Source: Robiginitomaculum sp. (GTDB lineage: Bacteria; Pseudomonadota; Alphaproteobacteria; Caulobacterales; Maricaulaceae). Taken from it: a DNA stretch of 64,000 nucleotides. The position numbers were made by a program, and so were the translations under genes. This document shows positions 1-64,000 of this stretch, piece by piece. Location of the stretch: contig JAJFFT010000004.1 of the NCBI GenBank assembly GCA_021776525.1, positions 186,001 through 250,000 on the forward strand, read 5' to 3'. Below the pieces are notes generated by a model. The model worked only from the letters and a program-made list of their open reading frames with translations, had not been told where the DNA came from and searched no databases. Each line of letters begins with the position of its first letter. Position 1 is the first letter of the stretch.

Positions 1-1
1 G

Positions 2-628
2 GGCGGTATTGTCGGCGTGGTTGGCCCGAACGGTGCCGGTAAAACGACTTTGTTTCGTATGATTGCCGGTGAAGATACCCCGGATAGTGGCGCGTTACGT
101 CTCGGCGAGACGGTGAAGCTGGGTTATGTCAACCAAAGCCGTGATGCTCTGGATGATAGAAAAAATGTCTGGGAAGAAATTTCTGGCGGGGCTGATGTGA
201 TCACGCTGGGCAAGCGCGAGATTTCAAGCCGCGCCTATGTCGGCCAGTTTAACTTCAAAGGCGGCGATCAGCAAAAGCCTGTGGGTAAGCTGTCAGGTGG
301 GGAGCGAAACCGGGTGCACTTGGCCAAAATGCTCAAAACCGAAGCCAATCTTTTGCTGCTTGATGAACCAACCAATGATCTTGATGTAGAAACTCTGGCC
401 GCCCTTGAAGAGGGCCTTGAGAATTTTGCAGGTTGCGCGGTTATTATTTCTCACGACCGGTTTTTTCTGGACCGGATTGCCACGCATATCCTGGCCTTTG
501 AGGGCGACAGTCATGTGGAATGGTTTGAAGGTAATTTCGCTGACTATCTGGAAGACAAGAAACGCCGTCTGGGCGCGGATGCGGATATTCCCAAGCGTAT
601 TAAATTTCAGAAGTTTTCGCGAAGCTAG
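2..628 (+). CDS. ettA: Energy-dependent translational throttle protein EttA (ABC-F), 3' part
   Basis: This is the C-terminal part of an ABC-F ATPase; the gene begins before the window and the frame is open from base 2. The second nucleotide-binding domain is visible with Walker A (GPNGAGKTT), signature ([13 protein letters not shown]), Walker B ([12 protein letters not shown]) and switch histidine ([11 protein letters not shown]). The tail, with [15 protein letters not shown], is typical of EttA rather than Uup or YheS. EttA binds the ribosomal E site and controls the first elongation step according to the ATP/ADP ratio. It converges with a small ORF on the other strand six bases downstream. 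The identification rests on the domain and tail only, since the first ABC domain is not in view. Confidence 0.93.
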
Positions 629-634
629 CCGGTC

Positions 635-922
635 TTATATATCGGCACTCATATCCGACATATATTCGGGTATGCGTGGGGCGGCACGTGGTGCCTGTAT
701 GTGGTCGGTTCTCGTGCTGCATGACGTCTGGTTAGAAAGGCTGGCGTCAAAAACCAATGCCATATCAGCCGGGACATTCAGATACACAGGCAGAATCAAC
801 TCATCACTTTTGTCTTTCTGGCTTGGCACTTTGGTGTCTTGTTTAGGCTCCCAGGTGAAGCCCATAATACCAATGGCGATCGTTGCAAATGCCTTCAAGA
901 TAAGTCCCAGAAGGTGTAACAT
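635..922 (-). CDS. Small hypothetical membrane-anchored protein
   Basis: A 95-residue ORF that I do not recognise. The start is placed at the internal ATG at 922 because GAGGA lies eight bases upstream of it; the ORF track starts at 946. The N-terminus (MLHLLGLILKAFATIAIGIM) is one hydrophobic segment that could be a signal anchor, followed by a polar, lysine- and proline-containing tail without recognisable motifs. It converges with ettA. It could be a genuine small envelope protein or a spurious ORF; the ribosome-binding site and hydrophobic N-terminus favour a real gene. Confidence 0.45.
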   Translation of the reverse strand: MLHLLGLILKAFATIAIGIMGFTWEPKQDTKVPSQKDKSDELILPVYLNVPADMALVFDASLSNQTSCSTRTDHIQAPRAAPRIPEYMSDMSADI

Positions 923-1102
923 GGCTTCGTCCTCGCTGCCTGTCATTCATCATTGGGAAGTAAGGATGCCAATGATGGCCAATTTATGAATTACCTATTG
1001 GTTAGCTGGCCGTGGCGCAAATCAATTTTTTGTAACATTTGAAATTAATGTTCGCGCAATCATCTGCTCGGGTGCTATGGCCCTTGATTAATTCTACAAT
1101 GC

Positions 1103-1108
1103 TATAAT
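1103..1108 (+). promoter_or_regulatory. Candidate -10 element (TATAAT)
   Basis: A perfect TATAAT lies 60 bases upstream of the TTG start of the cysteine-rich membrane protein, in an AT-rich stretch. The only TTGA-like hexamer upstream (TTGATT) is 13 bases away, which is too close for a standard -35, so only the -10 is proposed. Confidence 0.35.
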
Positions 1109-1168
1109 ATAACATGTATACAGTTTGTCTGTGATGCACACGGACCATCGGTTCAGGAAAACCTTATT

Positions 1169-1552
1169 TTGCAACGTCTCGCACATGCCGCCCATCACGC
1201 TAATCTGGCTGCTTTGCTCAGCCATATCTTTTGTTGTGGTCTGCCGGCTGTGATGAATATCGTTGCCATTACTGCGGGTGCCGGGGCGTTGACCGCTGTG
1301 GCGCCTTGGGTGGGTGATGTTCACTTGTTCATGCATCAGTTCGAATTACCCTTGCTGTTATTCTCCGGCTTGGCTTTGCTCGTTGGTGTCTTGGCGCAAT
1401 GGGTCAGTGCCCGGCGGGATTGTGGCGCACAAACATGTCATCACAGTTCGTGCGCCCCTAAAAAACAGCCATCCCGCTGGATCTTAATGGTCGCAGCTTT
1501 ATTATTTTTGGGGAATTTGACCTTCTATCTGGTGCACGGCGGCGCCGCCTAG
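1169..1552 (+). CDS. Small cysteine-rich multi-pass membrane protein
   Basis: 127 residues with about three hydrophobic segments (roughly residues 25-45, 55-80 and 105-122). A cysteine pair sits in the first segment (FCCGLPAV), and a cysteine/histidine cluster (CGAQTCHHSSC) lies between the second and third. The pattern loosely resembles mercury or heavy-metal transport membrane proteins such as MerC/MerT, but I cannot assign the family; metal binding is an inference from the Cys/His pattern. The start is a TTG, supported by AGGA about ten bases upstream; no in-frame ATG occurs before residue 29. It converges with the next gene, and the two stop codons share the sequence CTAG. Confidence 0.65.
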   Translation: MQRLAHAAHHANLAALLSHIFCCGLPAVMNIVAITAGAGALTAVAPWVGDVHLFMHQFELPLLLFSGLALLVGVLAQWVSARRDCGAQTCHHSSCAPKKQPSRWILMVAALLFLGNLTFYLVHGGAA

Positions 1553-2238
1553 ATCACTTTGAACTTCAGTGTCTCTGTGCCATGAGCATGGGCCTCGACC
1601 TGATCGCCGACATGTAACGGGCCAACCCCGGCGGGGGTTCCTGTGAAAACCAGATCACCCGGCTTCAGGTCAAATAATTCTGATAAATGCATCAATAATG
1701 AAACCGGTGGCCACAACATTTGTGCAAGGTCGCCATTTTGACGTTGCTGACCATTGACCGACAGGTTGATGCGGCCACTTAAATGACCAAGAGGGGTGCC
1801 AAGCGGTGTGATCTTTCCAATGGGTGCGCTGCTATCAAAGGCCTTGGCGCTGGTCCACGGCCCGGCGTGTTTCTTTGCTTGCGCCTGCAAGTCGCGCCGC
1901 GTCAGGTCGACCCCAACGGCAAGGCCAAAAACCGCATTTTCGGCTTGCGCTTTACTGGCTTGCTTTAACGGTTTTCCGAGCGCCAGAACCAGCTCAACCT
2001 CATGATGCAGGTCATTGCAAACCCGTGGATAGGGTACGTTGTGCCCATCAACCACCAGCGCGTCCGCTGGCTTGGCAAAGATCACGGGCGGATTGGTATT
2101 CACGGTTCCACCCATTTCGGTTACATGGTCGGCATAATTGCGCCCGGCACAAAAAACACGGCGAACAGGGAAGCGTAATTCACTATCCTTGATGGCAATA
2201 GTCGTGAATGGCGGTGGTGAAAATACGGTTTTATTCAT
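1549..2238 (-). CDS. Fumarylacetoacetate hydrolase family protein
   Basis: A 229-residue single-domain FAH-family enzyme of fumarylpyruvate hydrolase/acylpyruvase type. Family features are CAGRNYADHVTEMG near residue 30, the metal-binding region DLHHEVELVLALG, the FDSSAPIG segment, and FTGTPAGVGPL near the C-terminus. Members cleave C-C bonds in acylpyruvates or decarboxylate oxaloacetate using Mg2+ or Mn2+. The start at 2238 is preferred over 2247 because AGGGA lies nine bases before it but abuts the upstream ATG. No aromatic degradation genes are nearby, so the substrate cannot be inferred from context. Confidence 0.88.
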   Translation of the reverse strand: MNKTVFSPPPFTTIAIKDSELRFPVRRVFCAGRNYADHVTEMGGTVNTNPPVIFAKPADALVVDGHNVPYPRVCNDLHHEVELVLALGKPLKQASKAQAENAVFGLAVGVDLTRRDLQAQAKKHAGPWTSAKAFDSSAPIGKITPLGTPLGHLSGRINLSVNGQQRQNGDLAQMLWPPVSLLMHLSELFDLKPGDLVFTGTPAGVGPLHVGDQVEAHAHGTETLKFKVI

Positions 2239-2281
2239 GACTGGCATTCCCTGTGCTCGTTAATCCGGCTAAGCGACGTAT

Positions 2282-3337
2282 ATGAGTGTTGTGGTGAAAC
2301 TTTCCCGACTTGGCAATATTCAGGCTCTGCGTGGCATGGCTGTGATGGCTGTTGTGTTGTCGCACCTGATGAGCGTAGAGCGTAAATACGCCGGGGATCG
2401 TTTGCTAAGCGATGGGTTCACGGTCGGGTTTTCCGGTGTTGACCTGTTCTTTGCGATCTCAGGCTTTGTGATGGTCTATGTGGCCTGGAAAAGCCCTGTA
2501 GGTCCGCGTACAGCCTTGTCTTTTTTGTTTGCGCGTGTGGGCCGTATTTACCCGTTATATTGGCTGGTCAGCGCGGTGGTTCTGGTATTTTGGTTGTTGC
2601 GCCCGGATTTGGTTTTTTCCAGTAATACAGAATTTTCATTGCTGCGCTCAATGACGCTTTGGCCTGACCATAACCTGCCTCTGTTGGCGGTGGGGTGGAC
2701 GCTGATCCACGAAATGTACTTCTATCTGATGTTTGCGCTTTTGCTTTTGTTAGCGCCGCGGTTTCGGTTGTGGGCCCTTTGGGGGTGGGGGGCGTTTGTA
2801 CTGATCGGGTTTCTTGGCGGCGTTGGGGGCACTGGCGCGGTTTTGCAACTGGTGTTTCATCCGTTGGGGTTTGAATTTCTTGGGGGCGCACTCGCGGCGC
2901 TGGCTTATCAGCGTTTTGATGGGCGTGGTTGGCTGTGGGCGCTTGGCACCGGAGGCGTGCTTTTTGTTCTTGCCTGCGCATTATCTTTGCAACTGGGAAC
3001 GGGCTTTTGGGAAACCTGGCCTCGTGCGGCCAGTTTTACGCCTGCCGTTTCTCTTATTGTGTACGGCGCCGTGGGGGCCGAGCGTGCTGGAAAGGTCTTG
3101 AACCGTGTTCTGGTTTGGCTCGGCAATCAATCTTATGCGCTTTATCTCAGCCATGTCCTGTCGCTGAGTGCCGCAGGACGGTTGTGGAGCTATTTTGCGA
3201 AAGACGGGTTTTTGGACAATATGGTCATGTTGCCTGTTGCGCTTATGATCGCCGTTGTTGCCGCCGAAATATTACACCGCGTCGTCGAGATACCTCTTTT
3301 GAATGCCGTAAAAAGACTGCGCCGCAGATTATTCTAA
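2282..3337 (+). CDS. Acyltransferase 3 family membrane protein
   Basis: A 351-residue multi-spanning inner-membrane O-acyltransferase of the OafA/YrhL type. The N-terminus has the family hallmark (NIQALRGMAVMAVVLSHL) with the Arg and the His expected in the active site, followed by SGVDLFFAISGFVM. About ten hydrophobic helices follow, and the protein ends in a basic tail (KRLRRRLF). Such enzymes acetylate or otherwise acylate cell-surface glycans using cytoplasmic acyl-CoA. No glycan biosynthesis genes adjoin it, so the acceptor is unknown. The start has no strong Shine-Dalgarno. The 3' end overlaps the gene on the other strand by nine bases. Confidence 0.9.
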   Translation: MSVVVKLSRLGNIQALRGMAVMAVVLSHLMSVERKYAGDRLLSDGFTVGFSGVDLFFAISGFVMVYVAWKSPVGPRTALSFLFARVGRIYPLYWLVSAVVLVFWLLRPDLVFSSNTEFSLLRSMTLWPDHNLPLLAVGWTLIHEMYFYLMFALLLLLAPRFRLWALWGWGAFVLIGFLGGVGGTGAVLQLVFHPLGFEFLGGALAALAYQRFDGRGWLWALGTGGVLFVLACALSLQLGTGFWETWPRAASFTPAVSLIVYGAVGAERAGKVLNRVLVWLGNQSYALYLSHVLSLSAAGRLWSYFAKDGFLDNMVMLPVALMIAVVAAEILHRVVEIPLLNAVKRLRRRLF

Positions 3338-3934
3338 GGCACGCAGGGCAGACTTGCCTGCGGGCATGACGCGCACTTCTAGAATATCCGCAGTACGGCT
3401 TAATCCGTCCAGATCAGGCCACAGGCCAAGATAATCGACACTGTTCTTTTCCCCAGCGGGCGGAGGTTGATAGCGCATGGTACAGGGTTGCCATTGCCCC
3501 GTCAGTACGCATTTCGTGCGCCGACTATTGCCGCGCCCGGGCGCGTAATAGGCAAGAGAGACTTTTGGTGACGGGTCTGGCCCCGCACCACGCAAGATCA
3601 TGGTGATTTCAATCGTGGTTTTGGCATAGGCGGCGCTAAATGTTTCAGGCAGAGTTAAAAATACACCGGCGGACCGCCCGCCATCCGTTGGGCTTTGTCC
3701 GGCGGCGGTACGTAAAAAAGCAACACCGTCCTCTTCCATAATTTGGGCCGTTAGTCCTTGTGCGGCCTGCATCACACCCAATTGCTGGCCAGACACCACC
3801 AGACCGTCTTCCGGCGCGCCTGAAAAGGGTCCTGTCACATAGTCTTGCCCTGGCCAGTACCGCACAGATACAGCAATCAGAGCCGCGGCAAACAACACGG
3901 CTAACAGGTAAAACAGGCGATCAGAGATGAGCAT
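3329..3934 (-). CDS. Hypothetical exported or membrane-anchored protein
   Basis: About 201 residues from the ATG at 3934, which lies one base after the stop of the upstream polyprenyl synthase gene (TAGaATG); this suggests translational coupling and that the longer track start at 3970 is wrong. A single hydrophobic helix (LFYLLAVLFAAALIAVSVRYW) is followed by a periplasmic domain with a likely beta-sandwich character and two cysteines (KCVLTGQWQPC) that could form a disulfide. I do not recognise a family. Confidence 0.7.
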   Translation of the reverse strand: MLISDRLFYLLAVLFAAALIAVSVRYWPGQDYVTGPFSGAPEDGLVVSGQQLGVMQAAQGLTAQIMEEDGVAFLRTAAGQSPTDGGRSAGVFLTLPETFSAAYAKTTIEITMILRGAGPDPSPKVSLAYYAPGRGNSRRTKCVLTGQWQPCTMRYQPPPAGEKNSVDYLGLWPDLDGLSRTADILEVRVMPAGKSALRALE

Positions 3935-3935
3935 T

Positions 3936-4952
3936 CTAGAATGATCGGTCGATAACAAAGTCGCACACATCGCTCAGCAATGTGCGGGTTCTTTCAGGGG
4001 CAAAAATCTGCAGCGCAGATTTAGCATTGCGCACATGGGTGCGTGCTTGGTCCAGTGTCGTCTGTACGGCATCATGTTTTGTGATCAGAGCCATGGCGTG
4101 TTGCAGATCATGGTCATTGCGCTCTGGCTTGCTAAACGCTTCAGTCCAAAAGGATTGCTCGTCCTTGCTGGCCAGTTGAATGGCTTTGGCCACGGGCATG
4201 GTCACCTTGCCTTCGCGAAAATCGTCACCAACCGCTTTGCCCAGTTTTTTGGCACTGCCGGCATAATCCAGCGCATCATCAACCAATTGAAACGCTAATC
4301 CTAGCTCGCGGCCATAACGGTCCAGCGCCAGTTCTTGTTCTTCGGGCAGATCAGCAATCACGGCCGACACGCGTGCTGCCGAGGCAAACAACTCGGCGGT
4401 TTTGGCCTCGATGATCTGCATATATTCCAGCTCGCTCATATCCAGATTAGCGATGGCCGCCAATTGGCGTACTTCACCCTCGGCAATGATCGACGAGGCT
4501 CCGGCCAGAATATCCAAAACCCTGAGGCGCCCGGTTTCCACCATCAGCGAGAACGCCCGTGCAAAGAGAAAATCCCCCACCAGCACAGAGGCGGCATTGC
4601 CCCACACAGTATTTGCGGCGGGTTTGCCACGGCGCATGGGCGATCCGTCGACAATGTCGTCGTGCAGTAAAGTGGCCGAATGGATAAACTCTACAGTGGC
4701 GGCCAGCTTGTAATGGGCATCGCCCGTATAGCCAGCCAGATCGGCGCTGGCCAGTGTGATCAGCGGGCGCAGGCGTTTGCCGCCGGCCCGGACCAGATGT
4801 GCAGCCAGATCGGGGATCATGCCAACGGGGCTTTGCATGCGTTCGATAATCAGGTCATTGACCTTGGCCATATCGTCCGTAAAAGCGGCTTCGAGGCGCG
4901 TCATAGCATTGGTTGTCGCCTGGCGCTCTGGCTCAAGTGTTGTACTGAGCAT
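3936..4952 (-). CDS. ispB: Polyprenyl diphosphate synthase (octaprenyl/decaprenyl type)
   Basis: A 338-residue trans-isoprenyl diphosphate synthase. It has GGKRLRP near residue 56, a first aspartate-rich motif HDDIVD in SATLLHDDIVDG, the following RRG, and a second motif DDALD in FQLVDDALDY. The residues before the first DDxxD are small or aliphatic rather than aromatic, consistent with long-chain products. The enzyme makes the side chain of ubiquinone from farnesyl diphosphate and isopentenyl diphosphate. The start at 4952 is chosen because AGGGA lies upstream and the extra 22 residues in the track are not conserved-looking. The exact product chain length cannot be read from sequence. Confidence 0.9.
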   Translation of the reverse strand: MLSTTLEPERQATTNAMTRLEAAFTDDMAKVNDLIIERMQSPVGMIPDLAAHLVRAGGKRLRPLITLASADLAGYTGDAHYKLAATVEFIHSATLLHDDIVDGSPMRRGKPAANTVWGNAASVLVGDFLFARAFSLMVETGRLRVLDILAGASSIIAEGEVRQLAAIANLDMSELEYMQIIEAKTAELFASAARVSAVIADLPEEQELALDRYGRELGLAFQLVDDALDYAGSAKKLGKAVGDDFREGKVTMPVAKAIQLASKDEQSFWTEAFSKPERNDHDLQHAMALITKHDAVQTTLDQARTHVRNAKSALQIFAPERTRTLLSDVCDFVIDRSF

Positions 4953-5070
4953 CACATGTGATCCCTGACCAAACCCATATCCGAGCACAAGAATAGAGAG
5001 TGCCCGATTGCGCGGCAAGGGCGGTTATGTTTCTGTATGCACCCAGAGGGGATTTAACGGTGGAACTATT

Positions 5071-5295
5071 ATGAGAGAAATCCTACGAACCAATGATCAG
5101 GTTTTTCTGTCATATGCCGAAATGGTATTGCGCGATGCTGGTTTTAATCCAGTGGTTTTTGATAATTATACCAGTATCTTAGAGGGGTCCGTCATGGCGA
5201 TTCAGCGACGTCTTATGGTGCTGGATGACGAAGAGGACGAGGCTCTTCAGCTGCTGAAAACCATGAAAAAAGACTATGATTCCACCCATGGATGA
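5071..5295 (+). CDS. DUF2007-type small protein
   Basis: About 74 residues from the ATG at 5071 (MREILRTNDQVFLSYAEMVL). The pattern of a short alpha/beta domain in which a strand, a helix and the phrase LRDAGFNPVVFDN are followed by a basic strand (RRLMVLDDEEDEAL) matches the DUF2007 family, sometimes called putative prokaryotic signal-transducing proteins. Function is unknown. Its end overlaps the start of the downstream methyltransferase gene by 8-20 bases, so the two are probably co-transcribed and coupled. The track start at 5008 adds 21 unlikely residues. Confidence 0.75.
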   Translation: MREILRTNDQVFLSYAEMVLRDAGFNPVVFDNYTSILEGSVMAIQRRLMVLDDEEDEALQLLKTMKKDYDSTHG

Positions 5296-6052
5296 AAATA
5301 TCACCTTTTTGTGTGGGCGGGTTACTGTGCGCCAGGCCAAGGGCTATCGGGCCGGTCTGGATGCGGTATTGTTGGCCGCGGCCATACAGGTAAAGCCGGG
5401 TGGGAAGGCGTTGGAACTGGGCTGCGGGGCTGGAACGGCGCTGCTGTGTACGGCTTATCATAATCCGCAAGGGCACTTTACCGGGCTGGAAAAACACCAT
5501 GAAGTGTTGCACATAGCGCGCGATAATATTGCCCAAAACGCCATGCAGGACAGGGTGAATATTATCGAAGGCAGCGTTTTTACACCGCCTGATGTGTTGC
5601 GCCCCGACAGTTTTGATCAGGTCTTCCTTAACCCACCATATTTTGATGACCCAAAGGCGATCCGCATGCCCAAAGCAGGCAAGGACAGCGCCTTTGTTAG
5701 TGATCAGGCGAAGCTTAAAGACTGGATTCATACGGCCCTGCGGCTTACCCGCGCCAAGGGCTATATAACGATAATTCAGCGCGCTGACCGGTTGGATGAT
5801 TGCTTGGATGCTGTGCGTGGGCGCGCCGGCGATATACGCATTTTACCGATCGCCCCAAGAGCTGGTGAGGCGGCGCACAGGGTGATCATACGCGCCCGGC
5901 GTAATGTTAAAACACCGCTGAGCATCTTACCGCCTCTGATCATTCATAAGCCTGTGCACGATAATGACCGGGCCTGGACGGAAGAAGCAGAGGCCATCTT
6001 GCAAGGCGATGCCCGCATTGATTTTTCCGGCGGGCATGCGGCAAAGGGCTGA
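5276..6052 (+). CDS. tRNA1(Val) A37 N6-methyltransferase-like protein (TrmN6/COG4123)
   Basis: A 258-residue class I SAM-dependent methyltransferase. The SAM-binding motif is ALELGCGAGTALL near residue 45, and the N6-adenine methylase motif NPPY occurs in VFLNPPYFDD. The N-terminal RQAKGYRAGLDAVLLAAA segment is typical of COG4123 proteins, whose E. coli member TrmN6 methylates A37 of tRNA1(Val). The alternative start at 5288 gives four fewer residues and cannot be excluded. The upstream DUF2007 gene overlaps it. The substrate assignment is by family only. Confidence 0.82.
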   Translation: MIPPMDENITFLCGRVTVRQAKGYRAGLDAVLLAAAIQVKPGGKALELGCGAGTALLCTAYHNPQGHFTGLEKHHEVLHIARDNIAQNAMQDRVNIIEGSVFTPPDVLRPDSFDQVFLNPPYFDDPKAIRMPKAGKDSAFVSDQAKLKDWIHTALRLTRAKGYITIIQRADRLDDCLDAVRGRAGDIRILPIAPRAGEAAHRVIIRARRNVKTPLSILPPLIIHKPVHDNDRAWTEEAEAILQGDARIDFSGGHAAKG

Positions 6053-6105
6053 TTTAGACGCACAAAGCCCTTGCCCTTTTGGGCATGTCTGGCTAGGTCA
6101 CACTT

Positions 6106-6984
6106 ATGGCCCAAAGAGAAAAAAAACCGCTTAGCTTTCAGGACTTGATCCTTACCCTGCAACACTATTGGGCGGGGCATGACTGCGCTATTCTGCAACC
6201 CTATGATATGGAGGTTGGCGCAGGCACCTTGCACCCGGCCACCTCTTTACGCGCCCTTGGGCCAAAGCCGTGGCGCGCCGCCTATGTGCAGCCTTCGCGC
6301 CGCCCGGCCGATGGCCGCTATGGGGAAAACCCAAACCGCCTGCAACACTATTACCAGTTTCAGGTCATCCTGAAACCTAACCCGGACAATATTCAGGATT
6401 TATATCTCAAAAGCCTCGAGGCCATAGGCATTGATATGGGTCTGCATGATGTGCGCTTTGTCGAGGATGATTGGGAAAACCCAACCGTAGGCGCTTGGGG
6501 TTTGGGCTGGGAGGTCTGGTGCGACGGCATGGAGGTCAGCCAGTTTACCTATTTCCAACAGGTCGGCGGTCTGGATGTCAGTCCGGTTTCTGGCGAGCTG
6601 ACATACGGGCTGGAACGTCTGGCCACCTATGTGCAGGGCGTCGATAGTATTTATGATCTTGATTTTAACGGCGCGGGCCTGAAATACGGCGACGTTTATC
6701 AGGAAAACGAACGCGAATTTTCAGAATATAATTTCGAAGTGGCCAATACAGATATGTTCAAGCGCTGGTTTGAAGATGCCGAGGCACAATGCGCCGCTTT
6801 GCTGGACCGCAACTTACCGCTTCCAGCCTATGATTTTGCCCTTAAAGCCAGCCACGCCTTTAATATGCTCGATGCCAGAGGCGTGGTTTCGGCGACCGAG
6901 AGGGCCTCATATATCGCCCGGGTGCGCGACCTGACCAAAGGCTGTGCCAAGGCCTGGGTCGCTATCGAGGAGGCTGGCTTATGA
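6106..6984 (+). CDS. glyQ: Glycine-tRNA ligase alpha subunit
   Basis: The 292-residue catalytic alpha subunit of the bacterial heterotetrameric GlyRS. The sequence is nearly continuous with the family: [20 protein letters not shown], then [39 protein letters not shown] and [16 protein letters not shown]. It activates glycine and charges tRNA-Gly together with GlyS. It is unusual in that glyS does not follow directly: a cupin gene lies between, with ATGA overlaps on both sides. Confidence 0.97.
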
Positions 6985-7349
6985 GCCTCAAAGTTAATGT
7001 CGAGGACCAGTTTGCGCGTTTTAGCGAGGCATGGTCGCCCAAAATTATCGCTGATCTGGATAATTACCATATCAAGCTCACACGGCTTGTTGGCGATTTT
7101 CCATGGCATGCTCATGGCAATGCTGACGAGATGTTTTTCATTCTGGATGGTCAATTGCGGGTGGACTTTCGTGATCACTCTGAAGACCTTGGCCCCGGCG
7201 AAATGATTGTCATCCCCAAAGGGGTCGAGCACCGCCCGGTGGCCAATAATGGCGAAGTGAAAGTTTTGCTGATCGAGCAGGCCAGCGTGGTCAATACGGG
7301 TGATGGTCCAAAAAGTGAGTACACCAAAGCTGCGGAGCGATTGTTATGA
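6981..7349 (+). CDS. Cupin-domain protein between glyQ and glyS
   Basis: A 122-residue single-domain cupin. Both cupin motifs are visible: [16 protein letters not shown] (two His and one Glu metal ligands) and [13 protein letters not shown] (fourth ligand His). It therefore probably binds a divalent metal in a small beta barrel. Its start overlaps the glyQ stop and its stop overlaps the glyS start, each by 4 bp (ATGA), so all three genes should be translationally coupled. The substrate or role is unknown; the position could reflect simple operon capture or a link to glycine metabolism. Confidence 0.9.
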
Positions 7350-9697
7350 GCACATCCGAGCTTCTTCTAGAAATTTTCTGCGAAGAAATTCCGGCCCGCT
7401 TGCAAAGCCGTGCGGCCAAGGATTTGGCGCGCCTGTTGGGTGAAGGCCTGAAAGACGCCGGCTTTACGTTTTCAAACGTGCAGACTTTTTCCGGGCCGCG
7501 CCGCTTAACGGCTGTGATCGAAGATCTACCTCTCAAAGCACCCGATTTACGTGAAGAGCGCAAAGGCCCCCGTGTTGGCGCGCCGGAAAAGGCTTTAGCC
7601 GGTTTTCTGCGTGGTGCGGGTCTTTCCAGTATTGATCAGTGCGCGATAGAAGAAGCCAAAAAAGGCAGTTTTTACGTGGCGCTCATTGAAAAGCCCGGAT
7701 TAAGTGCTGACGAGGCTTTGGCACAAATAGTGCCCAAATTGATGCACGAGTTTCCATGGCCAAAGTCCATGAAATGGGGCAATGGCGATTTTCGCTGGGT
7801 GCGGCCTTTGCATGGCATTTTATGCCAGCTAAATGGCCAGCGCGTGGATTTTGAAGTGGCTGGTGTACGTACTTCAAACGAAATTTATGGCCACCGCATG
7901 ATGGGGCCGGGGCCGTTTACCGTATCTGGCTTTGCCGATTATCAAAAGACGCTGGCCGAAAAGGGCAAGGTGGTTCTGGACGCGGCGACCCGTAAGGCGA
8001 TGATAAGCGATCAAATCGCAGGGCTGTGCAAAACGCATAATCTGGAGCTGGCCGAGGATGCGGCGTTGCTGGATGAAGTCACCGGCCTTGCCGAATGGCC
8101 CGTGGCGCTTTTGGGCACTATGGATGCAGACTTTCTAAGCCTGCCCGCCGAGGTGATCCAGCTCTCTATGGCCAAGCACCAGAAATATTTCACGGTACGT
8201 GATCCAAAGACTGGCAAGGTCGCGCCGCATTTTATCGTCATCGCCAATTTGCAAGCCCCGGATGGCGGCAAAGCCATTGCAGCAGGTAATGCACGGGTGC
8301 TTAGCGCCCGTCTGGCCGATGCGCGTTATTTCTGGGATACGGATTTAAAAACGCCGCTGGAAGCCCGCGTCGAAAAACTGCGCGATGTGGTGTTTCACCA
8401 AAAACTGGGCAGTGTTTATGACAAGATGCAACGGGTCGCTGCCTTGGCGCGCGACCTGGCTCCTATTGTGGGCGCAGACCCTGATCTCGCGAAACGCGCC
8501 GCAAAGCTTGCCAAGGCTGATTTGACGAGTGAAATGGTGGTGGAATTCACGTCCTTACAAGGGGTGATGGGCCGCTATTATGCTTTGGCCGAAGGTTCGC
8601 CCCCGTCTTTCGAGACACGCCAAAAGGGCGCTCCTCAAGATGAGGACGAAAGGGAAAGTGCCAAACCTCCTCATCCTGAGGTGCGACCGCAGGGAGCCTC
8701 GAAGGAGGGGGCTCTCTCTGACTTGCCAGAGGCTGATCTCATTCAGATCGCCGATGCCATCCGCGATCATTATAAACCCCAAGGCCCATCCGATAGTGTG
8801 CCCACCGATCCGATCAGCGTCGCCGTGGCGCTGGCGGACAAGCTGGATACTCTTGTGGGGTTTTGGGCCATTGATGAAAAGCCCACAGGTTCCAAAGACC
8901 CTTATGCGCTAAGGCGAGCGGCGCTGGGTGTGATCCGGTTGGTGCTGGAGAATGGTATAAGTTTTAAGTTGCTAGATTCGTTTTCTAAACCGTTTGCAAG
9001 GCACTATGTTTTTTCTCGTTCGGACAAAACTGCGAGGCAAATTCGAGCAATTGAAAGCCTATCTTTAACTGGAGTGGACCAAGGGTTTATTGCCTCTTTA
9101 AGAGAAGGTGTATCTGAGGACTTTCAATCACATGAAGGCCTAGACCAAGTTACTAAAGATGCATGGGTTACTTGTAACGACCTCCTCTCCTTTTTCCATG
9201 ATCGTTTGAAAGTGTATCTCCGCGATTCTGGCGCACGACACGATCTGATTGATGCGGTGCTGACACCGGAGCAGGATGATCTTGTTTCTATAGTGGATCG
9301 GGTACATGCCCTTGGTGAGTTTCTTGAAACCCCGGACGGGGAGCCGCTTTTGGCCGGGGCTAAGCGGGCCTCCAACATTTTGCGTATTGAAGAGAAAAAG
9401 GATGGCAAGGCGGTTTCTGACCCGGTTGATCCATCTCTTTTTGCCCAAGACGAAGAAAAGGCGCTTTTTACGGCCTTAAGTGATGCGCAGGAAAAAGCGG
9501 TCAATGCCTTGAAAGACGAAAATTATACTGCGGCCATGGCGGCATTGGCACCGTTGCGTCCTGTGATTGATGCGTTTTTTGATAAGGTGACGGTGAATGC
9601 GGATGATCCGGCTTTGCGGGCCAATCGGCTGGCGCTGTTGGGCATGTTCCGCCAATCCATACGCCAAGTCGCAGATTTTGATGAAATCGCGGGGTAG
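7346..9697 (+). CDS. glyS: Glycine-tRNA ligase beta subunit, with in-frame repeat insertion
   Basis: A 783-residue beta subunit, longer than the roughly 690 residues usual for the family. It begins with the conserved ELLLEIFCEEIPARLQ, carries the HD-like middle domain (SLQGVMGRYYALAEG, VALADKLDTLVGFWAI) and ends in a tRNA anticodon-binding domain. Two regions account for the extra length. Residues about 419-456, between YYALAEG and IADAIRDHYK, are encoded by a palindromic repeat element that also occurs between fumC and the esterase gene. Residues about 532-612 are encoded by DNA visibly richer in A and T than the flanks. The frame is intact throughout, so the protein is presumably functional and the inserts tolerated as surface loops. 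Confidence 0.95.
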   Translation: MSTSELLLEIFCEEIPARLQSRAAKDLARLLGEGLKDAGFTFSNVQTFSGPRRLTAVIEDLPLKAPDLREERKGPRVGAPEKALAGFLRGAGLSSIDQCAIEEAKKGSFYVALIEKPGLSADEALAQIVPKLMHEFPWPKSMKWGNGDFRWVRPLHGILCQLNGQRVDFEVAGVRTSNEIYGHRMMGPGPFTVSGFADYQKTLAEKGKVVLDAATRKAMISDQIAGLCKTHNLELAEDAALLDEVTGLAEWPVALLGTMDADFLSLPAEVIQLSMAKHQKYFTVRDPKTGKVAPHFIVIANLQAPDGGKAIAAGNARVLSARLADARYFWDTDLKTPLEARVEKLRDVVFHQKLGSVYDKMQRVAALARDLAPIVGADPDLAKRAAKLAKADLTSEMVVEFTSLQGVMGRYYALAEGSPPSFETRQKGAPQDEDERESAKPPHPEVRPQGASKEGALSDLPEADLIQIADAIRDHYKPQGPSDSVPTDPISVAVALADKLDTLVGFWAIDEKPTGSKDPYALRRAALGVIRLVLENGISFKLLDSFSKPFARHYVFSRSDKTARQIRAIESLSLTGVDQGFIASLREGVSEDFQSHEGLDQVTKDAWVTCNDLLSFFHDRLKVYLRDSGARHDLIDAVLTPEQDDLVSIVDRVHALGEFLETPDGEPLLAGAKRASNILRIEEKKDGKAVSDPVDPSLFAQDEEKALFTALSDAQEKAVNALKDENYTAAMAALAPLRPVIDAFFDKVTVNADDPALRANRLALLGMFRQSIRQVADFDEIAG
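8603..8710. repeat. Palindromic repeat element embedded in glyS
   Basis: A left arm at about 8605-8646 (with TTTCGAGACACGCC and CTCCTCAAGATGAGGA) and an inverted right arm at about 8666-8706 (CCTCATCCTGAGGTGCGACC, then GGGAGCCTCGAAGGAG) are separated by about 20 bp. The right arm matches the intergenic copy at 39513-39551 at 36 of 39 positions by eye. The element is read through in frame by glyS. Confidence 0.85.
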
Positions 9698-9702
9698 TTT
9701 TT

Positions 9703-9772
9703 CGTCATTCCCGCGTAGGCCGGAATCCAGTGCTGACTCACTATGGACCCCGGCTTTCGCCGGGGTGACACG
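9703..9772. repeat. REP-like intergenic palindrome after glyS
   Basis: Two short hairpin units lie head to head just after the glyS stop: CGTCATTCCCGCGTAGGCCG at 9703, and GACCCCGGCTTTCGCCGGGG followed by TGACACG, ending near 9772. The second is a strong hairpin (CCCCGGC/GCCGGGG). This is the CGTCATTCC-class dispersed repeat common in alphaproteobacteria; it may protect the glyS 3' end or act as a terminator, but no T-run follows. Confidence 0.6.
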
Positions 9773-9805
9773 AACAGGATAGTTTTCTAATTCAGGACCA
9801 AAAAC

Positions 9806-12520
9806 ATGAGCGACAAGGCCAGTAAAAAGAAATGGGTGTATGCCTTTGGCGGCGGCTCTGCTGAAGGTGATGCGGGGATGAAAAACCTGCTCGGCGGCAA
9901 GGGGGCGAACCTTGCTGAGATGTGTGCGCTTGGCCTTCCCGTTCCGCCGGGATTTACCCTGACCACCAAAGTTTGCACCGCATTTTACAAGAATGACCGC
10001 GCCTATCCACAAGGTTTAAAGGCGCAGGTTGAAACGGCTTTGGCTGATTTGGAGGCTGAAACCGGCAAGCGTTTTGGCGATCCAAAAAATCCACTTCTGG
10101 TTTCTGTGCGCTCTGGCGGGCGGGCCTCAATGCCGGGCATGATGGACACCGTTTTAAACCTTGGTTTGAATGCCGACACCGTGGCCGGCCTTGCGGCGCG
10201 TTCAGGTGATGCGCGCTTTGCCTGGGACAGTTATCGCCGTTTTATCCAGATGTATGCAGATGTGGTCATGGGGTTGGACCATGATGTGTTCGAGGAATTG
10301 CTGGACGATTATAAAGACGATCAGGGGTATGAGTTGGATACCGACCTAACCGCCACGGATTGGCAAACCATGGCCGGGCGGTATTTGGCGCAGGTCGAGG
10401 ACGATCTGGGCGAGCCGTTTCCCACCGACCCGTTGGATCAGCTTTGGGGCGCCGTTGGCGCGGTGTTTGGGTCATGGATGAATAATCGTGCCAAGACCTA
10501 TCGGTTACTGCACGACATTCCACAAAGTTGGGGCACTGCGGTCAATATTCAAGCCATGGTCTTTGGCAATATGGGCGAAAAATCGGCCACCGGTGTGGCC
10601 TTTACCCGCGATCCGTCCACCGGTCAAAAAAGCATTTATGGGGAGTTTTTGATCAACGCTCAGGGCGAAGATGTGGTCGCCGGTATCCGCACCCCACAGG
10701 TGCTGACCAAGCAATCACGACAGGATATGGGCGAAACGGCGCTCAGCCTCGAAGAGGTGATGCCTGAAATTTACGCGCAATTGTCTGAGGTGTTCCAAAA
10801 ATTGGAAGACCATTATCGCGATATGCAGGACATAGAATTTACGGTCGAAGATGGCCGTTTGTGGATGTTGCAAACCCGCGCCGGGAAGCGCACCGCTATG
10901 GCGTCTTTGCGCATTGCCGTTGAAATGGCTGGCGAGGGCACAATCAGCCGCGATGAAGCGGTGTTGCGGGTTGACCCGGCGGCGCTGGACCAGCTCTTGC
11001 ACCCGGCTTTGGACGAAGCCAGTGATTGCCCGGTGATCGCCACGGGCCTGCCGGCCAGTCCTGGCGCAGCCATTGGTCAGGTGGTGTTTGATGCCGACGA
11101 AGCCGAGAAACTGGCCAAAAATGGCATTGATGTGATTTTGGTGCGCACTGAAACTTCACCCGAAGACATTCATGGCATGCATGCCGCCAAGGGCATTGTG
11201 ACGGCGCGGGGCGGTATGACCAGTCACGCGGCCGTGGTCGCACGCGGTATGGGGCGGCCTTGTGTTTCTGGGGCCGGAGCGATCAAGATTGATCGCAAGG
11301 CCGGGCGTTTTTCCGCCAATGGTATGAGCATCAGTCAGGGCGATGTAATTACCATTGATGGGGGCAAGGGTGCCGTATTCAAAGGCGCCGGGCGGATGAT
11401 CCAACCGCAAATGAGCGGCGACTTCGCTGTGCTGATGGGTTGGGCGGATAAGGCGCGGCGGATGAAAGTACGCACCAATGCCGACACACCCGCCGATGTG
11501 AAAACCGCTTTGAAGTTCGGGGCAGAGGGCATTGGCCTGTGCCGCACCGAGCATATGTTTTTTGACGAACAACGCATTGCCGCTGTGCGTGAGATGATTT
11601 TGGCCAATACACGCGAAGACCGGGTTACAGCACTTGATAAAATCCTGCCCATGCAGCGCGATGATTTTGTAAAAATCTTTACGTTGATGGAGGGCCTGCC
11701 GGTCACCATTCGGTTGCTTGACCCGCCCTTGCATGAGTTTTTGCCTCACAAGGCCGAAGACGTGGAAGCCGTGGCTAAAGCCACCGGATTGACGCCGGAC
11801 GAGCTTATGGCACGGGCCCGCGATCTGGCCGAAAGCAATCCTATGCTGGGCCATCGCGGTTGTCGTTTGGGCATCACCTACCCTGAAATTTATGAAATGC
11901 AGGCACGGGCCATTTTTGAGGCAGCTGTAGAGGTTCGTGAGGCGAGTAAAACCGCACCCATGGTCGAAGTGATGATTCCGCTGGTGGCCACCGGTGAAGA
12001 ACTGGCATTTTTGAAAACCCGTGTCGAAGCCGTGGCCAAAGATGTTGGTGATGCCGCTGGTGAACCTGTTCGCTATGCCTTTGGTGCGATGATCGAATTA
12101 CCCCGCGCGGCATTGCGCGCCGATGAATTGGCGCGCTATGCAGAGTTTTTCTCGTTTGGCACAAATGACCTGACTCAGACAACATTTGGTTTGTCCCGCG
12201 ATGATGCTTCGTCCTTCTTGAACACTTATCTGGCCAAAGGCCTGCTGTCACAGGATCCTTTTGTGTCGTTGGATCAGGCCGGGGTTGGTGATTTGGTCCG
12301 TATGGGCGTGGCCAGAGGGCGTGCCGCACGCGAGGACGTTAAACTGGGCATTTGCGGCGAGCATGGTGGGGACCCTGCATCGATTACTTTTTGTGAAAAA
12401 ACTGGCCTTGATTATATTTCGTGCTCTCCCTATCGGGTGCCCATTGCACGTTTGGCGGCCGCTCAAGCGGCTCTAAAACGCGCGATCAAGAAGAAACAAA
12501 AAAAGAAAAAATCCCGTTAA
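9806..12520 (+). CDS. ppdK: Pyruvate, phosphate dikinase
   Basis: A 904-residue PPDK that interconverts pyruvate + ATP + Pi with PEP + AMP + PPi. The N-terminal ATP-grasp region carries LLGGKGANLAEM. The swivelling phosphohistidine domain has GGMTSHAAVVARGMGRPC with the phosphorylated His at residue 474, and the C-terminal PEP/pyruvate barrel has GAEGIGLCRTEHMFF and FGTNDLTQTTFG. Length is normal for the family. The protein ends in an unusual lysine-rich tail (KKKQKKKKSR). It starts 108 bp after glyS and is separated from it by a repeat, so it is probably transcribed independently. Confidence 0.97.
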   Translation: MSDKASKKKWVYAFGGGSAEGDAGMKNLLGGKGANLAEMCALGLPVPPGFTLTTKVCTAFYKNDRAYPQGLKAQVETALADLEAETGKRFGDPKNPLLVSVRSGGRASMPGMMDTVLNLGLNADTVAGLAARSGDARFAWDSYRRFIQMYADVVMGLDHDVFEELLDDYKDDQGYELDTDLTATDWQTMAGRYLAQVEDDLGEPFPTDPLDQLWGAVGAVFGSWMNNRAKTYRLLHDIPQSWGTAVNIQAMVFGNMGEKSATGVAFTRDPSTGQKSIYGEFLINAQGEDVVAGIRTPQVLTKQSRQDMGETALSLEEVMPEIYAQLSEVFQKLEDHYRDMQDIEFTVEDGRLWMLQTRAGKRTAMASLRIAVEMAGEGTISRDEAVLRVDPAALDQLLHPALDEASDCPVIATGLPASPGAAIGQVVFDADEAEKLAKNGIDVILVRTETSPEDIHGMHAAKGIVTARGGMTSHAAVVARGMGRPCVSGAGAIKIDRKAGRFSANGMSISQGDVITIDGGKGAVFKGAGRMIQPQMSGDFAVLMGWADKARRMKVRTNADTPADVKTALKFGAEGIGLCRTEHMFFDEQRIAAVREMILANTREDRVTALDKILPMQRDDFVKIFTLMEGLPVTIRLLDPPLHEFLPHKAEDVEAVAKATGLTPDELMARARDLAESNPMLGHRGCRLGITYPEIYEMQARAIFEAAVEVREASKTAPMVEVMIPLVATGEELAFLKTRVEAVAKDVGDAAGEPVRYAFGAMIELPRAALRADELARYAEFFSFGTNDLTQTTFGLSRDDASSFLNTYLAKGLLSQDPFVSLDQAGVGDLVRMGVARGRAAREDVKLGICGEHGGDPASITFCEKTGLDYISCSPYRVPIARLAAAQAALKRAIKKKQKKKKSR

Positions 12521-12590
12521 TTTGCGTTAACGAGAATAAACAACGTCGTATCTTCGCCTTATTGTGGAAAATATTTTCTTAAATACACCC

Positions 12591-12619
12591 TTGACTGGAA
12601 TGTCGAAGCTTCTTATGTG
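12591..12619 (+). promoter_or_regulatory. Candidate promoter of the wall hydrolase gene
   Basis: A TTGACT hexamer at 12591 and a weaker TATGTG at 12614 are separated by 17 bp, upstream of the SleB-type gene at 12703. The -35 is good and the -10 matches the consensus only partly. Confidence 0.35.
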
Positions 12620-12702
12620 CTCGCCAGTTAGGGCATTCTTAAGCATGTCGCTGTATTTTTATCGGCGCGTGATTATGGCTCATGTTGAGATGAAGAGAAT
12701 AC

Positions 12703-13476
12703 ATGGCGAAGTTTTGGTCATATAAGCAGGTGAACTGGCGTGCCATGCGCAAGCCAGAGACTGGCCTGGCTGCGCTGGCATTGTCCCTGACGCTGGCTTT
12801 GCCAATGATGCTGAATATGACGGCGACACGCGGTGCTGTGCAGCTTGATAACAGCACATGGCAGGCTTTCGCTCATGACTTTCTGGATGTCGCTCCGGTC
12901 ACTCTTGAGGCATTGGCTGCATCTGACAGCCTGAGTTATGCTCAGCAATATGTTGAGAACGGTTCAAAAGCAGCGATGACGCAGGATTTGCGGATCATGG
13001 CTTCGCTGGAAACCTTTACCAAATCACACTTCCAAACAGCAAATATGCAAGCGGACAGGCTGAACTGTCTCACTCAGGCGATTTATTATGAAGCCCGCAG
13101 CGAGCCACTGTCCGGACAGTTGGCGGTGGCGCAAGTGGTGCTTAACCGGGTTAAACACCCTGCCTATCCTGATACGGTTTGTGATGTGGTTTTTGAAGGG
13201 GCAAGCCGCGATACGGGTTGCCAGTTCACTTTTACCTGTGACGGATCAATGAAATACCTGCCTCGCAAAAAAGGGTGGGAACGTTCGCGCCAGGCCGCGA
13301 TCCATGCCTTGTTGGGCATGTCTGATGTGACCATCGGCCGTGCGACACATTACCATACAGTCGCCATAGAGCCTTATTGGTCGCGTACATTGCTGCGCAC
13401 CGCCAATATTGGCACGCACATCTTCTATCGTTTTCCGTCTCGCCGCGAAAAGGCCTTGCTGGCCGAAGCGGCCTAA
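12703..13476 (+). CDS. Cell wall hydrolase, SleB/Hydrolase_2 family
   Basis: 257 residues. A hydrophobic segment near residues 24-44 (LALSLTLALPMMLNM) serves as signal or membrane anchor. The catalytic domain begins near residue 122 with NCLTQAIYYEARSEPLSGQ, where the Glu of YYEAR is the expected catalytic acid, followed by AVAQVVLNRVKHPAYPDTVC and GCQFTFTCDG. Family members cleave peptidoglycan; in non-sporulating proteobacteria they are taken to act in cell wall remodelling. The gene stands alone, facing the TonB receptor gene across a hairpin terminator. Confidence 0.9.
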   Translation: MAKFWSYKQVNWRAMRKPETGLAALALSLTLALPMMLNMTATRGAVQLDNSTWQAFAHDFLDVAPVTLEALAASDSLSYAQQYVENGSKAAMTQDLRIMASLETFTKSHFQTANMQADRLNCLTQAIYYEARSEPLSGQLAVAQVVLNRVKHPAYPDTVCDVVFEGASRDTGCQFTFTCDGSMKYLPRKKGWERSRQAAIHALLGMSDVTIGRATHYHTVAIEPYWSRTLLRTANIGTHIFYRFPSRREKALLAEAA

Positions 13477-13504
13477 GCTCAAAACTTTTGCTGCAGATAC
13501 AAAA

Positions 13505-13530
13505 AAGGCGGCCCCATAAGAGGCCGCCTT
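13505..13530 (-). terminator. Rho-independent terminator of the TonB receptor gene
   Basis: A perfect 9-bp stem (AAGGCGGCC/GGCCGCCTT) with an 8-nt loop lies between the converging wall hydrolase and receptor genes. On the minus strand the stem is followed by a run of six T, so it terminates the receptor transcript; the plus strand lacks a T-run after the stem. Confidence 0.85.
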
Positions 13531-13550
13531 GATCGTTTGTTGCGCCTGTA

Positions 13551-16508
13551 TTAGCCGCGAATTGAAAGCCGTGCGTAGAAGAACTGCCCAGGAATTGGGT
13601 AGAGCGTCCCGTCAAAGCTGTTCAGGTCACAGGTAAAGCAGACCGGTGTTGAGCTATCCAACACATTGTTGACGCCAACAGTAATTTTGGTGTCACGTCC
13701 GAACAGATCTTCAGGAGACCAGCTGGCCTGAATATCGGTGTAGAATTTCGAACCGATAATGTTGGTGCCAGCAGTCGCATCAGTACAAAGCTGTGGTGCC
13801 AGGGCAACAATAGCGCCCGGGCAGGCTTCGTTCAGCTTGCTGAGATAGCGTACGGATACAGAACCACCAAACTCGCCTTTGGCCCAATCGGTAATGAAGG
13901 TTGATTTATACCGGTTAAAGCCGCGTTCTGGTGAACCGAGTTCATTGCCAGCACGGTTGATCGTGGCAAAGCCTGTTGAGGTTGGAACGCGCTCATCATA
14001 TTTGTCGAGATACGTGTTCAACCACTGGAAGCTGAACAGGCCAAGCGAGTTTTCTTCCAAAGCCAGTTTGACAGACCAGTCAAAGCCCGCCGTGGTGATA
14101 CCACCAATGTTGCTGAGCAGGCTATCAAAGGCGTTGATCGTCCCCGCTGAGGTACGGTTGATGCCCGCGCAAAGTACGGGGTCAAGCGTTGCAACACACT
14201 GGTTCAGCTTGGTTTGCGGATCAGGTGGCTGGATCGCACCATTGATTTTAATGTGATAGTAATCAGCCTCAATAACCAACTTGCTTACACCGGCCATGTC
14301 TTCGGCCCAAGAGGCGTCATAGACAAACCCAAAGTTTACACTATTTGAGGTTTCCGGTTGCAGTGCAGTATTGCCGCCTGTCTGGACGCCGATCTGTGCG
14401 CCAAACTGTACATAGCTGCCATTAGCAGGAACGCCCAGTGCCGTACAATTGGCAATGGTTTGCGCATTTGCTGCGACGCCAGTGCCTTGTGGGGCCAGGC
14501 CAAGCATGTCTGAACATGGATCTTGCAATGTCGAGTCAAAGCGCGAGCCGGTGTTAAACAACTCGCCAATGCCTGGGGCTCTGAAACCTTCAGACCATGA
14601 ACCACGTAGTAACAAATCGTCGTTTACACGCCAGTTACCACCAGCCTTGAACACTTCATTCGAGCCAAACAGATTGTAATCTGAAACCCGAACGGCACCG
14701 TTAAAGGTCAGTTCTTGCATCATAGGCAGGTCAGCAAGCAGAGGCACAATGATTTCGCCATAGACTTCGCTGACGTTAAAACCACCACTGGTTGGTGATG
14801 ATGGCACACCAGCAGTTTCACCTGCGGTTACGACCGGATCAGGGACAAAGAAGCCTTCCTGATGGCGGCGTTCAAACCCAGCAGCAAAGCCGACAGCGCC
14901 AGCCGGCAGGTCAAGCAAGTCACCAGTGACATTGAATGAGAAATCAAACTGTTGTTGCTCGCTTTCGTCCTTTTGGGTGAAAGTCACAAAGTCCAGCATT
15001 TCCTGAGTGATGGAACCTTCGCCATTGGGACCTTGGCCACCAAGATAGTTAAAGGGCGTACACCCATCAATGCCAGCACCCGTTCCTGGATCGATACATT
15101 GATCAAGCGGACCCAAAGCGCGTTTTAATTTGGCCGCGTTAAAGGCCCCGGTTTTGCGCTGGTTCGCCTGTGCCTGCGAGAAGCTGGCATTGATATCCCA
15201 GTAGAAATCCCGGCCGGCCAGTTCAGTTTTGCCGTCAATGGTGGCACCTGCAAACCAGGTGTCGACATTTTGCTTGAACGAGCGAGGGCCTGCCTCGATC
15301 GGACGACGCCCGGCAAAGATCAGATTGTTGGCATCAAGAGAAAAACCAAACGGGTTAAACGGATTGGTGACATCAATGCCCACCGTATCCATGATGTTAC
15401 CGTTACCGGCTTGTGGCCCAATGAACAGAGGCTCTGGGGCCGCGCGGTTTTGTGATTTGCGATTTGTGTAACTGCCAACCACTTTTAAGGTAATCTCACT
15501 GGTCAGATCGTGCTCTGCCTTGGCAAATAAATTCAGGCGCTTATTTGGTGTCTGAATAAAGTTGAAGGGCTGGAAGTTGAAACGGTCAGCTACGGTAAAT
15601 CCGTGAAAGTCCCCGCCATTTTGATTAAATGGGTCATAAACGGGCAAGGTCACGCCGTTATTCAAAGCCCCATTATTCAGCGTAATATCGTTTGTGACGC
15701 CCGTATTGGGGTCCGTAAAGACCAGGCGGCTCTGTGGTGTGCCTGAGCTACATGTGGCCAGACATTGACCAGCACCGGCAATCGGGAATTCAGAAATCGC
15801 CCGGTCGCCCGCAGAGACGTCTTTTTGACGTGTATACGACATGTCAAAAAGAACGCGAGTATTTTCGCCTGAGGCACCGAAGCTGGCTTCATAGCTCTGG
15901 GTTTCCCCGTCGCCTTGGCCAAACGAGCCATAATACGCGTTGGCCCGAAATCCTTCAAAGTCCGAGCGGGTGATGATGTTGACCACACCGGCAATAGCGT
16001 CTGACCCATAAATCGGAGAGGCGCCGTCTTGCAGAATTTCAATACGTTCAATAATGCCCGCTGGAATGGTGTTCAGGTCAACTGAACCTGGCACGCCACT
16101 GGCCGAGGAGCCATTGATCCAGCGTTTGCCGTCAACCAGCACCAATGTGCGTTTGGCCGACAAATTCCGCAGGTCAATTTGTGATGCACCAGCACCAATC
16201 CCGCTGCCATCCGGGGGGAAGCCCAGATTGCCCGAAGAATTGTTGGTGGTGTTGATTGCAGACCCTGTAACCGGCAGGCGTTGCAAAACGTCTGCAATGG
16301 CTGTCAGGCCCGTCCGGTCCACATCTTGCGATGTGATATTCTGAATAGGATTTGGCATATTCAGTGGGTTCTGGTGGATACGTGAACCGGTAACGATGAT
16401 TGCGTCTTCGCTATTGTTTGCGTCTTGTGCTGCTGCAGGAATTGCACCAAAGGCAATTACAGCAGTAACAGAAGAGAGCAGCAAATGTTTTTGTTGTTTT
16501 TTTGTCAT
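13551..16508 (-). CDS. TonB-dependent outer membrane receptor
   Basis: A 985-residue receptor with a cleavable signal peptide (residues 1-28, ending IPAAAQ), a TonB-box-like segment ([11 protein letters not shown]) and a plug domain ([20 protein letters not shown], then [11 protein letters not shown] and [17 protein letters not shown]). A large beta barrel follows. Such receptors import siderophores, vitamins, oligosaccharides or peptides using TonB energy. The ligand cannot be assigned, because no sugar or iron genes adjoin it. The start has a good GAGGGAA. The last residues are ARLSIRG; the usual terminal aromatic residue is missing. An AT-rich 5' region carries a TATAAT and a 12-bp palindrome. 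Confidence 0.95.
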
Positions 16509-16587
16509 AAGATATTTCCCTCGTATGTTTGTGGATGATCACTCACATTTTAAGAGTAGGCCCACATCGAGGTCTTTGTCCATACAG

Positions 16588-16605
16588 ATCGTTAACGATA
16601 TTATA
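16588..16605 (-). promoter_or_regulatory. Candidate -10 and operator of the TonB receptor gene
   Basis: On the minus strand TATAAT (16605-16600) is followed at once by the perfect 12-bp palindrome ATCGTTAACGAT (16599-16588), which would cover the transcription start. About 80 bases of leader separate it from the receptor ATG. The layout suggests a repressor operator; no regulator gene is adjacent. Confidence 0.5.
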
Positions 16606-16707
16606 GAATTAAACAAAAATTATAAATTAGGATATTCTAATGTAAAAATAGACAATAATTGCATTTGTCTTGCCTAGACGTATGATTTGCTAGGGAATAC
16701 TTCCCGT

Positions 16708-17589
16708 TTATCGCAAAATTTTGCCGTGAATCAGTGTGTTGTAGTCCTCGATCATCTGGCGAGAGACTTCACCAGGAACAAATGGTATGCCTTTAATCTC
16801 GTTGACGGGTGTGATTTCAACGGCCGAGCCGACGATAAAGCACTCGGAAAAGTCAGATAATTCTTCAGGCATAATATGGCGTTCATGAACCATGAGGTTC
16901 CGGGCTTTGGCTATTTCCAGAACGGTGGCCCGTGTAATGCCATCCAAAATCCATTCAGCGCTGGGCGTATGTAATTCTCCATCCCGAACAAAGAAGACGT
17001 GGGCACCCGTGCATTCGGCCACACGGCCTTCATAATCCAGCATCAAGGCATCATCGTAACCGGCATCGGCTGCGGCATCTTTTGACAAGGTGCATATCAT
17101 GTACAGCCCAGCCGCTTTGGCCTTGACCGGAGCGCAGCTCGCCGGTGGTCGCCGCCATTGGGCAATGTCCAGGCGAATGCCCTTCATTTTGTCGGAAAAG
17201 TAAGTATCCATTTCCCATATGGCGATGGCGACGTGAATTGAGTTGTTTCTGGCAGAGACGCCCAATTGTTCCGCCCCGCGCCAGGCCACAGGTCTGACAT
17301 AAGCCTGCTCAATACCAGAGCGGCTACGCAACTCAAGTTTAGCCTCTTCAAATTCATCTGCACCATAGGGCATGTCGAACCCAAGGAGTTTGCAAGATCT
17401 AATCAGGCGCTCTGTATGTGCACGGCTTTTGAAGATTTTACCCCCATAGGCCCGTTCGCCTTCAAAAACACATGAGCCATAGTGCAAGCCGTGAGTTTGC
17501 AGAGAAATTTTTGCCTGATTGAGATCACAAAATTCACCATCAAGCCATAGTTTTCCTTTGGTTTGGCGAAAAAGAAGATGCTTGGCCAT
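16708..17589 (-). CDS. ilvE: Branched-chain amino acid aminotransferase (class IV)
   Basis: A 293-residue fold-type IV PLP aminotransferase. It has SLQTHGLHYGSCVFEGERAY near residue 30, the catalytic lysine region VKAKAAGLYM, and the class IV signature around DEVLMLD-like DDALMLDYEGRVAECTGAHVF and ILDGITRATVLEIA. It transfers the amino group of Leu, Ile or Val to 2-oxoglutarate. AGGA lies ten bases before the start. It is the last gene of a minus-strand pair with the TPR/hydroxylase gene 142 bp upstream. A related D-amino acid or aminodeoxychorismate activity is less likely because of the EGERAYGG segment. Confidence 0.92.
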   Translation of the reverse strand: MAKHLLFRQTKGKLWLDGEFCDLNQAKISLQTHGLHYGSCVFEGERAYGGKIFKSRAHTERLIRSCKLLGFDMPYGADEFEEAKLELRSRSGIEQAYVRPVAWRGAEQLGVSARNNSIHVAIAIWEMDTYFSDKMKGIRLDIAQWRRPPASCAPVKAKAAGLYMICTLSKDAAADAGYDDALMLDYEGRVAECTGAHVFFVRDGELHTPSAEWILDGITRATVLEIAKARNLMVHERHIMPEELSDFSECFIVGSAVEITPVNEIKGIPFVPGEVSRQMIEDYNTLIHGKILR

Positions 17590-17731
17590 GGGTGATACAA
17601 TCCTGATTGTTGGGTTCTTATGCTGTCATGATCGGTCCGCAAACGTGCAAAAAACCGCATCACTTCAACTCAGTCTAAAGCTTAACAGTGCAACTTTACA
17701 AAGACAAACAGCTTGCCTGCCGGCGTGATGT

Positions 17732-19501
17732 TTAAGGCAGCAGCCCTACGGGTTTTCCTGATCGATCAATTGTGGTTTCCAGAGGTGGTAGCCGCCTTGC
17801 ATCCCGCCAGCGGCGCCGCACGATGTCGCTGCGTTCCAGTGCACGGGTTTGTGCATCGTTTAATGATGCTGCGCCGTCTGCGGTTTGCTGCCAATGCCCC
17901 AGTGCTTTGCGGTGATCCGCCCCGACGGCAATATCGTGCAGCGATTGTATGGTGTTATGAACCAGCTGTTCAGCGGCTTTTGCGCGAAGCCCCTGTTTTG
18001 TGACATTGTCTTTACGTATCAGGTCAGTCCAATCTGATGAACGCTCGCTGGCTAGACTGGCCGCATGCGCTGCTTCACGACCTCTGTCAGCCGCTTGCAA
18101 GGCGTCGATAAGGTTCAGCCAGTTTTGAGCCGGTTCTGGTTCGTCGGTTACCTTTTGAACAAGGGGGGATATGACATCAGTGCTGCCATCCTTGCTCATG
18201 CCACCAGAAATCAGTGCGCGGCGGTTTCTGGAAAAATTTTCGTATCGTTCCAGCATGTGGCTGAGCGCGTCGCATTCCACAGTGCTGAGATCGGGGTGCC
18301 AGACCTCAAAGATCAGAACAACCCGAACGGTGTCACTGTTATTCCACGCCTGGTGGTCAAAGCTGTCATCAAAGGCCATCAGCTTGCCAAACTGTGTCTC
18401 ACGTTTTTCACCAGCAACTTCAACGCCGCAACCATCGGGAACAATAAGCGGCAAATGCACGGTTAGACGGTAATTTGCTATGCCGAAATGCGGGGGGATG
18501 ATGGTGTGGGGCTTTAACGTGGAAAGAAAGGCCTCTATTGGCGTGCCACCAAGCTCGACAAGGGGAAGTTTCTCCAAGGCTGCGCGGGTCACAGGAAAGC
18601 GTTTAAGGGTCTGTGCGTTGGGTAAGGCATCATCCCAGAAATGAAGGGCGCTCCACACTCTTTTGCCGGCCAGACTGCGCCATGTATCACTTTTTTCCAG
18701 CCCCTCTTCGATATAAGGCACGCCGTCTGTATCCAGGTTAAGAACGGCGGAGACTTCTTTTAGAATTTCTGGCGCCGCATTTTCCAATTCTTCTGCCCAT
18801 GCAAAACGCGTGGCTTCGAACCATGGCGTATGGCCAAGGTCCGGAACATGAAAAAAGCTGGGGCGGCGCTGGTCGTCATCGTGCTCATCAAAGACAGGCC
18901 GCCAGCGCGAAGCCATAACACGGCTGAAATCTGCCCTTTCATCATGGGGCACGCTGGCAACGGCATCTTGGCGGGTTTTATCTCTAAAGCTCTGCAAGGC
19001 TTCCCGTACGGTTTTTGAGCGTTTTTGTACCATGGCATCCCACATGCCTGTACGGTCATGTTGCAGCATTTCAGGCGCAGACGTCTCCAGTAAACTGCCC
19101 GCCGCCGCAGCCGCAACCTCTTCTTGACGCATCGCCAGTACTCCGCCCAAAAACAACAGTGTCTTGGGATCATTAGGGCTTATTGCCAAGGCTTGTCGGT
19201 ATAAACGCACAGCATCGTCAAAACGTCCCAATGTTTCATAAATCGAGCACACGGCATGCATGGCATTCAGGTTCACCGGATCCCATGCGAGATAATTGTG
19301 CAGATATTTTAGCGCGCTTTCATAGTCATTACGTTGAAAGCTGCGCCCGGACATAAACTGCAATGCAAATGGATGCATCGGGTCTTGTTGTAGGGCTTCA
19401 AGCAGACATTGCTCTGCCTCATCCAGCCGCTGTTCCCGTTGAAGGTTGACGGCCTGTTGCACCAGTGTATCGATGCTTTGTTGTGTATCGGTCATGGGCA
19501 T
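17732..19501 (-). CDS. TPR protein fused to aspartyl/asparaginyl beta-hydroxylase domain
   Basis: 589 residues. The N-terminal 130 residues form about three tetratricopeptide repeats (for example AEQCLLEALQQDPMHPFAL and ALKYLHNYLAWDPVNLNAMH). The central domain, about residues 300-410, is an aspartyl/asparaginyl beta-hydroxylase fold. Candidate iron ligands are the His of IIPPHFGIANYRLTVHLPL and the His of DDSFDHQAWNNS, and the arginine of SDTVRVVLIFEVWHP would bind 2-oxoglutarate. Relatives hydroxylate Asp/Asn in proteins or lipid A acyl chains (LpxO). The TPR part suggests a protein partner. The C-terminal 150 residues are helical and unassigned. The gene diverges from the response regulator gene. 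Confidence 0.85.
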   Translation of the reverse strand: MPMTDTQQSIDTLVQQAVNLQREQRLDEAEQCLLEALQQDPMHPFALQFMSGRSFQRNDYESALKYLHNYLAWDPVNLNAMHAVCSIYETLGRFDDAVRLYRQALAISPNDPKTLLFLGGVLAMRQEEVAAAAAGSLLETSAPEMLQHDRTGMWDAMVQKRSKTVREALQSFRDKTRQDAVASVPHDERADFSRVMASRWRPVFDEHDDDQRRPSFFHVPDLGHTPWFEATRFAWAEELENAAPEILKEVSAVLNLDTDGVPYIEEGLEKSDTWRSLAGKRVWSALHFWDDALPNAQTLKRFPVTRAALEKLPLVELGGTPIEAFLSTLKPHTIIPPHFGIANYRLTVHLPLIVPDGCGVEVAGEKRETQFGKLMAFDDSFDHQAWNNSDTVRVVLIFEVWHPDLSTVECDALSHMLERYENFSRNRRALISGGMSKDGSTDVISPLVQKVTDEPEPAQNWLNLIDALQAADRGREAAHAASLASERSSDWTDLIRKDNVTKQGLRAKAAEQLVHNTIQSLHDIAVGADHRKALGHWQQTADGAASLNDAQTRALERSDIVRRRWRDARRLPPLETTIDRSGKPVGLLP

Positions 19502-19642
19502 TTGATAACCAATGTCACACGATCACGCAAACAGGCAAAAGCATACTATGCTCACGCGTTCAAGCTGGCTGCCTTGCTTTTCGATTTGCTTTTCGCGGGT
19601 GGCGATCCTTTAATGCGTGGATCGCAAAATAAGGACAATGGT

Positions 19643-20353
19643 GTGAACACGGCAGAACAGGAAAAGGCTCACCTGCTGGTTGTCGATGATGATGACCGGA
19701 TCAGGGCCTTGTTAAAGACCTATCTGTCACAGCATAATTACCGTGTTTCCGTTGCGGCAAATGCCGCGCGGGTCCGCCGGCTTCTTAAAACGCTCGCGTT
19801 TGATCTGGTGGTTCTGGATGTAATGATGCCTGGAGAAGACGGCATCAGTCTGACAAAATTTATTCATGAAACCAGTGAGATGCCGGTCTTGTTGCTGACA
19901 GCACGGGGGGAGCCAAGCGAACGCATAGAGGGATTGCGCGCCGGGGCCGACGATTATCTTGGCAAGCCCTTTGAGCCCGAGGAATTGTTACTCCGCATCG
20001 GCGCGATTTTACGGCGCCAACAGGTGTATGCCGTTGATGGTGCCGAACTTTGTTTTGGTCCATGGAGCTTTACGCCGGCAACAGGTGAGCTAACCGGACC
20101 CCAAGGGCGGGTGTCATTGACCGATAGCGAGGCGCGTTTGCTGGCTGTACTGGCCAAGCGGCCCGGCGAGGCATTTAGCCGGGAAAACCTGTCGCGGGAT
20201 ACGGCCGGTATTGAGCGATCCGTGGACGTTCAGATCGCACGGTTGCGACGTAAAATAGAGGATAACCCTCGACACCCGCAATATTTGCAGACTGTCCGCG
20301 GCGCGGGCTATCGCCTTCTGGCGCAGCATGCTCCGGAGTCGGGTGCATTATGA
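19643..20353 (+). CDS. OmpR-family response regulator
   Basis: 236 residues from a GTG at 19643, chosen because AAGGA lies seven bases before it; the track extends to 19409 through non-homologous sequence. The receiver domain has the acidic cluster VVDDDDR, the phosphorylation site Asp59 in LDVMMPGEDG, and Lys108 in LGKPFEPEE. The C-terminal winged-helix domain carries SVDVQIARLRRKIEDNP and TVRGAGYRLL. It overlaps the histidine kinase gene by 4 bp (ATGA), so the two form a two-component system. The signal and target genes are unknown. Confidence 0.95.
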   Translation: MNTAEQEKAHLLVVDDDDRIRALLKTYLSQHNYRVSVAANAARVRRLLKTLAFDLVVLDVMMPGEDGISLTKFIHETSEMPVLLLTARGEPSERIEGLRAGADDYLGKPFEPEELLLRIGAILRRQQVYAVDGAELCFGPWSFTPATGELTGPQGRVSLTDSEARLLAVLAKRPGEAFSRENLSRDTAGIERSVDVQIARLRRKIEDNPRHPQYLQTVRGAGYRLLAQHAPESGAL

Positions 20354-21723
20354 GGCTGTGGGCGCGATTAATCACATTGGTCCGTTGGGTTTTTCGTCGC
20401 CGCCGTTTGCGTGATATTACGCCAAAAGGGCTGTTTGGCCGCTCATTACTGATTGTCGCTTTGCCGGTTGGGGTAATGCAAATTGCTGTTTTGTGGATGT
20501 TTTTTGATTCGCAGTGGGAAACCGTGACTGCCCGGTTGTCCGAAGGTGTGGCAGGCGATATTGCAGTGATGGTCGAACAGTTCGAGAGTGACCCTCGGCC
20601 AGAAACCCTTGAACGCCTATCGCGTCTGGCAGAAGAAAAAATGGGCCTTTCGATCATATTGAAACCAGATGAAACCTTGCCGACAACTATTCGCTCTTCG
20701 GTATTTTCTGTACTTGATCGCACGCTACGCCGGGCACTTGGCGCACGTCTGCAAGCCCCTTTCTGGTTTGATACGACCCGGTATCCGGCATATGTGGACA
20801 TTCGCGTGCAAACCAGTTCTGGTCTGTTGCGTATTATCGCACCGCGCGACAAGGTGTTTTCAACCAGTGGACATATTTTCGTGTTCTGGCTCATTGCCGC
20901 AACATTTATCCAGACCAGTATCGCCATTATTTTTATCCGCAATCAGGTCAAACCCATTCGGCGTCTGGCCGATGCAGCCGAACGTTTTGGTAAAGGTCAG
21001 AATGATCCAGACTTTTTACCATCTGGCGCACGTGAAGTACGCCAGGCTGCGGCCTCTTTTTTAGAGATGAAGGACCGGATTGAACGTTACGTGGACCAGC
21101 GCACCACGATGCTGGCCGGGGTCAGCCATGACCTGAGAACGCCACTAACCCGGCTAAAGCTGCAACTGGCGATGGTGGGGGATGCGCCCGAGATGGAGCA
21201 TGCGCGTCAGGATGTTCGCGACATGGAACGCATGCTGGATGCTTATCTGTCTTTTGCGCGTGATGAAAACGAAGAGGGCAATGTGCCTCTGGATATACGG
21301 GTCCTAATTGCCGACTGTGTGGAGCAGGCCCGGCGCGGCGGCGCGAAAATTACAGAAGCTCTGATTGATACAGAACAGGTTATGGGGCGCCCGGACGCCT
21401 TGGTACGGCTGATTGGCAATTTAATCGGAAATGCTGTGGGTTATGGCGAGGTGGTCCATGTACGTATGCGTCGCACCCAAAACGGTATTGATATTATGAT
21501 TGAGGACGATGGTCCAGGCATTGACGAGGCGGATTATGAACTGGCGTTTCAGCCCTTTAACCGGCTTGACCCGGCGCGCAATCTGAACCGGGATGGTGTT
21601 GGTCTGGGCTTGTCTATTGCGCGTGATGTAGCGCGCGTCCACGGCGGTGATATCACGCTAGGGCGCTCTGATCTGGGTGGGTTGTGCGCTGTCCTGCACT
21701 TGCCAACAAAGCCGGGGTCTTAA
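20350..21723 (+). CDS. EnvZ-type sensor histidine kinase
   Basis: 457 residues. Two transmembrane helices (about 31-51 and 176-196) flank a periplasmic sensor region of about 125 residues, followed by a HAMP domain (NQVKPIRRLADAAERFGKG). The dimerisation domain has the phosphorylated His260 in GVSHDLRTPLTRL. The ATPase domain has the N box LIGNLIGNAVGYG, G1 DDGPGID, the F box region FNRL and G2 GVGLGLSIARDVARVHGG. The organisation, and a regulator of OmpR type, match EnvZ/OmpR-like systems. The final codons overlap the proC gene on the other strand. Confidence 0.94.
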   Translation: MRLWARLITLVRWVFRRRRLRDITPKGLFGRSLLIVALPVGVMQIAVLWMFFDSQWETVTARLSEGVAGDIAVMVEQFESDPRPETLERLSRLAEEKMGLSIILKPDETLPTTIRSSVFSVLDRTLRRALGARLQAPFWFDTTRYPAYVDIRVQTSSGLLRIIAPRDKVFSTSGHIFVFWLIAATFIQTSIAIIFIRNQVKPIRRLADAAERFGKGQNDPDFLPSGAREVRQAAASFLEMKDRIERYVDQRTTMLAGVSHDLRTPLTRLKLQLAMVGDAPEMEHARQDVRDMERMLDAYLSFARDENEEGNVPLDIRVLIADCVEQARRGGAKITEALIDTEQVMGRPDALVRLIGNLIGNAVGYGEVVHVRMRRTQNGIDIMIEDDGPGIDEADYELAFQPFNRLDPARNLNRDGVGLGLSIARDVARVHGGDITLGRSDLGGLCAVLHLPTKPGS

Positions 21724-22556
21724 TAAGAGGATTCAGAGCCTAGCTTGCTCGACCTTCGTGTGGCGCTGCTGACGGCGCGGCGCATCATTTCTGCAAAACC
21801 GCCAGAACCCATCAAAACATCCATAGCCGCTGCTGTAGTTCCGCCGGGCGAGGTGACTTCGGCGCGCAATGTTGCGGGGTCACACTGGCGCTGACGCATT
21901 AACTCGCCTGCACCGGCAACCGTTTCACAGGCCAGTTTTTGTGCCAGCTCAGGCTCCAGTCCTTCGGCGATGCCGGCAACGGTCAGTGCCTCGGCCAGCA
22001 AAAACACATAAGCGGGTCCAGAGCCAGAAACCGCAGTGACGGCATCCAGAGCGCGTTCTTCAAAAACCTCTTCGACCATGCCTGTGGCACCCAGCAATTT
22101 TGTCGCCTGCGCCCGTGCCGTATCGCTGGTATCTGGCGCAGCAACAAACACGGTTGCCCCCCGGCCAATGGCGGCGGGCATATTGGGCATGGACCGGATG
22201 AGCGGCCGCGCCCCAAAAAGCGCCTGCATTCGGTTGAGGGTTACGCCAGCCGCTACCGAGATGATCAAGGCGTTATTAGGCAGGATCTGCGCCAATGCTT
22301 CGCCAACTGGGCTTAATGATTTTGGTTTGACCGCAATAACAACTGTATCCAGCAGACTGGCCTGAGCCTTGGTCAGTTCCGGTGCGATGGTTATTTTCAG
22401 CTGTGCTGCCAGGTCTTTCGCGGCTTCGGATGGCGCAGGGTCAATAATAGTCAGCCAGCCTTGTTTGTTGATCAGACCATGCTGGACCCAGCCTTTGGCC
22501 AGTGCCAGACCCATATGGCCGGCACCGATCAGGGCTAATCGGGGTTTGCGAACCAT
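21720..22556 (-). CDS. proC: Pyrroline-5-carboxylate reductase
   Basis: A 278-residue NAD(P)H-dependent reductase making proline from pyrroline-5-carboxylate in the cytoplasm. The Rossmann motif is LALIGAGHMGLALAKGW at the N-terminus. The family signature is seen in AVSGSGPAYVFLLAEALT and TVAGAGELM, followed by LRAEVTSPGGTTAAAMDVL. The start overlaps the stop of the upstream YbjN gene by one base (TAATG), indicating coupling. It converges with the histidine kinase gene. Confidence 0.95.
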   Translation of the reverse strand: MVRKPRLALIGAGHMGLALAKGWVQHGLINKQGWLTIIDPAPSEAAKDLAAQLKITIAPELTKAQASLLDTVVIAVKPKSLSPVGEALAQILPNNALIISVAAGVTLNRMQALFGARPLIRSMPNMPAAIGRGATVFVAAPDTSDTARAQATKLLGATGMVEEVFEERALDAVTAVSGSGPAYVFLLAEALTVAGIAEGLEPELAQKLACETVAGAGELMRQRQCDPATLRAEVTSPGGTTAAAMDVLMGSGGFAEMMRRAVSSATRRSSKLGSESSY

Positions 22557-23056
22557 TACGCTTCACCTGCCGTTTCGAACATGGCGGCTTCAACAGCTTC
22601 GGATGGCGTTTTACCGGCCCATAGCACAAAGTTGAGAGCCGGGATCAATCGCTCTGCGGCGGCGCTGGCGGCATTGGTCATGGCGGCCAGTTGTGCCGGT
22701 GTGGGCAAGGCCGCATCAGGTAATGGCAAAGCGTGGCGGTAGATGATGGTGCCGTCTTCGGTCCATAAATCAAAATGGCCGCTGGCCAGTCGTTCATTAA
22801 CCCGTACAAGAAGGTCACAGACATCAGGGCGCCTGCGGCTGTTGATTTTGGCATCAATGCCAAGGCACAGGTGCAGCACCTCATTTTCCGGACGCCATGC
22901 AAACCACAAGGGGTAATCGCACCATTGTCCGGGAACCGAGAAATGAATTTCCTGTTCGCCGATCCGCTCGAAGCCAACTTCTTCCGCGGTCAGAATGTAT
23001 TCGACCAGGTCCAGAGGGTCACTGGCGATGGAAATGTTCTCAAATGAGACGTCCAC
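22556..23056 (-). CDS. YbjN-domain protein
   Basis: A 166-residue YbjN (bacterial sensory transduction regulator) family protein, of unknown biochemical function; the fold resembles type III secretion chaperones. Visible family traits are the acidic N-terminal domain with WCDYPLWFAWRPENEVLHLC and the later GHFDLWTEDGTIIYRHALPL. It starts with GTG, supported by AAGGAG about seven bases upstream, and is coupled to proC through TAATG. The YbjN-ProC pairing is, to my knowledge, seen in other alphaproteobacteria. Confidence 0.85.
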   Translation of the reverse strand: MDVSFENISIASDPLDLVEYILTAEEVGFERIGEQEIHFSVPGQWCDYPLWFAWRPENEVLHLCLGIDAKINSRRRPDVCDLLVRVNERLASGHFDLWTEDGTIIYRHALPLPDAALPTPAQLAAMTNAASAAAERLIPALNFVLWAGKTPSEAVEAAMFETAGEA

Positions 23057-23205
23057 AATGGCGCTCCTTAGTAACTATACAGCAAAGCCCGAAAGCCAGC
23101 TAAAAGAGGGTGAAATATCGAATCGCCCCCCGACATTCAATCTTTGACGGTAACGGCGGTGTGGGGGCCGGGGCAATGCCTATGGACCAATTAGGATTGT
23201 CTTTC

Positions 23206-23505
23206 TCAGGTCTTGGCTTTGCGGGCGCGCGGTTTAGGCGCTGGTTTTTTTTTGGCGGCCTTTTGTCCTGAGGCTTGCAGGCCCTCAATTTGAGCGCGCA
23301 ATGCCTGATTATCATCCTGTAGTTTGCGCACCATAGCTTTCAGGGCGTCAAACTCCTCGCGGCTGACCAGGTCCATATCAGCAATAAAGCGGTCCGCCTG
23401 AGCGCGAAAAAGCGATTTAACTTCTTCCCCTGCGCCTGCGGCCGCACCTGCGGCACTGGTCATAATATCAGCTAGGTCGTCAAAAAATGGACTGCGGGTT
23501 TGCAT
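23206..23505 (-). CDS. ubiK: Ubiquinone biosynthesis accessory factor UbiK (BMFP family)
   Basis: 99 residues from the ATG at 23505; the track start at 23583 adds unrelated residues. The protein begins with MQTRSPFFDDLADIMTSAAG, then has a predicted coiled coil (VSREEFDALKAMVRKLQDDN) and a basic lysine/alanine tail (KAAKKKPAPKPRARKAKT). This layout is that of the membrane fusogenic BMFP/YqiC family, whose E. coli member UbiK assists the Ubi complex. The basic tail is long. It diverges from lgt. Confidence 0.82.
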   Translation of the reverse strand: MQTRSPFFDDLADIMTSAAGAAAGAGEEVKSLFRAQADRFIADMDLVSREEFDALKAMVRKLQDDNQALRAQIEGLQASGQKAAKKKPAPKPRARKAKT

Positions 23506-23606
23506 GATCGCCTCTTGAGCAGAGCGCACGGCGCGCTGTATATCGCTATATGGGCTTATGGCCCGGTGACTGCAATAGTGCATGCGCAGACAATAGAGGG
23601 CAAACT

Positions 23607-24452
23607 ATGTCAGATTTTAATTGCTCGCCAATCCCGGGCTTTGATCCGGTCATCTTTCATTTGTTCGGCCCTATCTCGCTGCGCTGGTACGCACTGGCTT
23701 ATATTGCCGGGCTGGTTCTGGGGGCCTGGGTCTTTCATAATATACTGAGGAACAAAAACCTTTGGGGCCTGAACGGGAAAAAAGGAACGCCACCGGCACC
23801 CCCGACAATAACTGAGGATTTGCTGTTCTGGTGTACTTTGGGGGTTATTCTGGGCGGACGGCTCGGCTTTGTATTGCTTTATCGGACCGAATGGATTTGG
23901 CAGGACCCGGCAGCAATTTTACGGGTGTGGGAAGGCGGCATGTCGTTTCACGGTGGTGCCTTTGGGGTGCTGTTGGCGATTATTTACATTTCGCTTAGCC
24001 GTAAATTATCAGTCCTCAGGATGGCCGATGCGGTGGCCCCGGCGGCCCCTATCGGGTTATTTTTTGGTCGTCTGGCAAATTTCATCAATGGCGAACTTTA
24101 CGGCCGTTCCTGGGACGGGGCCTGGGCCATGCGCTTTCCTTGTGATGCCAATGCGGCCCAACCCCTGCGCCACCCCAGCCAGCTATACGAGGCGGCACTG
24201 GAAGGTCTGGTGCTGTTCATTATCTTGCGTATTGCCATCACCCGTTTTCATACGCTGACCCGTCCGGCCATGACCACGGGCCTTTTCATGCTGGGTTATG
24301 GGGTGTTTCGCACAATGGTTGAGTTCGTACGAGAACCTGACGCCGGGCTGATCTTTGGCCTGACACGGGGCATGACCTATTCCGTCCCTATGTGGCTTGG
24401 CGGTTTGGCATTGATCATCTGGGCGGCAAAGAAACCGCCTGTGGTAAAATGA
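23607..24452 (+). CDS. lgt: Prolipoprotein diacylglyceryl transferase
   Basis: A 281-residue multi-pass inner-membrane enzyme that transfers diacylglycerol from phosphatidylglycerol to the lipobox cysteine of prolipoproteins. Family motifs are the N-terminal PIPGFDPVIFHLFGPISLRW, WEGGMSFHGGAFGVLLA, the signature GRLANFINGELYGR, and RHPSQLYEA. The start at 23607 is chosen for the AGAGGG eight bases upstream. Its stop overlaps the midA start (ATGA). It would modify the several lipoproteins encoded in this window. Confidence 0.96.
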   Translation: MSDFNCSPIPGFDPVIFHLFGPISLRWYALAYIAGLVLGAWVFHNILRNKNLWGLNGKKGTPPAPPTITEDLLFWCTLGVILGGRLGFVLLYRTEWIWQDPAAILRVWEGGMSFHGGAFGVLLAIIYISLSRKLSVLRMADAVAPAAPIGLFFGRLANFINGELYGRSWDGAWAMRFPCDANAAQPLRHPSQLYEAALEGLVLFIILRIAITRFHTLTRPAMTTGLFMLGYGVFRTMVEFVREPDAGLIFGLTRGMTYSVPMWLGGLALIIWAAKKPPVVK

Positions 24453-25543
24453 AAACAGAATTAGTGAACCGGCTGGCCGAGAGGATACATAGCAGCGGCC
24501 CGGTCAGTATCGGGGTGTTTCTGACCGAAGTTTTGTTTGATCCGCGCGGCGGGTTTTATGCCACCAAAGACCCTATTGGTGCGGGCGAGGATTTCATCAC
24601 CGCACCGGAGGTCAGCCAGATGTTCGGAGAGCTGATCGGTCTATGGCTGGCTGGGTGCTGGCAGAACATTGGTGCGCCAAACCCTGTGCAATTGGTCGAA
24701 TTTGGGCCGGGGCGTGGCACCATGATGAACGATATTTTACGCGCAGCACGCGCCGTACCGGGCTTTGCTTCTGCGCTCGATGTACACTTGATCGAGGCCA
24801 GCCCGGCTTTGATCAACGTGCAGGCGGGGATGCTGGACAGTGCGCCCTGTACAGTGAACTGGGCCACAACGCTGTCCGAAGTGCCAAATGGGCCAAGCCT
24901 GATCATTGGGAACGAATATCTCGACTGCCTGCCGGTGCGCCAGTTTGTACGCGGACCAGACCACTGGTTTGAACGTCTGGTCAACGCCAATGATAACGGC
25001 CAGTTCAGCTTTGTACTCAGCGATGTGCCGGCTTCTGCCGCAGAGATCGAGATGATCCCGCCCACATTACGAGATGCCGATGAGGGGGCGCTGGTTGAGG
25101 TGCGCCCGGCAATTGCACCGCTGATGGCTGAACTGTCAGAACGATTTGAAAACGCCTCCGGCATTGCGCTCTTTATTGATTATGGCCCGGCGCTCAGCGA
25201 GCCAGGCGATACACTGCAAGCCATCGCTCGTCATAATAAAGTTGACCCTTTGGCTGCTCCGGGAACGGCGGACCTGACCACACGCGTGGATTTTGCAGAA
25301 ATTGCCCGCGCCGCCAAGGATGCCGGTTTGCGCACCGCCGGGCCAATGACGCAGGGCAATTGGCTGAAGGGATTGGGGCTGGAATACCGCGCCGCTGATC
25401 TGATGCGCAAAAATCCATCACAAAAAAACAAACTGGCGAGACAGGTACATCGTCTGCTTGATGAGGCCGAAATGGGCGCGCTTTTTAAGGTAATGGCGAT
25501 TTACCCCGAAGGCTTGCCTGCCCCGGACGGATTTGATTCATGA
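24449..25543 (+). CDS. MidA/NDUFAF7-type SAM-dependent methyltransferase
   Basis: 364 residues. The N-terminus with GFYATKDPIGAGEDFITAPE and the SAM-binding segment LVEFGPGRGTMMNDILRAA define the DUF185/MidA family, whose eukaryotic member NDUFAF7 methylates an arginine of complex I during assembly. In bacteria the target is assumed rather than shown. The start lies in the lgt stop codon (ATGA) and the 3' end overlaps pgeF (ATGA), so lgt-midA-pgeF form one coupled operon. The track start at 24392 lies inside lgt and is not used. Confidence 0.92.
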   Translation: MKTELVNRLAERIHSSGPVSIGVFLTEVLFDPRGGFYATKDPIGAGEDFITAPEVSQMFGELIGLWLAGCWQNIGAPNPVQLVEFGPGRGTMMNDILRAARAVPGFASALDVHLIEASPALINVQAGMLDSAPCTVNWATTLSEVPNGPSLIIGNEYLDCLPVRQFVRGPDHWFERLVNANDNGQFSFVLSDVPASAAEIEMIPPTLRDADEGALVEVRPAIAPLMAELSERFENASGIALFIDYGPALSEPGDTLQAIARHNKVDPLAAPGTADLTTRVDFAEIARAAKDAGLRTAGPMTQGNWLKGLGLEYRAADLMRKNPSQKNKLARQVHRLLDEAEMGALFKVMAIYPEGLPAPDGFDS

Positions 25544-26316
25544 AACAGCCCTCTGCATTTTTGGCAAAAACACTGACTGGCGCTTCTGTTTCTCATGGGT
25601 TTTTTGGACGCAAAGGTGGTGTGTCTACCGGCGTTTATGCCAGCCTGAATGCCGGACGTGGCTCGGCCGATCATGCCAAAGATGTTGGTGACAACCGTGC
25701 CAGAATTGCCTGCGTCATGGGCGTTAAAAATGAGTGCCTCGTGGGTGTCTATCAGGTGCATTCGGCTAAAGCCGTGCATGTGGACCAGCCATGGCCCACG
25801 GATATACCTCAGGCCGATGCACTGGTCAGCGCCACACCGGGGCTGGCGCTCAGTATATTAACCGCAGACTGTGCACCTGTTCTGCTGGCAGACGGTGTTG
25901 CCGGGGTAGTGGGTGCGGCCCATGCGGGTTGGCGCGGCGCGCTGGACGGTATTTTGTCGTCCACCGTTGAGGCCATGACCGATCTTGGCGCAAAGCGGGA
26001 AAACATCAATGCGGCAATCGGGCCATGTATTGCCCAGACCAGCTATGAAGTTGGTCCTGAATTTTTGGATACCTTTACCAGCGTCAGTCCGAGCCACGCA
26101 GGTTTTTTTGAACGTGGTGATGCGGACCGTTGGCAATTTAACTTAAAAGCGTTTTGCCAAAAAGCACTTCATGATGCCGGCGTTAAAACTGTTGAGGTGC
26201 TGCGCGAGGATACCTGTGCGCAGGAGCAGGATTTTTTTAGTTACCGACGGGCCACAAAACGGGGCGAATCGGACTATGGACGCAATATCAGTGTCATTTC
26301 TCTGCACAACACATGA
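25540..26316 (+). CDS. pgeF: Peptidoglycan editing factor PgeF (laccase-domain, YfiH family)
   Basis: 258 residues. The family signatures are HGFFGRKGGVSTGVYASLN at the N-terminus, the metal-site histidine in VHSAKAV, cysteine in TADCAPVLLAD and histidine in GAAHAGWRGALDG, and AIGPCIAQTSYEVG later. The E. coli enzyme prevents misincorporation of L-serine into peptidoglycan stem peptides; relatives were described as polyphenol oxidases or purine nucleoside-processing enzymes. It is coupled to midA by a 4-bp overlap. Confidence 0.92.
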   Translation: MKQPSAFLAKTLTGASVSHGFFGRKGGVSTGVYASLNAGRGSADHAKDVGDNRARIACVMGVKNECLVGVYQVHSAKAVHVDQPWPTDIPQADALVSATPGLALSILTADCAPVLLADGVAGVVGAAHAGWRGALDGILSSTVEAMTDLGAKRENINAAIGPCIAQTSYEVGPEFLDTFTSVSPSHAGFFERGDADRWQFNLKAFCQKALHDAGVKTVEVLREDTCAQEQDFFSYRRATKRGESDYGRNISVISLHNT

Positions 26317-26384
26317 GAACAGGCATTGACGTAAGGGGCGGGGCGCGGCACACGGCGCAGATCATCGGCTAAAGGGGCGTTTCA

Positions 26385-27317
26385 ATGAAACTTCTAACGG
26401 CAAATTCCAATCGCTCACTGGCGGGAGGAATCGCCAGTGTCCTTGATCTTCCGCTGACGAAAACCAACGTCAGACGCTTTGCCGATAATGAAATTTATGC
26501 GGCGATTGAAGAAAATGTCCGCGGTGAAGATGTCTTTATCATCCAGTCGACATCCTATCCCGCCAATGACCATCTGATGGAATTATTGATTTGCATGGAT
26601 GCGTTGCGCCGCGCCAGTGCCCGTCGGATTACCGCTGTATTGCCCTATTTTGGATATGCCCGACAGGATCGAAAGTCAGAGGGGCGCACACCGATTTCCG
26701 CCAAATTGGTGGCGAATCTGATTACCTCAGCCGGGGCAGACCGGGTACTAACCATGGATCTGCACGCTGGTCAGATACAGGGCTTTTTTGATATTCCGGT
26801 GGATAACCTTTTTGCCGGGCCGGTCCTGCGCGAAGATATTCGCGAAAATTACGGCACCAAAAATTTGATGCTGGTATCGCCAGACGTGGGCGGTGTTGTG
26901 CGGGCACGAGGCATAGCCAAGCGTCTGGACGCGGATATCGCCATCGTCGATAAACGCCGGCCAGAGCCTGGAAAATCCGAAGTGATGAACATCATCGGCG
27001 ATGTGAAGGGCCGCAAGTGTATCTTGATTGATGATATCGTCGACAGCGGCGGGACGCTGGTTAATGCAGCCCATGCGCTTTTGGAAAAGGGCGCAACCGA
27101 GGTGGCGGCGTATTGTAGCCACGGCGTGTTGTCAGGCGCGGCCGCTGAGAAAATTGATCAATCTGAGCTGAAAGAACTGGTGATTACCGATTCAATTGAA
27201 CAGCCAGTTGCGGTCAAAACAGCCAAAAAATTACGCGAAATTTCTGTTGCGCCGCTTTTGGGCAAAGCCATCCGCCGGATCGCCAACGAAGAATCTGTGT
27301 CCTTGCTGTTCGATTAG
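26385..27317 (+). CDS. prs: Ribose-phosphate pyrophosphokinase
   Basis: A 310-residue class I PRPP synthase, which transfers pyrophosphate from ATP to ribose 5-phosphate for nucleotide, His and Trp synthesis. Motifs are [47 protein letters not shown], the [18 protein letters not shown] flexible loop, and the PRPP-binding segment [17 protein letters not shown]. Length is normal. The gene starts 68 bp after pgeF, with no clear terminator in between, and converges with the aldose dehydrogenase gene one base away. Confidence 0.97.
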
Positions 27318-27318
27318 G

Positions 27319-28455
27319 CTATTTTTTGATCGCCTGGAGTTTCAGTAATTGCCCTTCTAATCCATTGGTCAGCACATAAAGTGCCCCGTCCGGGCCATTG
27401 CGCACATCGCGAATTTGCGATTCCAGATCCAGAAGAAGCTTTTCTTCTGACATCACCTTGGTGCCTCTGAACTTTACCCTGTGCAAATGCTGACCGGCCA
27501 ATGCACCGGCAAAGACATCGCCTTTCCATTGTGGGAATTGATCGCCGGTATAAAACGCCATGCCCGACGGGGCGATGCTGGGCACCCAGTGCAAAATGGA
27601 ATCTTTCATGCCGGGCAAGGCCGTGTGATCTGAAATAATGCCGCCCGTATAATCGATACCAAAAGTGGCCTTGGGCCAGCCATAGTTTTCACCCGCTTTA
27701 ATGATGTTTATCTCATCGCCGCCCATGGGGCCGTGTTCGTGCTCCCATACGGCGCCCGTGCGCGGGTGCAGGGCCAGCCCTTGCGGATTGCGGTGACCAT
27801 AGGAATAGACCTCGGGCGCGCCTTTTTCGCCACCAACAAAGGGGTTGTCATCGGGAATGGAACCATCGGGATGAATACGAATGATAGTGCCAAAATGACT
27901 GGCCGGGTTTTGGGCTTCCTGCATATAGGAATACCCTTCGCCAATGCTGGCGAAAAGATTACCATCACGATCAAAGACCAGACGCGAGCCAAAATGCCCG
28001 CCGCCTTTTTTCTTTTTTGTGTTGGCGCGAAAAATGACCTGCAAGTCTTTGATAGCATTGCCTTCAAACCGCCCGCGGGCAATTTCAGTGTGGTTAGAGG
28101 ACTTCTTTCCGGCCGCATAGGTGAAATAGACCAGACGATCATCTTCAAAATTTGGGGATAGGACAATGTCGAGCAATCCGCCTTGACGGTAGACAAACGG
28201 TTCAGGTGCGCCGGGAATATTCGTTTTTTCACCACTTTGCAGATTAACTCGAACCAAACCACCGGGGCGCTGGGTAATCAGCGCATCGCCGCCGGGCAGA
28301 AAAGCCAGACCCCACGGGGTTTCAAGCCCATTGGTAATCTCGATAATTTCAAAATCGGCTTGTGCACTGTTTTCTGTGCCGATCACATGAGGTTGGGCCA
28401 ATGCGCTTGTTGCTGCGAGGCCAAAAGCCAGACCAAAGGAAAGCAAAAGCTTCAT
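27319..28455 (-). CDS. PQQ-dependent aldose sugar dehydrogenase (YliI type)
   Basis: A 378-residue secreted beta-propeller enzyme. The signal peptide is MKLLLSFGLAFGLAATSALA. Family motifs are LETPWGLAFLPGGDALITQR at the start of the propeller, and SYGHRNPQGLALHPRTGAVW followed by EHEHGPMGGDEINI and GENYGWP, which form the PQQ and calcium sites. E. coli YliI (Asd) oxidises aldoses in the periplasm with PQQ. No pqq synthesis genes are in the window, so the cofactor source is open. It is coupled to the DUF4399 lipoprotein gene (TAATG overlap). Confidence 0.92.
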   Translation of the reverse strand: MKLLLSFGLAFGLAATSALAQPHVIGTENSAQADFEIIEITNGLETPWGLAFLPGGDALITQRPGGLVRVNLQSGEKTNIPGAPEPFVYRQGGLLDIVLSPNFEDDRLVYFTYAAGKKSSNHTEIARGRFEGNAIKDLQVIFRANTKKKKGGGHFGSRLVFDRDGNLFASIGEGYSYMQEAQNPASHFGTIIRIHPDGSIPDDNPFVGGEKGAPEVYSYGHRNPQGLALHPRTGAVWEHEHGPMGGDEINIIKAGENYGWPKATFGIDYTGGIISDHTALPGMKDSILHWVPSIAPSGMAFYTGDQFPQWKGDVFAGALAGQHLHRVKFRGTKVMSEEKLLLDLESQIRDVRNGPDGALYVLTNGLEGQLLKLQAIKK

Positions 28456-28895
28456 TATTGAACCTCAATGGTAATGGGCGTTGACGGTTGAACGGCTTGG
28501 TCTGGTACGTGTGCGTAATCGCCAAGCATCAATTGCAAGGTATGGCGGCCCGCTGGCAAGTTCAGAACCACTTCGGTTTGTCCTCCGCCAAAATGTATGT
28601 GCTGTTCGTCCGCGGGAATGGCATATTGCTTTTCTTCATCGCTCAGCGCGGTATCGATGAAAAGGTGGTGGTGGCCTGTTTTGGGCTTCTCCACACCGGC
28701 AGGCGCGACGCCAGACCCGTAAAGCCCGAACACCACTCGAAACGGTGATTGTACCACGTCACCGTCCGTCAAATTGACGATATATGCCGCCGGGCCATTG
28801 TCGGCATGGGGCGCGGCATCCGGGGTGCGTGATTGGATGGGGGCAGTGCATGCCGCCAGAATAAGCGGAAGAATAAGGATGGATCGATGTGACAT
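28455..28895 (-). CDS. DUF4399 lipoprotein
   Basis: 146 residues with a lipobox (LILAAC, cysteine at residue 16), so it is probably lipidated and periplasmic or membrane-bound. The body carries GHHHLFIDTALSDEEK, HIHFGGGQTEVVLNLPAGRH and LMLGDYAHVP, typical of DUF4399, a small beta-sandwich of unknown function; the His cluster could bind metal. GGAG precedes the start. The gene directly precedes, and is coupled to, the PQQ dehydrogenase gene, which suggests a shared periplasmic role. Confidence 0.88.
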   Translation of the reverse strand: MSHRSILILPLILAACTAPIQSRTPDAAPHADNGPAAYIVNLTDGDVVQSPFRVVFGLYGSGVAPAGVEKPKTGHHHLFIDTALSDEEKQYAIPADEQHIHFGGGQTEVVLNLPAGRHTLQLMLGDYAHVPDQAVQPSTPITIEVQ

Positions 28896-28954
28896 GTTAA
28901 ACTCCAGAATATGAGCCTGTGCATCAGTCTATCACTGGGCGCACCCAAGTCTGC

Positions 28955-30088
28955 TCAGTTTTTCGTGATCCTTGGCGGTGTGGCGATCAGGGCTTCTGTA
29001 ACAGCATCCTCTTTGGGATCATCTTCCAATTGCAGATCGCCAATTTTCTCGCTGCGCGAACGTATTTTTCCTGTGGAAATCAAGATCTGGTCGATGTCGC
29101 GTTTGGACTGGCCAAAATGGGTATCCAGCTTGCGGACCCGTTCATCAAGACGGCTGATATCATCAAGTAATACCTCAACTTCGCGTTGGATCACATGGGC
29201 CTGTTCGCGCATTTGTGCGTCTTTCATCACGGCACGCATGGTGTGCAAGGTGGCCATAAATGTTGTTGGGGCGACAATGGCCACCCCGGCGCGAAAGCTT
29301 TTCTCGATGACGTCGGGGAAATGAGTATGCAGATCAATATAGATCGCTTCGGAGGGCAAAAACATAATCGCTGGTTTGGAAATATTTTCGGCAGGCAGGT
29401 ATTTTTCAGCAATGTCGCGCACGTGTTTGATGACCGCATTTGTGAACAGTTTGGCGGCGACTTTTTTGGCCGCATCATCGGGGGCCTCATTCATGGTCCG
29501 CCAATTTTCCAGCGGAAATTTTGAATCCACGGCAATATCATCATTGGGCGCAGGCAAGCGGATCAGGCAATCAACGCGGGTGTGGTTGCTCAATGTTTCC
29601 TGAAAGTCATAGGCGCTGGGCGGCAGATAGGTTTTGACAAGGTCCTGCATCTGAATTTCGCCAAATGCACCGCGGGCCTGTTTGTTGGATAAAAGGGCCT
29701 GCAACCCTGTGACTTCCTGGCTCAGCACCTCAATGTTTTTTTGTGCCCGATCAATCAGCGCCAGCCGTTCTGCAAGGGTTTTTAAGCTCTCGCCGGTTTT
29801 TTCGCGATTTTGTTCCAGACTGTCGCCCAGACGCTTACTCATGTTTTCCAGGCGTTCGTTTAGCGCACGTTTCAGCTCCCCATGTCCGCTTTGGGTGCCG
29901 GTGACGATCTGGCCGAGCGCGCCTTGTAATTGCGCCTGTTGTTCGGCAAGGCGCTGCATATGTTCCTGCATCATGGCGTCTTTACCGCGCGTGCTGCGCA
30001 AGATCAGCCAGCTGACCAGCAGTGTCAGGGCGATGGCCAATACGGCGCTGGCCCCGATGAGCGTCAAAGGATTGGCCGCAAGGTTCAT
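28955..30088 (-). CDS. rmuC: DNA recombination protein RmuC
   Basis: About 377 residues from the ATG at 30088, which has GGAAG eight bases upstream; the upstream starts at 30103 and 30157 lack one. One transmembrane helix near residues 8-30 is followed by a long coiled coil, then the nuclease-like RmuC core with GAFGEIQMQDLVKTYLPPSA, DCLIRLPAPNDDIAVDSKFPL, and AIMFLPSEAIYIDLHTHFP. The family limits inversion and other rearrangements at short inverted repeats in E. coli; the mechanism is not settled. The gene diverges from def. Confidence 0.92.
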   Translation of the reverse strand: MNLAANPLTLIGASAVLAIALTLLVSWLILRSTRGKDAMMQEHMQRLAEQQAQLQGALGQIVTGTQSGHGELKRALNERLENMSKRLGDSLEQNREKTGESLKTLAERLALIDRAQKNIEVLSQEVTGLQALLSNKQARGAFGEIQMQDLVKTYLPPSAYDFQETLSNHTRVDCLIRLPAPNDDIAVDSKFPLENWRTMNEAPDDAAKKVAAKLFTNAVIKHVRDIAEKYLPAENISKPAIMFLPSEAIYIDLHTHFPDVIEKSFRAGVAIVAPTTFMATLHTMRAVMKDAQMREQAHVIQREVEVLLDDISRLDERVRKLDTHFGQSKRDIDQILISTGKIRSRSEKIGDLQLEDDPKEDAVTEALIATPPRITKN

Positions 30089-30177
30089 AAATTGTTCTTC
30101 CATAAAGTGAGTTATACCTGATTCGCGGCGCAGGATACCGGCTTGACGGCACCGCATTGACTTCTTAGGTCAAGGGC

Positions 30178-30705
30178 ATGGCTATTCGAGAGATATTGTT
30201 GGTTCCAAATCCACAACTGAAACAGGTTTCAGAGCCTGTGGAACGTGTTGATGATGACACGCGTGCATTGATGGATGACATGCTGGAAACCATGTATGAC
30301 GCACCGGGCATTGGTCTGGCCGCCATACAGGTGGGCGTGCCTTTGCGCATTATTGTGATGGACTTGGCAGGCAAGGACGAAGAGCCAAAGCCGCAATATT
30401 TCATCAACCCGGAAATTCTGGAAGATGTTGAGGAATTGCTGCCCTGGGAAGAGGGGTGCCTGTCCGTACCGGATTATTATGAAGAGGTCGAACGTCCGGG
30501 CCGGGTGAAAATCCGTTATCTGGATTATCACGGTAAACAGATTACCGAATGGGCCGAAGACCTTTATGCGGTCTGCATTCAGCATGAAATGGATCATTTG
30601 AACGGCGTGCTGTTCATTGACCATCTTTCGCGCCTGAAACGCCAGCGTGCCATTCGAAAAGTGCAAAAGGCCGCTCGCGATAAAGCTCTGGAAGCGGCGG
30701 AATAA
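30178..30705 (+). CDS. def: Peptide deformylase
   Basis: A 175-residue iron/zinc hydrolase removing the N-formyl group from nascent proteins. The three family motifs are present: [18 protein letters not shown] with metal ligand Cys94, and HEMDH at residues 136-140. It is followed eight bases later by fmt, the enzyme that adds the formyl group to initiator Met-tRNA, and then by truA; the three are probably one operon. Confidence 0.97.
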
Positions 30706-30712
30706 GGCCCCT

Positions 30713-31645
30713 ATGGCTCTGAGAATTGCTTTTATGGGGACGCCGGATTTTGCGGCTCGCTCTTTGGCTGCGCTGGCTGCGGCGGGCCATGAAATACTGT
30801 GCGTCTATACCCAGCCGCCACGGCCTGCCGGTCGCGGCAAGGCGTTACGAAAAAGTGCCGTACATGAAAAAGCCTTGTCTTTGGGACTTTGCGTACGCAC
30901 GCCAAAGACTTTGCGTGATAAGGATGAACAAGCCGCCTTTGCCGCCCTTGATCTGGATGTGGCCATCATCGTCGCTTATGGCCTGATTCTGCCTGTAGAA
31001 ATTCTAACTGCGCCGCGCCACGGGTGTTTGAACCTGCATGGATCATTATTGCCGCGCTGGCGCGGTGCCGCCCCCATTCAGCGCGCCATTATGGCGGGCG
31101 ATACCGTTACCGGCGTCCAGGTGATGCAGATGGAAGAGGGGCTGGATACCGGCCCGGTTCTGATGAGCAAGAACGTCGATATTGCTGATAATGATACAGC
31201 GGGCAGTTTGCATGACACGCTTGCGGTTGCCGGGGCCGCATTGTTGCCCCAGGCGCTAAGCGCACTTGAAGCTGGTACATTACACGGTACGCCGCAAAGT
31301 GAAGATGGGATCACTTATGCCCATAAGATTGATAAGGCTGAGGCACGTATTGACTGGACGCAATCGGCCGAGCATCTGGACCGGTTGATTCGCGGTTTAT
31401 CGCCGTTTCCGGGCGCGTGGTTTTTAATCCCCACGGCCAAGGGCGATGTGCGTGTCAAAGCGTTGATGTGCGCACCAGAGGATGGCAAAGGCCAACCCGG
31501 TGAAGTGCTGGATGATAATCTTCTTATCGCCTGTGGCACCGGTGTGCTGCGCCTGAAGCGTCTGCAACGGGCCGGCAAAGGCGTGCAGAATGCCGATGAG
31601 TTTCTACGCGGACAGTCTTTGCCAAAAGGCACAATTCTGTCGTGA
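30713..31645 (+). CDS. fmt: Methionyl-tRNA formyltransferase
   Basis: 310 residues from ATG 30713; the track start at 30647 lies within def. It begins [20 protein letters not shown] and carries the folate-binding and catalytic signature [20 protein letters not shown], then GLDTGPVL and the C-terminal RNA-binding domain. It formylates Met-tRNA-fMet using 10-formyl-THF. The stop overlaps the GTG start of truA by 4 bp (GTGA). Confidence 0.97.
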
Positions 31646-32379
31646 CCCGTTTTAAGCTGACCATAGAATATGACGGCACGCCCTATAGTGGCTGGCAACG
31701 TCAGGATGATCGCCCCACCGTGCAGGCCGAATTGGAAAAGGCCGCCAGCGCGCTGGAAGAACGGCCCGTCGAGATTTACGGTGCCGGGCGCACCGATGCC
31801 GGTGTGCATGCCTTGGCGCAGGTGGCTCATGTGGATCTGATCAAGGATTTACGCACCGATACGGTACGCGATGCCATCAATCACCATCTGGGTAATAACC
31901 CGATTGCGGTGCTGGATGCGCAAGTGGTCGCTGATGATTTTGAAGCGCGGTTTCATGCCACCGAACGTACATATCTTTATCGGGTTATCGACCGGCGCCC
32001 ACCTTTGACGCTGGACCATGGCCGGGTGTGGCGAATCCCCCACCATGTCGATGTTGAGGCCATGCAGGAGGCCGCAGATGTATTGATCGGCCTGCATGAT
32101 TTTACAACGTTTCGCGACGTGCAATGCCAGGCCAAAACCCCAATGCGGACCATGGACGAAATTCGCATCAGCCGGGTTGGTGCCGAAATATATTTATTCT
32201 ATATCGCGCGATCCTATTTGCATCGCCAGGTGCGCTCGATAACCGGTTCACTGGTTGAAGTGGGGGCGGGGCGTTGGAGCCGCGCAGACCTGCAACAGGC
32301 CTTGCAAGCCTGTGATCGTGCACAATGCGGCCCTGTGGCCCCGGCGCACGGTTTATATCTGAACACGGTGCAGTATTAA
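31642..32379 (+). CDS. truA: tRNA pseudouridine(38-40) synthase
   Basis: A 245-residue pseudouridine synthase acting on positions 38-40 of tRNA anticodon stems. It starts [18 protein letters not shown]. The catalytic Asp is in [15 protein letters not shown], and the C-terminal [19 protein letters not shown] is characteristic. The start is GTG within the fmt stop. It ends convergently, overlapping the stop of the HAAS-type gene. Confidence 0.97.
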
Positions 32380-32960
32380 ACTATTGTCGGTTTTTTCTGC
32401 ATCAACATTTTCAAAAAAACCCGGCCAATTTTCTGGCCTAAAATTAAAGATAGAACCGCCAATGCCATGGCAACAGGGATCAGCCAACGCCCCAGAATTT
32501 CGCCAGACCGCACAGCACCTTTATCGTCCATTACGCCAATAACGACGCTAAAGCTGTCATGGCCATCATTGATCCACAGACCCGCCATTTCAGGCGAGAC
32601 TATTTCGGCGAGTGCTGTAATCACAAAGCCGATGGCCAGCAAAAAGAATATTCCCGACACGAACAAACCGGTGGCCGCCAATGTGCGCCTTGAGGCCATG
32701 GCGATCAGGGTTGAAAGCGTCTTTGCAGGCCCACCATCGCTGAAGGCGGCTTGCAGTCTCAGCTCGTCCAAAAAGGCGCTGGCACAGGCTTCGGGTGAAC
32801 CCAGTTCAGTAATGGCTTCGTCAAGGCGACCTTGATCTGCACGCGTATCCAGATGGGCGCGAATTTCGGCCATAATGTCTGCGCGGTCCATATCCCGAAC
32901 GCCGGCCATGGCCCGCTGTAGGCGTGCCATATAACTGTCTATTTGTTTATTTTTGCTCAT
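32376..32960 (-). CDS. HAAS-domain membrane protein (DUF1700-like)
   Basis: 194 residues. The first 75 residues form a helical HAAS-type domain (LQRAMAGVRDMDRADIMAEI, then the GSPEACASAF segment). Two transmembrane helices follow near residues 95-118 and 160-180. Proteins of this kind are nearly always encoded next to a PadR regulator, as here; the two genes overlap by 4 bp. The HAAS domain is thought to act as a signalling or regulatory module, but the function is unproven. Confidence 0.82.
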   Translation of the reverse strand: MSKNKQIDSYMARLQRAMAGVRDMDRADIMAEIRAHLDTRADQGRLDEAITELGSPEACASAFLDELRLQAAFSDGGPAKTLSTLIAMASRRTLAATGLFVSGIFFLLAIGFVITALAEIVSPEMAGLWINDGHDSFSVVIGVMDDKGAVRSGEILGRWLIPVAMALAVLSLILGQKIGRVFLKMLMQKKPTIV

Positions 32961-33295
32961 GCCGTTTCTCCTACAAGCTGTGACAGCTGGTCACGAAAGG
33001 CTTGCCATTCTTGTTTCATTTCTGTGAGTGAGGTGCGTCCGGTTTGTGTCAGCGTATACATTTTAAGGGACCGGCCCCCGTTTTTGGGTTTTTCCCAGGT
33101 CCCCGCGATGCGCCCATCTCGCTCCAACCGGCTGAGGAGTGGATAGACAGAACCGGCGGACAGGCCGATTTTGGGCAGGTTGGCCAGCCCGTCAACAATG
33201 CTCAGGCCGGAATGCAACCCTGTATCCAACATGGCCAAAATGGCCAGATCAGCCGCGCCTTTTCTCAATTGTGATTTCCAAGTTTCAATATCCAT
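32957..33295 (-). CDS. PadR-family transcriptional regulator
   Basis: A 112-residue winged-helix regulator with the typical PadR N-terminal domain (LAILAMLDTGLHSGLSIVDG, GSVYPLLSRLERDGRIAGTW, GGRSLKMYTLTQTGRTSL) and a short C-terminal helix. It heads a two-gene operon with the HAAS membrane protein. No Shine-Dalgarno precedes the ATG, and a -10-like TATACA lies about ten bases upstream, so the message may have almost no leader. A perfect palindrome over the presumed promoter suggests autoregulation. Confidence 0.92.
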   Translation of the reverse strand: MDIETWKSQLRKGAADLAILAMLDTGLHSGLSIVDGLANLPKIGLSAGSVYPLLSRLERDGRIAGTWEKPKNGGRSLKMYTLTQTGRTSLTEMKQEWQAFRDQLSQLVGETA

Positions 33296-33304
33296 TTATA
33301 ATCA

Positions 33305-33332
33305 TGTATAACAAGATAACTTGCATTGCAAG
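33305..33332 (-). promoter_or_regulatory. Candidate promoter and PadR operator
   Basis: Reading the minus strand, the perfect 6-1-6 palindrome CTTGCAATGCAAG (33332-33320) overlaps the expected -35 position, and TATACA (33310-33305) lies at the -10 position just before the padR ATG at 33295. The arrangement fits autorepression by the PadR protein. Confidence 0.5.
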
Positions 33333-33378
33333 ACAATATTGAAACTTTGCCATGAAAGTTTCCTGTAACCGAATAGGG

Positions 33379-34164
33379 CTAATGTCGGGGTGTACGGCGG
33401 TTGTCGCCGGGCATAGGCAATTTTTCCAGCAACGGATCGTCGTCACTTTGTGGCGGCTCTGGTGCAGAATGCACAGGACGGGCGCGGATCACATGGCGAC
33501 AAAATGGATCCTTGGCGGGTGTGCGGGGCAGGGCAATTTTTTGCCACCTGGGGTCCGCCGCGTCGGGTGCATCAACACTGGTTAGCCGCGCCCGCAAATC
33601 CGTATCGACAGAGTTGCCGCCATAAATTTTTCGCCTAGTATTGTCATCATATCGGGTGAGCCACAGCTTGGCTTCTTGTCTTTGCTCAGCTGTCTTATCT
33701 GCAGTGCCATATTCTTTAACCAGCACGGCCTGAGAATCCGGCCACCCGGCTGCGGCGCTCCGATGCAATTGCGTCAGGCCCTTTGCGTACAGGGCATCTT
33801 GCGTTTGGTAATAAGGTTTGTCGAAGCTAACCGTGCTTTCCTTGTTATAAAAACCTGGCCTGACCTGTAATGGTCCGGTCCATAACTTAGCGGCTTCCAG
33901 CGCGCAAACGCCGCTGCTGTGCATCGCCAGTTCCCAGCCCGGGCCCTGTTCGCCAAGGCAGATCAGAATGGGCAGGGCCTGATCGCAATTGCCACGCTTG
34001 GCAATGGCTTGTGCATATTGAAAACCATACTCGGCCGGGGTTCCGCCAACCGGTGGGTTTTTGGGGTCAAAGTCAGGTTTTTTGGCAGCGCAAGCGGCAA
34101 GACTGGACATCAGGACCAGCGCGGTGATTGTGCCGATCTTTTTTGCGGTGCTTGTATGCTTCAT
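33379..34164 (-). CDS. Hypothetical lipoprotein with helical repeats
   Basis: 261 residues with a signal sequence and lipobox (SSLAAC, cysteine near 25). The body is rich in short helices with a repeat feel (EYGFQYAQAIAKRG, LMHRSAAAGWPDSQAVLVKEYG-like segments, here LTQLHRSAAAGWPDSQ), reminiscent of Sel1-type repeats, and has several cysteines in the first half. The C-terminal 40 residues are proline-rich and probably disordered. I do not recognise a specific family. The start overlaps the stop of the small membrane protein gene by 4 bp. Confidence 0.72.
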   Translation of the reverse strand: MKHTSTAKKIGTITALVLMSSLAACAAKKPDFDPKNPPVGGTPAEYGFQYAQAIAKRGNCDQALPILICLGEQGPGWELAMHSSGVCALEAAKLWTGPLQVRPGFYNKESTVSFDKPYYQTQDALYAKGLTQLHRSAAAGWPDSQAVLVKEYGTADKTAEQRQEAKLWLTRYDDNTRRKIYGGNSVDTDLRARLTSVDAPDAADPRWQKIALPRTPAKDPFCRHVIRARPVHSAPEPPQSDDDPLLEKLPMPGDNRRTPRH

Positions 34165-34454
34165 TTGCGCAAGGCTTTCAGGACCCGAAGTACGATGAAA
34201 ATAGGCACAACCAGAATGGCACCAAGAAGGAAGTAATCAAGCGCCCAGTCGGCGGCATCGGTTACGGCCCGCCAGGTTTTCACCCAGGCTCTGGCAAAGG
34301 TGCCAAAAAAATCGCTCCAGACCGTTGCAGGATCGATATTCAACAGCGCCAACACAATGCCGACACCGACACTGATGGCTACCAGGCGGAAAATCCCCCA
34401 GGGCGAAAACGCAAAAAGGCGTTTCAAAAAAGGTGTTCGCTTAGTTTCATCCAT
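34161..34454 (-). CDS. Small two-helix membrane protein
   Basis: 97 residues with two transmembrane helices, about 18-40 (WGIFRLVAISVGVGIVLALL) and 70-90 (YFLLGAILVVPIFIVLRVL), joined by a tryptophan-rich amphipathic stretch (TVWSDFFGTFARAWVKTWRA), and basic ends. The family is not known to me beyond its occurrence as small inner-membrane proteins in alphaproteobacteria. It is translationally coupled to the downstream lipoprotein gene. Confidence 0.72.
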   Translation of the reverse strand: MDETKRTPFLKRLFAFSPWGIFRLVAISVGVGIVLALLNIDPATVWSDFFGTFARAWVKTWRAVTDAADWALDYFLLGAILVVPIFIVLRVLKALRK

Positions 34455-34591
34455 GATAAAAATACCTTATAGAATATCGCCTGTGTTTTGAAGCTAGCAA
34501 AATGAATGTGTCGTGAACACTGTTTCGCCCACTTTGCCTGCTAGAAAAGTTTAAAATACGTCGAGCCATGTACTGATTAAAGGGTCAAACG

Positions 34592-35203
34592 ATGCACAAG
34601 CACACAATAGATTTACTGGAAAAAATGCTTAATGCCAGCGAAGCAGGGCGTATTTCATGGGCCGAGGTGCCGGGAAAAACTGCTTTTAGTTATCTGGCCG
34701 GCGAGTTCGTTGTGCTGGTTGATGACGGCGCAGAGCGAACATCATTTCGCCTGACAGACTCAAAAGGGCGTTCACTGGAACAGGCAGGCACTGATGATCT
34801 GGCTGCTGTTAATCTTGGCACAGGCGCTACGGGGCTAAGTGCTGTGCAAAGCATTCATGCGATTGCCAAACGGCAGACCATGGGCACGGATCAGGCCATT
34901 GCGTCGGTGATGGAGCATTTGCAGGGCCTGGGTGCCGAGGCACCAGCCGCGGTTGTTGAGGACGTTCCTGAGGTCCCTGTGGACGAGGTTGCCGTGGTCG
35001 AGGAGATAGCGCCAGAGCCCGAACCTGACATGTTGGAGGAGAATTTCCAGACAGAGGAAGGGCTTCAAGCAGCAATAGAGGACGTGCATGAGGCGTATGA
35101 AGAGCCGCCTGTGGTGGAAGAGCAATTGCCTCCGGTAAAAGAGAAAAAGCGCAAACGCTCTTTGCTCAACCCGTTTGGCGGCAAAAACAAGAAACGGTCT
35201 TAA
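34592..35203 (+). CDS. Hypothetical acidic protein with basic tail
   Basis: 203 residues. The first 110 residues look like a compact domain (KMLNASEAGRISWAEVPG, FVVLVDDGAERTSFRLTD). The following 75 are strongly acidic and rich in Glu, Pro and Val, likely disordered, and the C-terminal 20 are basic (KEKKRKRSLLNPFGGKNKKR). No family is recognised. It faces the TipF-like gene with a 4-bp overlap of the stop codons. Confidence 0.7.
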   Translation: MHKHTIDLLEKMLNASEAGRISWAEVPGKTAFSYLAGEFVVLVDDGAERTSFRLTDSKGRSLEQAGTDDLAAVNLGTGATGLSAVQSIHAIAKRQTMGTDQAIASVMEHLQGLGAEAPAAVVEDVPEVPVDEVAVVEEIAPEPEPDMLEENFQTEEGLQAAIEDVHEAYEEPPVVEEQLPPVKEKKRKRSLLNPFGGKNKKRS

Positions 35204-36438
35204 ACGGCGACTTTATAGGCTTCTTCGGTTTCAGCCAGAAACTCTTCGCGAATGGGGCTTGGCGGGCCAAACAGGTGCCCCTGCGCATAGCCGATGTCGA
35301 GGTCCAGAAGTTCGACTACGGTGACTTCATCCTCGACCTTTTCGCCGATCAGTTCGATGCCGTTGCTAATCAGATAGCGTGAGATATCGGCAATGCGAAT
35401 ATCCGGTGCTGCAGGCAGTGCAGCATCTGGTGCAGACTTAATCGCCGCCAAAAGCAGGTCACCAGACGCTTTGAAAAACTTGACTCCGGCGCGCTGCATG
35501 TCTTTGGCATCAAAGTTGAGGTTTTCAACTTTGTCGATCGAGAAACGGAAGCCAAAGTCAGCCAGACGAGCCATATTGCGGGCTTCGATAATGCCGCGAT
35601 CTTCAAAATCTTTTTGGCCGATCTCAAACACGACGGAACCCGCCAGATCTGCATTTTGGCGCATGAAATCAAGGAATTGCGGAAAGAACACTTCATCACG
35701 CAGTGATAAGGGCGAGATGTTACAGACAATCCCAACCTGGCGGTCTTTTTCGGTCAGGCGGCGGACAATCTGCACACAACGGAACAGAAGTAGGTTATCA
35801 ACCACCGTCATCAGGCCCGCGGTTTCGGCGACTTTCATAAATTCGGCAGGCATAATCACATTGCCGTCCTGATCGCGCAGGCGTGTGAAACTCTCGTAAA
35901 AATAAATCTTGCGTTGCGGCAAAGAGACGATGGGTTGCAAGTGCAGTTCAACCCGCCCGGCTTCCAGCGCCTCGCGCACCAATGTCAGCAGAACGTGGCG
36001 ATCATTGGCTTCTGATGGCTCCAGCGTTGGTGTCGCCGCAGCGCGTGCCGCCTCTGAAATACGTGTCGCAAACGCACTTTCCATTTTGGCGATAACACTT
36101 TCCAATGCCTGAACTTCGGACACAATCACTTCGTCGCGCCGTACTGCTTCGGCTTCAACGGCTTTGGCCATGGTGTCCATTTCATTATGGATGCTGGATA
36201 TTTCGCTGGTCAGGGCCAGATTAGCCTTGCGCAGTTTTTCAACACGATTTTGCAAGATCGTATGCTTGCTGGCCCGCGTGACCGCGGTGTGGATTTGCAT
36301 GAAGCCAAGAAAGCCCAGCGCCCCGGCCAGCATTGCTGTGCCTGGTGCCATGCCCGCAAGCCGCACCAGCGCCAATGAAGCCACCAGCGCGCTTAAAGCG
36401 TACAGCGAAAAGAACAAAAACTCTGTCAGTCGGCTCAT
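35200..36438 (-). CDS. TipF-like membrane protein with degenerate EAL domain
   Basis: 412 residues from the ATG at 36438, which has AAGGGA upstream. Two transmembrane helices (about residues 6-26 and 30-48) are followed by a coiled coil (about 55-125), then an EAL domain from about 155. This architecture is that of Caulobacter TipF, which binds cyclic di-GMP and helps place the flagellum at the new pole. The catalytic signatures are altered: ESFTR replaces EALLR, SIDKVENLNFD replaces the DDFGTG loop, and VKFFK replaces the VKLD-type segment, so phosphodiesterase activity is unlikely. No flagellar genes are in the window, so the role is inferred from architecture. Confidence 0.78.
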   Translation of the reverse strand: MSRLTEFLFFSLYALSALVASLALVRLAGMAPGTAMLAGALGFLGFMQIHTAVTRASKHTILQNRVEKLRKANLALTSEISSIHNEMDTMAKAVEAEAVRRDEVIVSEVQALESVIAKMESAFATRISEAARAAATPTLEPSEANDRHVLLTLVREALEAGRVELHLQPIVSLPQRKIYFYESFTRLRDQDGNVIMPAEFMKVAETAGLMTVVDNLLLFRCVQIVRRLTEKDRQVGIVCNISPLSLRDEVFFPQFLDFMRQNADLAGSVVFEIGQKDFEDRGIIEARNMARLADFGFRFSIDKVENLNFDAKDMQRAGVKFFKASGDLLLAAIKSAPDAALPAAPDIRIADISRYLISNGIELIGEKVEDEVTVVELLDLDIGYAQGHLFGPPSPIREEFLAETEEAYKVAV

Positions 36439-36603
36439 CGGATCCCTTTGTTTGCAAGGCATTTTGGCCATTGCAATACGCGCCTGCGAAACGTCGCGCG
36501 GTTATGGTTTCCAAGCCGTTAACCATTTTGCCTTGCGGCGCATTTTTTTCATGCAGTTTTACGCTTCCCGCCTTCTCAGGAACACTTTTCGCACCTATAT
36601 AGA

Positions 36604-36684
36604 CGTTGTCCTTCGGGACTATGGCGATAAACGCGCGTGTAATAACTGGACCGGACCCGGGGGCGGTACCCGGCGGCTCCACCA
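36604..36684 (+). ncRNA. ssrA: tmRNA acceptor piece (two-piece, permuted ssrA)
   Basis: This is the 3' (tRNA-like) half of a circularly permuted tmRNA, which lies upstream of the coding half in such genes. It ends in the encoded CCA at 36682-36684. The acceptor strand CGGCTCC (36674-36680) pairs with GGGGCCG of the coding piece. A 5-bp T stem (CCGGG/CCCGG) with loop GGCGGTA precedes it. A GTCC-TTCG-GGAC hairpin lies at 36608-36619. The 5' boundary is approximate. A CTATAT at 36595 could be the promoter -10. Confidence 0.85.
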
Positions 36685-36736
36685 TCTTCTTCTCTCGCCC
36701 GCACCATTGGGCCCGCACCATGGGGGAGAAGTTGAT
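36685..36736 (+). other. tmRNA internal spacer removed from precursor
   Basis: Between the encoded CCA of the acceptor piece and the first G of the coding piece are 52 bases, rich in pyrimidines at first. In permuted ssrA genes this loop is cut out during maturation to give two RNAs held together by base pairing. Confidence 0.7.
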
Positions 36737-36951
36737 GGGGCCGAAATAGGATCGACGGACGGCTAAAGACGTTAGCTTTTGCTCGGGTGAGGCCCGTTAC
36801 AGGCTCGTTCGCAATAGTTGCAAATGACAACTTTGCTCAAGAGACCGCTCTCGCTGCGTAAGCAGTGCGAGTAATCTCGCTTTAACTCCTTGGCACAATG
36901 AGCGCCAAGGCGGGGTTCGGAGGCACCTGGCAACAGAAGCCTCCACTTGTT
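36737..36951 (+). ncRNA. ssrA: tmRNA coding piece with proteolysis tag
   Basis: The 5' half of the permuted tmRNA starts GGGGCCGAAATAGGATCGAC, the standard tmRNA opening. The acceptor stem with the upstream piece is seven pairs with G3:U70, the alanine identity element. The tag reading frame runs from GCA at 36820 to TAA at 36861 and encodes ANDNFAQETALAA, close to the Caulobacter tag ANDNFAEEFAVAA and ending in the ALAA-type ClpXP signal. A pseudoknot-type stem (CCTTGGC/GCCAAGG) follows, then GGAGGC/GCCTCC near 36917-36945. The 3' boundary is approximate. tmRNA rescues stalled ribosomes and tags their products for degradation. Confidence 0.93.
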
Positions 36952-37077
36952 TACCTTTTCTTTGCCCTCATTTCACTTGCCCCATCGAGGCGAAAGCAAA
37001 AAGCGTATATGGGGAGTGTGATTGACCTCGCCAATCCATAGGGATACTCAGGGTCAATAATAAGGGGAGCATAATCA

Positions 37078-37551
37078 GTGCCAAAAGATCTCATGCGCTA
37101 TGACCTGCTAGCACAAGAAGCCCTGCGCGGTGTTGTACGGGCGGCCGTTGTGCGGGCAGCCGAAGATGGCCTTCCCGGCAGTCATCATTTTTACATCACC
37201 TTTCGCACCCGCTATCCCGGTGCAGATGTAGACGAGCAATTGCTCGAAAAATACCCCGAAGAAATCACCATTGTCCTGGAACACCAATTCTGGGACCTGG
37301 CATCCTTGGACGATGCCTTTGAGGTGACTTTAAGCTTTGGCGGCGCACCAAAATATATCAAAGTGCCTTATGCCGCCGTGACCAGTTTTCATGACCCCGC
37401 CGTTGGCTTTGGTCTGAAATTTGACATGGGTGACCCCGATGCGGTTCCAGCCACGGCCGGTAATGCCCCATCGGCGGATTCAGACACCAACGACACCGCC
37501 GAACCTCTGGCCGGTGAAGTTGTCAGCCTGGACGCTTTTCGCCGCAAATAG
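37078..37551 (+). CDS. sspB: SspB-family ClpXP adaptor (alphaproteobacterial type)
   Basis: 157 residues. The conserved core reads DLLAQEALRGVVRAAVVRAA, then HHFYITFRTRYPGA, TIVLEHQFWDL, and FEVTLSFGGAPKYIKVPYAA, matching the alpha-type SspB. The C-terminus ends VVSLDAFRRK, a short motif separated by a flexible linker, as expected for the ClpX-binding tail. The protein delivers ssrA-tagged substrates to ClpXP. The start is GTG with GGGGAG eight bases before it. It lies about 130 bp after the tmRNA gene on the same strand. Confidence 0.92.
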   Translation: MPKDLMRYDLLAQEALRGVVRAAVVRAAEDGLPGSHHFYITFRTRYPGADVDEQLLEKYPEEITIVLEHQFWDLASLDDAFEVTLSFGGAPKYIKVPYAAVTSFHDPAVGFGLKFDMGDPDAVPATAGNAPSADSDTNDTAEPLAGEVVSLDAFRRK

Positions 37552-37631
37552 AGCGGCAAACCATCTTCACAGGCCTTTTTCCTGCGCCTACCATGGCCGC
37601 CTCACAGTGAGTCTCAAGGCGGAGAAAAGCC

Positions 37632-39023
37632 ATGGCCGACATGCGTACAGAAACCGATAGTTTTGGCCCTCTTGAAGTGCCATCCGACAAGTATTGGGGC
37701 GCGCAGACGGCACGCTCCTTGATCAATTTTGACATCGGTACAGAGACCATGCCGGTGCCGTTGGTTCGGGCGCTGGGCATTATCAAACAGGCCGCGGCGC
37801 AGACCAATCTCGAACTTGATAATCTGGAACCGGATATCGCCAAAGCCATCGAGGCTGCCGCGCAAGACGTTATTGACGGCAAACTGGACGATAACTTCCC
37901 CTTGCGGGTCTGGCAGACCGGTTCCGGCACCCAAAGCAATATGAACGCCAATGAAGTGATCGCCAATCGCGCTATCGAGATCATGGGCGGTGTCATCGGC
38001 TCAAAGGACCCGGTGCACCCCAACGACCATGTCAACCGCAGCCAGTCATCCAACGACACGTTTCCCACCGCCATGCACATTGCCGCCGCAACCCAGATCA
38101 AGGAACATCTGTTGCCGGCGCTTGAACATTTGCACGGTGCGCTGGAGGTAAAATCCGAAGCCTTTGCCGACATCATCAAAAATGGCCGCACCCATACCCA
38201 GGACGCCACGCCTCTGACCCTGGGGCAGGAATTTTCGGGCTACAGCACACAAGTCGGCCTTGGTATGCGCCGCGCCTATCAGGCGATGACCGAATTATTG
38301 CCGCTGGCCCAGGGCGGCACGGCTGTGGGGACGGGCCTGAACGCCAAGCCGGGCTTTGCAGAAGCTTTTGCCCAAAAAGTCAGCGCCATTACCGGCATGG
38401 AATTTATCACGGCCCCCAACAAGTTCGAGGCGCTGGCCGCCAGTGATGCCTATATTGCCGCCCATGGGGCATTAAATACACTGGCCGCATCGCTGTTTAA
38501 GATCGCCAATGATGTGCGCTTTTTAGGGTCTGGCCCGCGTGGCGGTCTGGGCGAGCTGATCCTGCCGGCCAACGAGCCGGGTTCATCAATCATGCCGGGC
38601 AAGGTCAACCCGACCCAGTCCGAAGCCCTGACCATGGTTTGTACACAGGTGATGGGCAACCACACCACCATCTCTATGGCTGGCAGCCAAGGCCATTTCG
38701 AGCTGAACGTGTTTCGCCCGGTGATGGCGCTGAACATGTTGCAATCCATCCGCCTGTTGGGCGATGCAGTGCGCTCGTTCACCGATAATTGCGTGGTCGG
38801 TATCGAGGCGGACCGTGAACGCATTGATGAATTAATGCGTCGGTCCCTGATGCTGGTCACCGCTTTGGCGCCCACCATCGGGTATGACAATGCCACCAAA
38901 GTTGCCAAAACCGCCCATAAAAACGGCACCACATTGCGCCAAGAGGCCGTGGCAATGGGCTTTGTTACCGGCGAAGAATTCGACGCCATCGTGCGCCCAG
39001 AAAATATGATTGCCCCGGCCTGA
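37632..39023 (+). CDS. fumC: Class II fumarate hydratase
   Basis: A 463-residue oxygen-stable fumarase of the TCA cycle, converting fumarate to malate. It begins [20 protein letters not shown], has [39 protein letters not shown], and the fumarase/aspartase signature [17 protein letters not shown] with the catalytic serine. Its length fits the family. It starts 80 bp after sspB. Aspartase or argininosuccinate lyase is excluded by the full-length pattern. Confidence 0.97.
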
Positions 39024-39621
39024 CCCAAGCCCTGATCCTGATCCAAATCGCACCAGTTTAAGGCCTTTGTAGTGCATGGGCATAAAGCGTGTTTATCCCC
39101 AAAACCCCAAGGGGCAATTAAGGGTAAAAAGCTCTGTTCAAGGGGCGGATGAGGGTAAAAAAGGGTCAGTTGAGGGGCGCTTTTGGGAAAGTTGGGGGGC
39201 AATAAGGGTCCGAATAGACCCGCAATTGACCCTTAGCACTCTATCCACGGGATAAGCTCTTTGGTGTGTCGTCCCGGCTTTTCTCCTCGTCGTCCTCTGG
39301 CTTGACCAGAGGACCCATAAGGCAAGGCCATTGACGCAGCGTTTCCCTATGGACCCTCTGGTCAAGCCAGAGGGCGACGAGGGTGAGGAATTGCGCAATC
39401 TTATCCCACAACGGGTCATTTGGGGTAAGGTGCTGGTTAGATGGAGGCACCCCATACTTCGAGGTTTCGCTACGCACCACACCTCAGCATGAGGACCATA
39501 GCTTTAATTCTGCCTCATCCTGAGGTGCGAACGAAGGGAGCCTTGAAGGAGAGTGCAATACCACCCGAAGGTCTTTTCTGATCGCCCTTGCCGGGCATGG
39601 GGCATGTGCTAGTCTTTGATT
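39024..39621. repeat. Repeat-rich intergenic region between fumC and the esterase gene
   Basis: About 600 bases without a credible gene. Three kinds of repeat are visible. From 39100 to 39240 there are G-rich, loosely repeated units (GAGGGTAAAAAAGGGTCAG and similar). At 39290-39316 and 39347-39380 there are two facing hairpin units (CCTCTGGCTTGACCAGAGG and CCCTCTGGTCAAGCCAGAGG). At 39451-39551 lies a full copy of the palindromic element that also sits inside glyS. Short ORFs here are chance. Confidence 0.75.
39451..39551. repeat. Intergenic copy of the palindromic element found in glyS
   Basis: Left arm 39457-39495 (ACTTCGAGGTTTCGCTACGC then CACACCTCAGCATGAGGA) and right arm 39513-39551 (CCTCATCCTGAGGTGCGAAC then GGGAGCCTTGAAGGAG), with a spacer of about 17 bp. 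The right arm differs from the glyS copy at three of 39 positions. Confidence 0.82.
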
Positions 39622-40866
39622 ATGAAACGTATCTGGCTTGCCCTACCCATTATCATTGTCGCGCTGTTGGCATCATGCAGCACAACGCGGGTGCTCTTGC
39701 AAACCGCGCCAACCACGCCGCATGGCACGGTGGCATCGCCGGCCTTGCCCCTGTCGTCCCTGGCCGATTGGCAAAACACCGAAGTGCCGCAAATCAGGGC
39801 TGCACTGGAACGCACCATTTATGGCGCGTTTCCGCAAAACCTGCGCCTGACACAACAAGACAAAACACCGCTTGACGGGACGTTTTTTGGCGACAGCGCG
39901 CACATCACCTTGCAAACGCTGGTCATCACCAATCCGGCAACCGGTGCGGCGCGCACTTTTGGTCTGGTCATTGCCCGACCGGTTGGCGCGCCGCCGGATA
40001 TACCGGTGATCATGATGGAAAATTTCTGCCCGAACACGGCGGTGTTTCCAATACCGCAAATTCCAAAACCCGGCGGTGATTATATGTCCTGTGATGGCAA
40101 GGGCCTGATGAGCCGCGCCATTGGTTATTTTTTTGGGCGCTATATTGCCACCCCGCCAACCGCGATGATTATGGGCCGCGGTTATGCGCTGGCTTCGGTC
40201 TTTCCATCAGAATTCATTCCCGACAGTGCGGCGGGGGGCGTGCGGACCTTGAACACGGTATTTGCCGATCAGGATCCGGCAAGCCGAACCCGCGCCATTA
40301 TGGCCTGGGCGGCCGGGTATTCTCTGCTCTCTGAGTATCTGAAAACCAATGAGGGCTTTGCCAAAACCATTGCCTATGGGCATTCGCGCTACGCCAAGGC
40401 CGCTTTGGTGGCGGCCGCCTTTGATCCCACAATTGATGCTGTGGTGGCGCACCAGTCCGGCACGGGCGGGGCGTCATTATCCAAAGATAAAACCGGCGAG
40501 GGGATTGCTTCGATCAGTAAAAACTATCCCCATTGGTTCCTGCCCAAATTTGCCACATACGAAAAGAACAAGGCGGCTCTGCCGGTGGACCAGCATCAAT
40601 TGCTGGCGCTGATTGCGCCGCGCCCGATATTTTTAGGTAATGCCCGGCGCGATGTCTGGTCTGATCCCAATGGGGCGTTTCGCGCCGCCCAGGCCGCGTC
40701 CATTGCCTATGGACTTTATGGATCACAGGGCCTGCGCCAGAAAACCCTGAAAGACTTTGACGCATCCGCCGACATTGCCTTCTGGCTGCGTCCCGGCACC
40801 CACGGCGTGGTCAAGGAAGACTGGCCTGCGTTTTTGGAATTTCTCGACGCACATTTTAAGAAATAA
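39622..40866 (+). CDS. CE15-like carbohydrate esterase lipoprotein
   Basis: 414 residues from the ATG at 39622; the track start is a TTG two codons earlier. The N-terminus is a lipoprotein signal (ALPIIIVALLASC, cysteine near residue 18). The body is an alpha/beta hydrolase of the glucuronoyl esterase/CE15 type: nucleophile Ser255 in AYGHSRYAKAALVAAAFD, then VVAHQSGTGGASLS, NYPHWFLPKF, PVDQHQLLALIAPRPIFLG, and the catalytic His394 in GTHGVVKED. Relatives cleave ester bonds of uronic acids in plant or algal glycans. The usual second Gly after GHSR is Tyr here. No other carbohydrate-active genes adjoin it, so the substrate is open. Confidence 0.82.
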   Translation: MKRIWLALPIIIVALLASCSTTRVLLQTAPTTPHGTVASPALPLSSLADWQNTEVPQIRAALERTIYGAFPQNLRLTQQDKTPLDGTFFGDSAHITLQTLVITNPATGAARTFGLVIARPVGAPPDIPVIMMENFCPNTAVFPIPQIPKPGGDYMSCDGKGLMSRAIGYFFGRYIATPPTAMIMGRGYALASVFPSEFIPDSAAGGVRTLNTVFADQDPASRTRAIMAWAAGYSLLSEYLKTNEGFAKTIAYGHSRYAKAALVAAAFDPTIDAVVAHQSGTGGASLSKDKTGEGIASISKNYPHWFLPKFATYEKNKAALPVDQHQLLALIAPRPIFLGNARRDVWSDPNGAFRAAQAASIAYGLYGSQGLRQKTLKDFDASADIAFWLRPGTHGVVKEDWPAFLEFLDAHFKK

Positions 40867-40945
40867 TATAAACAAGACAGGCATCTCATGCTGTGCTTGC
40901 CAAAGCAGATATCATTTGTGTCTTTATAGACGGAACAAACTCAAT

Positions 40946-41428
40946 ATGAATTTCAACGTAAATGCTCTTATTCTCACCGGGCTGATTATGATAACTGCAT
41001 GCGCTCAAAATACTCAGGCGTTAACCGAAGCAGAAGAACGTAAGGTCATTACAGAGGTGCAGGCCTCCTTTGGCGCTTTGGTTGCGGCCGCCAAAACCCT
41101 ACGAGCAGAGCCTTATTTGGCGTTTTTTGATGCAGAACGACTAACGGCCTTAAATGAAGACGGCACCGTGACGCATTCTTTGGGCGAATTTGCAGAGCAT
41201 TATACGCAAGGCATTACACACATAAAGACCTATACGTCACTGGAATTCAGCAATGTAAAAATCACGCCGATCAACCGTACAATGGCAATTTTGGTCAATG
41301 AATATGAGGCTGGTTTTATCCTGGCTTCTGATGAGGCGATAACCGTGGCCGGTGCCGGTACACAAGTCTGGTCCAAGCGCAATGATGATTGGAAACTGGT
41401 GCACGTGGCCAGCAGTACCAAACCATAG
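40946..41428 (+). CDS. NTF2-like (SnoaL/DUF4440) lipoprotein
   Basis: 160 residues from the ATG at 40946; the track extends upstream into the esterase gene in another frame. A signal sequence with lipobox (LIMITAC) precedes a small alpha+beta cone: EVQASFGALVAAAKTLRAEP, LAFFDAERLTALNEDG, NEYEAGFILASDEAITVAGA and VWSKRNDDWKLVHVASS. The final VWSKRNDDWKLVHVASS is typical of DUF4440-like NTF2 folds. Its ligand or partner is unknown. The gene follows the esterase by 80 bp. Confidence 0.8.
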   Translation: MNFNVNALILTGLIMITACAQNTQALTEAEERKVITEVQASFGALVAAAKTLRAEPYLAFFDAERLTALNEDGTVTHSLGEFAEHYTQGITHIKTYTSLEFSNVKITPINRTMAILVNEYEAGFILASDEAITVAGAGTQVWSKRNDDWKLVHVASSTKP

Positions 41429-41630
41429 ATCGCAATATTCTTCCTTTGTGTCATAAACGTCTTATGCTGAGGCGTTGTTCACGTCACGCACCAACATTCC
41501 CGCTTGCATTCCGTCCATTCCCACGTATAACGCGCCATCCAGTATCCTTCGGGCCATAGGCATGCCTTGGGGGATCGTAATGCATCCTTTCTTTACAGCA
41601 ATGTGAGGAAAGAAAATTCAGGAGAGCAAA

Positions 41631-41828
41631 ATGCCAAAAATGAAGACCAAAAGCGGTGTGAAGAAACGTTTCAAACTCACCGCATCTGGCAAGGTAAAAA
41701 GCGGCCAAGCTGGTAAACAGCACGGCATGATCAAACGCACGCCCAAACAGATCCGCAATAAACGCGGCACCGCTGTCTTGAGCTCTGCAGATGCCAAAAT
41801 CATCAAAAAATTCATGCCATACGGCTGA
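41631..41828 (+). CDS. rpmI: 50S ribosomal protein L35
   Basis: A 65-residue, highly basic protein with the family sequence [20 protein letters not shown] at the N-terminus and a length typical of L35. CAGGAGAG precedes the start. It is followed 45 bp later by rplT, the usual partner. infC, which often precedes these genes, is not here. Confidence 0.97.
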
Positions 41829-41873
41829 TTGTTCTTTACGGACAATCACTACTCATTTTAAGGAGCGCATACC

Positions 41874-42230
41874 ATGTCACGCGTAAAACGGGGCGTCACC
41901 AGCCACGCCCGTCATAAAAAAGTTCTCGAAAAGGCCAAAGGCTATCGCGGTGCTCGCAAGAACACCATCAAAGTTGCCAAACAGGCCGTCGATAAAGCCG
42001 GTCAGTACGCTTATCGCGACCGCAAGGTCCGCAAGCGGAATTTCCGCAAACTCTGGATCACCCGGATCAACGCTGGCACCCGCGCCAATGGCCTAACCTA
42101 TGGCCGCTTCATCAATGGCCTGTCTCTGGCCGGGATCGAAGTTGACCGTAAGGTGATGTCTGATCTGGCCATTCATGAGCCAGCCGCATTTACCGTTCTG
42201 GTGGAAAAGGCCAAGGCAGCGCTGGCATAA
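41874..42230 (+). CDS. rplT: 50S ribosomal protein L20
   Basis: A 118-residue 23S rRNA-binding protein needed for early assembly of the large subunit. It has [20 protein letters not shown] at the N-terminus and [20 protein letters not shown] in the centre, both diagnostic. AAGGAG lies before the start. L20 represses its own operon in other bacteria, but I saw no clear leader structure upstream of rpmI. Confidence 0.97.
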
Positions 42231-42314
42231 GCCAGACTTTCTTCTTTTTCCACTGAAAACCCCGCATCCGGGGCGGTGGCCTCGTGCGCGCAAATCTGTT
42301 AGCCCGAGGCCATT

Positions 42315-43418
42315 ATGGACGATACGCAAAAGCTTGAAGACGACATTACCGCCGCCATTGCCGGCGCCTCCGATGAGGCGGCGCTGGAATTGGTGCGTGT
42401 GGATGCATTGGGCAAAAAGGGGCGCGTCAGCCTTTTGATGCGCGGCCTTGGCAAGATGACGCCAGAGGAACGCACAATCGCCGGCCCGGCGTTAAACGCG
42501 CTAAAAACCCGTCTGAATGAGCTGATCGCGGCGCGCAAAGAGGCGTTGGCGGAACTGGCGTTAAATGCGCGTCTGGCCACCGAAAAGGTCGATATATCCC
42601 TGCCCGCACGGGAACGTCCCATGGGCAGTATTCACCCGGTTTCTCAGGTGATGGACGAAGTGGCGGTGATTTTTGGCGATATGGGTTTTTCTGTCGCCGA
42701 GGGGCCAGACATTGAAGACGACTTTCATAATTTCACCGCGCTGAACTTCCCCGCAGATCACCCGGCGCGGGACCAGCACGATACGTTCTTTTTGAATGAA
42801 AAAGACGATGGCAGCCAGATGGTGTTGCGCACCCACACCAGCCCTGTGCAAATCCGCACCATGGTCGCCGCCGTCGAGCAGGCCAAAAAAACCGGCAGTG
42901 CTCTGGAGCCTATTCGCATTATTGCGCCGGGGCGCACATATCGTTGCGATTCGGACCAGACCCATACGCCGATGTTTCATCAGGTCGAAGGTCTGGTGAT
43001 CGACAAGGAAACCCATATGGGGCATCTCAAAGGCTGTCTTGTGGACTTCATGGCAACGTTTTTTGAAACTGATGTTTCCACCCGCTTTCGCCCGCACCAC
43101 TTTCCCTTTACCGAGCCTAGCGCCGAAATGGATATTGGTTATGCCCGCAAAGACGGTCAGATTCTCATTGGCCAGGGCGATGACTGGATGGAAATTTTGG
43201 GCTGCGGCATGGTGCACCCCAATGTGCTCCTCTCGGTCGGCATTGACCCGGACGTTTATCAGGGCTTTGCCTTTGGCATGGGCATTGACCGGCTCGCTAT
43301 GCTCAAATACGGCATTCCCGATTTACGTGATTTCTTTGCCGCCGATGCACGCTGGCTGAAGCATTATGGCTTTTCGCCGCTGCCCCAGCCCAATCTGGCT
43401 ACGGGGTTAAGCTCATGA
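42315..43418 (+). CDS. pheS: Phenylalanine-tRNA ligase alpha subunit
   Basis: A 367-residue class II synthetase subunit. The N-terminal coiled coil is followed by the catalytic core with [39 protein letters not shown], motif 2 [20 protein letters not shown], and motif 3 [18 protein letters not shown]. Its stop overlaps the pheT start (ATGA). A short hairpin (CCCCG/CGGGG) lies between rplT and pheS but lacks a T-run, so attenuation is not supported. Confidence 0.97.
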
Positions 43419-45799
43419 AGTTCTCAATTTCCTGGCTGAAAGAGCATCTGGATACCGATGCCTCTTTGAACGAAATCGTTGATGCCATGACCATGGCAGG
43501 CCTTGAGGTTGAGGCCGTCGAGAACCCCGCCGAGAAACTGGCGGCGTTTTCTGTGGCCAAATGCGTGGGCGCGGACAAGCACCCGGGTGCTGACCGCTTG
43601 CAGGTGTGCACGGTCGAGACCAAAGACGGTGTCAAACAGATCGTTTGCGGTGCGCCAAACGCGCGGGCCGGTATCTGGGTGATTTATGCGCCGGTGGGAT
43701 CTTACGTGCCCGGCATTGATGTGACCTTGAAAAAGGCCAAAATCCGCGATGTGGAAAGCCTTGGCATGATGTGTTCAGCTCGCGAGCTGGAGGCCGGGGA
43801 CGATCATGATGGCATTATCGAGCTTGCCGGTGATGACTGGAAAATTGGCGGCGATGCTGCGGCGGCGCTCGGGCTAAATGATCCGGTCATTGATTTTGAA
43901 GTGACGCCAAACCGCCCAGACTGGCTGGGCGTGCGCGGCATTGCCCGTGACCTGGCCGCCGCTGGTCTCGGCACCTTAAAGCCCGACACCTTTGGCGCGG
44001 TTAAAGGCGGCTTTGATTGTCCGGTTGAGATCAAAATAGACGCACCCGAGGCCTGTCCGGCCTTTGCCGGGCGCGTGGTGCGCGGCGTGAAAAATGGCCC
44101 ATCGCCACAATGGCTGCAACAACGTCTGCTGGCTATCGGCCTTCGCCCGATTAGCGCACTGGTCGATATCACTAATTATCTCTCATATGATCGTGATCGG
44201 CCCTTGCACGTTTATGATGTGGCTAAACTCTCTGGTCCGATCCGGGCGCGTTGGGGCGCGGACGAGCGTTTCGAGGCGCTGGACGGCAAGGAATATGATG
44301 TTTCGCCCGCCATGTGTGCCATTGCTGACGATGCACGGGTGTTGGGCCTTGGCGGCGTTATGGGTGGTACCACTTCGGGCTGCACCGATGAGACCACGGA
44401 TGTGCTGATCGAATGCGCCTATTTCGACCCCAAAATCACCCGCGCCACGGGCCGGGCGACGGCGATTGAATCAGATGCTAAATACCGTTTCGAGCGCGGC
44501 ATTGACCCGGAAAGTCTGGAAAGCGGCCTTGATGCAGCCAGCCAAATGGTGCTTGAACTGTGCGGCGGTGAAGCCTCGCACGCCGTTATGGCGGGCAAAC
44601 CACCGACATTCTCCCGCACTATCGAATTTCCGGTTTCAGAGGTCAAACGTCTGACCGGGCTTGATCTTGAGCCAGCAAAAATTGGCAGTATTTTGCAAAG
44701 CCTTGGTTTTGGCGGGCAGATGGGCGGTGAAGTATGGCAAGTCAATGTGCCAAGCTGGCGCGGCGATGCCATGGGCAAAGCGGACTTGGTCGAGGAAATT
44801 GCCCGCATTTACGGCTTTGATAAATTGCCACAAATGTCTTTGCGCCGCGCCCCGGGCGCGGTCAAACCATTGGCGACGCCTTTGCAAAACCGAGCCCGTT
44901 TGGGCCGCCGGGCACTGGCGGGGGCTGGTTACCTTGATGCCGTGACGTGGAGCTTTTGCGCGCGCGCCGATGCGGCGCTTTTTGGCGGTAGCAGCGATGA
45001 TCTGGTGCTCGCCAATCCCATCTCGTCCGAGCTGGATTGTATGCGCCCCAGCGCGCTGATCCATCTTGTTCGTGCGGCGCAGCGCAATGCTGATCGCGGT
45101 GTAGCGGATTTGAATATAATGGAAATTGGCCCGGTTTACCATGATGATAGCCCGAACGGCCAAGGCCTTAGCCTTGCTGGTGTGGTGCGATCCAACCCGC
45201 GTCGTCACTGGGCGGGAATGCGCACAGCGGATGTCTTTGACATTAAGGGCGATGTGCAATTGGCGCTGGGGGCCATGGGCGCGCCGGTGGGCAATTTGCA
45301 GGTGTCGAGTGAGACCAGTGCCTATTGGCATCCGGGTCGTTCCGGTGCTTTGCGTTTGGGGCCAAAGGTTTTGGCCGAATTTGGGGAAATCCACCCCGGT
45401 ATTTTGGCCAAGATGGGTATTGATGGACCACTTTTGGGCTTTGAGATCTGGCCTGAGGCCATTCCGGCGCGGCGTGCCAAGGCCGGGCGTTCCAAAGGCG
45501 CGCAGAACAAAAGCGATCTTTTGCCGCTATCCCGCGATTTCGCCTTTGTGGTCGATGCGGACTTGCTTGCTGAAAAGCTGGTGCGGGCCGCCAAAGGGGC
45601 TGACAAGGCACTGATTGCTGATGTGAACCTGTTTGATGTTTACGCCGGTAAAGGTGTTGAGGACGGTAAAAAATCCCTCGCCATCGAAGTGATGATCCAG
45701 CCAAAAGACGCGACGCTGACCGATGCCCAGATCGACATTTTAAGCAAAGCGATCATCGTCAAAGTGGAAAAAGCCACCGGCGGTGTTTTGCGGGGGTAA
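43415..45799 (+). CDS. pheT: Phenylalanine-tRNA ligase beta subunit
   Basis: A 794-residue beta subunit with the expected order of domains: the tRNA-binding OB domain ([29 protein letters not shown]), the B3/B4 editing domain ([29 protein letters not shown]), B5 ([20 protein letters not shown]), the catalytic-like core, and the C-terminal FDX-ACB domain ([13 protein letters not shown]). It completes the PheRS heterotetramer with PheS. A substantial fraction of the antisense strand is open by chance. Confidence 0.97.
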
Positions 45800-45881
45800 G
45801 GAGATTAAGAAGCGGAAACGCGATACTCCCTCCTGCGGCACTGCGTCACCACAATCACTATAGCCAGATAGTAACATCTGT

Positions 45882-45887
45882 TATAAT
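45882..45887 (+). promoter_or_regulatory. Candidate -10 giving a leaderless message
   Basis: TATAAT ends eight bases before the ATG of the decarboxylase gene, so the transcript would begin at or within a base or two of the start codon. No Shine-Dalgarno is present, consistent with a leaderless message. No convincing -35 was found. Confidence 0.4.
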
Positions 45888-45895
45888 GCGAAGCT

Positions 45896-47647
45896 ATGAG
45901 TGAGCATGATGACAAGCCCTTTGCGGCAGACGCATATTTCTTAGGTCCCAAGTCCGAAAACGGATCATGGGTTCGCGGCGAGTTTCAGGCCATATTGGAC
46001 CATTGGTTCGATTGGCGTCGGTCGCTTTTTGCCGAAGACCCAGAGGCAATAAGCCCAGCGCGGCGTTTATCGCCGGAATTTTTGCGCGAGCGCGAGGTTT
46101 TGGGGCAGGAATTGCGGAATCTCCTGGATATGCTGCGCTCTGAAGTGCCCAAATTCACCCCGCGTTATATCGGCCATATGGTATCCGAGCTGTCTTTACC
46201 GGCGCTGCTCGGTCATTTTGCGACGCTTTTGCATAATCCCAATATCACCTCGCGCGAGGTGGCAAAAATTGGCGCAAAGATGGAATCTGAGGCCATTGCC
46301 ATGCTGGCCGGTATGGTCGGCTTTGATTCAGGCGTGGCACAGGGGCATTTTACCGGCGGCGGTACTATGGCCAATTTCGAGGCGGTGTGGCGCGCGCGAT
46401 ACAGGCTGGATCATGCCTTGTCGCTGGCGCTGGTGTTGGCAGAGCGCGACGGCGATCCGTTGGACCCGTTTATGGCGGCGCATATGGGGTGGCGTGAATT
46501 TGAACGCATTGAGGTAGAGCGCAACGTGGACGAAGCGGATTTACGAGCCGCCAGCATGGTGCTGGGCAACCCGTTTGATGTGGCGCGCCGCATTGGCAAA
46601 TGTACGGGCCGCGATTATCTGGGCCCGGTTCTCATCACCCCGGGCAATAAGCATTTTTCCTGGCAAAAGGCGGCTAACCTTTTTGGCCTTGGTGAGGATT
46701 CCTTTTGGAATACGCCGCTGGATCAAGAGGGCAGGGTGGATTTGACCGCCCTTGAGGAGCGCATAAACGAGGCCCGCGCGCTGGGCCGTCCGGTATTGGC
46801 TGTGATCAGCGTGGCCGGTACAACAGAGGCCGGGGAAATTGATCCGGTCGATAAAATCGCCGACAAGTTAGAGGCGCTCAAAGCCAAAAATATTCATATC
46901 TGGCACCATGTCGATGCGGCCTATGGCGGGTTTTTCTGCACGCTGTTGGGTGGAAAGACCGAGGATGTTTTAGAGCCTGCGCAACAAAATGCCCTGCGTG
47001 CCATTTCCCGTGCCCAATCGGTGACCATAGATCCGCACAAGCTGGGCTATGTACCCTATTCCTGCGGTGCATTTATCACCCGCGACGAGCACGCCTATCG
47101 GGCGTCGAGCTTTCAGGCCCCCTATATTGACCGCGCCGATGTAAGCGATAAATGGCGCTGTACGCTGGAAGGGTCGCGCTCGGGCGCGGGCGCAGCGGCA
47201 ACCTGGCTGACTGGCAAAACCCTGGGCTTTGGACCACAAAAATTTGGCAAGATCATTGCCGCCGGAATTGATGCACGAAAAGTCTTCACCAAAGCACTGA
47301 TCAAAGCCATTCCGCTGGTCCGGCCATTGCGCCCAGCCGATACAAACATTGTTTGTTTTTCGCTGGCCAAAGAAGGCGAGACGCTCAGCCAGTCCAACGC
47401 ACGCACATTGGCGGTTTATGCGCGTTTTCAGGCGCACCCCGATTTTTCAGTTTCTAAAACCGTGCTGGGCGCGGCCAGCTATGATGCGCTGATTGACCAG
47501 CATCTAAAGGGGCATGACGGTGTACGTGATGAAGACAGCCTGGCGCTGTTGCGCCTTGTGTTCATGAACCCGTTTTGGACCAACCCGGAAACCCGCGACC
47601 AACTCACGCCGGAATTCATGGGCTTGCTGGCAGGGTTTATTGAATAA
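45896..47647 (+). CDS. Pyridoxal-dependent group II amino acid decarboxylase
   Basis: A 583-residue fold-type I PLP enzyme. The PLP-binding lysine is Lys382 in TIDPHKLGYVPYSCGAF. The preceding VDAAYGGFF supplies the Asp that holds the pyridine ring, and GHFTGGGTMANFEAVWRARY is the typical N-terminal segment. The family includes glutamate, aspartate, aromatic amino acid and tyrosine decarboxylases; the long form and PYSCGAF are closest in style to glutamate/tyrosine decarboxylase-like proteins, but the substrate cannot be read. The gene stands alone with a possible leaderless promoter. Confidence 0.88.
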   Translation: MSEHDDKPFAADAYFLGPKSENGSWVRGEFQAILDHWFDWRRSLFAEDPEAISPARRLSPEFLREREVLGQELRNLLDMLRSEVPKFTPRYIGHMVSELSLPALLGHFATLLHNPNITSREVAKIGAKMESEAIAMLAGMVGFDSGVAQGHFTGGGTMANFEAVWRARYRLDHALSLALVLAERDGDPLDPFMAAHMGWREFERIEVERNVDEADLRAASMVLGNPFDVARRIGKCTGRDYLGPVLITPGNKHFSWQKAANLFGLGEDSFWNTPLDQEGRVDLTALEERINEARALGRPVLAVISVAGTTEAGEIDPVDKIADKLEALKAKNIHIWHHVDAAYGGFFCTLLGGKTEDVLEPAQQNALRAISRAQSVTIDPHKLGYVPYSCGAFITRDEHAYRASSFQAPYIDRADVSDKWRCTLEGSRSGAGAAATWLTGKTLGFGPQKFGKIIAAGIDARKVFTKALIKAIPLVRPLRPADTNIVCFSLAKEGETLSQSNARTLAVYARFQAHPDFSVSKTVLGAASYDALIDQHLKGHDGVRDEDSLALLRLVFMNPFWTNPETRDQLTPEFMGLLAGFIE

Positions 47648-47759
47648 AAACTTTCTGCGACGGAAAACCTTTCATCCTCCCGTTAAAGGCCTATCGACAC
47701 CCGCATGATCACTGATGGTCCGGTGGGGCGAAGAGGGACGCAAGTAACGGAGGATCGTT

Positions 47760-48116
47760 ATGATCACCACATCAAGGAAAGTCATAAACACATCTTGTGG
47801 TGTGTTGGCGGCATTGGCGATACTGGCCACCAGTGTTGCGCCTGCCAGCGCCCATGCCACCCGCCACTATCATCATCACAACGCCAAACCCCATGTGAAT
47901 GTGAAGGTGAATCTGGGCGGCAATGGTGGACATCATTATGCCTATCGCCCGGCCCCTGTGGTTTATGTGGCGCCGCCCAAACGCAGGTGCACACGGGTGC
48001 GCCGCGATGGTTGGTATCGCGGTTATCCGGCACTGGTTTCGAACCGTGTTTGTTTTAACGTCTATGGCGATCCGATTGTGCAGTCCGGCACAAAACGGCT
48101 GGTCCATTATTACTAA
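47760..48116 (+). CDS. Small secreted histidine-rich protein
   Basis: 118 residues with a signal peptide ending in PASAHA (about 32 residues). The mature part opens with a histidine cluster (TRHYHHHNAKPHVNVKVN, then GGHHYAYRP) and closes with a domain containing two cysteines (RRCTRVRRDGWYRG, NRVCFNVYGDPIV) that probably form a disulfide. The His cluster suggests metal binding; no family is recognised. GGAGG precedes the start. A strong terminator follows. Confidence 0.75.
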   Translation: MITTSRKVINTSCGVLAALAILATSVAPASAHATRHYHHHNAKPHVNVKVNLGGNGGHHYAYRPAPVVYVAPPKRRCTRVRRDGWYRGYPALVSNRVCFNVYGDPIVQSGTKRLVHYY

Positions 48117-48149
48117 CACCCCTTAATCCATACCCCCCGCGCGCCTGTG

Positions 48150-48184
48150 CATGGCCCCGGTTTCATCGCCGGGGCCATGTTTTT
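48150..48184 (+). terminator. Rho-independent terminator after the His-rich protein gene
   Basis: An 11-bp stem (CATGGCCCCGG/CCGGGGCCATG) with an 8-nt loop, followed by TTTTT, lies 34 bases after the stop codon of the His-rich protein gene. Confidence 0.9.
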
Positions 48185-48260
48185 ATGCGTTGCAGAAAAT
48201 TAACTGTTCTCCATGTTCCCAAAGCGTTACACAAAGGTCGGTTTTAAATTGGGGATTTTC

Positions 48261-50462
48261 ATGCGCAAAATATTTCTGGCCAGTGCCGCCATTTCTACAC
48301 TCATTTTTGTTGCTGCGTGCAGCGGGCCTGAGGCGCCGGTGAGCGAGGCAGTGGACACCGCGCCCGATGCATCTGATGTCAAAGAGAGTGCAAATATGAA
48401 CAACAATACGGTGTTGGCCGAATGGACCGGTCCTTATGGCGGCGTCCCGGCCTTTGACACGGTTGTGCTGGCCGATCTGAAACCGGCTTTGGAAGCCGGC
48501 ATGGCGACCAATCTGGCCGAAGTTGATGTGATCGCCAACAACCCTGATGCGCCAACTTTTGAAAACACCATTGTGGCGTTGGAACGTACAGGTCGCGACC
48601 TCAATCGCATTTTTTCCTATTGGGGCATTTGGTCTTCCAACATGTCCTCGCCTGAATTTCGTGCCATTCAGGGCGAAATGGCCCCCAAACTTTCTGAGTT
48701 TGGCTCGAAAATAACCCAGAATGAAGCGCTGTTTGCCCGCGTTAAGGCGGTTTACGAGGGTGAGGAAATGAAAACCTTGCGCCCCGATCAACAGCGCCTG
48801 ACCCTTTTGACCTATGACGGTTTTGCCCGTAACGGCGCAACGCTTTCAGGGGACGACAAAGCCCGGTATACGGCGATCAATTCGCGGTTGGCTGAATTGC
48901 ATAGCGATTTTGGCAATAATGTGCTGGCCGACGAAGAAGGCTATGTCACCTATATCACAGGCGATCAGTTGGGCGGCCTGCCGGACAGTCTTGTTAACGC
49001 TGCGGCCGCCGCCGCCAAATCGCGCGACCATGACGGGCAATACGCCATCACCAATACGCGCTCGTCCATGTCGCCGTTTCTGACATATTCAGACGAACGT
49101 GATGTGCGCGAAAAGGTTTGGCGCACATATTACAGCCGCGGCGATAATGGCGACGAACATGACAATAACGCCATCATCACCGAAATTCTGGAATTGCGAA
49201 ACGAGCGCGTGCATTTGCTGGGCTATGAGAATTATGCCTCATGGCGTTTGGAAAACCGCATGGCCAAAACGCCCAAGCGGGCATTGGATTTGATGGAAGC
49301 TGTCTGGCCCGCCGCTTTGGCCCGTGTCAAAGAAGAAGTGGCCGACATGCAAGCGATTGCTGACGCCGAAGGCGCCAACATTACCATCGCGCCATGGGAT
49401 TATCGCTATTACGCCGAAAAAGTGCGCAAAGCCAAATACGATTTGAACTCGGACGAGGTGAAGCAATATTTGCAATTGGATAAATTGCGCGAGGCGTTGT
49501 TCTTTGTGGCAGGCGAATTATTCAATTTCGAATTTACGGCTCTGCCTGATGGCGAAGTGCCGGTGTTTCATGAAGACGTGTATGTTTGGCGCGTCACTGA
49601 TCGCACCAGCGGCAAGGAAATCGGCCTGTGGTATCTTGATCCGTTTGCCCGTCCCGGCAAGCGCTCTGGTGCATGGGCCACCACCTATCGCTCTTATGAA
49701 AATATAGACGGCCCGCAAACTGTGTTGGGCTCTAATAATTCAAACTTTATCAAGGGGGCCCCCGGCGAACCTGTGTTGATTTCATGGGATGATGCCAGCA
49801 CCTTGTTCCACGAATTTGGCCATGCGCTGCACTTTTTCTCGACCAAGGTGGATTACCCGACCTTGAACGGCGGTGTGCGCGATTATACCGAGTTCCAATC
49901 GCAATTGCTGGAACGCTGGCTCCCCACCGACAAAGTGATCGACCAGTTCCTGGTGCATTATAAAACCGGCGAGCCGATCCCGGCGGAACTGGTGGCTAAA
50001 ATCAAAGCAGCAGCGACCTTTAACCAGGGCTTTTCAACGACCGAATATCTGGCTTCGGCGCTGATGGACATGCGCTATCACACGGTCGACCCCACTGGCA
50101 TAGACCCTGACAAGTTCGAGCGGGAAAACATGATTGCCCTTAACGCACCAAAAGAGATTCCCATGCGCCATCGCAGCACGCAATTCGCGCATATCTTCTC
50201 TGGTGAAGGCTATTCGGCGGGCTATTACGGCTATATGTGGGCCGATGTTTTAACCGCCGACGCGGCTGAGGCCTTTGCCGAGGCACCGGGTGGTTTCTAC
50301 GATAAGGCGATGGCCAAAAAGCTGGTGGATAATCTGTTTGCGCCGCGCAATTCCATTGATCCGGCCAACGCCTATCGCGCCTTTCGTGGTCGTGATGCCA
50401 AAATTGACGCGCTGATGCGTGATCGTGGCTTCCCGGTCCCCAAAAAGGACAGCAAACCTTAA
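48261..50462 (+). CDS. dcp: M3-family peptidyl-dipeptidase (Dcp type), lipoprotein
   Basis: 733 residues from the ATG at 48261, which has GGGGA upstream. The signal sequence carries a lipobox (TLIFVAAC), so the enzyme is probably periplasmic and membrane-anchored. The zinc motif HEFGH is at residues 517-521 in TLFHEFGHALHFF, with the third ligand Glu expected in YTEFQSQLLERW. The pattern FARPGKRSGAWATTY and FSGEGYSAGYYGYMWADVL is that of Dcp/oligopeptidase A. It cleaves dipeptides from peptide C-termini. E. coli Dcp is cytoplasmic or periplasmic; the lipoprotein form is common in alphaproteobacteria and Bacteroidetes. Confidence 0.93.
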   Translation: MRKIFLASAAISTLIFVAACSGPEAPVSEAVDTAPDASDVKESANMNNNTVLAEWTGPYGGVPAFDTVVLADLKPALEAGMATNLAEVDVIANNPDAPTFENTIVALERTGRDLNRIFSYWGIWSSNMSSPEFRAIQGEMAPKLSEFGSKITQNEALFARVKAVYEGEEMKTLRPDQQRLTLLTYDGFARNGATLSGDDKARYTAINSRLAELHSDFGNNVLADEEGYVTYITGDQLGGLPDSLVNAAAAAAKSRDHDGQYAITNTRSSMSPFLTYSDERDVREKVWRTYYSRGDNGDEHDNNAIITEILELRNERVHLLGYENYASWRLENRMAKTPKRALDLMEAVWPAALARVKEEVADMQAIADAEGANITIAPWDYRYYAEKVRKAKYDLNSDEVKQYLQLDKLREALFFVAGELFNFEFTALPDGEVPVFHEDVYVWRVTDRTSGKEIGLWYLDPFARPGKRSGAWATTYRSYENIDGPQTVLGSNNSNFIKGAPGEPVLISWDDASTLFHEFGHALHFFSTKVDYPTLNGGVRDYTEFQSQLLERWLPTDKVIDQFLVHYKTGEPIPAELVAKIKAAATFNQGFSTTEYLASALMDMRYHTVDPTGIDPDKFERENMIALNAPKEIPMRHRSTQFAHIFSGEGYSAGYYGYMWADVLTADAAEAFAEAPGGFYDKAMAKKLVDNLFAPRNSIDPANAYRAFRGRDAKIDALMRDRGFPVPKKDSKP

Positions 50463-50471
50463 GGCTGGCTT

Positions 50472-50918
50472 GTGACGAGTATTTATGTGGATGCCGATGC
50501 CTGTCCGGTTAAGGACGAAACCTTGCGTGTCGCCGACCGGCACAAGGTGCAGGTCTATATCGTTTCCAATGGGGGCTTGCGGCCCAACCATCATCCATTG
50601 GTGGAAAATATTATCGTCGCCGCTGGTCCCGACGTGGCCGATGACTGGATTGCCGAACGGGCTGGCAAAGGCGATGTGGTCATTACTGGCGATATTCCTT
50701 TGGCCAGCCGTTGCATCGCATCGGGTGCGCGGGTGTTGCAACACAATGGCGAGATATTTACCCCTGAAAATATCGGCCATATCCTTGCCACCCGCGATTT
50801 GATGACGGATCTGCGCAGCGCCAATCCCCTGATGCAGGGCGGCGGCAAAGCCTTTTCCAAGGCTGACCGTTCGCGCTTTTTGGACGCGCTGGAACGCGAA
50901 ATGCGCAAAGTGGGGTAG
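50472..50918 (+). CDS. UPF0178 (DUF188) protein, YaiI/YqxD family
   Basis: 148 residues starting at GTG. Family features: YVDADACPVKDETLRVADRH at the N-terminus, VSNGGLRP, DDWIAERAGKGDVVITGDIPLA and ARVLQHNGEIFTPENIG, all matching the PIN-like DUF188 family. The DADACP aspartates and VITGDIP resemble PIN nuclease active sites, but no activity has been shown. It begins ten bases after the dcp stop and is probably co-transcribed with it. Confidence 0.9.
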   Translation: MTSIYVDADACPVKDETLRVADRHKVQVYIVSNGGLRPNHHPLVENIIVAAGPDVADDWIAERAGKGDVVITGDIPLASRCIASGARVLQHNGEIFTPENIGHILATRDLMTDLRSANPLMQGGGKAFSKADRSRFLDALEREMRKVG

Positions 50919-50934
50919 GGGGCGCCCCCACTCA

Positions 50935-51100
50935 GGTCACCCCGGTGCAGGTCGGGGCTTATTTTGAGGCATCAAGTTGGATACCGGCCTTCGCCGGTAT
51001 GACGGCTAATCCTGATATCTACCCACCCGTGTCATCCCGGACTTGATCCGGGATCCAGAGTTAAGTCACAGCTAGGTTCCGACTTTCATCGGAATGACGG
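50935..51100. repeat. Cluster of four REP-like hairpin units
   Basis: Four short palindromic units stand in a row: 50935-50958 (GTCACCCCGGTGCAGGTCGG), 50976-51005 (GGATACCGGCCTTCGCCGGT), 51031-51058 (GTCATCCCGGACTTGATCCG) and 51074-51100 (GTTCCGACTTTCATCGGAAT). Each pairs internally around a short loop and belongs to the same general class as the repeat after glyS. Confidence 0.72.
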
Positions 51101-51358
51101 TTATGCTTCATAGGGATTGCCTCTAAAGCGTGTATCTATCGTCCACTCGCCATTGCTTAACGCCTCTATTTGTTCTTCAGCAGTCAATAAATCCTTACTT
51201 ATGTTTTCGAATTTAGTTTCGTAACGAACATACAACGCCAAAATAAATAAAAGTGGGATTGCATTTTGCAACTTTGGATGGTCCTCTATATATACACTCG
51301 CGATATAAGTAATAATTGCTGCCGCAGCTATATACAAAATAGGTTTTATCAATTTCAT
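51101..51358 (-). CDS. Small AT-rich membrane protein
   Basis: About 85 residues from the ATG at 51358, which has a strong GGAGGAA upstream; the track start is seven codons earlier. Two hydrophobic helices (IKPILYIAAAAIITYIASVY and KLQNAIPLLFILALYVRY) are followed by a soluble acidic tail (ENISKDLLTAEEQIEALSNG). No family is recognised. The DNA is clearly richer in A and T than its neighbours and abuts a repeat cluster, which suggests acquisition by transfer. Confidence 0.65.
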   Translation of the reverse strand: MKLIKPILYIAAAAIITYIASVYIEDHPKLQNAIPLLFILALYVRYETKFENISKDLLTAEEQIEALSNGEWTIDTRFRGNPYEA

Positions 51359-51412
51359 AGATTCCTCCGTTGTAAGCAAGGTAAAGCATTAGCATACCCT
51401 TGCAGGGTGAGA

Positions 51413-53710
51413 TCACCGTCCCCCCTTTTTGCCGCGTTTGTGTTTCCAGCTCACGCCGCGTGGTTTGCCGACGCTATCACCAGCGCGTTCGGCTTTAGGG
51501 CCGTTCGATCCCGGCCCGCGATAGGTGCGGCCCTTTTTGCGACCGACGGAACCCGGCTCCAACATGTCGAGTTCGGTTTCGCGCAGGCGGGAGATTTCAT
51601 CGCGCAGGCGCGCGGCTTCCTCGAACTCCAGATCCGCAGAGGCGGTCAGCATGCGTTTTTCCATGTCTTCGATAACGGCGGCAAGGTTGGCGCCAATAAA
51701 GTGCTCGCCGTCTTCGGCTAGACCTTTGGCGTAATCGCGCACCGTGTCCGAGGCGGCGATGCGCACATGATCGCCCTCGTAAACGCTGTCAAGAATGTCG
51801 CCAATATCGCGCTTGATGCTTTGCGGGGTGATATTGTGCTCAAGGTTATATTCTTCTTGTTTTTCACGCCGCCTTTTGGTCTCGTCCATGGCCCGCTGCA
51901 TTGAGCCGGTGATCCGGTCCGCATAGAGCACCACATGGCTGTCTACATTACGCGCGGCGCGGCCAATGGTCTGGATCAGCGATGTTTCTGAGCGCAAAAA
52001 GCCTTCCTTGTCCGCATCCAAAATGCCGACAAAGGCGCATTCGGGAATATCCAAACCCTCGCGCAACAAATTGATGCCGATCAACACATCAAATGCGCCC
52101 AGACGCAAATCGCGGATGATTTCAATGCGTTCCAGTGTGTCGATGTCCGAGTGCATATAACGCACGCGCAGACCTTGCTCGTGCATATATTCGGTCAGGT
52201 CCTCGGCCATTTTTTTGGTCAGTGTGGTGACCAGAGAGCGATAGCCGTTTTGCGTGGTGCGGCGTACTTCGTCGATCACATCATCAATCTGGTTGGCGCC
52301 GTCCGCCGAAACCGGGCGAATTTCCACCGGCGGGTCAATTAGGCCCGTAGGGCGGATCACCTGTTCGGTAAAAATGCCGCCGGTCTGGTTCATTTCCCAC
52401 GGTCCCGGCGTGGCCGAAACAAACACCGATTGCGGGCGCATGGCGTCCCATTCCTCGAACTTCAAAGGCCGGTTATCCAGACAGGAGGGCAGGCGAAAAC
52501 CATGATCCGCCAGCGTGGATTTGCGCGCATAATCGCCTTTATACATGGCGCCAAGCTGCGGCACGGAAACATGGCTTTCATCAACAAAAACCAGCGCATT
52601 GTCGGGCAAATATTCAAACATGGTTGGTGGTGGCTCGCCGCGTTTTCGCCCCGTCAAAAAACGTGAATAGTTTTCAATCCCGGCGCAGACGCCCGAGGCT
52701 TCCAACATTTCCAGATCGAACATACAACGTTGTTCAAGGCGTTGCGCCTCCAGCAATTTACCATTGTCATAAAGCCATTTGAGCTGGATTTTCAGCTCTT
52801 CGCGGATTTGCGTAATGGCCTGAATCATGGTCGGGCGCGGCGTCACATAATGCGAATTGGCATAGACCTTGACGGTGTCCAGATCGCCGGATTTTTTGCC
52901 CGTCAGCGGATCAAATTCGGTGAGGCTTTCAATCTCGTCGCCAAAAAAGTCAACCCGCCAGGCCCGGTCTTCATAGTGGGCCGGGAAAATTTCAACCACG
53001 TCGCCGCGCACCCGGAACGAGCCGCGAGTAAAGGCCTGATCATTGCGCCGGTATTGCAGATCGACCAGACGGCGCATCAATGTGCGCTGGTCCATCTGCG
53101 CCCCGGCCTCGATGGTAAAGGCCATGGAAGTGTATGTCTCGACCGAGCCAATGCCATAAATGCACGAAACAGAGGCGACGATGATCACATCATCGCGTTC
53201 CAATATGGCGCGTGTCGCCGCATGGCGCATACGATCGATAGCCTCGTTAATCGAGCTGTCTTTCTCGATATAGGTGTCGGTGCGCGGCACATAGGCTTCG
53301 GGCTGGTAATAATCATAATAGGAGACAAAATATTCCACCGCATTATCAGGGAAAAAGCTTTTGAACTCGCCGTAAAGCTGCGCCGCCAGGGTTTTGTTGT
53401 GCGCCAGGATCAGCGCCGGGCGCTTGGTGGCCTCGATCACTTTGGCCATGGTGAAGGTCTTGCCCGATCCGGTTACCCCCAACAGCACCTGATCATTGTC
53501 GCCGGCATTTATACCAGAAACCAGATCAGCAATGGCCTGGGGCTGGTCGCCTTTTGGCTCAAACGGCGAGTGCAAGGCAAAGGGTTTTCCACCTTCGGAT
53601 TTTTCTGGGCGGTCCGGGCGGTGCGGGGTCCACGAGGCGGCTTTTGGCACAGGTCCATCCAGCACAAAATCTGCTGCGGGCCCTTCACTCATGCCTGTTG
53701 TTTTGCTCAT
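51413..53710 (-). CDS. uvrB: UvrABC excision repair protein subunit B
   Basis: 765 residues, slightly long because of an N-terminal extension of about 40 residues before [20 protein letters not shown]. The helicase Walker A is [15 protein letters not shown], the damage-probing beta-hairpin region is [18 protein letters not shown], and the DEAD-type motif is [15 protein letters not shown]-terminal UVR domain ([20 protein letters not shown]) contacts UvrC. UvrB loads on DNA lesions with UvrA. A near-match to the alphaproteobacterial LexA box lies 30-44 bases upstream. A basic tail ([10 protein letters not shown]) ends the protein. Confidence 0.97.
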
Positions 53711-53739
53711 GGTGCGATATATAACGTGCCTGTTGCCAT

Positions 53740-53754
53740 GTTTCTAGTTTGTTC
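53740..53754 (-). promoter_or_regulatory. Candidate LexA (SOS) box of uvrB
   Basis: The minus strand reads GAAC-AAACTAG-AAAC, matching the alphaproteobacterial direct-repeat LexA site GAAC-N7-GAAC (GTTC-N7-GTTC on the other strand) at seven of eight positions. It lies 30 bases upstream of the uvrB start, where a repressor would cover the promoter. Confidence 0.5.
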
Positions 53755-53834
53755 TGCATAAATTACAAGGCCAAGATACCACTTGCCCCGCGCGGTATAT
53801 TCTCTACAAATCCACAAAAGGGCGAATCTTATAC

Positions 53835-54776
53835 ATGACTCAAGCAATTATTATTGACACCGATCCGGGACAGGATGATGCGCTGGCGATCTTGTTGGCA
53901 CTGGCCGCGCCCAAGGTGTTGGATGTGCGTGCCATTGTGGCGGTGGCCGGCAATGTACCCTTGCCCCTGACCCAGCTTAATGCGCGTCGGCTGGTCGATC
54001 TTTCGGGTCGGCGGGATGTGCCGGTATATGCGGGTTGTGCCGCGCCAATGGAACGCCCACTGATCACCGCAGAAAACGTGCATGGTCATACCGGCGTTGA
54101 CGGGTATGACTGGCCGGACACCCAAACCCCCTTGCAGGATCAGGGCGGTGTAGATTTTCTGATCGAAGCGTTGTTGGCGGCCGGCGAGCGGGAAATAACA
54201 CTGTGCACGCTGGGACCGTTGACCAATATCGCTATGGCTTTGCTTAAAGAACCGCGATGCGCCCGCGGCATTAACGAGATTGTTATGATGGGGGGCGGCT
54301 GCTTTGAGGGGGGCAACACCACACCGGCGGCCGAGTTTAATATTCTGGTCGACCCCCATGCCGCCGATATTGTTTTTAAAAGCAGCCTGTCTTTGACATT
54401 GATCCCGCTGGATCTGACCCACAAGGCGCTGGCCACACCGGCGCGTATTGATCGCATTGCGGCGCTGGGCAATGAAACCGGCAAAGCCTGCGCCGGTATG
54501 TTGCGCTATTTCAACCGCCATGATGTTGAAAAATATGGCTCAGAAGGTGCACCGCTGCACGATCCGTGCGTTATCGCTTATCTGATGCAACCTGACATGT
54601 TTGGCGGTAAAACCGTCAATGTGGAAATTGAAACCGCATCACCGTTGACCATGGGTATGACGGTTATGGATTGGTGGCGGGTCACTGATCGGGCGCCCAA
54701 TTGCACCGTGATGAACACGATTGATGCAGATGGGTATTTTGACCTGCTGAGCGATCATCTGGCGCGATTGCCTTGA
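53835..54776 (+). CDS. Inosine/uridine-preferring nucleoside hydrolase
   Basis: A 313-residue IUNH-fold enzyme. The N-terminal DTDPGQDDALAILLAL is the calcium-binding signature, with later ligands in NEIVMMGGG and the segment AAEFNILVDPHAADIVF. HDPCVIAYLMQ provides the last metal Asp. The enzyme hydrolyses N-glycosidic bonds of nucleosides to base and ribose. No signal peptide, so it is cytoplasmic. Purine versus pyrimidine preference is not clear. It converges with the adenosine-deaminase-like gene, suggesting a nucleoside salvage locus. Confidence 0.92.
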   Translation: MTQAIIIDTDPGQDDALAILLALAAPKVLDVRAIVAVAGNVPLPLTQLNARRLVDLSGRRDVPVYAGCAAPMERPLITAENVHGHTGVDGYDWPDTQTPLQDQGGVDFLIEALLAAGEREITLCTLGPLTNIAMALLKEPRCARGINEIVMMGGGCFEGGNTTPAAEFNILVDPHAADIVFKSSLSLTLIPLDLTHKALATPARIDRIAALGNETGKACAGMLRYFNRHDVEKYGSEGAPLHDPCVIAYLMQPDMFGGKTVNVEIETASPLTMGMTVMDWWRVTDRAPNCTVMNTIDADGYFDLLSDHLARLP

Positions 54777-54790
54777 GCGGGTCCCGTCTT

Positions 54791-55924
54791 TCAATGGCCG
54801 CTTTCATGTGTCCGTAAGTAATTTTCCAAGGCGATAAGGTAGTTCTGTTTTTCGGCTTCGGGAAGCCAGCTTGCGGTGAAGGCATTGCGCATCAGGCGCA
54901 CCATGTCTGCCCTAGAGTATCCGCTTTCTTCTTGGAAGACGACCATCATATTGGTCAGATAACCGGTTTCAAATTCTGCCGGGTCATCAGAATTTAGCGA
55001 GACGCACACGCCTTGCGCGTCCAGATAGATAATCCGGTCAACATCTTGCATGCGTGGGTCTGTGGCCCGTTTTACCGGACTTCCCGTCAGGCATATGCCA
55101 CGCCTGACCAACTCTTTGATCAGTGCCGGATCGTCCACCGCCATCAGGCCATGATCAATGCGTTCTAATGCCACTTGATCGAGGGATTGCCAGATGTGTT
55201 TCAGGGAATCGCGTACGTCCACATCATGATGGCCGGTCAGGTGATACCCTTGTTCTTTGGCGCGTTGGTAAACGGCTTTGAATTTAATCGGCGGATTGCC
55301 GTATTCCGGCCCAGAATCCAGACCAAGGCCCAAGATTTTACCCCGGTGCGCATAGGCCAGATCCAGCATGGCAAAGGCGCTGTCCACACTTAATTCGCGA
55401 TTGATGCTCATGATCAGTTCGGCAGTAATACCATAGGTTTTTTCACCATCGCGCCGCCCTGTATCAATGCCATTGATAATGTCGTCAAAAGCGATGCCGC
55501 GATTGGTGAACGGTTGCGGGTCAAAGAAAATCTCGGAATAGATAATGTTGTTGTCTTTTAGGTTTTTGAGAAGATTAAAAGTCGCATCATAAAAATCCTG
55601 CTGTGTCTGCAAAACATCGCGGGATTTGTTGTGATGACCAAGAAAGCCCATCAGTCCCGGTTTTCTATCCGCAAGTGATTTTTTCACCTCCTCTACAGAC
55701 CTGAAATAATCAATGCCGTTGCGCTTGGTGATGGTCACAATGGTTTGCGGGCTTAGCGTGCCTTCCAGATGCAGGTGTAATTCTGCTTTGGGCATGCCCG
55801 CGATAAACTGTGCCATGGATGTTGCGCCCTGTTCGACATGCGTTGGCGCGGGTTGGCAGGCCAGTACGACGAACAGGGGCAGTAAGCAAAAACCGAGCCT
55901 TGAAAAGTGCAATTTCAGGCGCAT
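54791..55924 (-). CDS. Adenosine/adenine deaminase family lipoprotein with altered HAGE motif
   Basis: 377 residues from the ATG at 55924, which has GAGGAAA upstream. The signal sequence ends in a lipobox (FVVLAC), so the protein is exported and lipidated, unlike cytosolic Add. The amidohydrolase barrel has the HxH metal motif in AELHLHLEGTL, a GRRDG segment, and SLNSDDPAEF at the usual place of the metal Asp. The usual HAGE with the catalytic glutamate is replaced by HHDVD at residues 232-236. Related proteins with HxDxD here exist, I believe, as a subfamily. The substrate is therefore uncertain; adenosine or adenine are candidates. Confidence 0.82.
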   Translation of the reverse strand: MRLKLHFSRLGFCLLPLFVVLACQPAPTHVEQGATSMAQFIAGMPKAELHLHLEGTLSPQTIVTITKRNGIDYFRSVEEVKKSLADRKPGLMGFLGHHNKSRDVLQTQQDFYDATFNLLKNLKDNNIIYSEIFFDPQPFTNRGIAFDDIINGIDTGRRDGEKTYGITAELIMSINRELSVDSAFAMLDLAYAHRGKILGLGLDSGPEYGNPPIKFKAVYQRAKEQGYHLTGHHDVDVRDSLKHIWQSLDQVALERIDHGLMAVDDPALIKELVRRGICLTGSPVKRATDPRMQDVDRIIYLDAQGVCVSLNSDDPAEFETGYLTNMMVVFQEESGYSRADMVRLMRNAFTASWLPEAEKQNYLIALENYLRTHESGH

Positions 55925-55992
55925 AACAGTTTCCTCTTGTCCCGCACGTGGTGCGACAGCCACTAAAGATAACATTGTTTATAGCAATAAAA

Positions 55993-56020
55993 AAACCCCG
56001 GCTGTTTCCAGCCGGGGTTT
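55993..56020. terminator. Strong, probably bidirectional terminator
   Basis: A perfect 12-bp stem (AAACCCCGGCTG/CAGCCGGGGTTT) with a 4-nt loop, flanked by an A-run on the left, so that the minus-strand transcript of the TonB receptor gene ends in a T-run. A second hairpin (GACGGCCCG/CGGGCCGTC, 56034-56056) lies between it and the receptor stop codon. Confidence 0.9.
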
Positions 56021-56067
56021 AATTTTGTCTCATGACGGCCCGAAAGACGGGCCGTCACAAAATCACT

Positions 56068-58788
56068 TTACATAGTCGCGGTCAGACGGAGGTAGTAGTA
56101 ACCGCCGTTAATGCCCATCGGCGCTGTCAGTGGGTATTTCGCACCCACAACACTGCCGAATGGATTTCTGTCCGGGAAGTTGTTGAGGATGTTATTGGCC
56201 CCAACGGCAACCTGGTAACGATCAGCAAATTTGAGTGCCAGTTGAGCATCAAATGTAACTTCGGCACCACCGTTGATTGGGAAGGCCAGATTGCTGTCCA
56301 GGTGATCTTCAAAGAAGCTGCCATAATAGTTGGCACGCACCAGAGCAGACCAGTTGTCCTCTTCATGGTTCAGCGTCAGATTGCCTCTCCAAGCCGGAAG
56401 ATTGTCTTCCAGTTGGCGCAGACGACCAGCGCTGATGTTACCATTACGGATCACTTTGGTGCTGTTATAGTTTGCAGCACCGGTCAGTGTGGTAAAGCCA
56501 CGACCCAGATCAATTGGCATGTTTACAACAAAGTCGACACCTTCGGTGCGGGTGTCAAAGTCATTGTTAAAGAAGCCAAACGAGGTCAGATCTTCTGAAC
56601 CGGCAAAGTCACCAGCGTTCAAAATGCCTGCAGCATCAAGAGAATTCAACAATTGTGATGTTGAATCATTGGCACCAAAGGCAACCCCATTATCGGTCGC
56701 CACAGTCTGCAGAGCAGCAACAAAGTTGAAGCTTGAAGACAGGGCAACACGGTCAGTCACTTTGATATTGAAGTAATCAATCGTGAAGCTGGCAGGGCCA
56801 ATTTTGAAGGCTACGCCGCCGCTGAGACTGTCAGACCGCTCAGGCCCAAGCGTTGGGCGGTTTTGACCCTGGGAAACCAGGAAGTCAGCCATGAACTGGC
56901 CAGCAGCACTGGACAGCGGGATGGTACCTTGGTCAGCCAGAGTAGCGCCGACAAAGACGGTCGACACGTTGGTGACATTGGCCTGACCGGCAGTCGGTGC
57001 ATGGAAGCCCGTGCTGTAGGTCGAACGCACTGTGAAGTTATCAGTGACCTTGTACAAACCGCCAACTTTATAGTTGGTGGTGTCGCCAAACGAGTCAAAG
57101 TCTTCGTAGCGTACTGCGGCCTGAAGGATCAACTTGTCGGTAACGTCCGCCTCGGCATCCAGATAGAATGCAATGTTGGACTGTCTGCTGGTCCCAGCTG
57201 AGGAAGCGATAAAGCCACCAAAACCGTTCGAGCTGGACGAGAAACCTTGGCCATTAGGGAATGCCGCTGAAGGTGCAGAAAGCGGACCAATGGCTGTTGA
57301 AGCAGCATCGCCAGAGCGAATGGTAAAGCTTTCTACGCGGTATTCAAAACCAGCCGCAATGTTCAGATCAGAGGCAAAGCCTGCAACCGGAACGCCATAG
57401 GCCAGGTCAAGGTTGATGTTGTCTTCTTCTTGCGTGTAACCACCAGGGCGGAAAGACGTTGGTGTATTTGGCCCAAGCGACGCATTGATGGTGTTAGAGA
57501 TGAAGAAGTTTGCGTCATTCTTACCGTATTTATAGCTCAAGTCATAAGACAGGCCATTGCCGATTTGAATGTCGCCGCGCACGCCGACTGCGATGCTGCG
57601 GTCCGTCAGGTTACCACCAAATTGAGGGGTAAAGCCGCCGGGAAACAGTTCCACAAACGAGAAACAGTTCGGATCATTGGTGACAACACCCAGAACCGTT
57701 GGGTCAGGGATCAGGCCACCACCAGAGGTCAGCGGGATACCAGCCGGGCAGGCATTCGCATCAATGCCAGCCAAGTTGCCGACACGAACCGAAGGTACGC
57801 CGTTGGGATCAAGAGCACCGGTAACAGGATCAACCGTTGGGCCGGCAAAAACGCCGCCGCGATTGGTCGGGTTACGGAAGAAGAAGCCGCCTTCTGTACG
57901 GCGTTGGGCATAGTTACCAAACGCATACAGTTCGCCGTTTTCGCTAAACTGGACAGCTGTGTTGATGAAGACTTTGATGTCGTCATCGACGCGAGGCTGA
58001 CCCCAGGGCTGTGCAATGTTTGCAGGTGTATCAAACAACTGGAATGCATTGGCAACAGAACCGTTGCCAGCAGCTAGCAGAGCTTCGACGTCGCCACGAG
58101 GGACAGACTGGCTGGTTGGGTCCTGTTCTGAGTATTCAGCAGTGATGTTGAAGAAACCAATATCACCAAGCGGCAGGCCGACATTACCAGCGACAGAATA
58201 AGAGTCGCCGCCACCATCATAGTTAGAGCCAAATTTGGCTTCAAACGTTGCGCCTTCTGCATCATCTTTGAGGATGAAGTTCATCACGCCGGCAATGGCA
58301 TCAGAACCGTATTGCGAAGCCGCACCATCGCGCAGCACTTCGAGGCGCTTAATGGCCAGTGCAGGAATGGTTGAGACGTCAGGGCCTTGAGCACCATCAG
58401 AGATGCCGCCACCAAGAAAGCTGATGACCGCGGCGCGGTGCAGGCGCTTGGAGTTGACCAGAACCAGTGTTTCATCCGGTGACAAACCACGCAGGTTGGC
58501 CGGGCGAATAAGTGTCGCCGCATCGGAGATCGGTTGCTGATTAACGTTATAGGATGGCACGGCAAGACGAAGCAGGTCCGTCATGTCTGTAGCACCCTGA
58601 TTGATAAACTCTTTACCTGTGATGACATCAACTGGCGCAGGGCTATCGGCGGCGGACCGTGCGGTCCGGCGTGTACCGGTAACAATAATCTTGTCTTCGG
58701 TAACGGTTTCTTCCTGCGCGAATGCATAAGTCGTGCTAAAAGCAGTCATTACGAGCGCGGAAGCCCCCATCAAGATTTTTTTATTCAT
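56068..58788 (-). CDS. TonB-dependent outer membrane receptor
   Basis: 906 residues from the ATG at 58788 with GGGGAG upstream; the track start at 58878 is not used. The signal peptide is MNKKILMGASALVMTAFSTT through AFAQ. A TonB-box-like EDKIIVTGTRR is followed by a plug ([55 protein letters not shown]) and a large barrel. It probably imports an organic or iron-bearing ligand that cannot be named from sequence. The last residues are YYYLRLTATM, without the usual terminal aromatic. Divergent from accA. Confidence 0.95.
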   Translation of the reverse strand: MNKKILMGASALVMTAFSTTYAFAQEETVTEDKIIVTGTRRTARSAADSPAPVDVITGKEFINQGATDMTDLLRLAVPSYNVNQQPISDAATLIRPANLRGLSPDETLVLVNSKRLHRAAVISFLGGGISDGAQGPDVSTIPALAIKRLEVLRDGAASQYGSDAIAGVMNFILKDDAEGATFEAKFGSNYDGGGDSYSVAGNVGLPLGDIGFFNITAEYSEQDPTSQSVPRGDVEALLAAGNGSVANAFQLFDTPANIAQPWGQPRVDDDIKVFINTAVQFSENGELYAFGNYAQRRTEGGFFFRNPTNRGGVFAGPTVDPVTGALDPNGVPSVRVGNLAGIDANACPAGIPLTSGGGLIPDPTVLGVVTNDPNCFSFVELFPGGFTPQFGGNLTDRSIAVGVRGDIQIGNGLSYDLSYKYGKNDANFFISNTINASLGPNTPTSFRPGGYTQEEDNINLDLAYGVPVAGFASDLNIAAGFEYRVESFTIRSGDAASTAIGPLSAPSAAFPNGQGFSSSSNGFGGFIASSAGTSRQSNIAFYLDAEADVTDKLILQAAVRYEDFDSFGDTTNYKVGGLYKVTDNFTVRSTYSTGFHAPTAGQANVTNVSTVFVGATLADQGTIPLSSAAGQFMADFLVSQGQNRPTLGPERSDSLSGGVAFKIGPASFTIDYFNIKVTDRVALSSSFNFVAALQTVATDNGVAFGANDSTSQLLNSLDAAGILNAGDFAGSEDLTSFGFFNNDFDTRTEGVDFVVNMPIDLGRGFTTLTGAANYNSTKVIRNGNISAGRLRQLEDNLPAWRGNLTLNHEEDNWSALVRANYYGSFFEDHLDSNLAFPINGGAEVTFDAQLALKFADRYQVAVGANNILNNFPDRNPFGSVVGAKYPLTAPMGINGGYYYLRLTATM

Positions 58789-59185
58789 TGGTCTCCCCAA
58801 ATCTTCTGTTGGAATTGCAAAACTCGTCAAATTAACGATTCCTAATATTCGTATGATTTTTTTGTGATGGCAATGCAAACATGACTAAGAATCCGTGTAA
58901 GCGAAGAAAAAACGTCAAAAAAGTCTCTTTTTAGAAAAATGTGCTAAATTTGGCGCACTTTTTTATCAAAGCAACGTAGTTCTGTGCGCCCCGTCATAAA
59001 TGTCACGATGGAATTGGGTGCTGGAATGGGTGCTTGTTCCGCACGGCTCTATTGCTTATGGTGCGGCGCGATTAAGCAGGGTTCTGCCTTGCGAATAGTC
59101 TTGTGTTTTTTGGTGCCGGTCTATGGCCGAAACCAGTCTAAGCCTTACCCATACCCTTGCCAGAACTCTTGGTTGTTGTCTGAAT
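58789..59185. promoter_or_regulatory. Divergent intergenic region between TonB receptor and accA
   Basis: About 400 bases without a gene. It contains the receptor leader and must hold both promoters, though none stands out. The half-site ATCGTTAA (58839-58832, minus strand) repeats the left half of the operator-like palindrome before the first receptor gene. A short GTGC/GCAC hairpin flanked by A- and T-runs lies near 58940-58965, without a gene it could serve. Confidence 0.4.
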
Positions 59186-60163
59186 ATGTCTGATCCCACC
59201 CGTACATACCTTGATTTTGAACGTCCCATTGCCGAGCTCGAAAACAAGATCGAAGAGCTGGAGCGCTTCAGCAATAGCGAGGACGGGGTCAATACCGCCG
59301 AAGAAGTTGAAAAGCTGCGCGGTAAATCGGCACTGTTACTTAAAAACACCTATGCCAGCCTGAACGCCTGGCAGAAGACACAAGTTGCGCGCCATCCGGG
59401 CCGCCCGCAATTCAAGCATTTTCGCGAAGCCCTGATCGAGGGTTTTACCGAATTGCGCGGCGATCGTTGTTTTGGGGATGATCGGGCCTTGATCGGTGGT
59501 TTGGGCCGTTTTCGCGGGCGTGCCGTTTTGGTTCTTGGCCATGAAAAAGGTCACGACACCCAAACCCGGCTGGAGCATAATTTTGGCATGGCGCGCCCCG
59601 AAGGCTACCGCAAGGCTGTGCGCCTGATGGATATGGCTGATCGTTTTGGCCTGCCGGTCCTCAGCTTTGTGGACACCGCCGGGGCTTATCCCGGTGTTGG
59701 TGCCGAAGAGCGTGGCCAGGCCGAAGCCATTGCCCGCTCGACACAAAAATGCCTGGCACTGGGTGTGCCGATGGTCACTTTGATCACCGGCGAGGGCGGT
59801 TCTGGCGGGGCGGTGGCGATCGCCGCAGCCAATGCGGTCTTGATGATGGAACACGCGATCTATTCGGTGATCTCGCCCGAAGGTTGCGCGTCAATATTGT
59901 GGCGCGATTCGGCGCGGGCCAAAGATGCCGCCACAGCCATGAAAATCACTGCACAAGACCTGCTGGATCTCAAAATCATCGACGGCATAGCCGAAGAGCC
60001 GGTGGGCGGCGCGCATCGTCACCACCAAGCAGCCATCAATGCCGCCGCCGATCAAATCTCGGCCTTTCTGGCGCGCCTGGATGGCCTTTCTGCAGACGAA
60101 TTACGTGCGCAGCGCAAAGCGCGTTTTCTTGAAATAGGCCGGTCCTTGCTGGAAGAAAGTTGA
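59186..60163 (+). CDS. accA: Acetyl-CoA carboxylase carboxyltransferase subunit alpha
   Basis: 325 residues from the ATG at 59186 (MSDPTRTYLDFERPIAELEN); homologous sequence begins here rather than at the track start 59123. The crotonase-fold core shows ELRGDRCFGDDRALIGGLGR, MDMADRFGLPVLSFVDTAGAYPG and GEGGSGGAVAIAAANAVLM. With AccD it transfers carboxyl from biotin to acetyl-CoA, the first step of fatty acid synthesis. No Shine-Dalgarno is evident. Its stop overlaps the possible TTG start of the amidohydrolase gene. Confidence 0.96.
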   Translation: MSDPTRTYLDFERPIAELENKIEELERFSNSEDGVNTAEEVEKLRGKSALLLKNTYASLNAWQKTQVARHPGRPQFKHFREALIEGFTELRGDRCFGDDRALIGGLGRFRGRAVLVLGHEKGHDTQTRLEHNFGMARPEGYRKAVRLMDMADRFGLPVLSFVDTAGAYPGVGAEERGQAEAIARSTQKCLALGVPMVTLITGEGGSGGAVAIAAANAVLMMEHAIYSVISPEGCASILWRDSARAKDAATAMKITAQDLLDLKIIDGIAEEPVGGAHRHHQAAINAAADQISAFLARLDGLSADELRAQRKARFLEIGRSLLEES

Positions 60164-60177
60164 GCGAGAAAGCGGCC

Positions 60178-61899
60178 ATGGCTCTTCTTATTCGCTGTGT
60201 GTCAATATTCCTGCTCTTTGCGACCATTGACATAGCCCTGGCCGACACCGCGCCACCAGATAAAGGCCGCACCAACACGGTCCTGATCGGGGCGCACTTT
60301 ACCACCATGGACCCGGCTTTGCCTGATGTCGAGGCACTGGCTTACGGACCAAACGGAAAAATTATTGCGCTTGGGGATGTGGCGCAGGTGATCGCCATTG
60401 CCGGTGCCAAGGCAAAACGCATCGACCTTGGCGGTGCCTATGTCCTTCCGGGGTTTCACGATGTGCATGTGCATGCGCTTGAGGCCGGGATCAATGCAAG
60501 CCGTTGTGTGCTTGCTGAATTTGGCTCCCTGGCGCAATATCGACGACAAATCACCCATTGCGCGGCGGAACAGGCCGACGCACCCTGGTTTATCGGTGCG
60601 GGTGTGTCCATGCCGGACCTGTTGGCGCAAACATCCCATCCCATTGATCTTCTTGATAAATTGTTTCCTGATCGTCCGGTACTGGTCCTTGATAATCTTG
60701 GTCACGGGGCCTGGGCCAATCGGGCGGCCATGGCGGCTGTGGGTTATGATAGATTAAAGGGTAATCCGCCCGGCGGGATCATTGATCGTGATGCCCAAGG
60801 GCGTTTAACCGGTATTGTCTTTGAAAATGCCCAACAGGCTTTGCGCAATGCGGCACTGCCCCCCAATGGGGCCAATCTTGATGCCAATTATGACGCATTA
60901 AAAGAGGCCCTGAAGGTCTTGGCCCAAAATGGCATTACCTCGATCAGCGATGCCGGGGGGTATTGGACAAGGGGGCATCATCTGGCCTGGCAACGGGCCG
61001 CCCGCGACGGCGTGCTTAATGTGCGGGCCAGCAATGCGCTCTATGTTTTTCCGGACCTGCCCATGGATCAGCAGATTGCTGATATCATTGCCCTCAAAGA
61101 GAGTGTTTCGGATACGTTTTTGCATTTTGATCAGGCCAAAATCTATGTCGATGGTATTTTATCGCAAGGCACGGCGGCTTTATACGCGCCTTACACACAC
61201 GCCCCTGCCGGGATTGAGGTGTCCAATCGCGGCTTTGCGTATTTCGACAAGAGTACGCTTTTTGATGTTGCATCACGGTTGGACAAGGCCGGGTTTTCAC
61301 TGCATTTTCATGCCACGGGTGACCGGGGTGTGGGGCTGGCACTGGATGCGATCGAAGAAGCCCGGCGGCGCAATGGCGTATCGGGTAACCATCACCGGGT
61401 GACGCATGTGTTTTTGGTTGATCAGCGCGATCGGGCGCGCTTTGCGGCACTGGGTGTGAGCGCTGATATTCAAATGACTCCCAGTTCACTTGACCCGGAC
61501 TATTTGGCATTTTTGCGTGATGTTCTTGGTGCAAAACGGGCGGCGCAACTGATCCCCGCCGCCGCTTTGTTGGAGGCCAAGGCCCCAATGACCCTCAGCA
61601 GCGATTGGGACGCCGATACATTGTCGCCGCTGGTGAAAATTCAAACAACGGTAATGCGCAAAAATCAGGGCATCAAGGATGTGCATAAAGTGGTGCAGAT
61701 GATGACCATTTCATCGGCCCGGCTGCTTGGGCAAGATGATCTGACTGGCTCATTGGAGGTTGGTAAATTTGCCGACCTGGTGGTGCTGGATCGGGATATA
61801 TTCACAATGCCCCCCAATCAGATCGCCAAAATCAAAATCCGCGCCACCATGCTGGGCGGCAAAGCAACGTATGACCCGGACACGATACTGGGGCCATAG
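60178..61899 (+). CDS. Secreted amidohydrolase, YtcJ-like (amidohydrolase 3 family)
   Basis: 573 residues from the ATG at 60178; a TTG at 60160 is an alternative start overlapping the accA stop. A signal peptide (LIRCVSIFLLFATIDIALAD) sends it to the periplasm. Domain features: the outer beta strand NTVLIGAHFTTMDPALPDVE, the metal HxH in GFHDVHVHALEAG, KIYVDGILSQGTAALY with the probable bridging region, and HFHATGDRGVGLALDAIEEA. The C-terminus closes with SLEVGKFADLVVLDRDIF. Relatives hydrolyse exocyclic amides or formamides; the substrate is unknown. Confidence 0.9.
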   Translation: MALLIRCVSIFLLFATIDIALADTAPPDKGRTNTVLIGAHFTTMDPALPDVEALAYGPNGKIIALGDVAQVIAIAGAKAKRIDLGGAYVLPGFHDVHVHALEAGINASRCVLAEFGSLAQYRRQITHCAAEQADAPWFIGAGVSMPDLLAQTSHPIDLLDKLFPDRPVLVLDNLGHGAWANRAAMAAVGYDRLKGNPPGGIIDRDAQGRLTGIVFENAQQALRNAALPPNGANLDANYDALKEALKVLAQNGITSISDAGGYWTRGHHLAWQRAARDGVLNVRASNALYVFPDLPMDQQIADIIALKESVSDTFLHFDQAKIYVDGILSQGTAALYAPYTHAPAGIEVSNRGFAYFDKSTLFDVASRLDKAGFSLHFHATGDRGVGLALDAIEEARRRNGVSGNHHRVTHVFLVDQRDRARFAALGVSADIQMTPSSLDPDYLAFLRDVLGAKRAAQLIPAAALLEAKAPMTLSSDWDADTLSPLVKIQTTVMRKNQGIKDVHKVVQMMTISSARLLGQDDLTGSLEVGKFADLVVLDRDIFTMPPNQIAKIKIRATMLGGKATYDPDTILGP

Positions 61900-61918
61900 C
61901 GCCAAGAGAGTCCGCGCT

Positions 61919-63109
61919 TTAAACAATCAGGTTTTCCGTGGGTGCAGTGCTGGCACTGCCCGGGAAGACGGTGGTATTGAGGGCATTCACATCAACGCCC
62001 CAATGGTCACGCAGTACACCCTTGAACAGGCTGCGCAGATCGTTGGCCGGGAACACGTCGCGGCCTTCGAACAATTGCGCGTCATTCAGCCCCGGCCAAT
62101 CGCCCGCCATGGTACCGCCCTGTACCGCACCGCCCAACAGGAATGACACGCCGCCAACCCCGTGATCGGTGCCGCTAGTGCCATTTTCGGCCAGTGTGCG
62201 GCCAAATTCTGTGGCGATCAGTACGGCGGTATTGGCCCAATGGCTGCCCAATTCCTCGCTCAGACCCAATAAGGCCTTGTCGAGGTTCAAAAGGTTGGAA
62301 TTTAAAATGCCGCTCACCCCACCTTCATTGGCATGGGTGTCCCAGCCTTCCAGCGAGATCGCCGCCGCGCCGGGTCCACCTTCGGCGGCCAGTAATTTAC
62401 CGGCGGCGCGGGTCAGTTGCTCATACCCGGTGCCAAGCTGGTTGAGATCGCCGATCAGCGCGCCGACATCAACGGCGCCTTGCAAGGCGGCCTGTAAAAC
62501 CGGGTCATTGTCATAAAGTTCCAGCGTTTCATCAACGGTTTCCGGGTCCGGCGCCGGCAAGGTCGAGGGTGCCCATGTGGGCACAGATTCCGCGCCTTTG
62601 AGGATTAGTGGCACGGTCTGGCCGATGCCAATGGCACCGGGTGAGATGTTGAGGGCCTGCAAGGCGCGATTGAGCCAGCCATCCAGCTGGCCCAGCGCCG
62701 ATGTGGTGCCGTTTTCCAGCACATCCTGACCATCAAAATGTGATCGCTCGTTATAAGGCGCGCTGGCGGCGGGCATAAACAAGGCCTCGCCATTGGCATA
62801 CATCGCCGCCAGACCGGGCAAAGCCGGGTGCAGGCCAAAGCCTGTGGTCAGAGGCAGCGCACCGCCGGTCTCGCCGGGCGGCAGTATCGCAATGCCGGGG
62901 CGCTTGGCGTAATAGTTGTTTTCGAGGTGGGGCACGACCACGTTCAGGCCATCCATGGCACCGCGCAGAATAATCACCACCAGCTTTTTACCCGCCGGTC
63001 CAGCCGCAAAAGATAAATTGGCTCCGGCGGCGCTGAGGCCCATAACGCCCGCGGCGCCTTTGAGCAGGCCACGACGGTTCAGGCATAATTGTGGGGTCTT
63101 GATGATCAT
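61919..63109 (-). CDS. DUF1501 family protein with Tat signal
   Basis: 396 residues. A twin-arginine signal (LNRRGLLKGAAGVMGLSAAG) indicates export of a folded, perhaps cofactor-bearing protein. The body starts KLVVIILRGAMDGLNVVVPH and ends with TEFGRTLAENGTSGTDHGVG and FLLGGAVQGG, the core features of DUF1501, which has an alkaline phosphatase/sulfatase-like fold. It follows the DUF1800 gene by two bases; the two families are almost always paired. Their function is unknown. Confidence 0.92.
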   Translation of the reverse strand: MIIKTPQLCLNRRGLLKGAAGVMGLSAAGANLSFAAGPAGKKLVVIILRGAMDGLNVVVPHLENNYYAKRPGIAILPPGETGGALPLTTGFGLHPALPGLAAMYANGEALFMPAASAPYNERSHFDGQDVLENGTTSALGQLDGWLNRALQALNISPGAIGIGQTVPLILKGAESVPTWAPSTLPAPDPETVDETLELYDNDPVLQAALQGAVDVGALIGDLNQLGTGYEQLTRAAGKLLAAEGGPGAAAISLEGWDTHANEGGVSGILNSNLLNLDKALLGLSEELGSHWANTAVLIATEFGRTLAENGTSGTDHGVGGVSFLLGGAVQGGTMAGDWPGLNDAQLFEGRDVFPANDLRSLFKGVLRDHWGVDVNALNTTVFPGSASTAPTENLIV

Positions 63110-63111
63110 GC

Positions 63112-64000
63112 CTATCTCCTTTGCAACTCTGGGGTCATCAGCATCAGGGCATAACCCTGTGCCTTGGTGAATGCCCCGGCCAGAATGTCGAATGAATTGG
63201 TGCTGAGTATCGGCCCCAATATGTCGGTGGCGTAATCAGGGGGCAGGGGGGCATTTTCAATGTTCTGGCCGATCTGGACGGCTAGGTTCAATCGCGCCGC
63301 TATGACGCTGGAGCTGGCCCAGCTGGCTTCGTCGTCCGGCCAACCGGCCGGTGATCCCGCCGAAAACGGGATTTGTGCCATAACTTCGAAAAGATAAAAA
63401 TAAACCTCTGGGGTCAGGGTCGCGAAGTTAAAAGCCCGATACGCGGCGATCAGAAACTCTTCGGAATTTCTGAGCTTCAAAAACTGATTGTCCCACATTT
63501 CGGGAGCCGCAACCAAAGCCAGACTGACCTGTAGTAAATCACCGTCCGTGTCGGTAAAAACCTGAGAGAGGCGGTCGATCAGGCTTTGCGGTGGGGTGTC
63601 AGAATGAAAATGTGCCGCCAGCTTGCGGGCAATGTGGTTGGCGGTCGAGGGGTGGCGGGCAAAGTCCTGTAAGGCGGTCAACGCCTGGGTTATGCCAGTG
63701 TCTGGATAGCTTTTGCCCATAATGGTGCGTGTGCCCGGCTCGTGGAACAGCGGGTCGAACACAAATTGGCCAAGCTGGTCTTGATTGACGTTCGGGTTGC
63801 CAATCGTCCACCCGGTGATGGCTTTGGCGTATTCGATAATATCGTCCTGACTATAGCCGCCGCCAACGCCCAGCGTGTGCAGTTCCAGTGTTTCGCGGGC
63901 CAGATTTTCATTCAGGCCCAGCCCGAATTGCAAACCAGCCCAGGAATTTGGTCCAAACGATGTCCAATTATCCAGATACAACAACATGCCCTGATGGCTC
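63112..64000 (-). CDS. DUF1800 family protein, 5' end beyond window
   Basis: The C-terminal 296 codons of a DUF1800 protein; the frame stays open to the window edge and the upstream residues continue as SHQGMLLYLDN, matching the family's HPAMLLYLDN motif. Other family features are NENLARETLELHTLGVGGGY, DIIEYAKAITGWTI, and HARKL-like HIARKLAAHFHSD. These proteins are exported, of unknown function, and co-occur with DUF1501 proteins as here. The track's Met at 63987 is internal. Confidence 0.92.
   Translation of the reverse strand, partial: SHQGMLLYLDNWTSFGPNSWAGLQFGLGLNENLARETLELHTLGVGGGYSQDDIIEYAKAITGWTIGNPNVNQDQLGQFVFDPLFHEPGTRTIMGKSYPDTGITQALTALQDFARHPSTANHIARKLAAHFHSDTPPQSLIDRLSQVFTDTDGDLLQVSLALVAAPEMWDNQFLKLRNSEEFLIAAYRAFNFATLTPEVYFYLFEVMAQIPFSAGSPAGWPDDEASWASSSVIAARLNLAVQIGQNIENAPLPPDYATDILGPILSTNSFDILAGAFTKAQGYALMLMTPELQRR

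Follow-up and report, generated by a model that had tools for sequence, protein, structure and literature searches.

We found that the window, a stretch of 64,000 nucleotides of a Robiginitomaculum sp. contig, contains one circularly permuted two-piece tmRNA gene (ssrA) of the alphaproteobacterial type, an ordinary and already known kind of housekeeping gene for ribosome rescue that had been correctly described from its letters. It is practically certain that this locus is the single chromosomal ssrA and that it encodes a permuted tmRNA maturing to two pieces. The assignment follows from the covariance model, the ARAGORN prediction, the covarying helices between the pieces, the identity pair for alanyl-tRNA synthetase (AlaRS) and the tag. 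Upon searching with the alpha_tmRNA model of Rfam (RF01849), the check that had been proposed, we observe a full-length match at 36569-36947 (model positions 1-355) with 263.5 bits and an E-value of 1.7e-75, the gathering score of the model being 50 bits. The same locus scores 125.7 bits against the Rfam model tmRNA_permuted (RF04321), and ARAGORN reports one permuted tmRNA in the window, at 36592-36952, with the tag ANDNFAQETALAA. The one-piece tmRNA model RF00023 gives a partial match of 16 bits at the locus, below the cut-off, and the gene is thus not a member of that family.

The original prediction had placed the gene at 36604-36951, a start that omits the leader CCTATATA; the two programs put the gene between 36569 or 36592 and 36947 or 36952, and position 36604 probably lies near the 5' end of the RNA. 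That ORF calling had missed the gene is true but trivial, because every RNA gene escapes ORF calling, and standard tools find ssrA at once. For annotation, the result fixes ssrA and its tag in a Robiginitomaculum-like bacterium and bears out the sequence-only reading, and by itself it raises no new question.

Gene anatomy and covariation between the pieces

All parts of the gene lie on the forward strand and follow the permuted order, with the T arm and CCA upstream, then the spacer, and the GGGG strand and the tag downstream. The gene opens with a promoter-like leader at 36569-36607, which corresponds to the unpaired positions 1-39 of RF01849 and carries the conserved CCTATATA, a probable -10 region. 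The TATA motif of the leader is near-invariant among 58 relatives, and the leader is presumably the promoter of ssrA. A scan with the sigma-70 consensus, which is weakly informative for alphaproteobacterial promoters, returned neither a promoter nor a terminator at ssrA. The divergent neighbour upstream, at 35200-36471 on the reverse strand, encodes a protein with an EAL domain; its closest counterpart is TipF, a flagellar c-di-GMP protein, with a score of 467 bits that lies under the equivalog cut-off of 600 bits.

The acceptor piece, which is the 3' half of the tmRNA and is encoded first, spans 36608-36684 according to the RF01849 and RF04321 alignments, the coordinates and the covariation. 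It consists of a 5' hairpin, the strands of the long inter-piece helix, the T arm, the acceptor strand CGGCUCC (36674-36680), the discriminator A and the encoded CCA, which ends at 36684 and therefore stands upstream of GGGGCCG (36737-36743), as had been read from the sequence. The two acceptor strands form base pairs over their whole length of seven positions, and the third pair is G36739:U36678, that is G3:U70, again as foreseen. The coding piece, or 5' half, extends from 36737 to 36947 in the RF01849 alignment, with the ARAGORN end at 36952, and comprises the GGGGCCG acceptor strand, GAAAUAGGAUCGACG, the return strands of the inter-piece helix, the tag reading frame and the 3' pseudoknot region. 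The tag frame, which both ARAGORN and the coordinates place at 36820-36861, begins with the resume codon GCA, has a hydrophobic end and reads ANDNFAQETALAA up to the stop codon TAA, in agreement with the tag given earlier.

Next, we aligned 58 distinct tmRNA genes, drawn from the order and more broadly from the class, and observed covariation far above chance. The Rfam structure accounts for 95.6% of cells being paired, as against 34-48% after sliding by 1-3 columns. Changes on both sides are found in 19 of 33 pairs, and none of 500 shuffles reaches the observed values. Of the helices that join the two pieces, three (2, 3 and 4) show 4-5 pairs changed on both sides apiece, which is direct sequence evidence that the acceptor and coding pieces work together. 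One acceptor-stem pair is seen as G-C, C-G, A-U and U-A across the alignment, and G3:U70 is unvarying (58/58), as is expected of the alanyl-tRNA synthetase identity pair. The Rfam pair 36649:36759 is G-A here, and it is also non-standard in most relatives.

The two pieces are separated by an intervening spacer at 36685-36736, and its length is exactly the 52 nt that had been stated. It forms a hairpin with a folding energy of -19.5 kcal/mol (z about -2.5 relative to mononucleotide shuffles), within which an 11-nt direct repeat, GCCCGCACCAT, occurs at 36697 and 36711. The spacers of eight other Robiginitomaculum-type loci are also stabler than shuffles (z from -1.2 to -4.5), and the hairpin recurs despite their differing sequence and lengths of 29-54 nt. 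It is plausible that the hairpin juxtaposes the two cleavage sites. Such a stable hairpin would also suit an RNA in which the piece boundary is right and the spacer persists uncut as an unprocessed loop, but we regard this as extremely improbable, given that the encoded CCA is present in nearly all and the opening GGGG in all of the 58 aligned sequences, as tRNA-type end processing needs, that the loci analysed differ in spacer length, from 27 to 61 nt, and that two-piece function has been demonstrated in Caulobacter (PMC3985003).

Copy number and distribution

The genome is a 2.96-Mb draft in 7 contigs, 94.7% complete, and the copy counts refer to the assembled sequence. In it, the ssrA of the window is the only RF01849 match, and a better ssrA elsewhere, the finding that would have spoken against the original prediction, is absent from the 2.96 Mb. 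Matches to the one-piece model RF00023 all stay below the cut-off; they are short and mostly tRNA-sized, the strongest reaching 35.1 bits. The genome also contains one smpB (PF01668, E 1.7e-54) and one alaS (PF01411, E 1.7e-213). tmRNA genes often serve as sites of integration (PMC11915505), and in one relative (G005) there is a second, weaker match of 96.5 bits. Both would fit a locus that is a pseudogene or the remnant of an attachment site, in a genome whose working gene lies elsewhere; against a full-length match with seven of seven acceptor pairs and an intact tag, in a genome where it is the sole alpha_tmRNA match and the one-piece matches stay under the cut-off, such an origin has next to no probability. 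Beside the main gene, two genomes have weaker alpha_tmRNA matches of 96-110 bits (G005:C25:13593-13897, G104:C5 and G104:C3), which may represent contaminating sequence, gene remnants or a second copy of ssrA, perhaps carried by a mobile element.

When extending the search to other genomes, we found an RF01849 match in 94 of 99 relatives and in all 77 genomes representing one alphaproteobacterial family each, with 75 of the latter over the cut-off; an ssrA gene in permuted form is thus what is normal for Alphaproteobacteria. As a lineage marker, which it had been proposed to be, it does mark the class, but not exclusively, as some betaproteobacteria and cyanobacteria also have permuted tmRNA genes, and a published catalogue already lists 11,946 distinct permuted sequences (PMC11915505). 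The five relatives lacking an RF01849 match still gave none with laxer filters, and three of them also gave none with RF04321. Three (G006, G032 and G036) are less than 90% complete, and the other two, G013 (92% complete, 120 contigs) and G035 (100%, 90 contigs), are fragmented and have neither an alpha_tmRNA nor a permuted match, G035 having sspB despite the absent tmRNA match. These absences are probably assembly gaps.

The gene resembles other members of RF01849, such as the ssrA of Caulobacter crescentus, in its permuted order, encoded CCA, spacer and GGGG start, as well as in the inter-piece helices, G3:U70, the ANDN...AA tag and the full-length model match. The tag ANDNFAQETALAA and the sequence of the 52-nt spacer are species-level variants, and we found no structural difference. 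A Caulobacter control genome also matches RF01849. With tmRNA_permuted RF04321, a family that extends to betaproteobacterial and cyanobacterial forms, it shares the tRNA-like domain and the permuted order, whereas with the one-piece tmRNA of RF00023 it has trans-translation in common and differs in its permuted gene order.

The sspB neighbour and the proposed tagging pathway

Downstream of ssrA, on the forward strand at 37078-37551, we identified sspB, encoding the alphaproteobacterial SspB, a ClpXP adaptor, from PF04386, phmmer and synteny. It has a GTG start that lies 131 bp past the end of the tmRNA model, and is a functional neighbour outside the RNA gene. The protein matches PF04386 with 135.8 bits (E 1.7e-39; gathering score 27) and, with phmmer, the PDB entries 2qaz ('SspB Protein') and 2qas at E-values of about 1e-40. 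Its relatives by name are from Robiginitomaculum MAGs, with up to 90% identity, followed by Maricaulis, Hellea and Oceanicaulis.

Considering genomes with both genes on one contig, and taking the gap as the distance between the tmRNA match and that of the SspB profile, sspB lies downstream on the same strand within 1 kb of ssrA in 13 of 13 genus members and in 53 of 61 alphaproteobacterial families (one genome each; median gap 104 bp). Among the remaining 8 families, six have sspB farther downstream on that strand, at 1.2-7.5 kb, a pattern resembling the insertion of genes between ssrA and sspB, and in two it is far away. The literature searched yielded no report of this adjacency; the SspB papers likeliest to mention it were outside that search, and an earlier report may exist. 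The conserved adjacency is a modest lead on co-regulation of the tagging RNA and its adaptor. That the two genes would form an ancient, functionally kept alphaproteobacterial unit, in which a single place supplies both the tag RNA and the tag adaptor, perhaps with transcription running on from ssrA into sspB, and in which tag and adaptor co-vary, is an idea suggested by the gene order that we hold tentatively and consider rather doubtful.

The anatomy of the gene, its covarying pairs, the tag frame, the single copy in the genome and the partner genes are direct observations, and we infer transcription, cleavage, charging and tagging from the tmRNAs of Caulobacter and Sinorhizobium. Two-piece processing and function of permuted tmRNA genes have been described (PMC3985003, PMC10117765), and in Caulobacter degradation by ClpXP through SsrA/SspB is known (PMC8119881). 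By analogy, a single precursor would be transcribed from about 36.60 kb and cut at two sites, one just behind the encoded CCA and one in front of GGGGCCG, with loss of the 52-nt spacer, probably via RNase P and tRNase Z. Base pairing would keep the acceptor and coding pieces together (after PMC3985003), AlaRS would charge the acceptor piece with alanine via G3:U70, and SmpB would deliver the charged tmRNA to stalled ribosomes. There, the ribosome would restart at GCA, adding A-ANDNFAQETALAA, and the tagged protein would then be degraded by SspB and ClpXP.

Variation of the tag and resume codon

Tags of the form ANDN...LAA predominate among the relatives, and ANDNFAQETALAA had been read as a variant of the Caulobacter tag. 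In Sinorhizobium, the tag peptide has been observed by mass spectrometry (PMC10117765). Two Robiginitomaculum MAGs (L038, 4528-4879, and L039, 4521-4872) have GAT (Asp) as the resume codon, as against GCN (Ala) in 58 other tmRNA matches. Their predicted tag is DNDNFA[H/Q]ETALAA, and ARAGORN instead shifts the tag start upstream (ARVDNDNF...); the GAT could be a real change of the resume codon.

Follow-up and report, generated by a model that had tools for sequence, protein, structure and literature searches.

The protein encoded at positions 54791-55924 of the window (the whole 64,000-nucleotide stretch of DNA that was analysed) carries HHDVD where canonical adenosine and adenine deaminases (EC 3.5.4.4 and 3.5.4.2) have HAGE, and this H-x-D-x-D motif marks a distinct, widespread clade within the family of adenine and adenosine deaminases. 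On balance we think that the protein is probably an envelope lipoprotein of this clade, acting as a metal-dependent aminohydrolase on a purine-like base with an aspartate in the role of the missing glutamate. The preliminary description had read the protein as if it stood alone, and this did not hold: the motif is found in 25 further loci, which lie with it on one side of a branch in the tree (80/95) and, all but one, have a two-residue insertion paired with a two-residue deletion, so an HHDVD-like motif unique to this protein can be rejected.

An intact gene for a predicted lipoprotein with the deaminase fold

The gene and the elements at its start are as follows.

54791..55924, reverse strand: HxDxD-clade deaminase-fold lipoprotein, 377 aa (ORF, ribosome-binding site, PF00962, TIGR01430, AF2, Foldseek)
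55856..55924, reverse strand: predicted lipoprotein signal peptide, residues 1-23, lipobox VLAC, Cys23, Gln24 at +2 (pattern match, sequence)
55932..55937, reverse strand: ribosome-binding site AGAGGA, 7 nt before the ATG (sequence)

The reading frame is complete, running from an ATG at 55924 to a TGA at its low end, with neither a frameshift nor a premature stop. An alternative in-frame ATG upstream, at 55975, lacks the AGAGGA site and would add 17 residues ahead of the signal peptide. Residues 13-23 (CLLPLFVVLAC) match the PROSITE-type lipoprotein rule with the lipobox FVVLAC, and the AF2 confidence is low at residues 2-31, in line with a cleaved or flexible leader. The earlier prediction of a lipoprotein is thus upheld by pattern matching, and an export signal appears to be present. 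The GC content of the gene (50.3%, GC3 56%) is the lowest among the compared window genes (51.6-57.8%; window mean 54.0%), a small deficit that says little about a foreign origin.

PF00962 (A_deaminase) is the sole Pfam match (E 5e-58, 197 bits, cut-off 27). The protein also passes the NCBIfam model TIGR01430, 'adenosine deaminase' (248 bits, cut-off 217), and scores 283 bits against NF006850, below the cut-off of 419. The AF2 model (mean pLDDT 86.8) has the deaminase TIM-barrel fold, and the adenine deaminases Pa0148 (3ou8) and AAur1117 (3rys) are both the best Foldseek matches in the PDB (E 7e-29 for 3ou8) and the nearest solved structures by sequence. These cog1816 enzymes (Pa0148 also as 3pan) are 37-38% and 33-34% identical to the query over the barrel, respectively, superpose with a TM-score of about 0.9 on target, and share the metal ligands, the glutamate of HxHxEG and the GLDSxE..PP.KF segment. 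They differ from it in having HAGEEGP, and SN in the β7 loop, whereas the query has HHDVDVRDS in a loop two residues longer, KR in a loop two residues shorter, and the predicted lipoprotein leader. Mouse adenosine deaminase (1add, 2ada) also shares the fold and metal site but is a nucleoside enzyme with Glu217 in HAGE and an aspartate in HxHLDG. Nucleoside-specific adenosine deaminases often have Asp at the position of E54 in HxHx(E/D)G, and the adenine deaminase literature uses Glu versus Asp there as a mark of base versus nucleoside specificity. A further purine aminohydrolase of the same COG is the cytokinin deaminase Patl2390 (cog1816 group 3; PMC13296781). A 4-hydroxypyridine amidohydrolase described in the literature proved unrelated.

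The HAGE glutamate is missing and two loops differ in length

The residues expected to line the active site map as follows, all on the reverse strand.

55760..55780: LHLHLEG, residues 49-55, with metal ligands H50 and H52, and E54 (H50, H52 and E54 invariant in 26/26 HxDxD rows)
55217..55231: HHDVD, residues 232-236, with metal ligand H232 at the β5 end (alignment, counts, DSSP)
55151..55153: codon of H258, the general-base His equivalent to mouse ADA His238 (invariant in 51/51 rows of both types; role from PMC9483566)
55055..55081: SPVKRATDP, residues 282-290, β7 loop, where KR replaces the family's SN (loop lengths, residue counts)
54980..55000: SLNSDDP, residues 309-315, with metal ligand D313 (D313 in 51/51 rows, D314 in 50/51)

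HLHLEG (residues 50-55) and SLNSDDP (309-315) are kept, as first described, and in the alignment all four metal ligands (H50, H52, H232 and D313) and the general base H258 are retained. The claim that HHDVD (GHHDVD at residues 231-236) stands in the place of HAGE is borne out with one correction. DSSP applied to the AF2 models places the β5 strand of the query at residues 228-233 and that of a HAGE comparator at 191-195, ending in H195; from this and the alignment, H232 occupies the place of H195, the metal histidine of the family. The motif is not, however, a letter-for-letter swap, since the loop behind H232 is two residues longer than in the 25 HAGE-type rows. The glutamate is missing altogether: a search of residues 232-250 found none, so that no catalytic Glu lies elsewhere in the loop, which agrees with the loss originally proposed. 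MAFFT aligns the HAGE Glu over position 237, which is Gln in the clade and Val in the query, and not over an Asp, so an aspartate may not be its spatial replacement; the loop is also modelled with lower confidence, residues 231-240 having a mean pLDDT of 74. The β7 loop of the query has 23 residues, against 25 in HAGE enzymes.

The H-x-D-x-D clade

Clade members were gathered by tblastn of plasmids and genome samples, giving 26 distinct loci including the query, and the alignment of H-x-D-x-D proteins called for in the preliminary description was made from these. The 25 other loci carry H-x-D-x-(D/N), as HCDVDQ, HCDIDQ, HADIDQ, HCDCDQ or, once, HCDVNQ. Phaeobacter, Komagataeibacter, Streptomyces, Nonomuraea and three lactobacilli are among the sources, along with further alphaproteobacteria and actinomycetes and a single viral contig. 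H232 and D234 never vary (26/26), D236 is kept in 25 of the 26 rows (Asn in G421), and position 237 is Gln in every row except that of the query, which makes this Gln nearly constant in the clade without defining it. This recurrence of the motif, with D234 invariant, rules out chance or a sequencing error. The lengths of the β5 and β7 loops follow the motif closely, being (9,25) in all 25 HAGE rows and (11,23) in 25 of the 26 HxDxD rows, the query among them; the exception, from G429, is (11,25). The missing Glu is thus accompanied by a gain of two residues in one loop and a loss of two in another.

In an IQ-TREE analysis of 51 rows from which the β5 and β7 trait columns had been removed, the 26 HxDxD rows fall on one side of a branch with UFBoot 80 and SH-aLRT 95 (74% of bootstrap trees), a moderate support in a tree with long outgroups. 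The query groups with Phaeobacter and G374/G281/G451 (88/97), a subgroup with R286, D289 and P290 in common and W or K at 285, replacing the family SN. WP_040175754.1 (Phaeobacter), WP_321533638.1 (Lactobacillus reuteri) and WP_132306428.1 (Komagataeibacter) have the motif, the paired indel and the tree position of the query and, like the other annotated members, are labelled 'adenosine deaminase'.

Clade members above the thresholds used occur in 10 of 371 other alphaproteobacterial genomes sampled and in 7 of 395 genomes of an actinomycete class. In 248 gammaproteobacterial genomes nine matches exceeded the threshold, all of them HAGE, and none of the matches fetched from 99 relatives in the order of the window was HxDxD, the readable ones being HAGE enzymes. 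A PDB profile search for a solved HxDxD structure gave two HAGE enzymes as best matches and far lower scores for the remainder. We found neither an assayed member nor a named motif in the open literature, a scope that takes in few subscription papers.

By these comparisons the query appears to be among the most divergent members of the clade. Nearly all other clade proteins are without a signal peptide and read HCDVDQ, HCDIDQ or HADIDQ, whereas the query is predicted to be exported, reads HHDVDV and is altered at near-invariant positions. Residues found in the query only, among the 26 rows, are N99 (Tyr in the others), F139 (His), S173 (Cys), H233 (Cys or Ala), V237 (Gln) and S282 (Cys); with V for Gln, H for Cys and KR for SN, its substrate may differ again from that of the clade. 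It also has single-residue insertions, P206 and E319. No close orthologue was found in the genome_contigs collection, in the 99 relatives, or in 385 genomes of the class and 399 of the phylum.

We also noted an apparently exported HxDxD protein, with the twin-arginine-like leader GRRAFLASACGGLLTASA, on contig 34 of G429 (L062/L105). In the tree it sits with Komagataeibacter and apart from the query, so export was acquired independently.

A one-gene insertion beside a terminator

In the window the gene order is uvrB (-), nucleoside hydrolase (+), deaminase (-), terminator, TonB receptor (-) and accA (+), the terminator being

55993..56020, no strand assigned: bidirectional intrinsic terminator of the host locus, at the upstream edge of the inserted gene, with a 12-bp stem; the hairpin is also present in the empty sites of G003/G007/G012

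In the congeners G003, G007 and G012 the gap between nucleoside hydrolase and receptor is 107-121 bp and contains the same hairpin and no deaminase, and the one-gene insertion is absent from 17 congeners. Comparison of the loci is most simply read as the insertion of a single gene into the stretch from the stop codon of the hydrolase to the terminator. We considered whether the deaminase is a partner of the TonB receptor (56068-58878) and rejected this: the receptor lies at the same place in congeners lacking the deaminase, the terminator stands between the two genes, and in G002 the gap has a different cargo. Being native to the locus, the receptor provides weak functional evidence by its closeness.

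On contig 18 of G002 (L149; the equivalent of window positions 54776-56068) the same gap holds an unrelated 2-kb insert, made up of a smaller ORF and a 383-aa open frame with membrane-like stretches, which points to an insertion hotspot beside the bidirectional terminator. Elsewhere in the window, an Amidohydro_3 protein whose N-terminus resembles a signal peptide, possibly a further exported amidohydrolase, follows directly after accA (60160-61899), and an M3-family oligopeptidase has the lipoprotein-like leader LIFVAACSG (48213-50462).

The genome of the query also encodes a cytosolic adenine-deaminase-like protein with HAGE (C6) and a cytosolic Add (C5). A predicted deaminase-family lipoprotein with the lipobox LVAAC and a normal HAGE (C1) lies on contig 1 (L004, G000; about 173579-174022), and two lipid-anchored deaminases seem to coexist in this genome. 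With C6, C5 and C1 already present, the genome has no need of one more protein with the same activity.

Neighbourhoods of the clade genes

An Ade-like gene (cog1001 adenine deaminase family) adjoins the HxDxD gene at 6 of the 26 loci, counts of neighbours being lower bounds as some contigs end close to the gene. The six are two alphaproteobacteria of one genus, a Streptomyces plasmid and three lactobacillus plasmids, and the three Ade-like neighbours that were scanned fall below the TIGR01178 cut-off. The lactobacillus plasmids also have an NCS2 permease, with IS elements nearby. Gene context of this kind would favour a purine-like substrate for the clade. On these plasmids (L036, L133, L135) the HxDxD gene, the NCS2 permease and the Ade-like enzyme form a conserved cassette, possibly a mobile purine-salvage module.

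The subgroup of the query is set differently. In G281 the HxDxD gene is part of an ABC-importer cluster of SBP_bac_6/8 type with an MTTB-family gene, a layout that looks alike in G451, and in Phaeobacter it lies in a cluster of SBP_bac_5 type with XdhC nearby. Because these members are found in ABC-transporter clusters and not beside Ade genes, a non-purine substrate is possible.

Proposed function and alternative readings

In mouse adenosine deaminase, Glu217 of HAGE hands a proton to N-1, and His238 and the metal activate water (PMC9483566). By analogy, the query would be a TIM-barrel, mononuclear-metal (Zn-dependent) aminohydrolase of PF00962/cog1816, in which H50, H52, H232 and D313 would bind the metal and H258 would activate the metal-bound water. 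The ring nitrogen of the substrate would be protonated by an aspartate on the two-residue-longer loop and not by the HAGE Glu, most likely D234, the first choice because of its invariance in the clade, or possibly D236. The remodelled β5 and β7 loops, together with the E54/GLDSxE framework held in common with adenine deaminases, suggest a purine-like base rather than adenosine, which the protein would encounter outside the cytoplasm. Deamination itself, the choice between the two aspartates and the kind of substrate are thus parts of an activity that we infer, and the preliminary suggestion of a different substrate or a relocated proton donor still seems the most economical reading.

The closeness to Pa0148 and AAur1117 (TM-score 0.9 on target), the TIGR01430 score and the retention of E54 and GLDSxE would equally suit a plain exported adenine or adenosine deaminase, in which an Asp on the longer loop reaches the place of the Glu and the reaction is unchanged. 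We regard this as unlikely, though deserving more weight than the other alternatives, since the change from Glu to Asp comes with two coupled changes in loop length, three other family deaminases of the same genome already have HAGE, and the NF006850 score is 283 of the 419 bits needed; moreover, with an Ade-like gene adjoining the clade gene in three groups, adenine deaminase activity would be duplicated there. Rather improbable, in our view, is an aminohydrolase of N6-substituted purines (of the cytokinin or N6-methyladenine type) that would use the same chemistry to release an alkylamine from a bulkier substrate. Patl2390 is a known cytokinin deaminase of cog1816, cog1001, to which the Ade-like neighbours belong, includes N6-methyladenine deaminases in its subgroup 2 (PMC13296781), and the trimethylamine-methyltransferase family gene in a cluster of the query's subgroup hints at methylamine chemistry; but this last link rests on one genus, and the finding of no HxDxD match over threshold in 248 gammaproteobacterial genomes means that Patl2390 may well be of the HAGE type.

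The residues unique to the query could also reflect decay. With the Glu lost, six near-invariant positions changed (N99, F139, S173, H233, V237, S282), no close orthologue in the genomes searched, and an insertion missing from 17 congeners, loss of function is possible on sequence grounds, and the query-specific changes and export together point to changed function or decay. The intact 377-codon frame with its ribosome-binding site and lipobox, and the retention of every metal ligand, H258 and both clade aspartates, would favour changed function, and we consider a catalytically dead or binding protein very improbable. Returning to a metal-dependent aminohydrolase with an acidic Asp, a wider proposal, which we offer tentatively and with less conviction than the assignment of the query itself, is that the HxDxD clade constitutes an unrecognised cog1816 enzyme class that has a substrate of its own and relays the proton through Asp, the query being an exported offshoot that would act in the periplasm on an N-heterocycle derived from the environment.

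Implications

The query is best seen as a divergent, exported representative of a loosely annotated clade, and less well as an isolated oddity among deaminases; the label 'adenosine deaminase' that it receives automatically is probably inaccurate in detail. The same annotation is applied automatically although none of the 26 members examined has the residue that bears the chemistry. Should the clade act on another substrate, reconstructions of purine salvage would be wrong at that step in lactobacillus plasmids, actinomycetes and alphaproteobacteria. The clade is also a natural experiment on whether, in the amidohydrolase superfamily, another residue on a longer loop can take over as proton shuttle.
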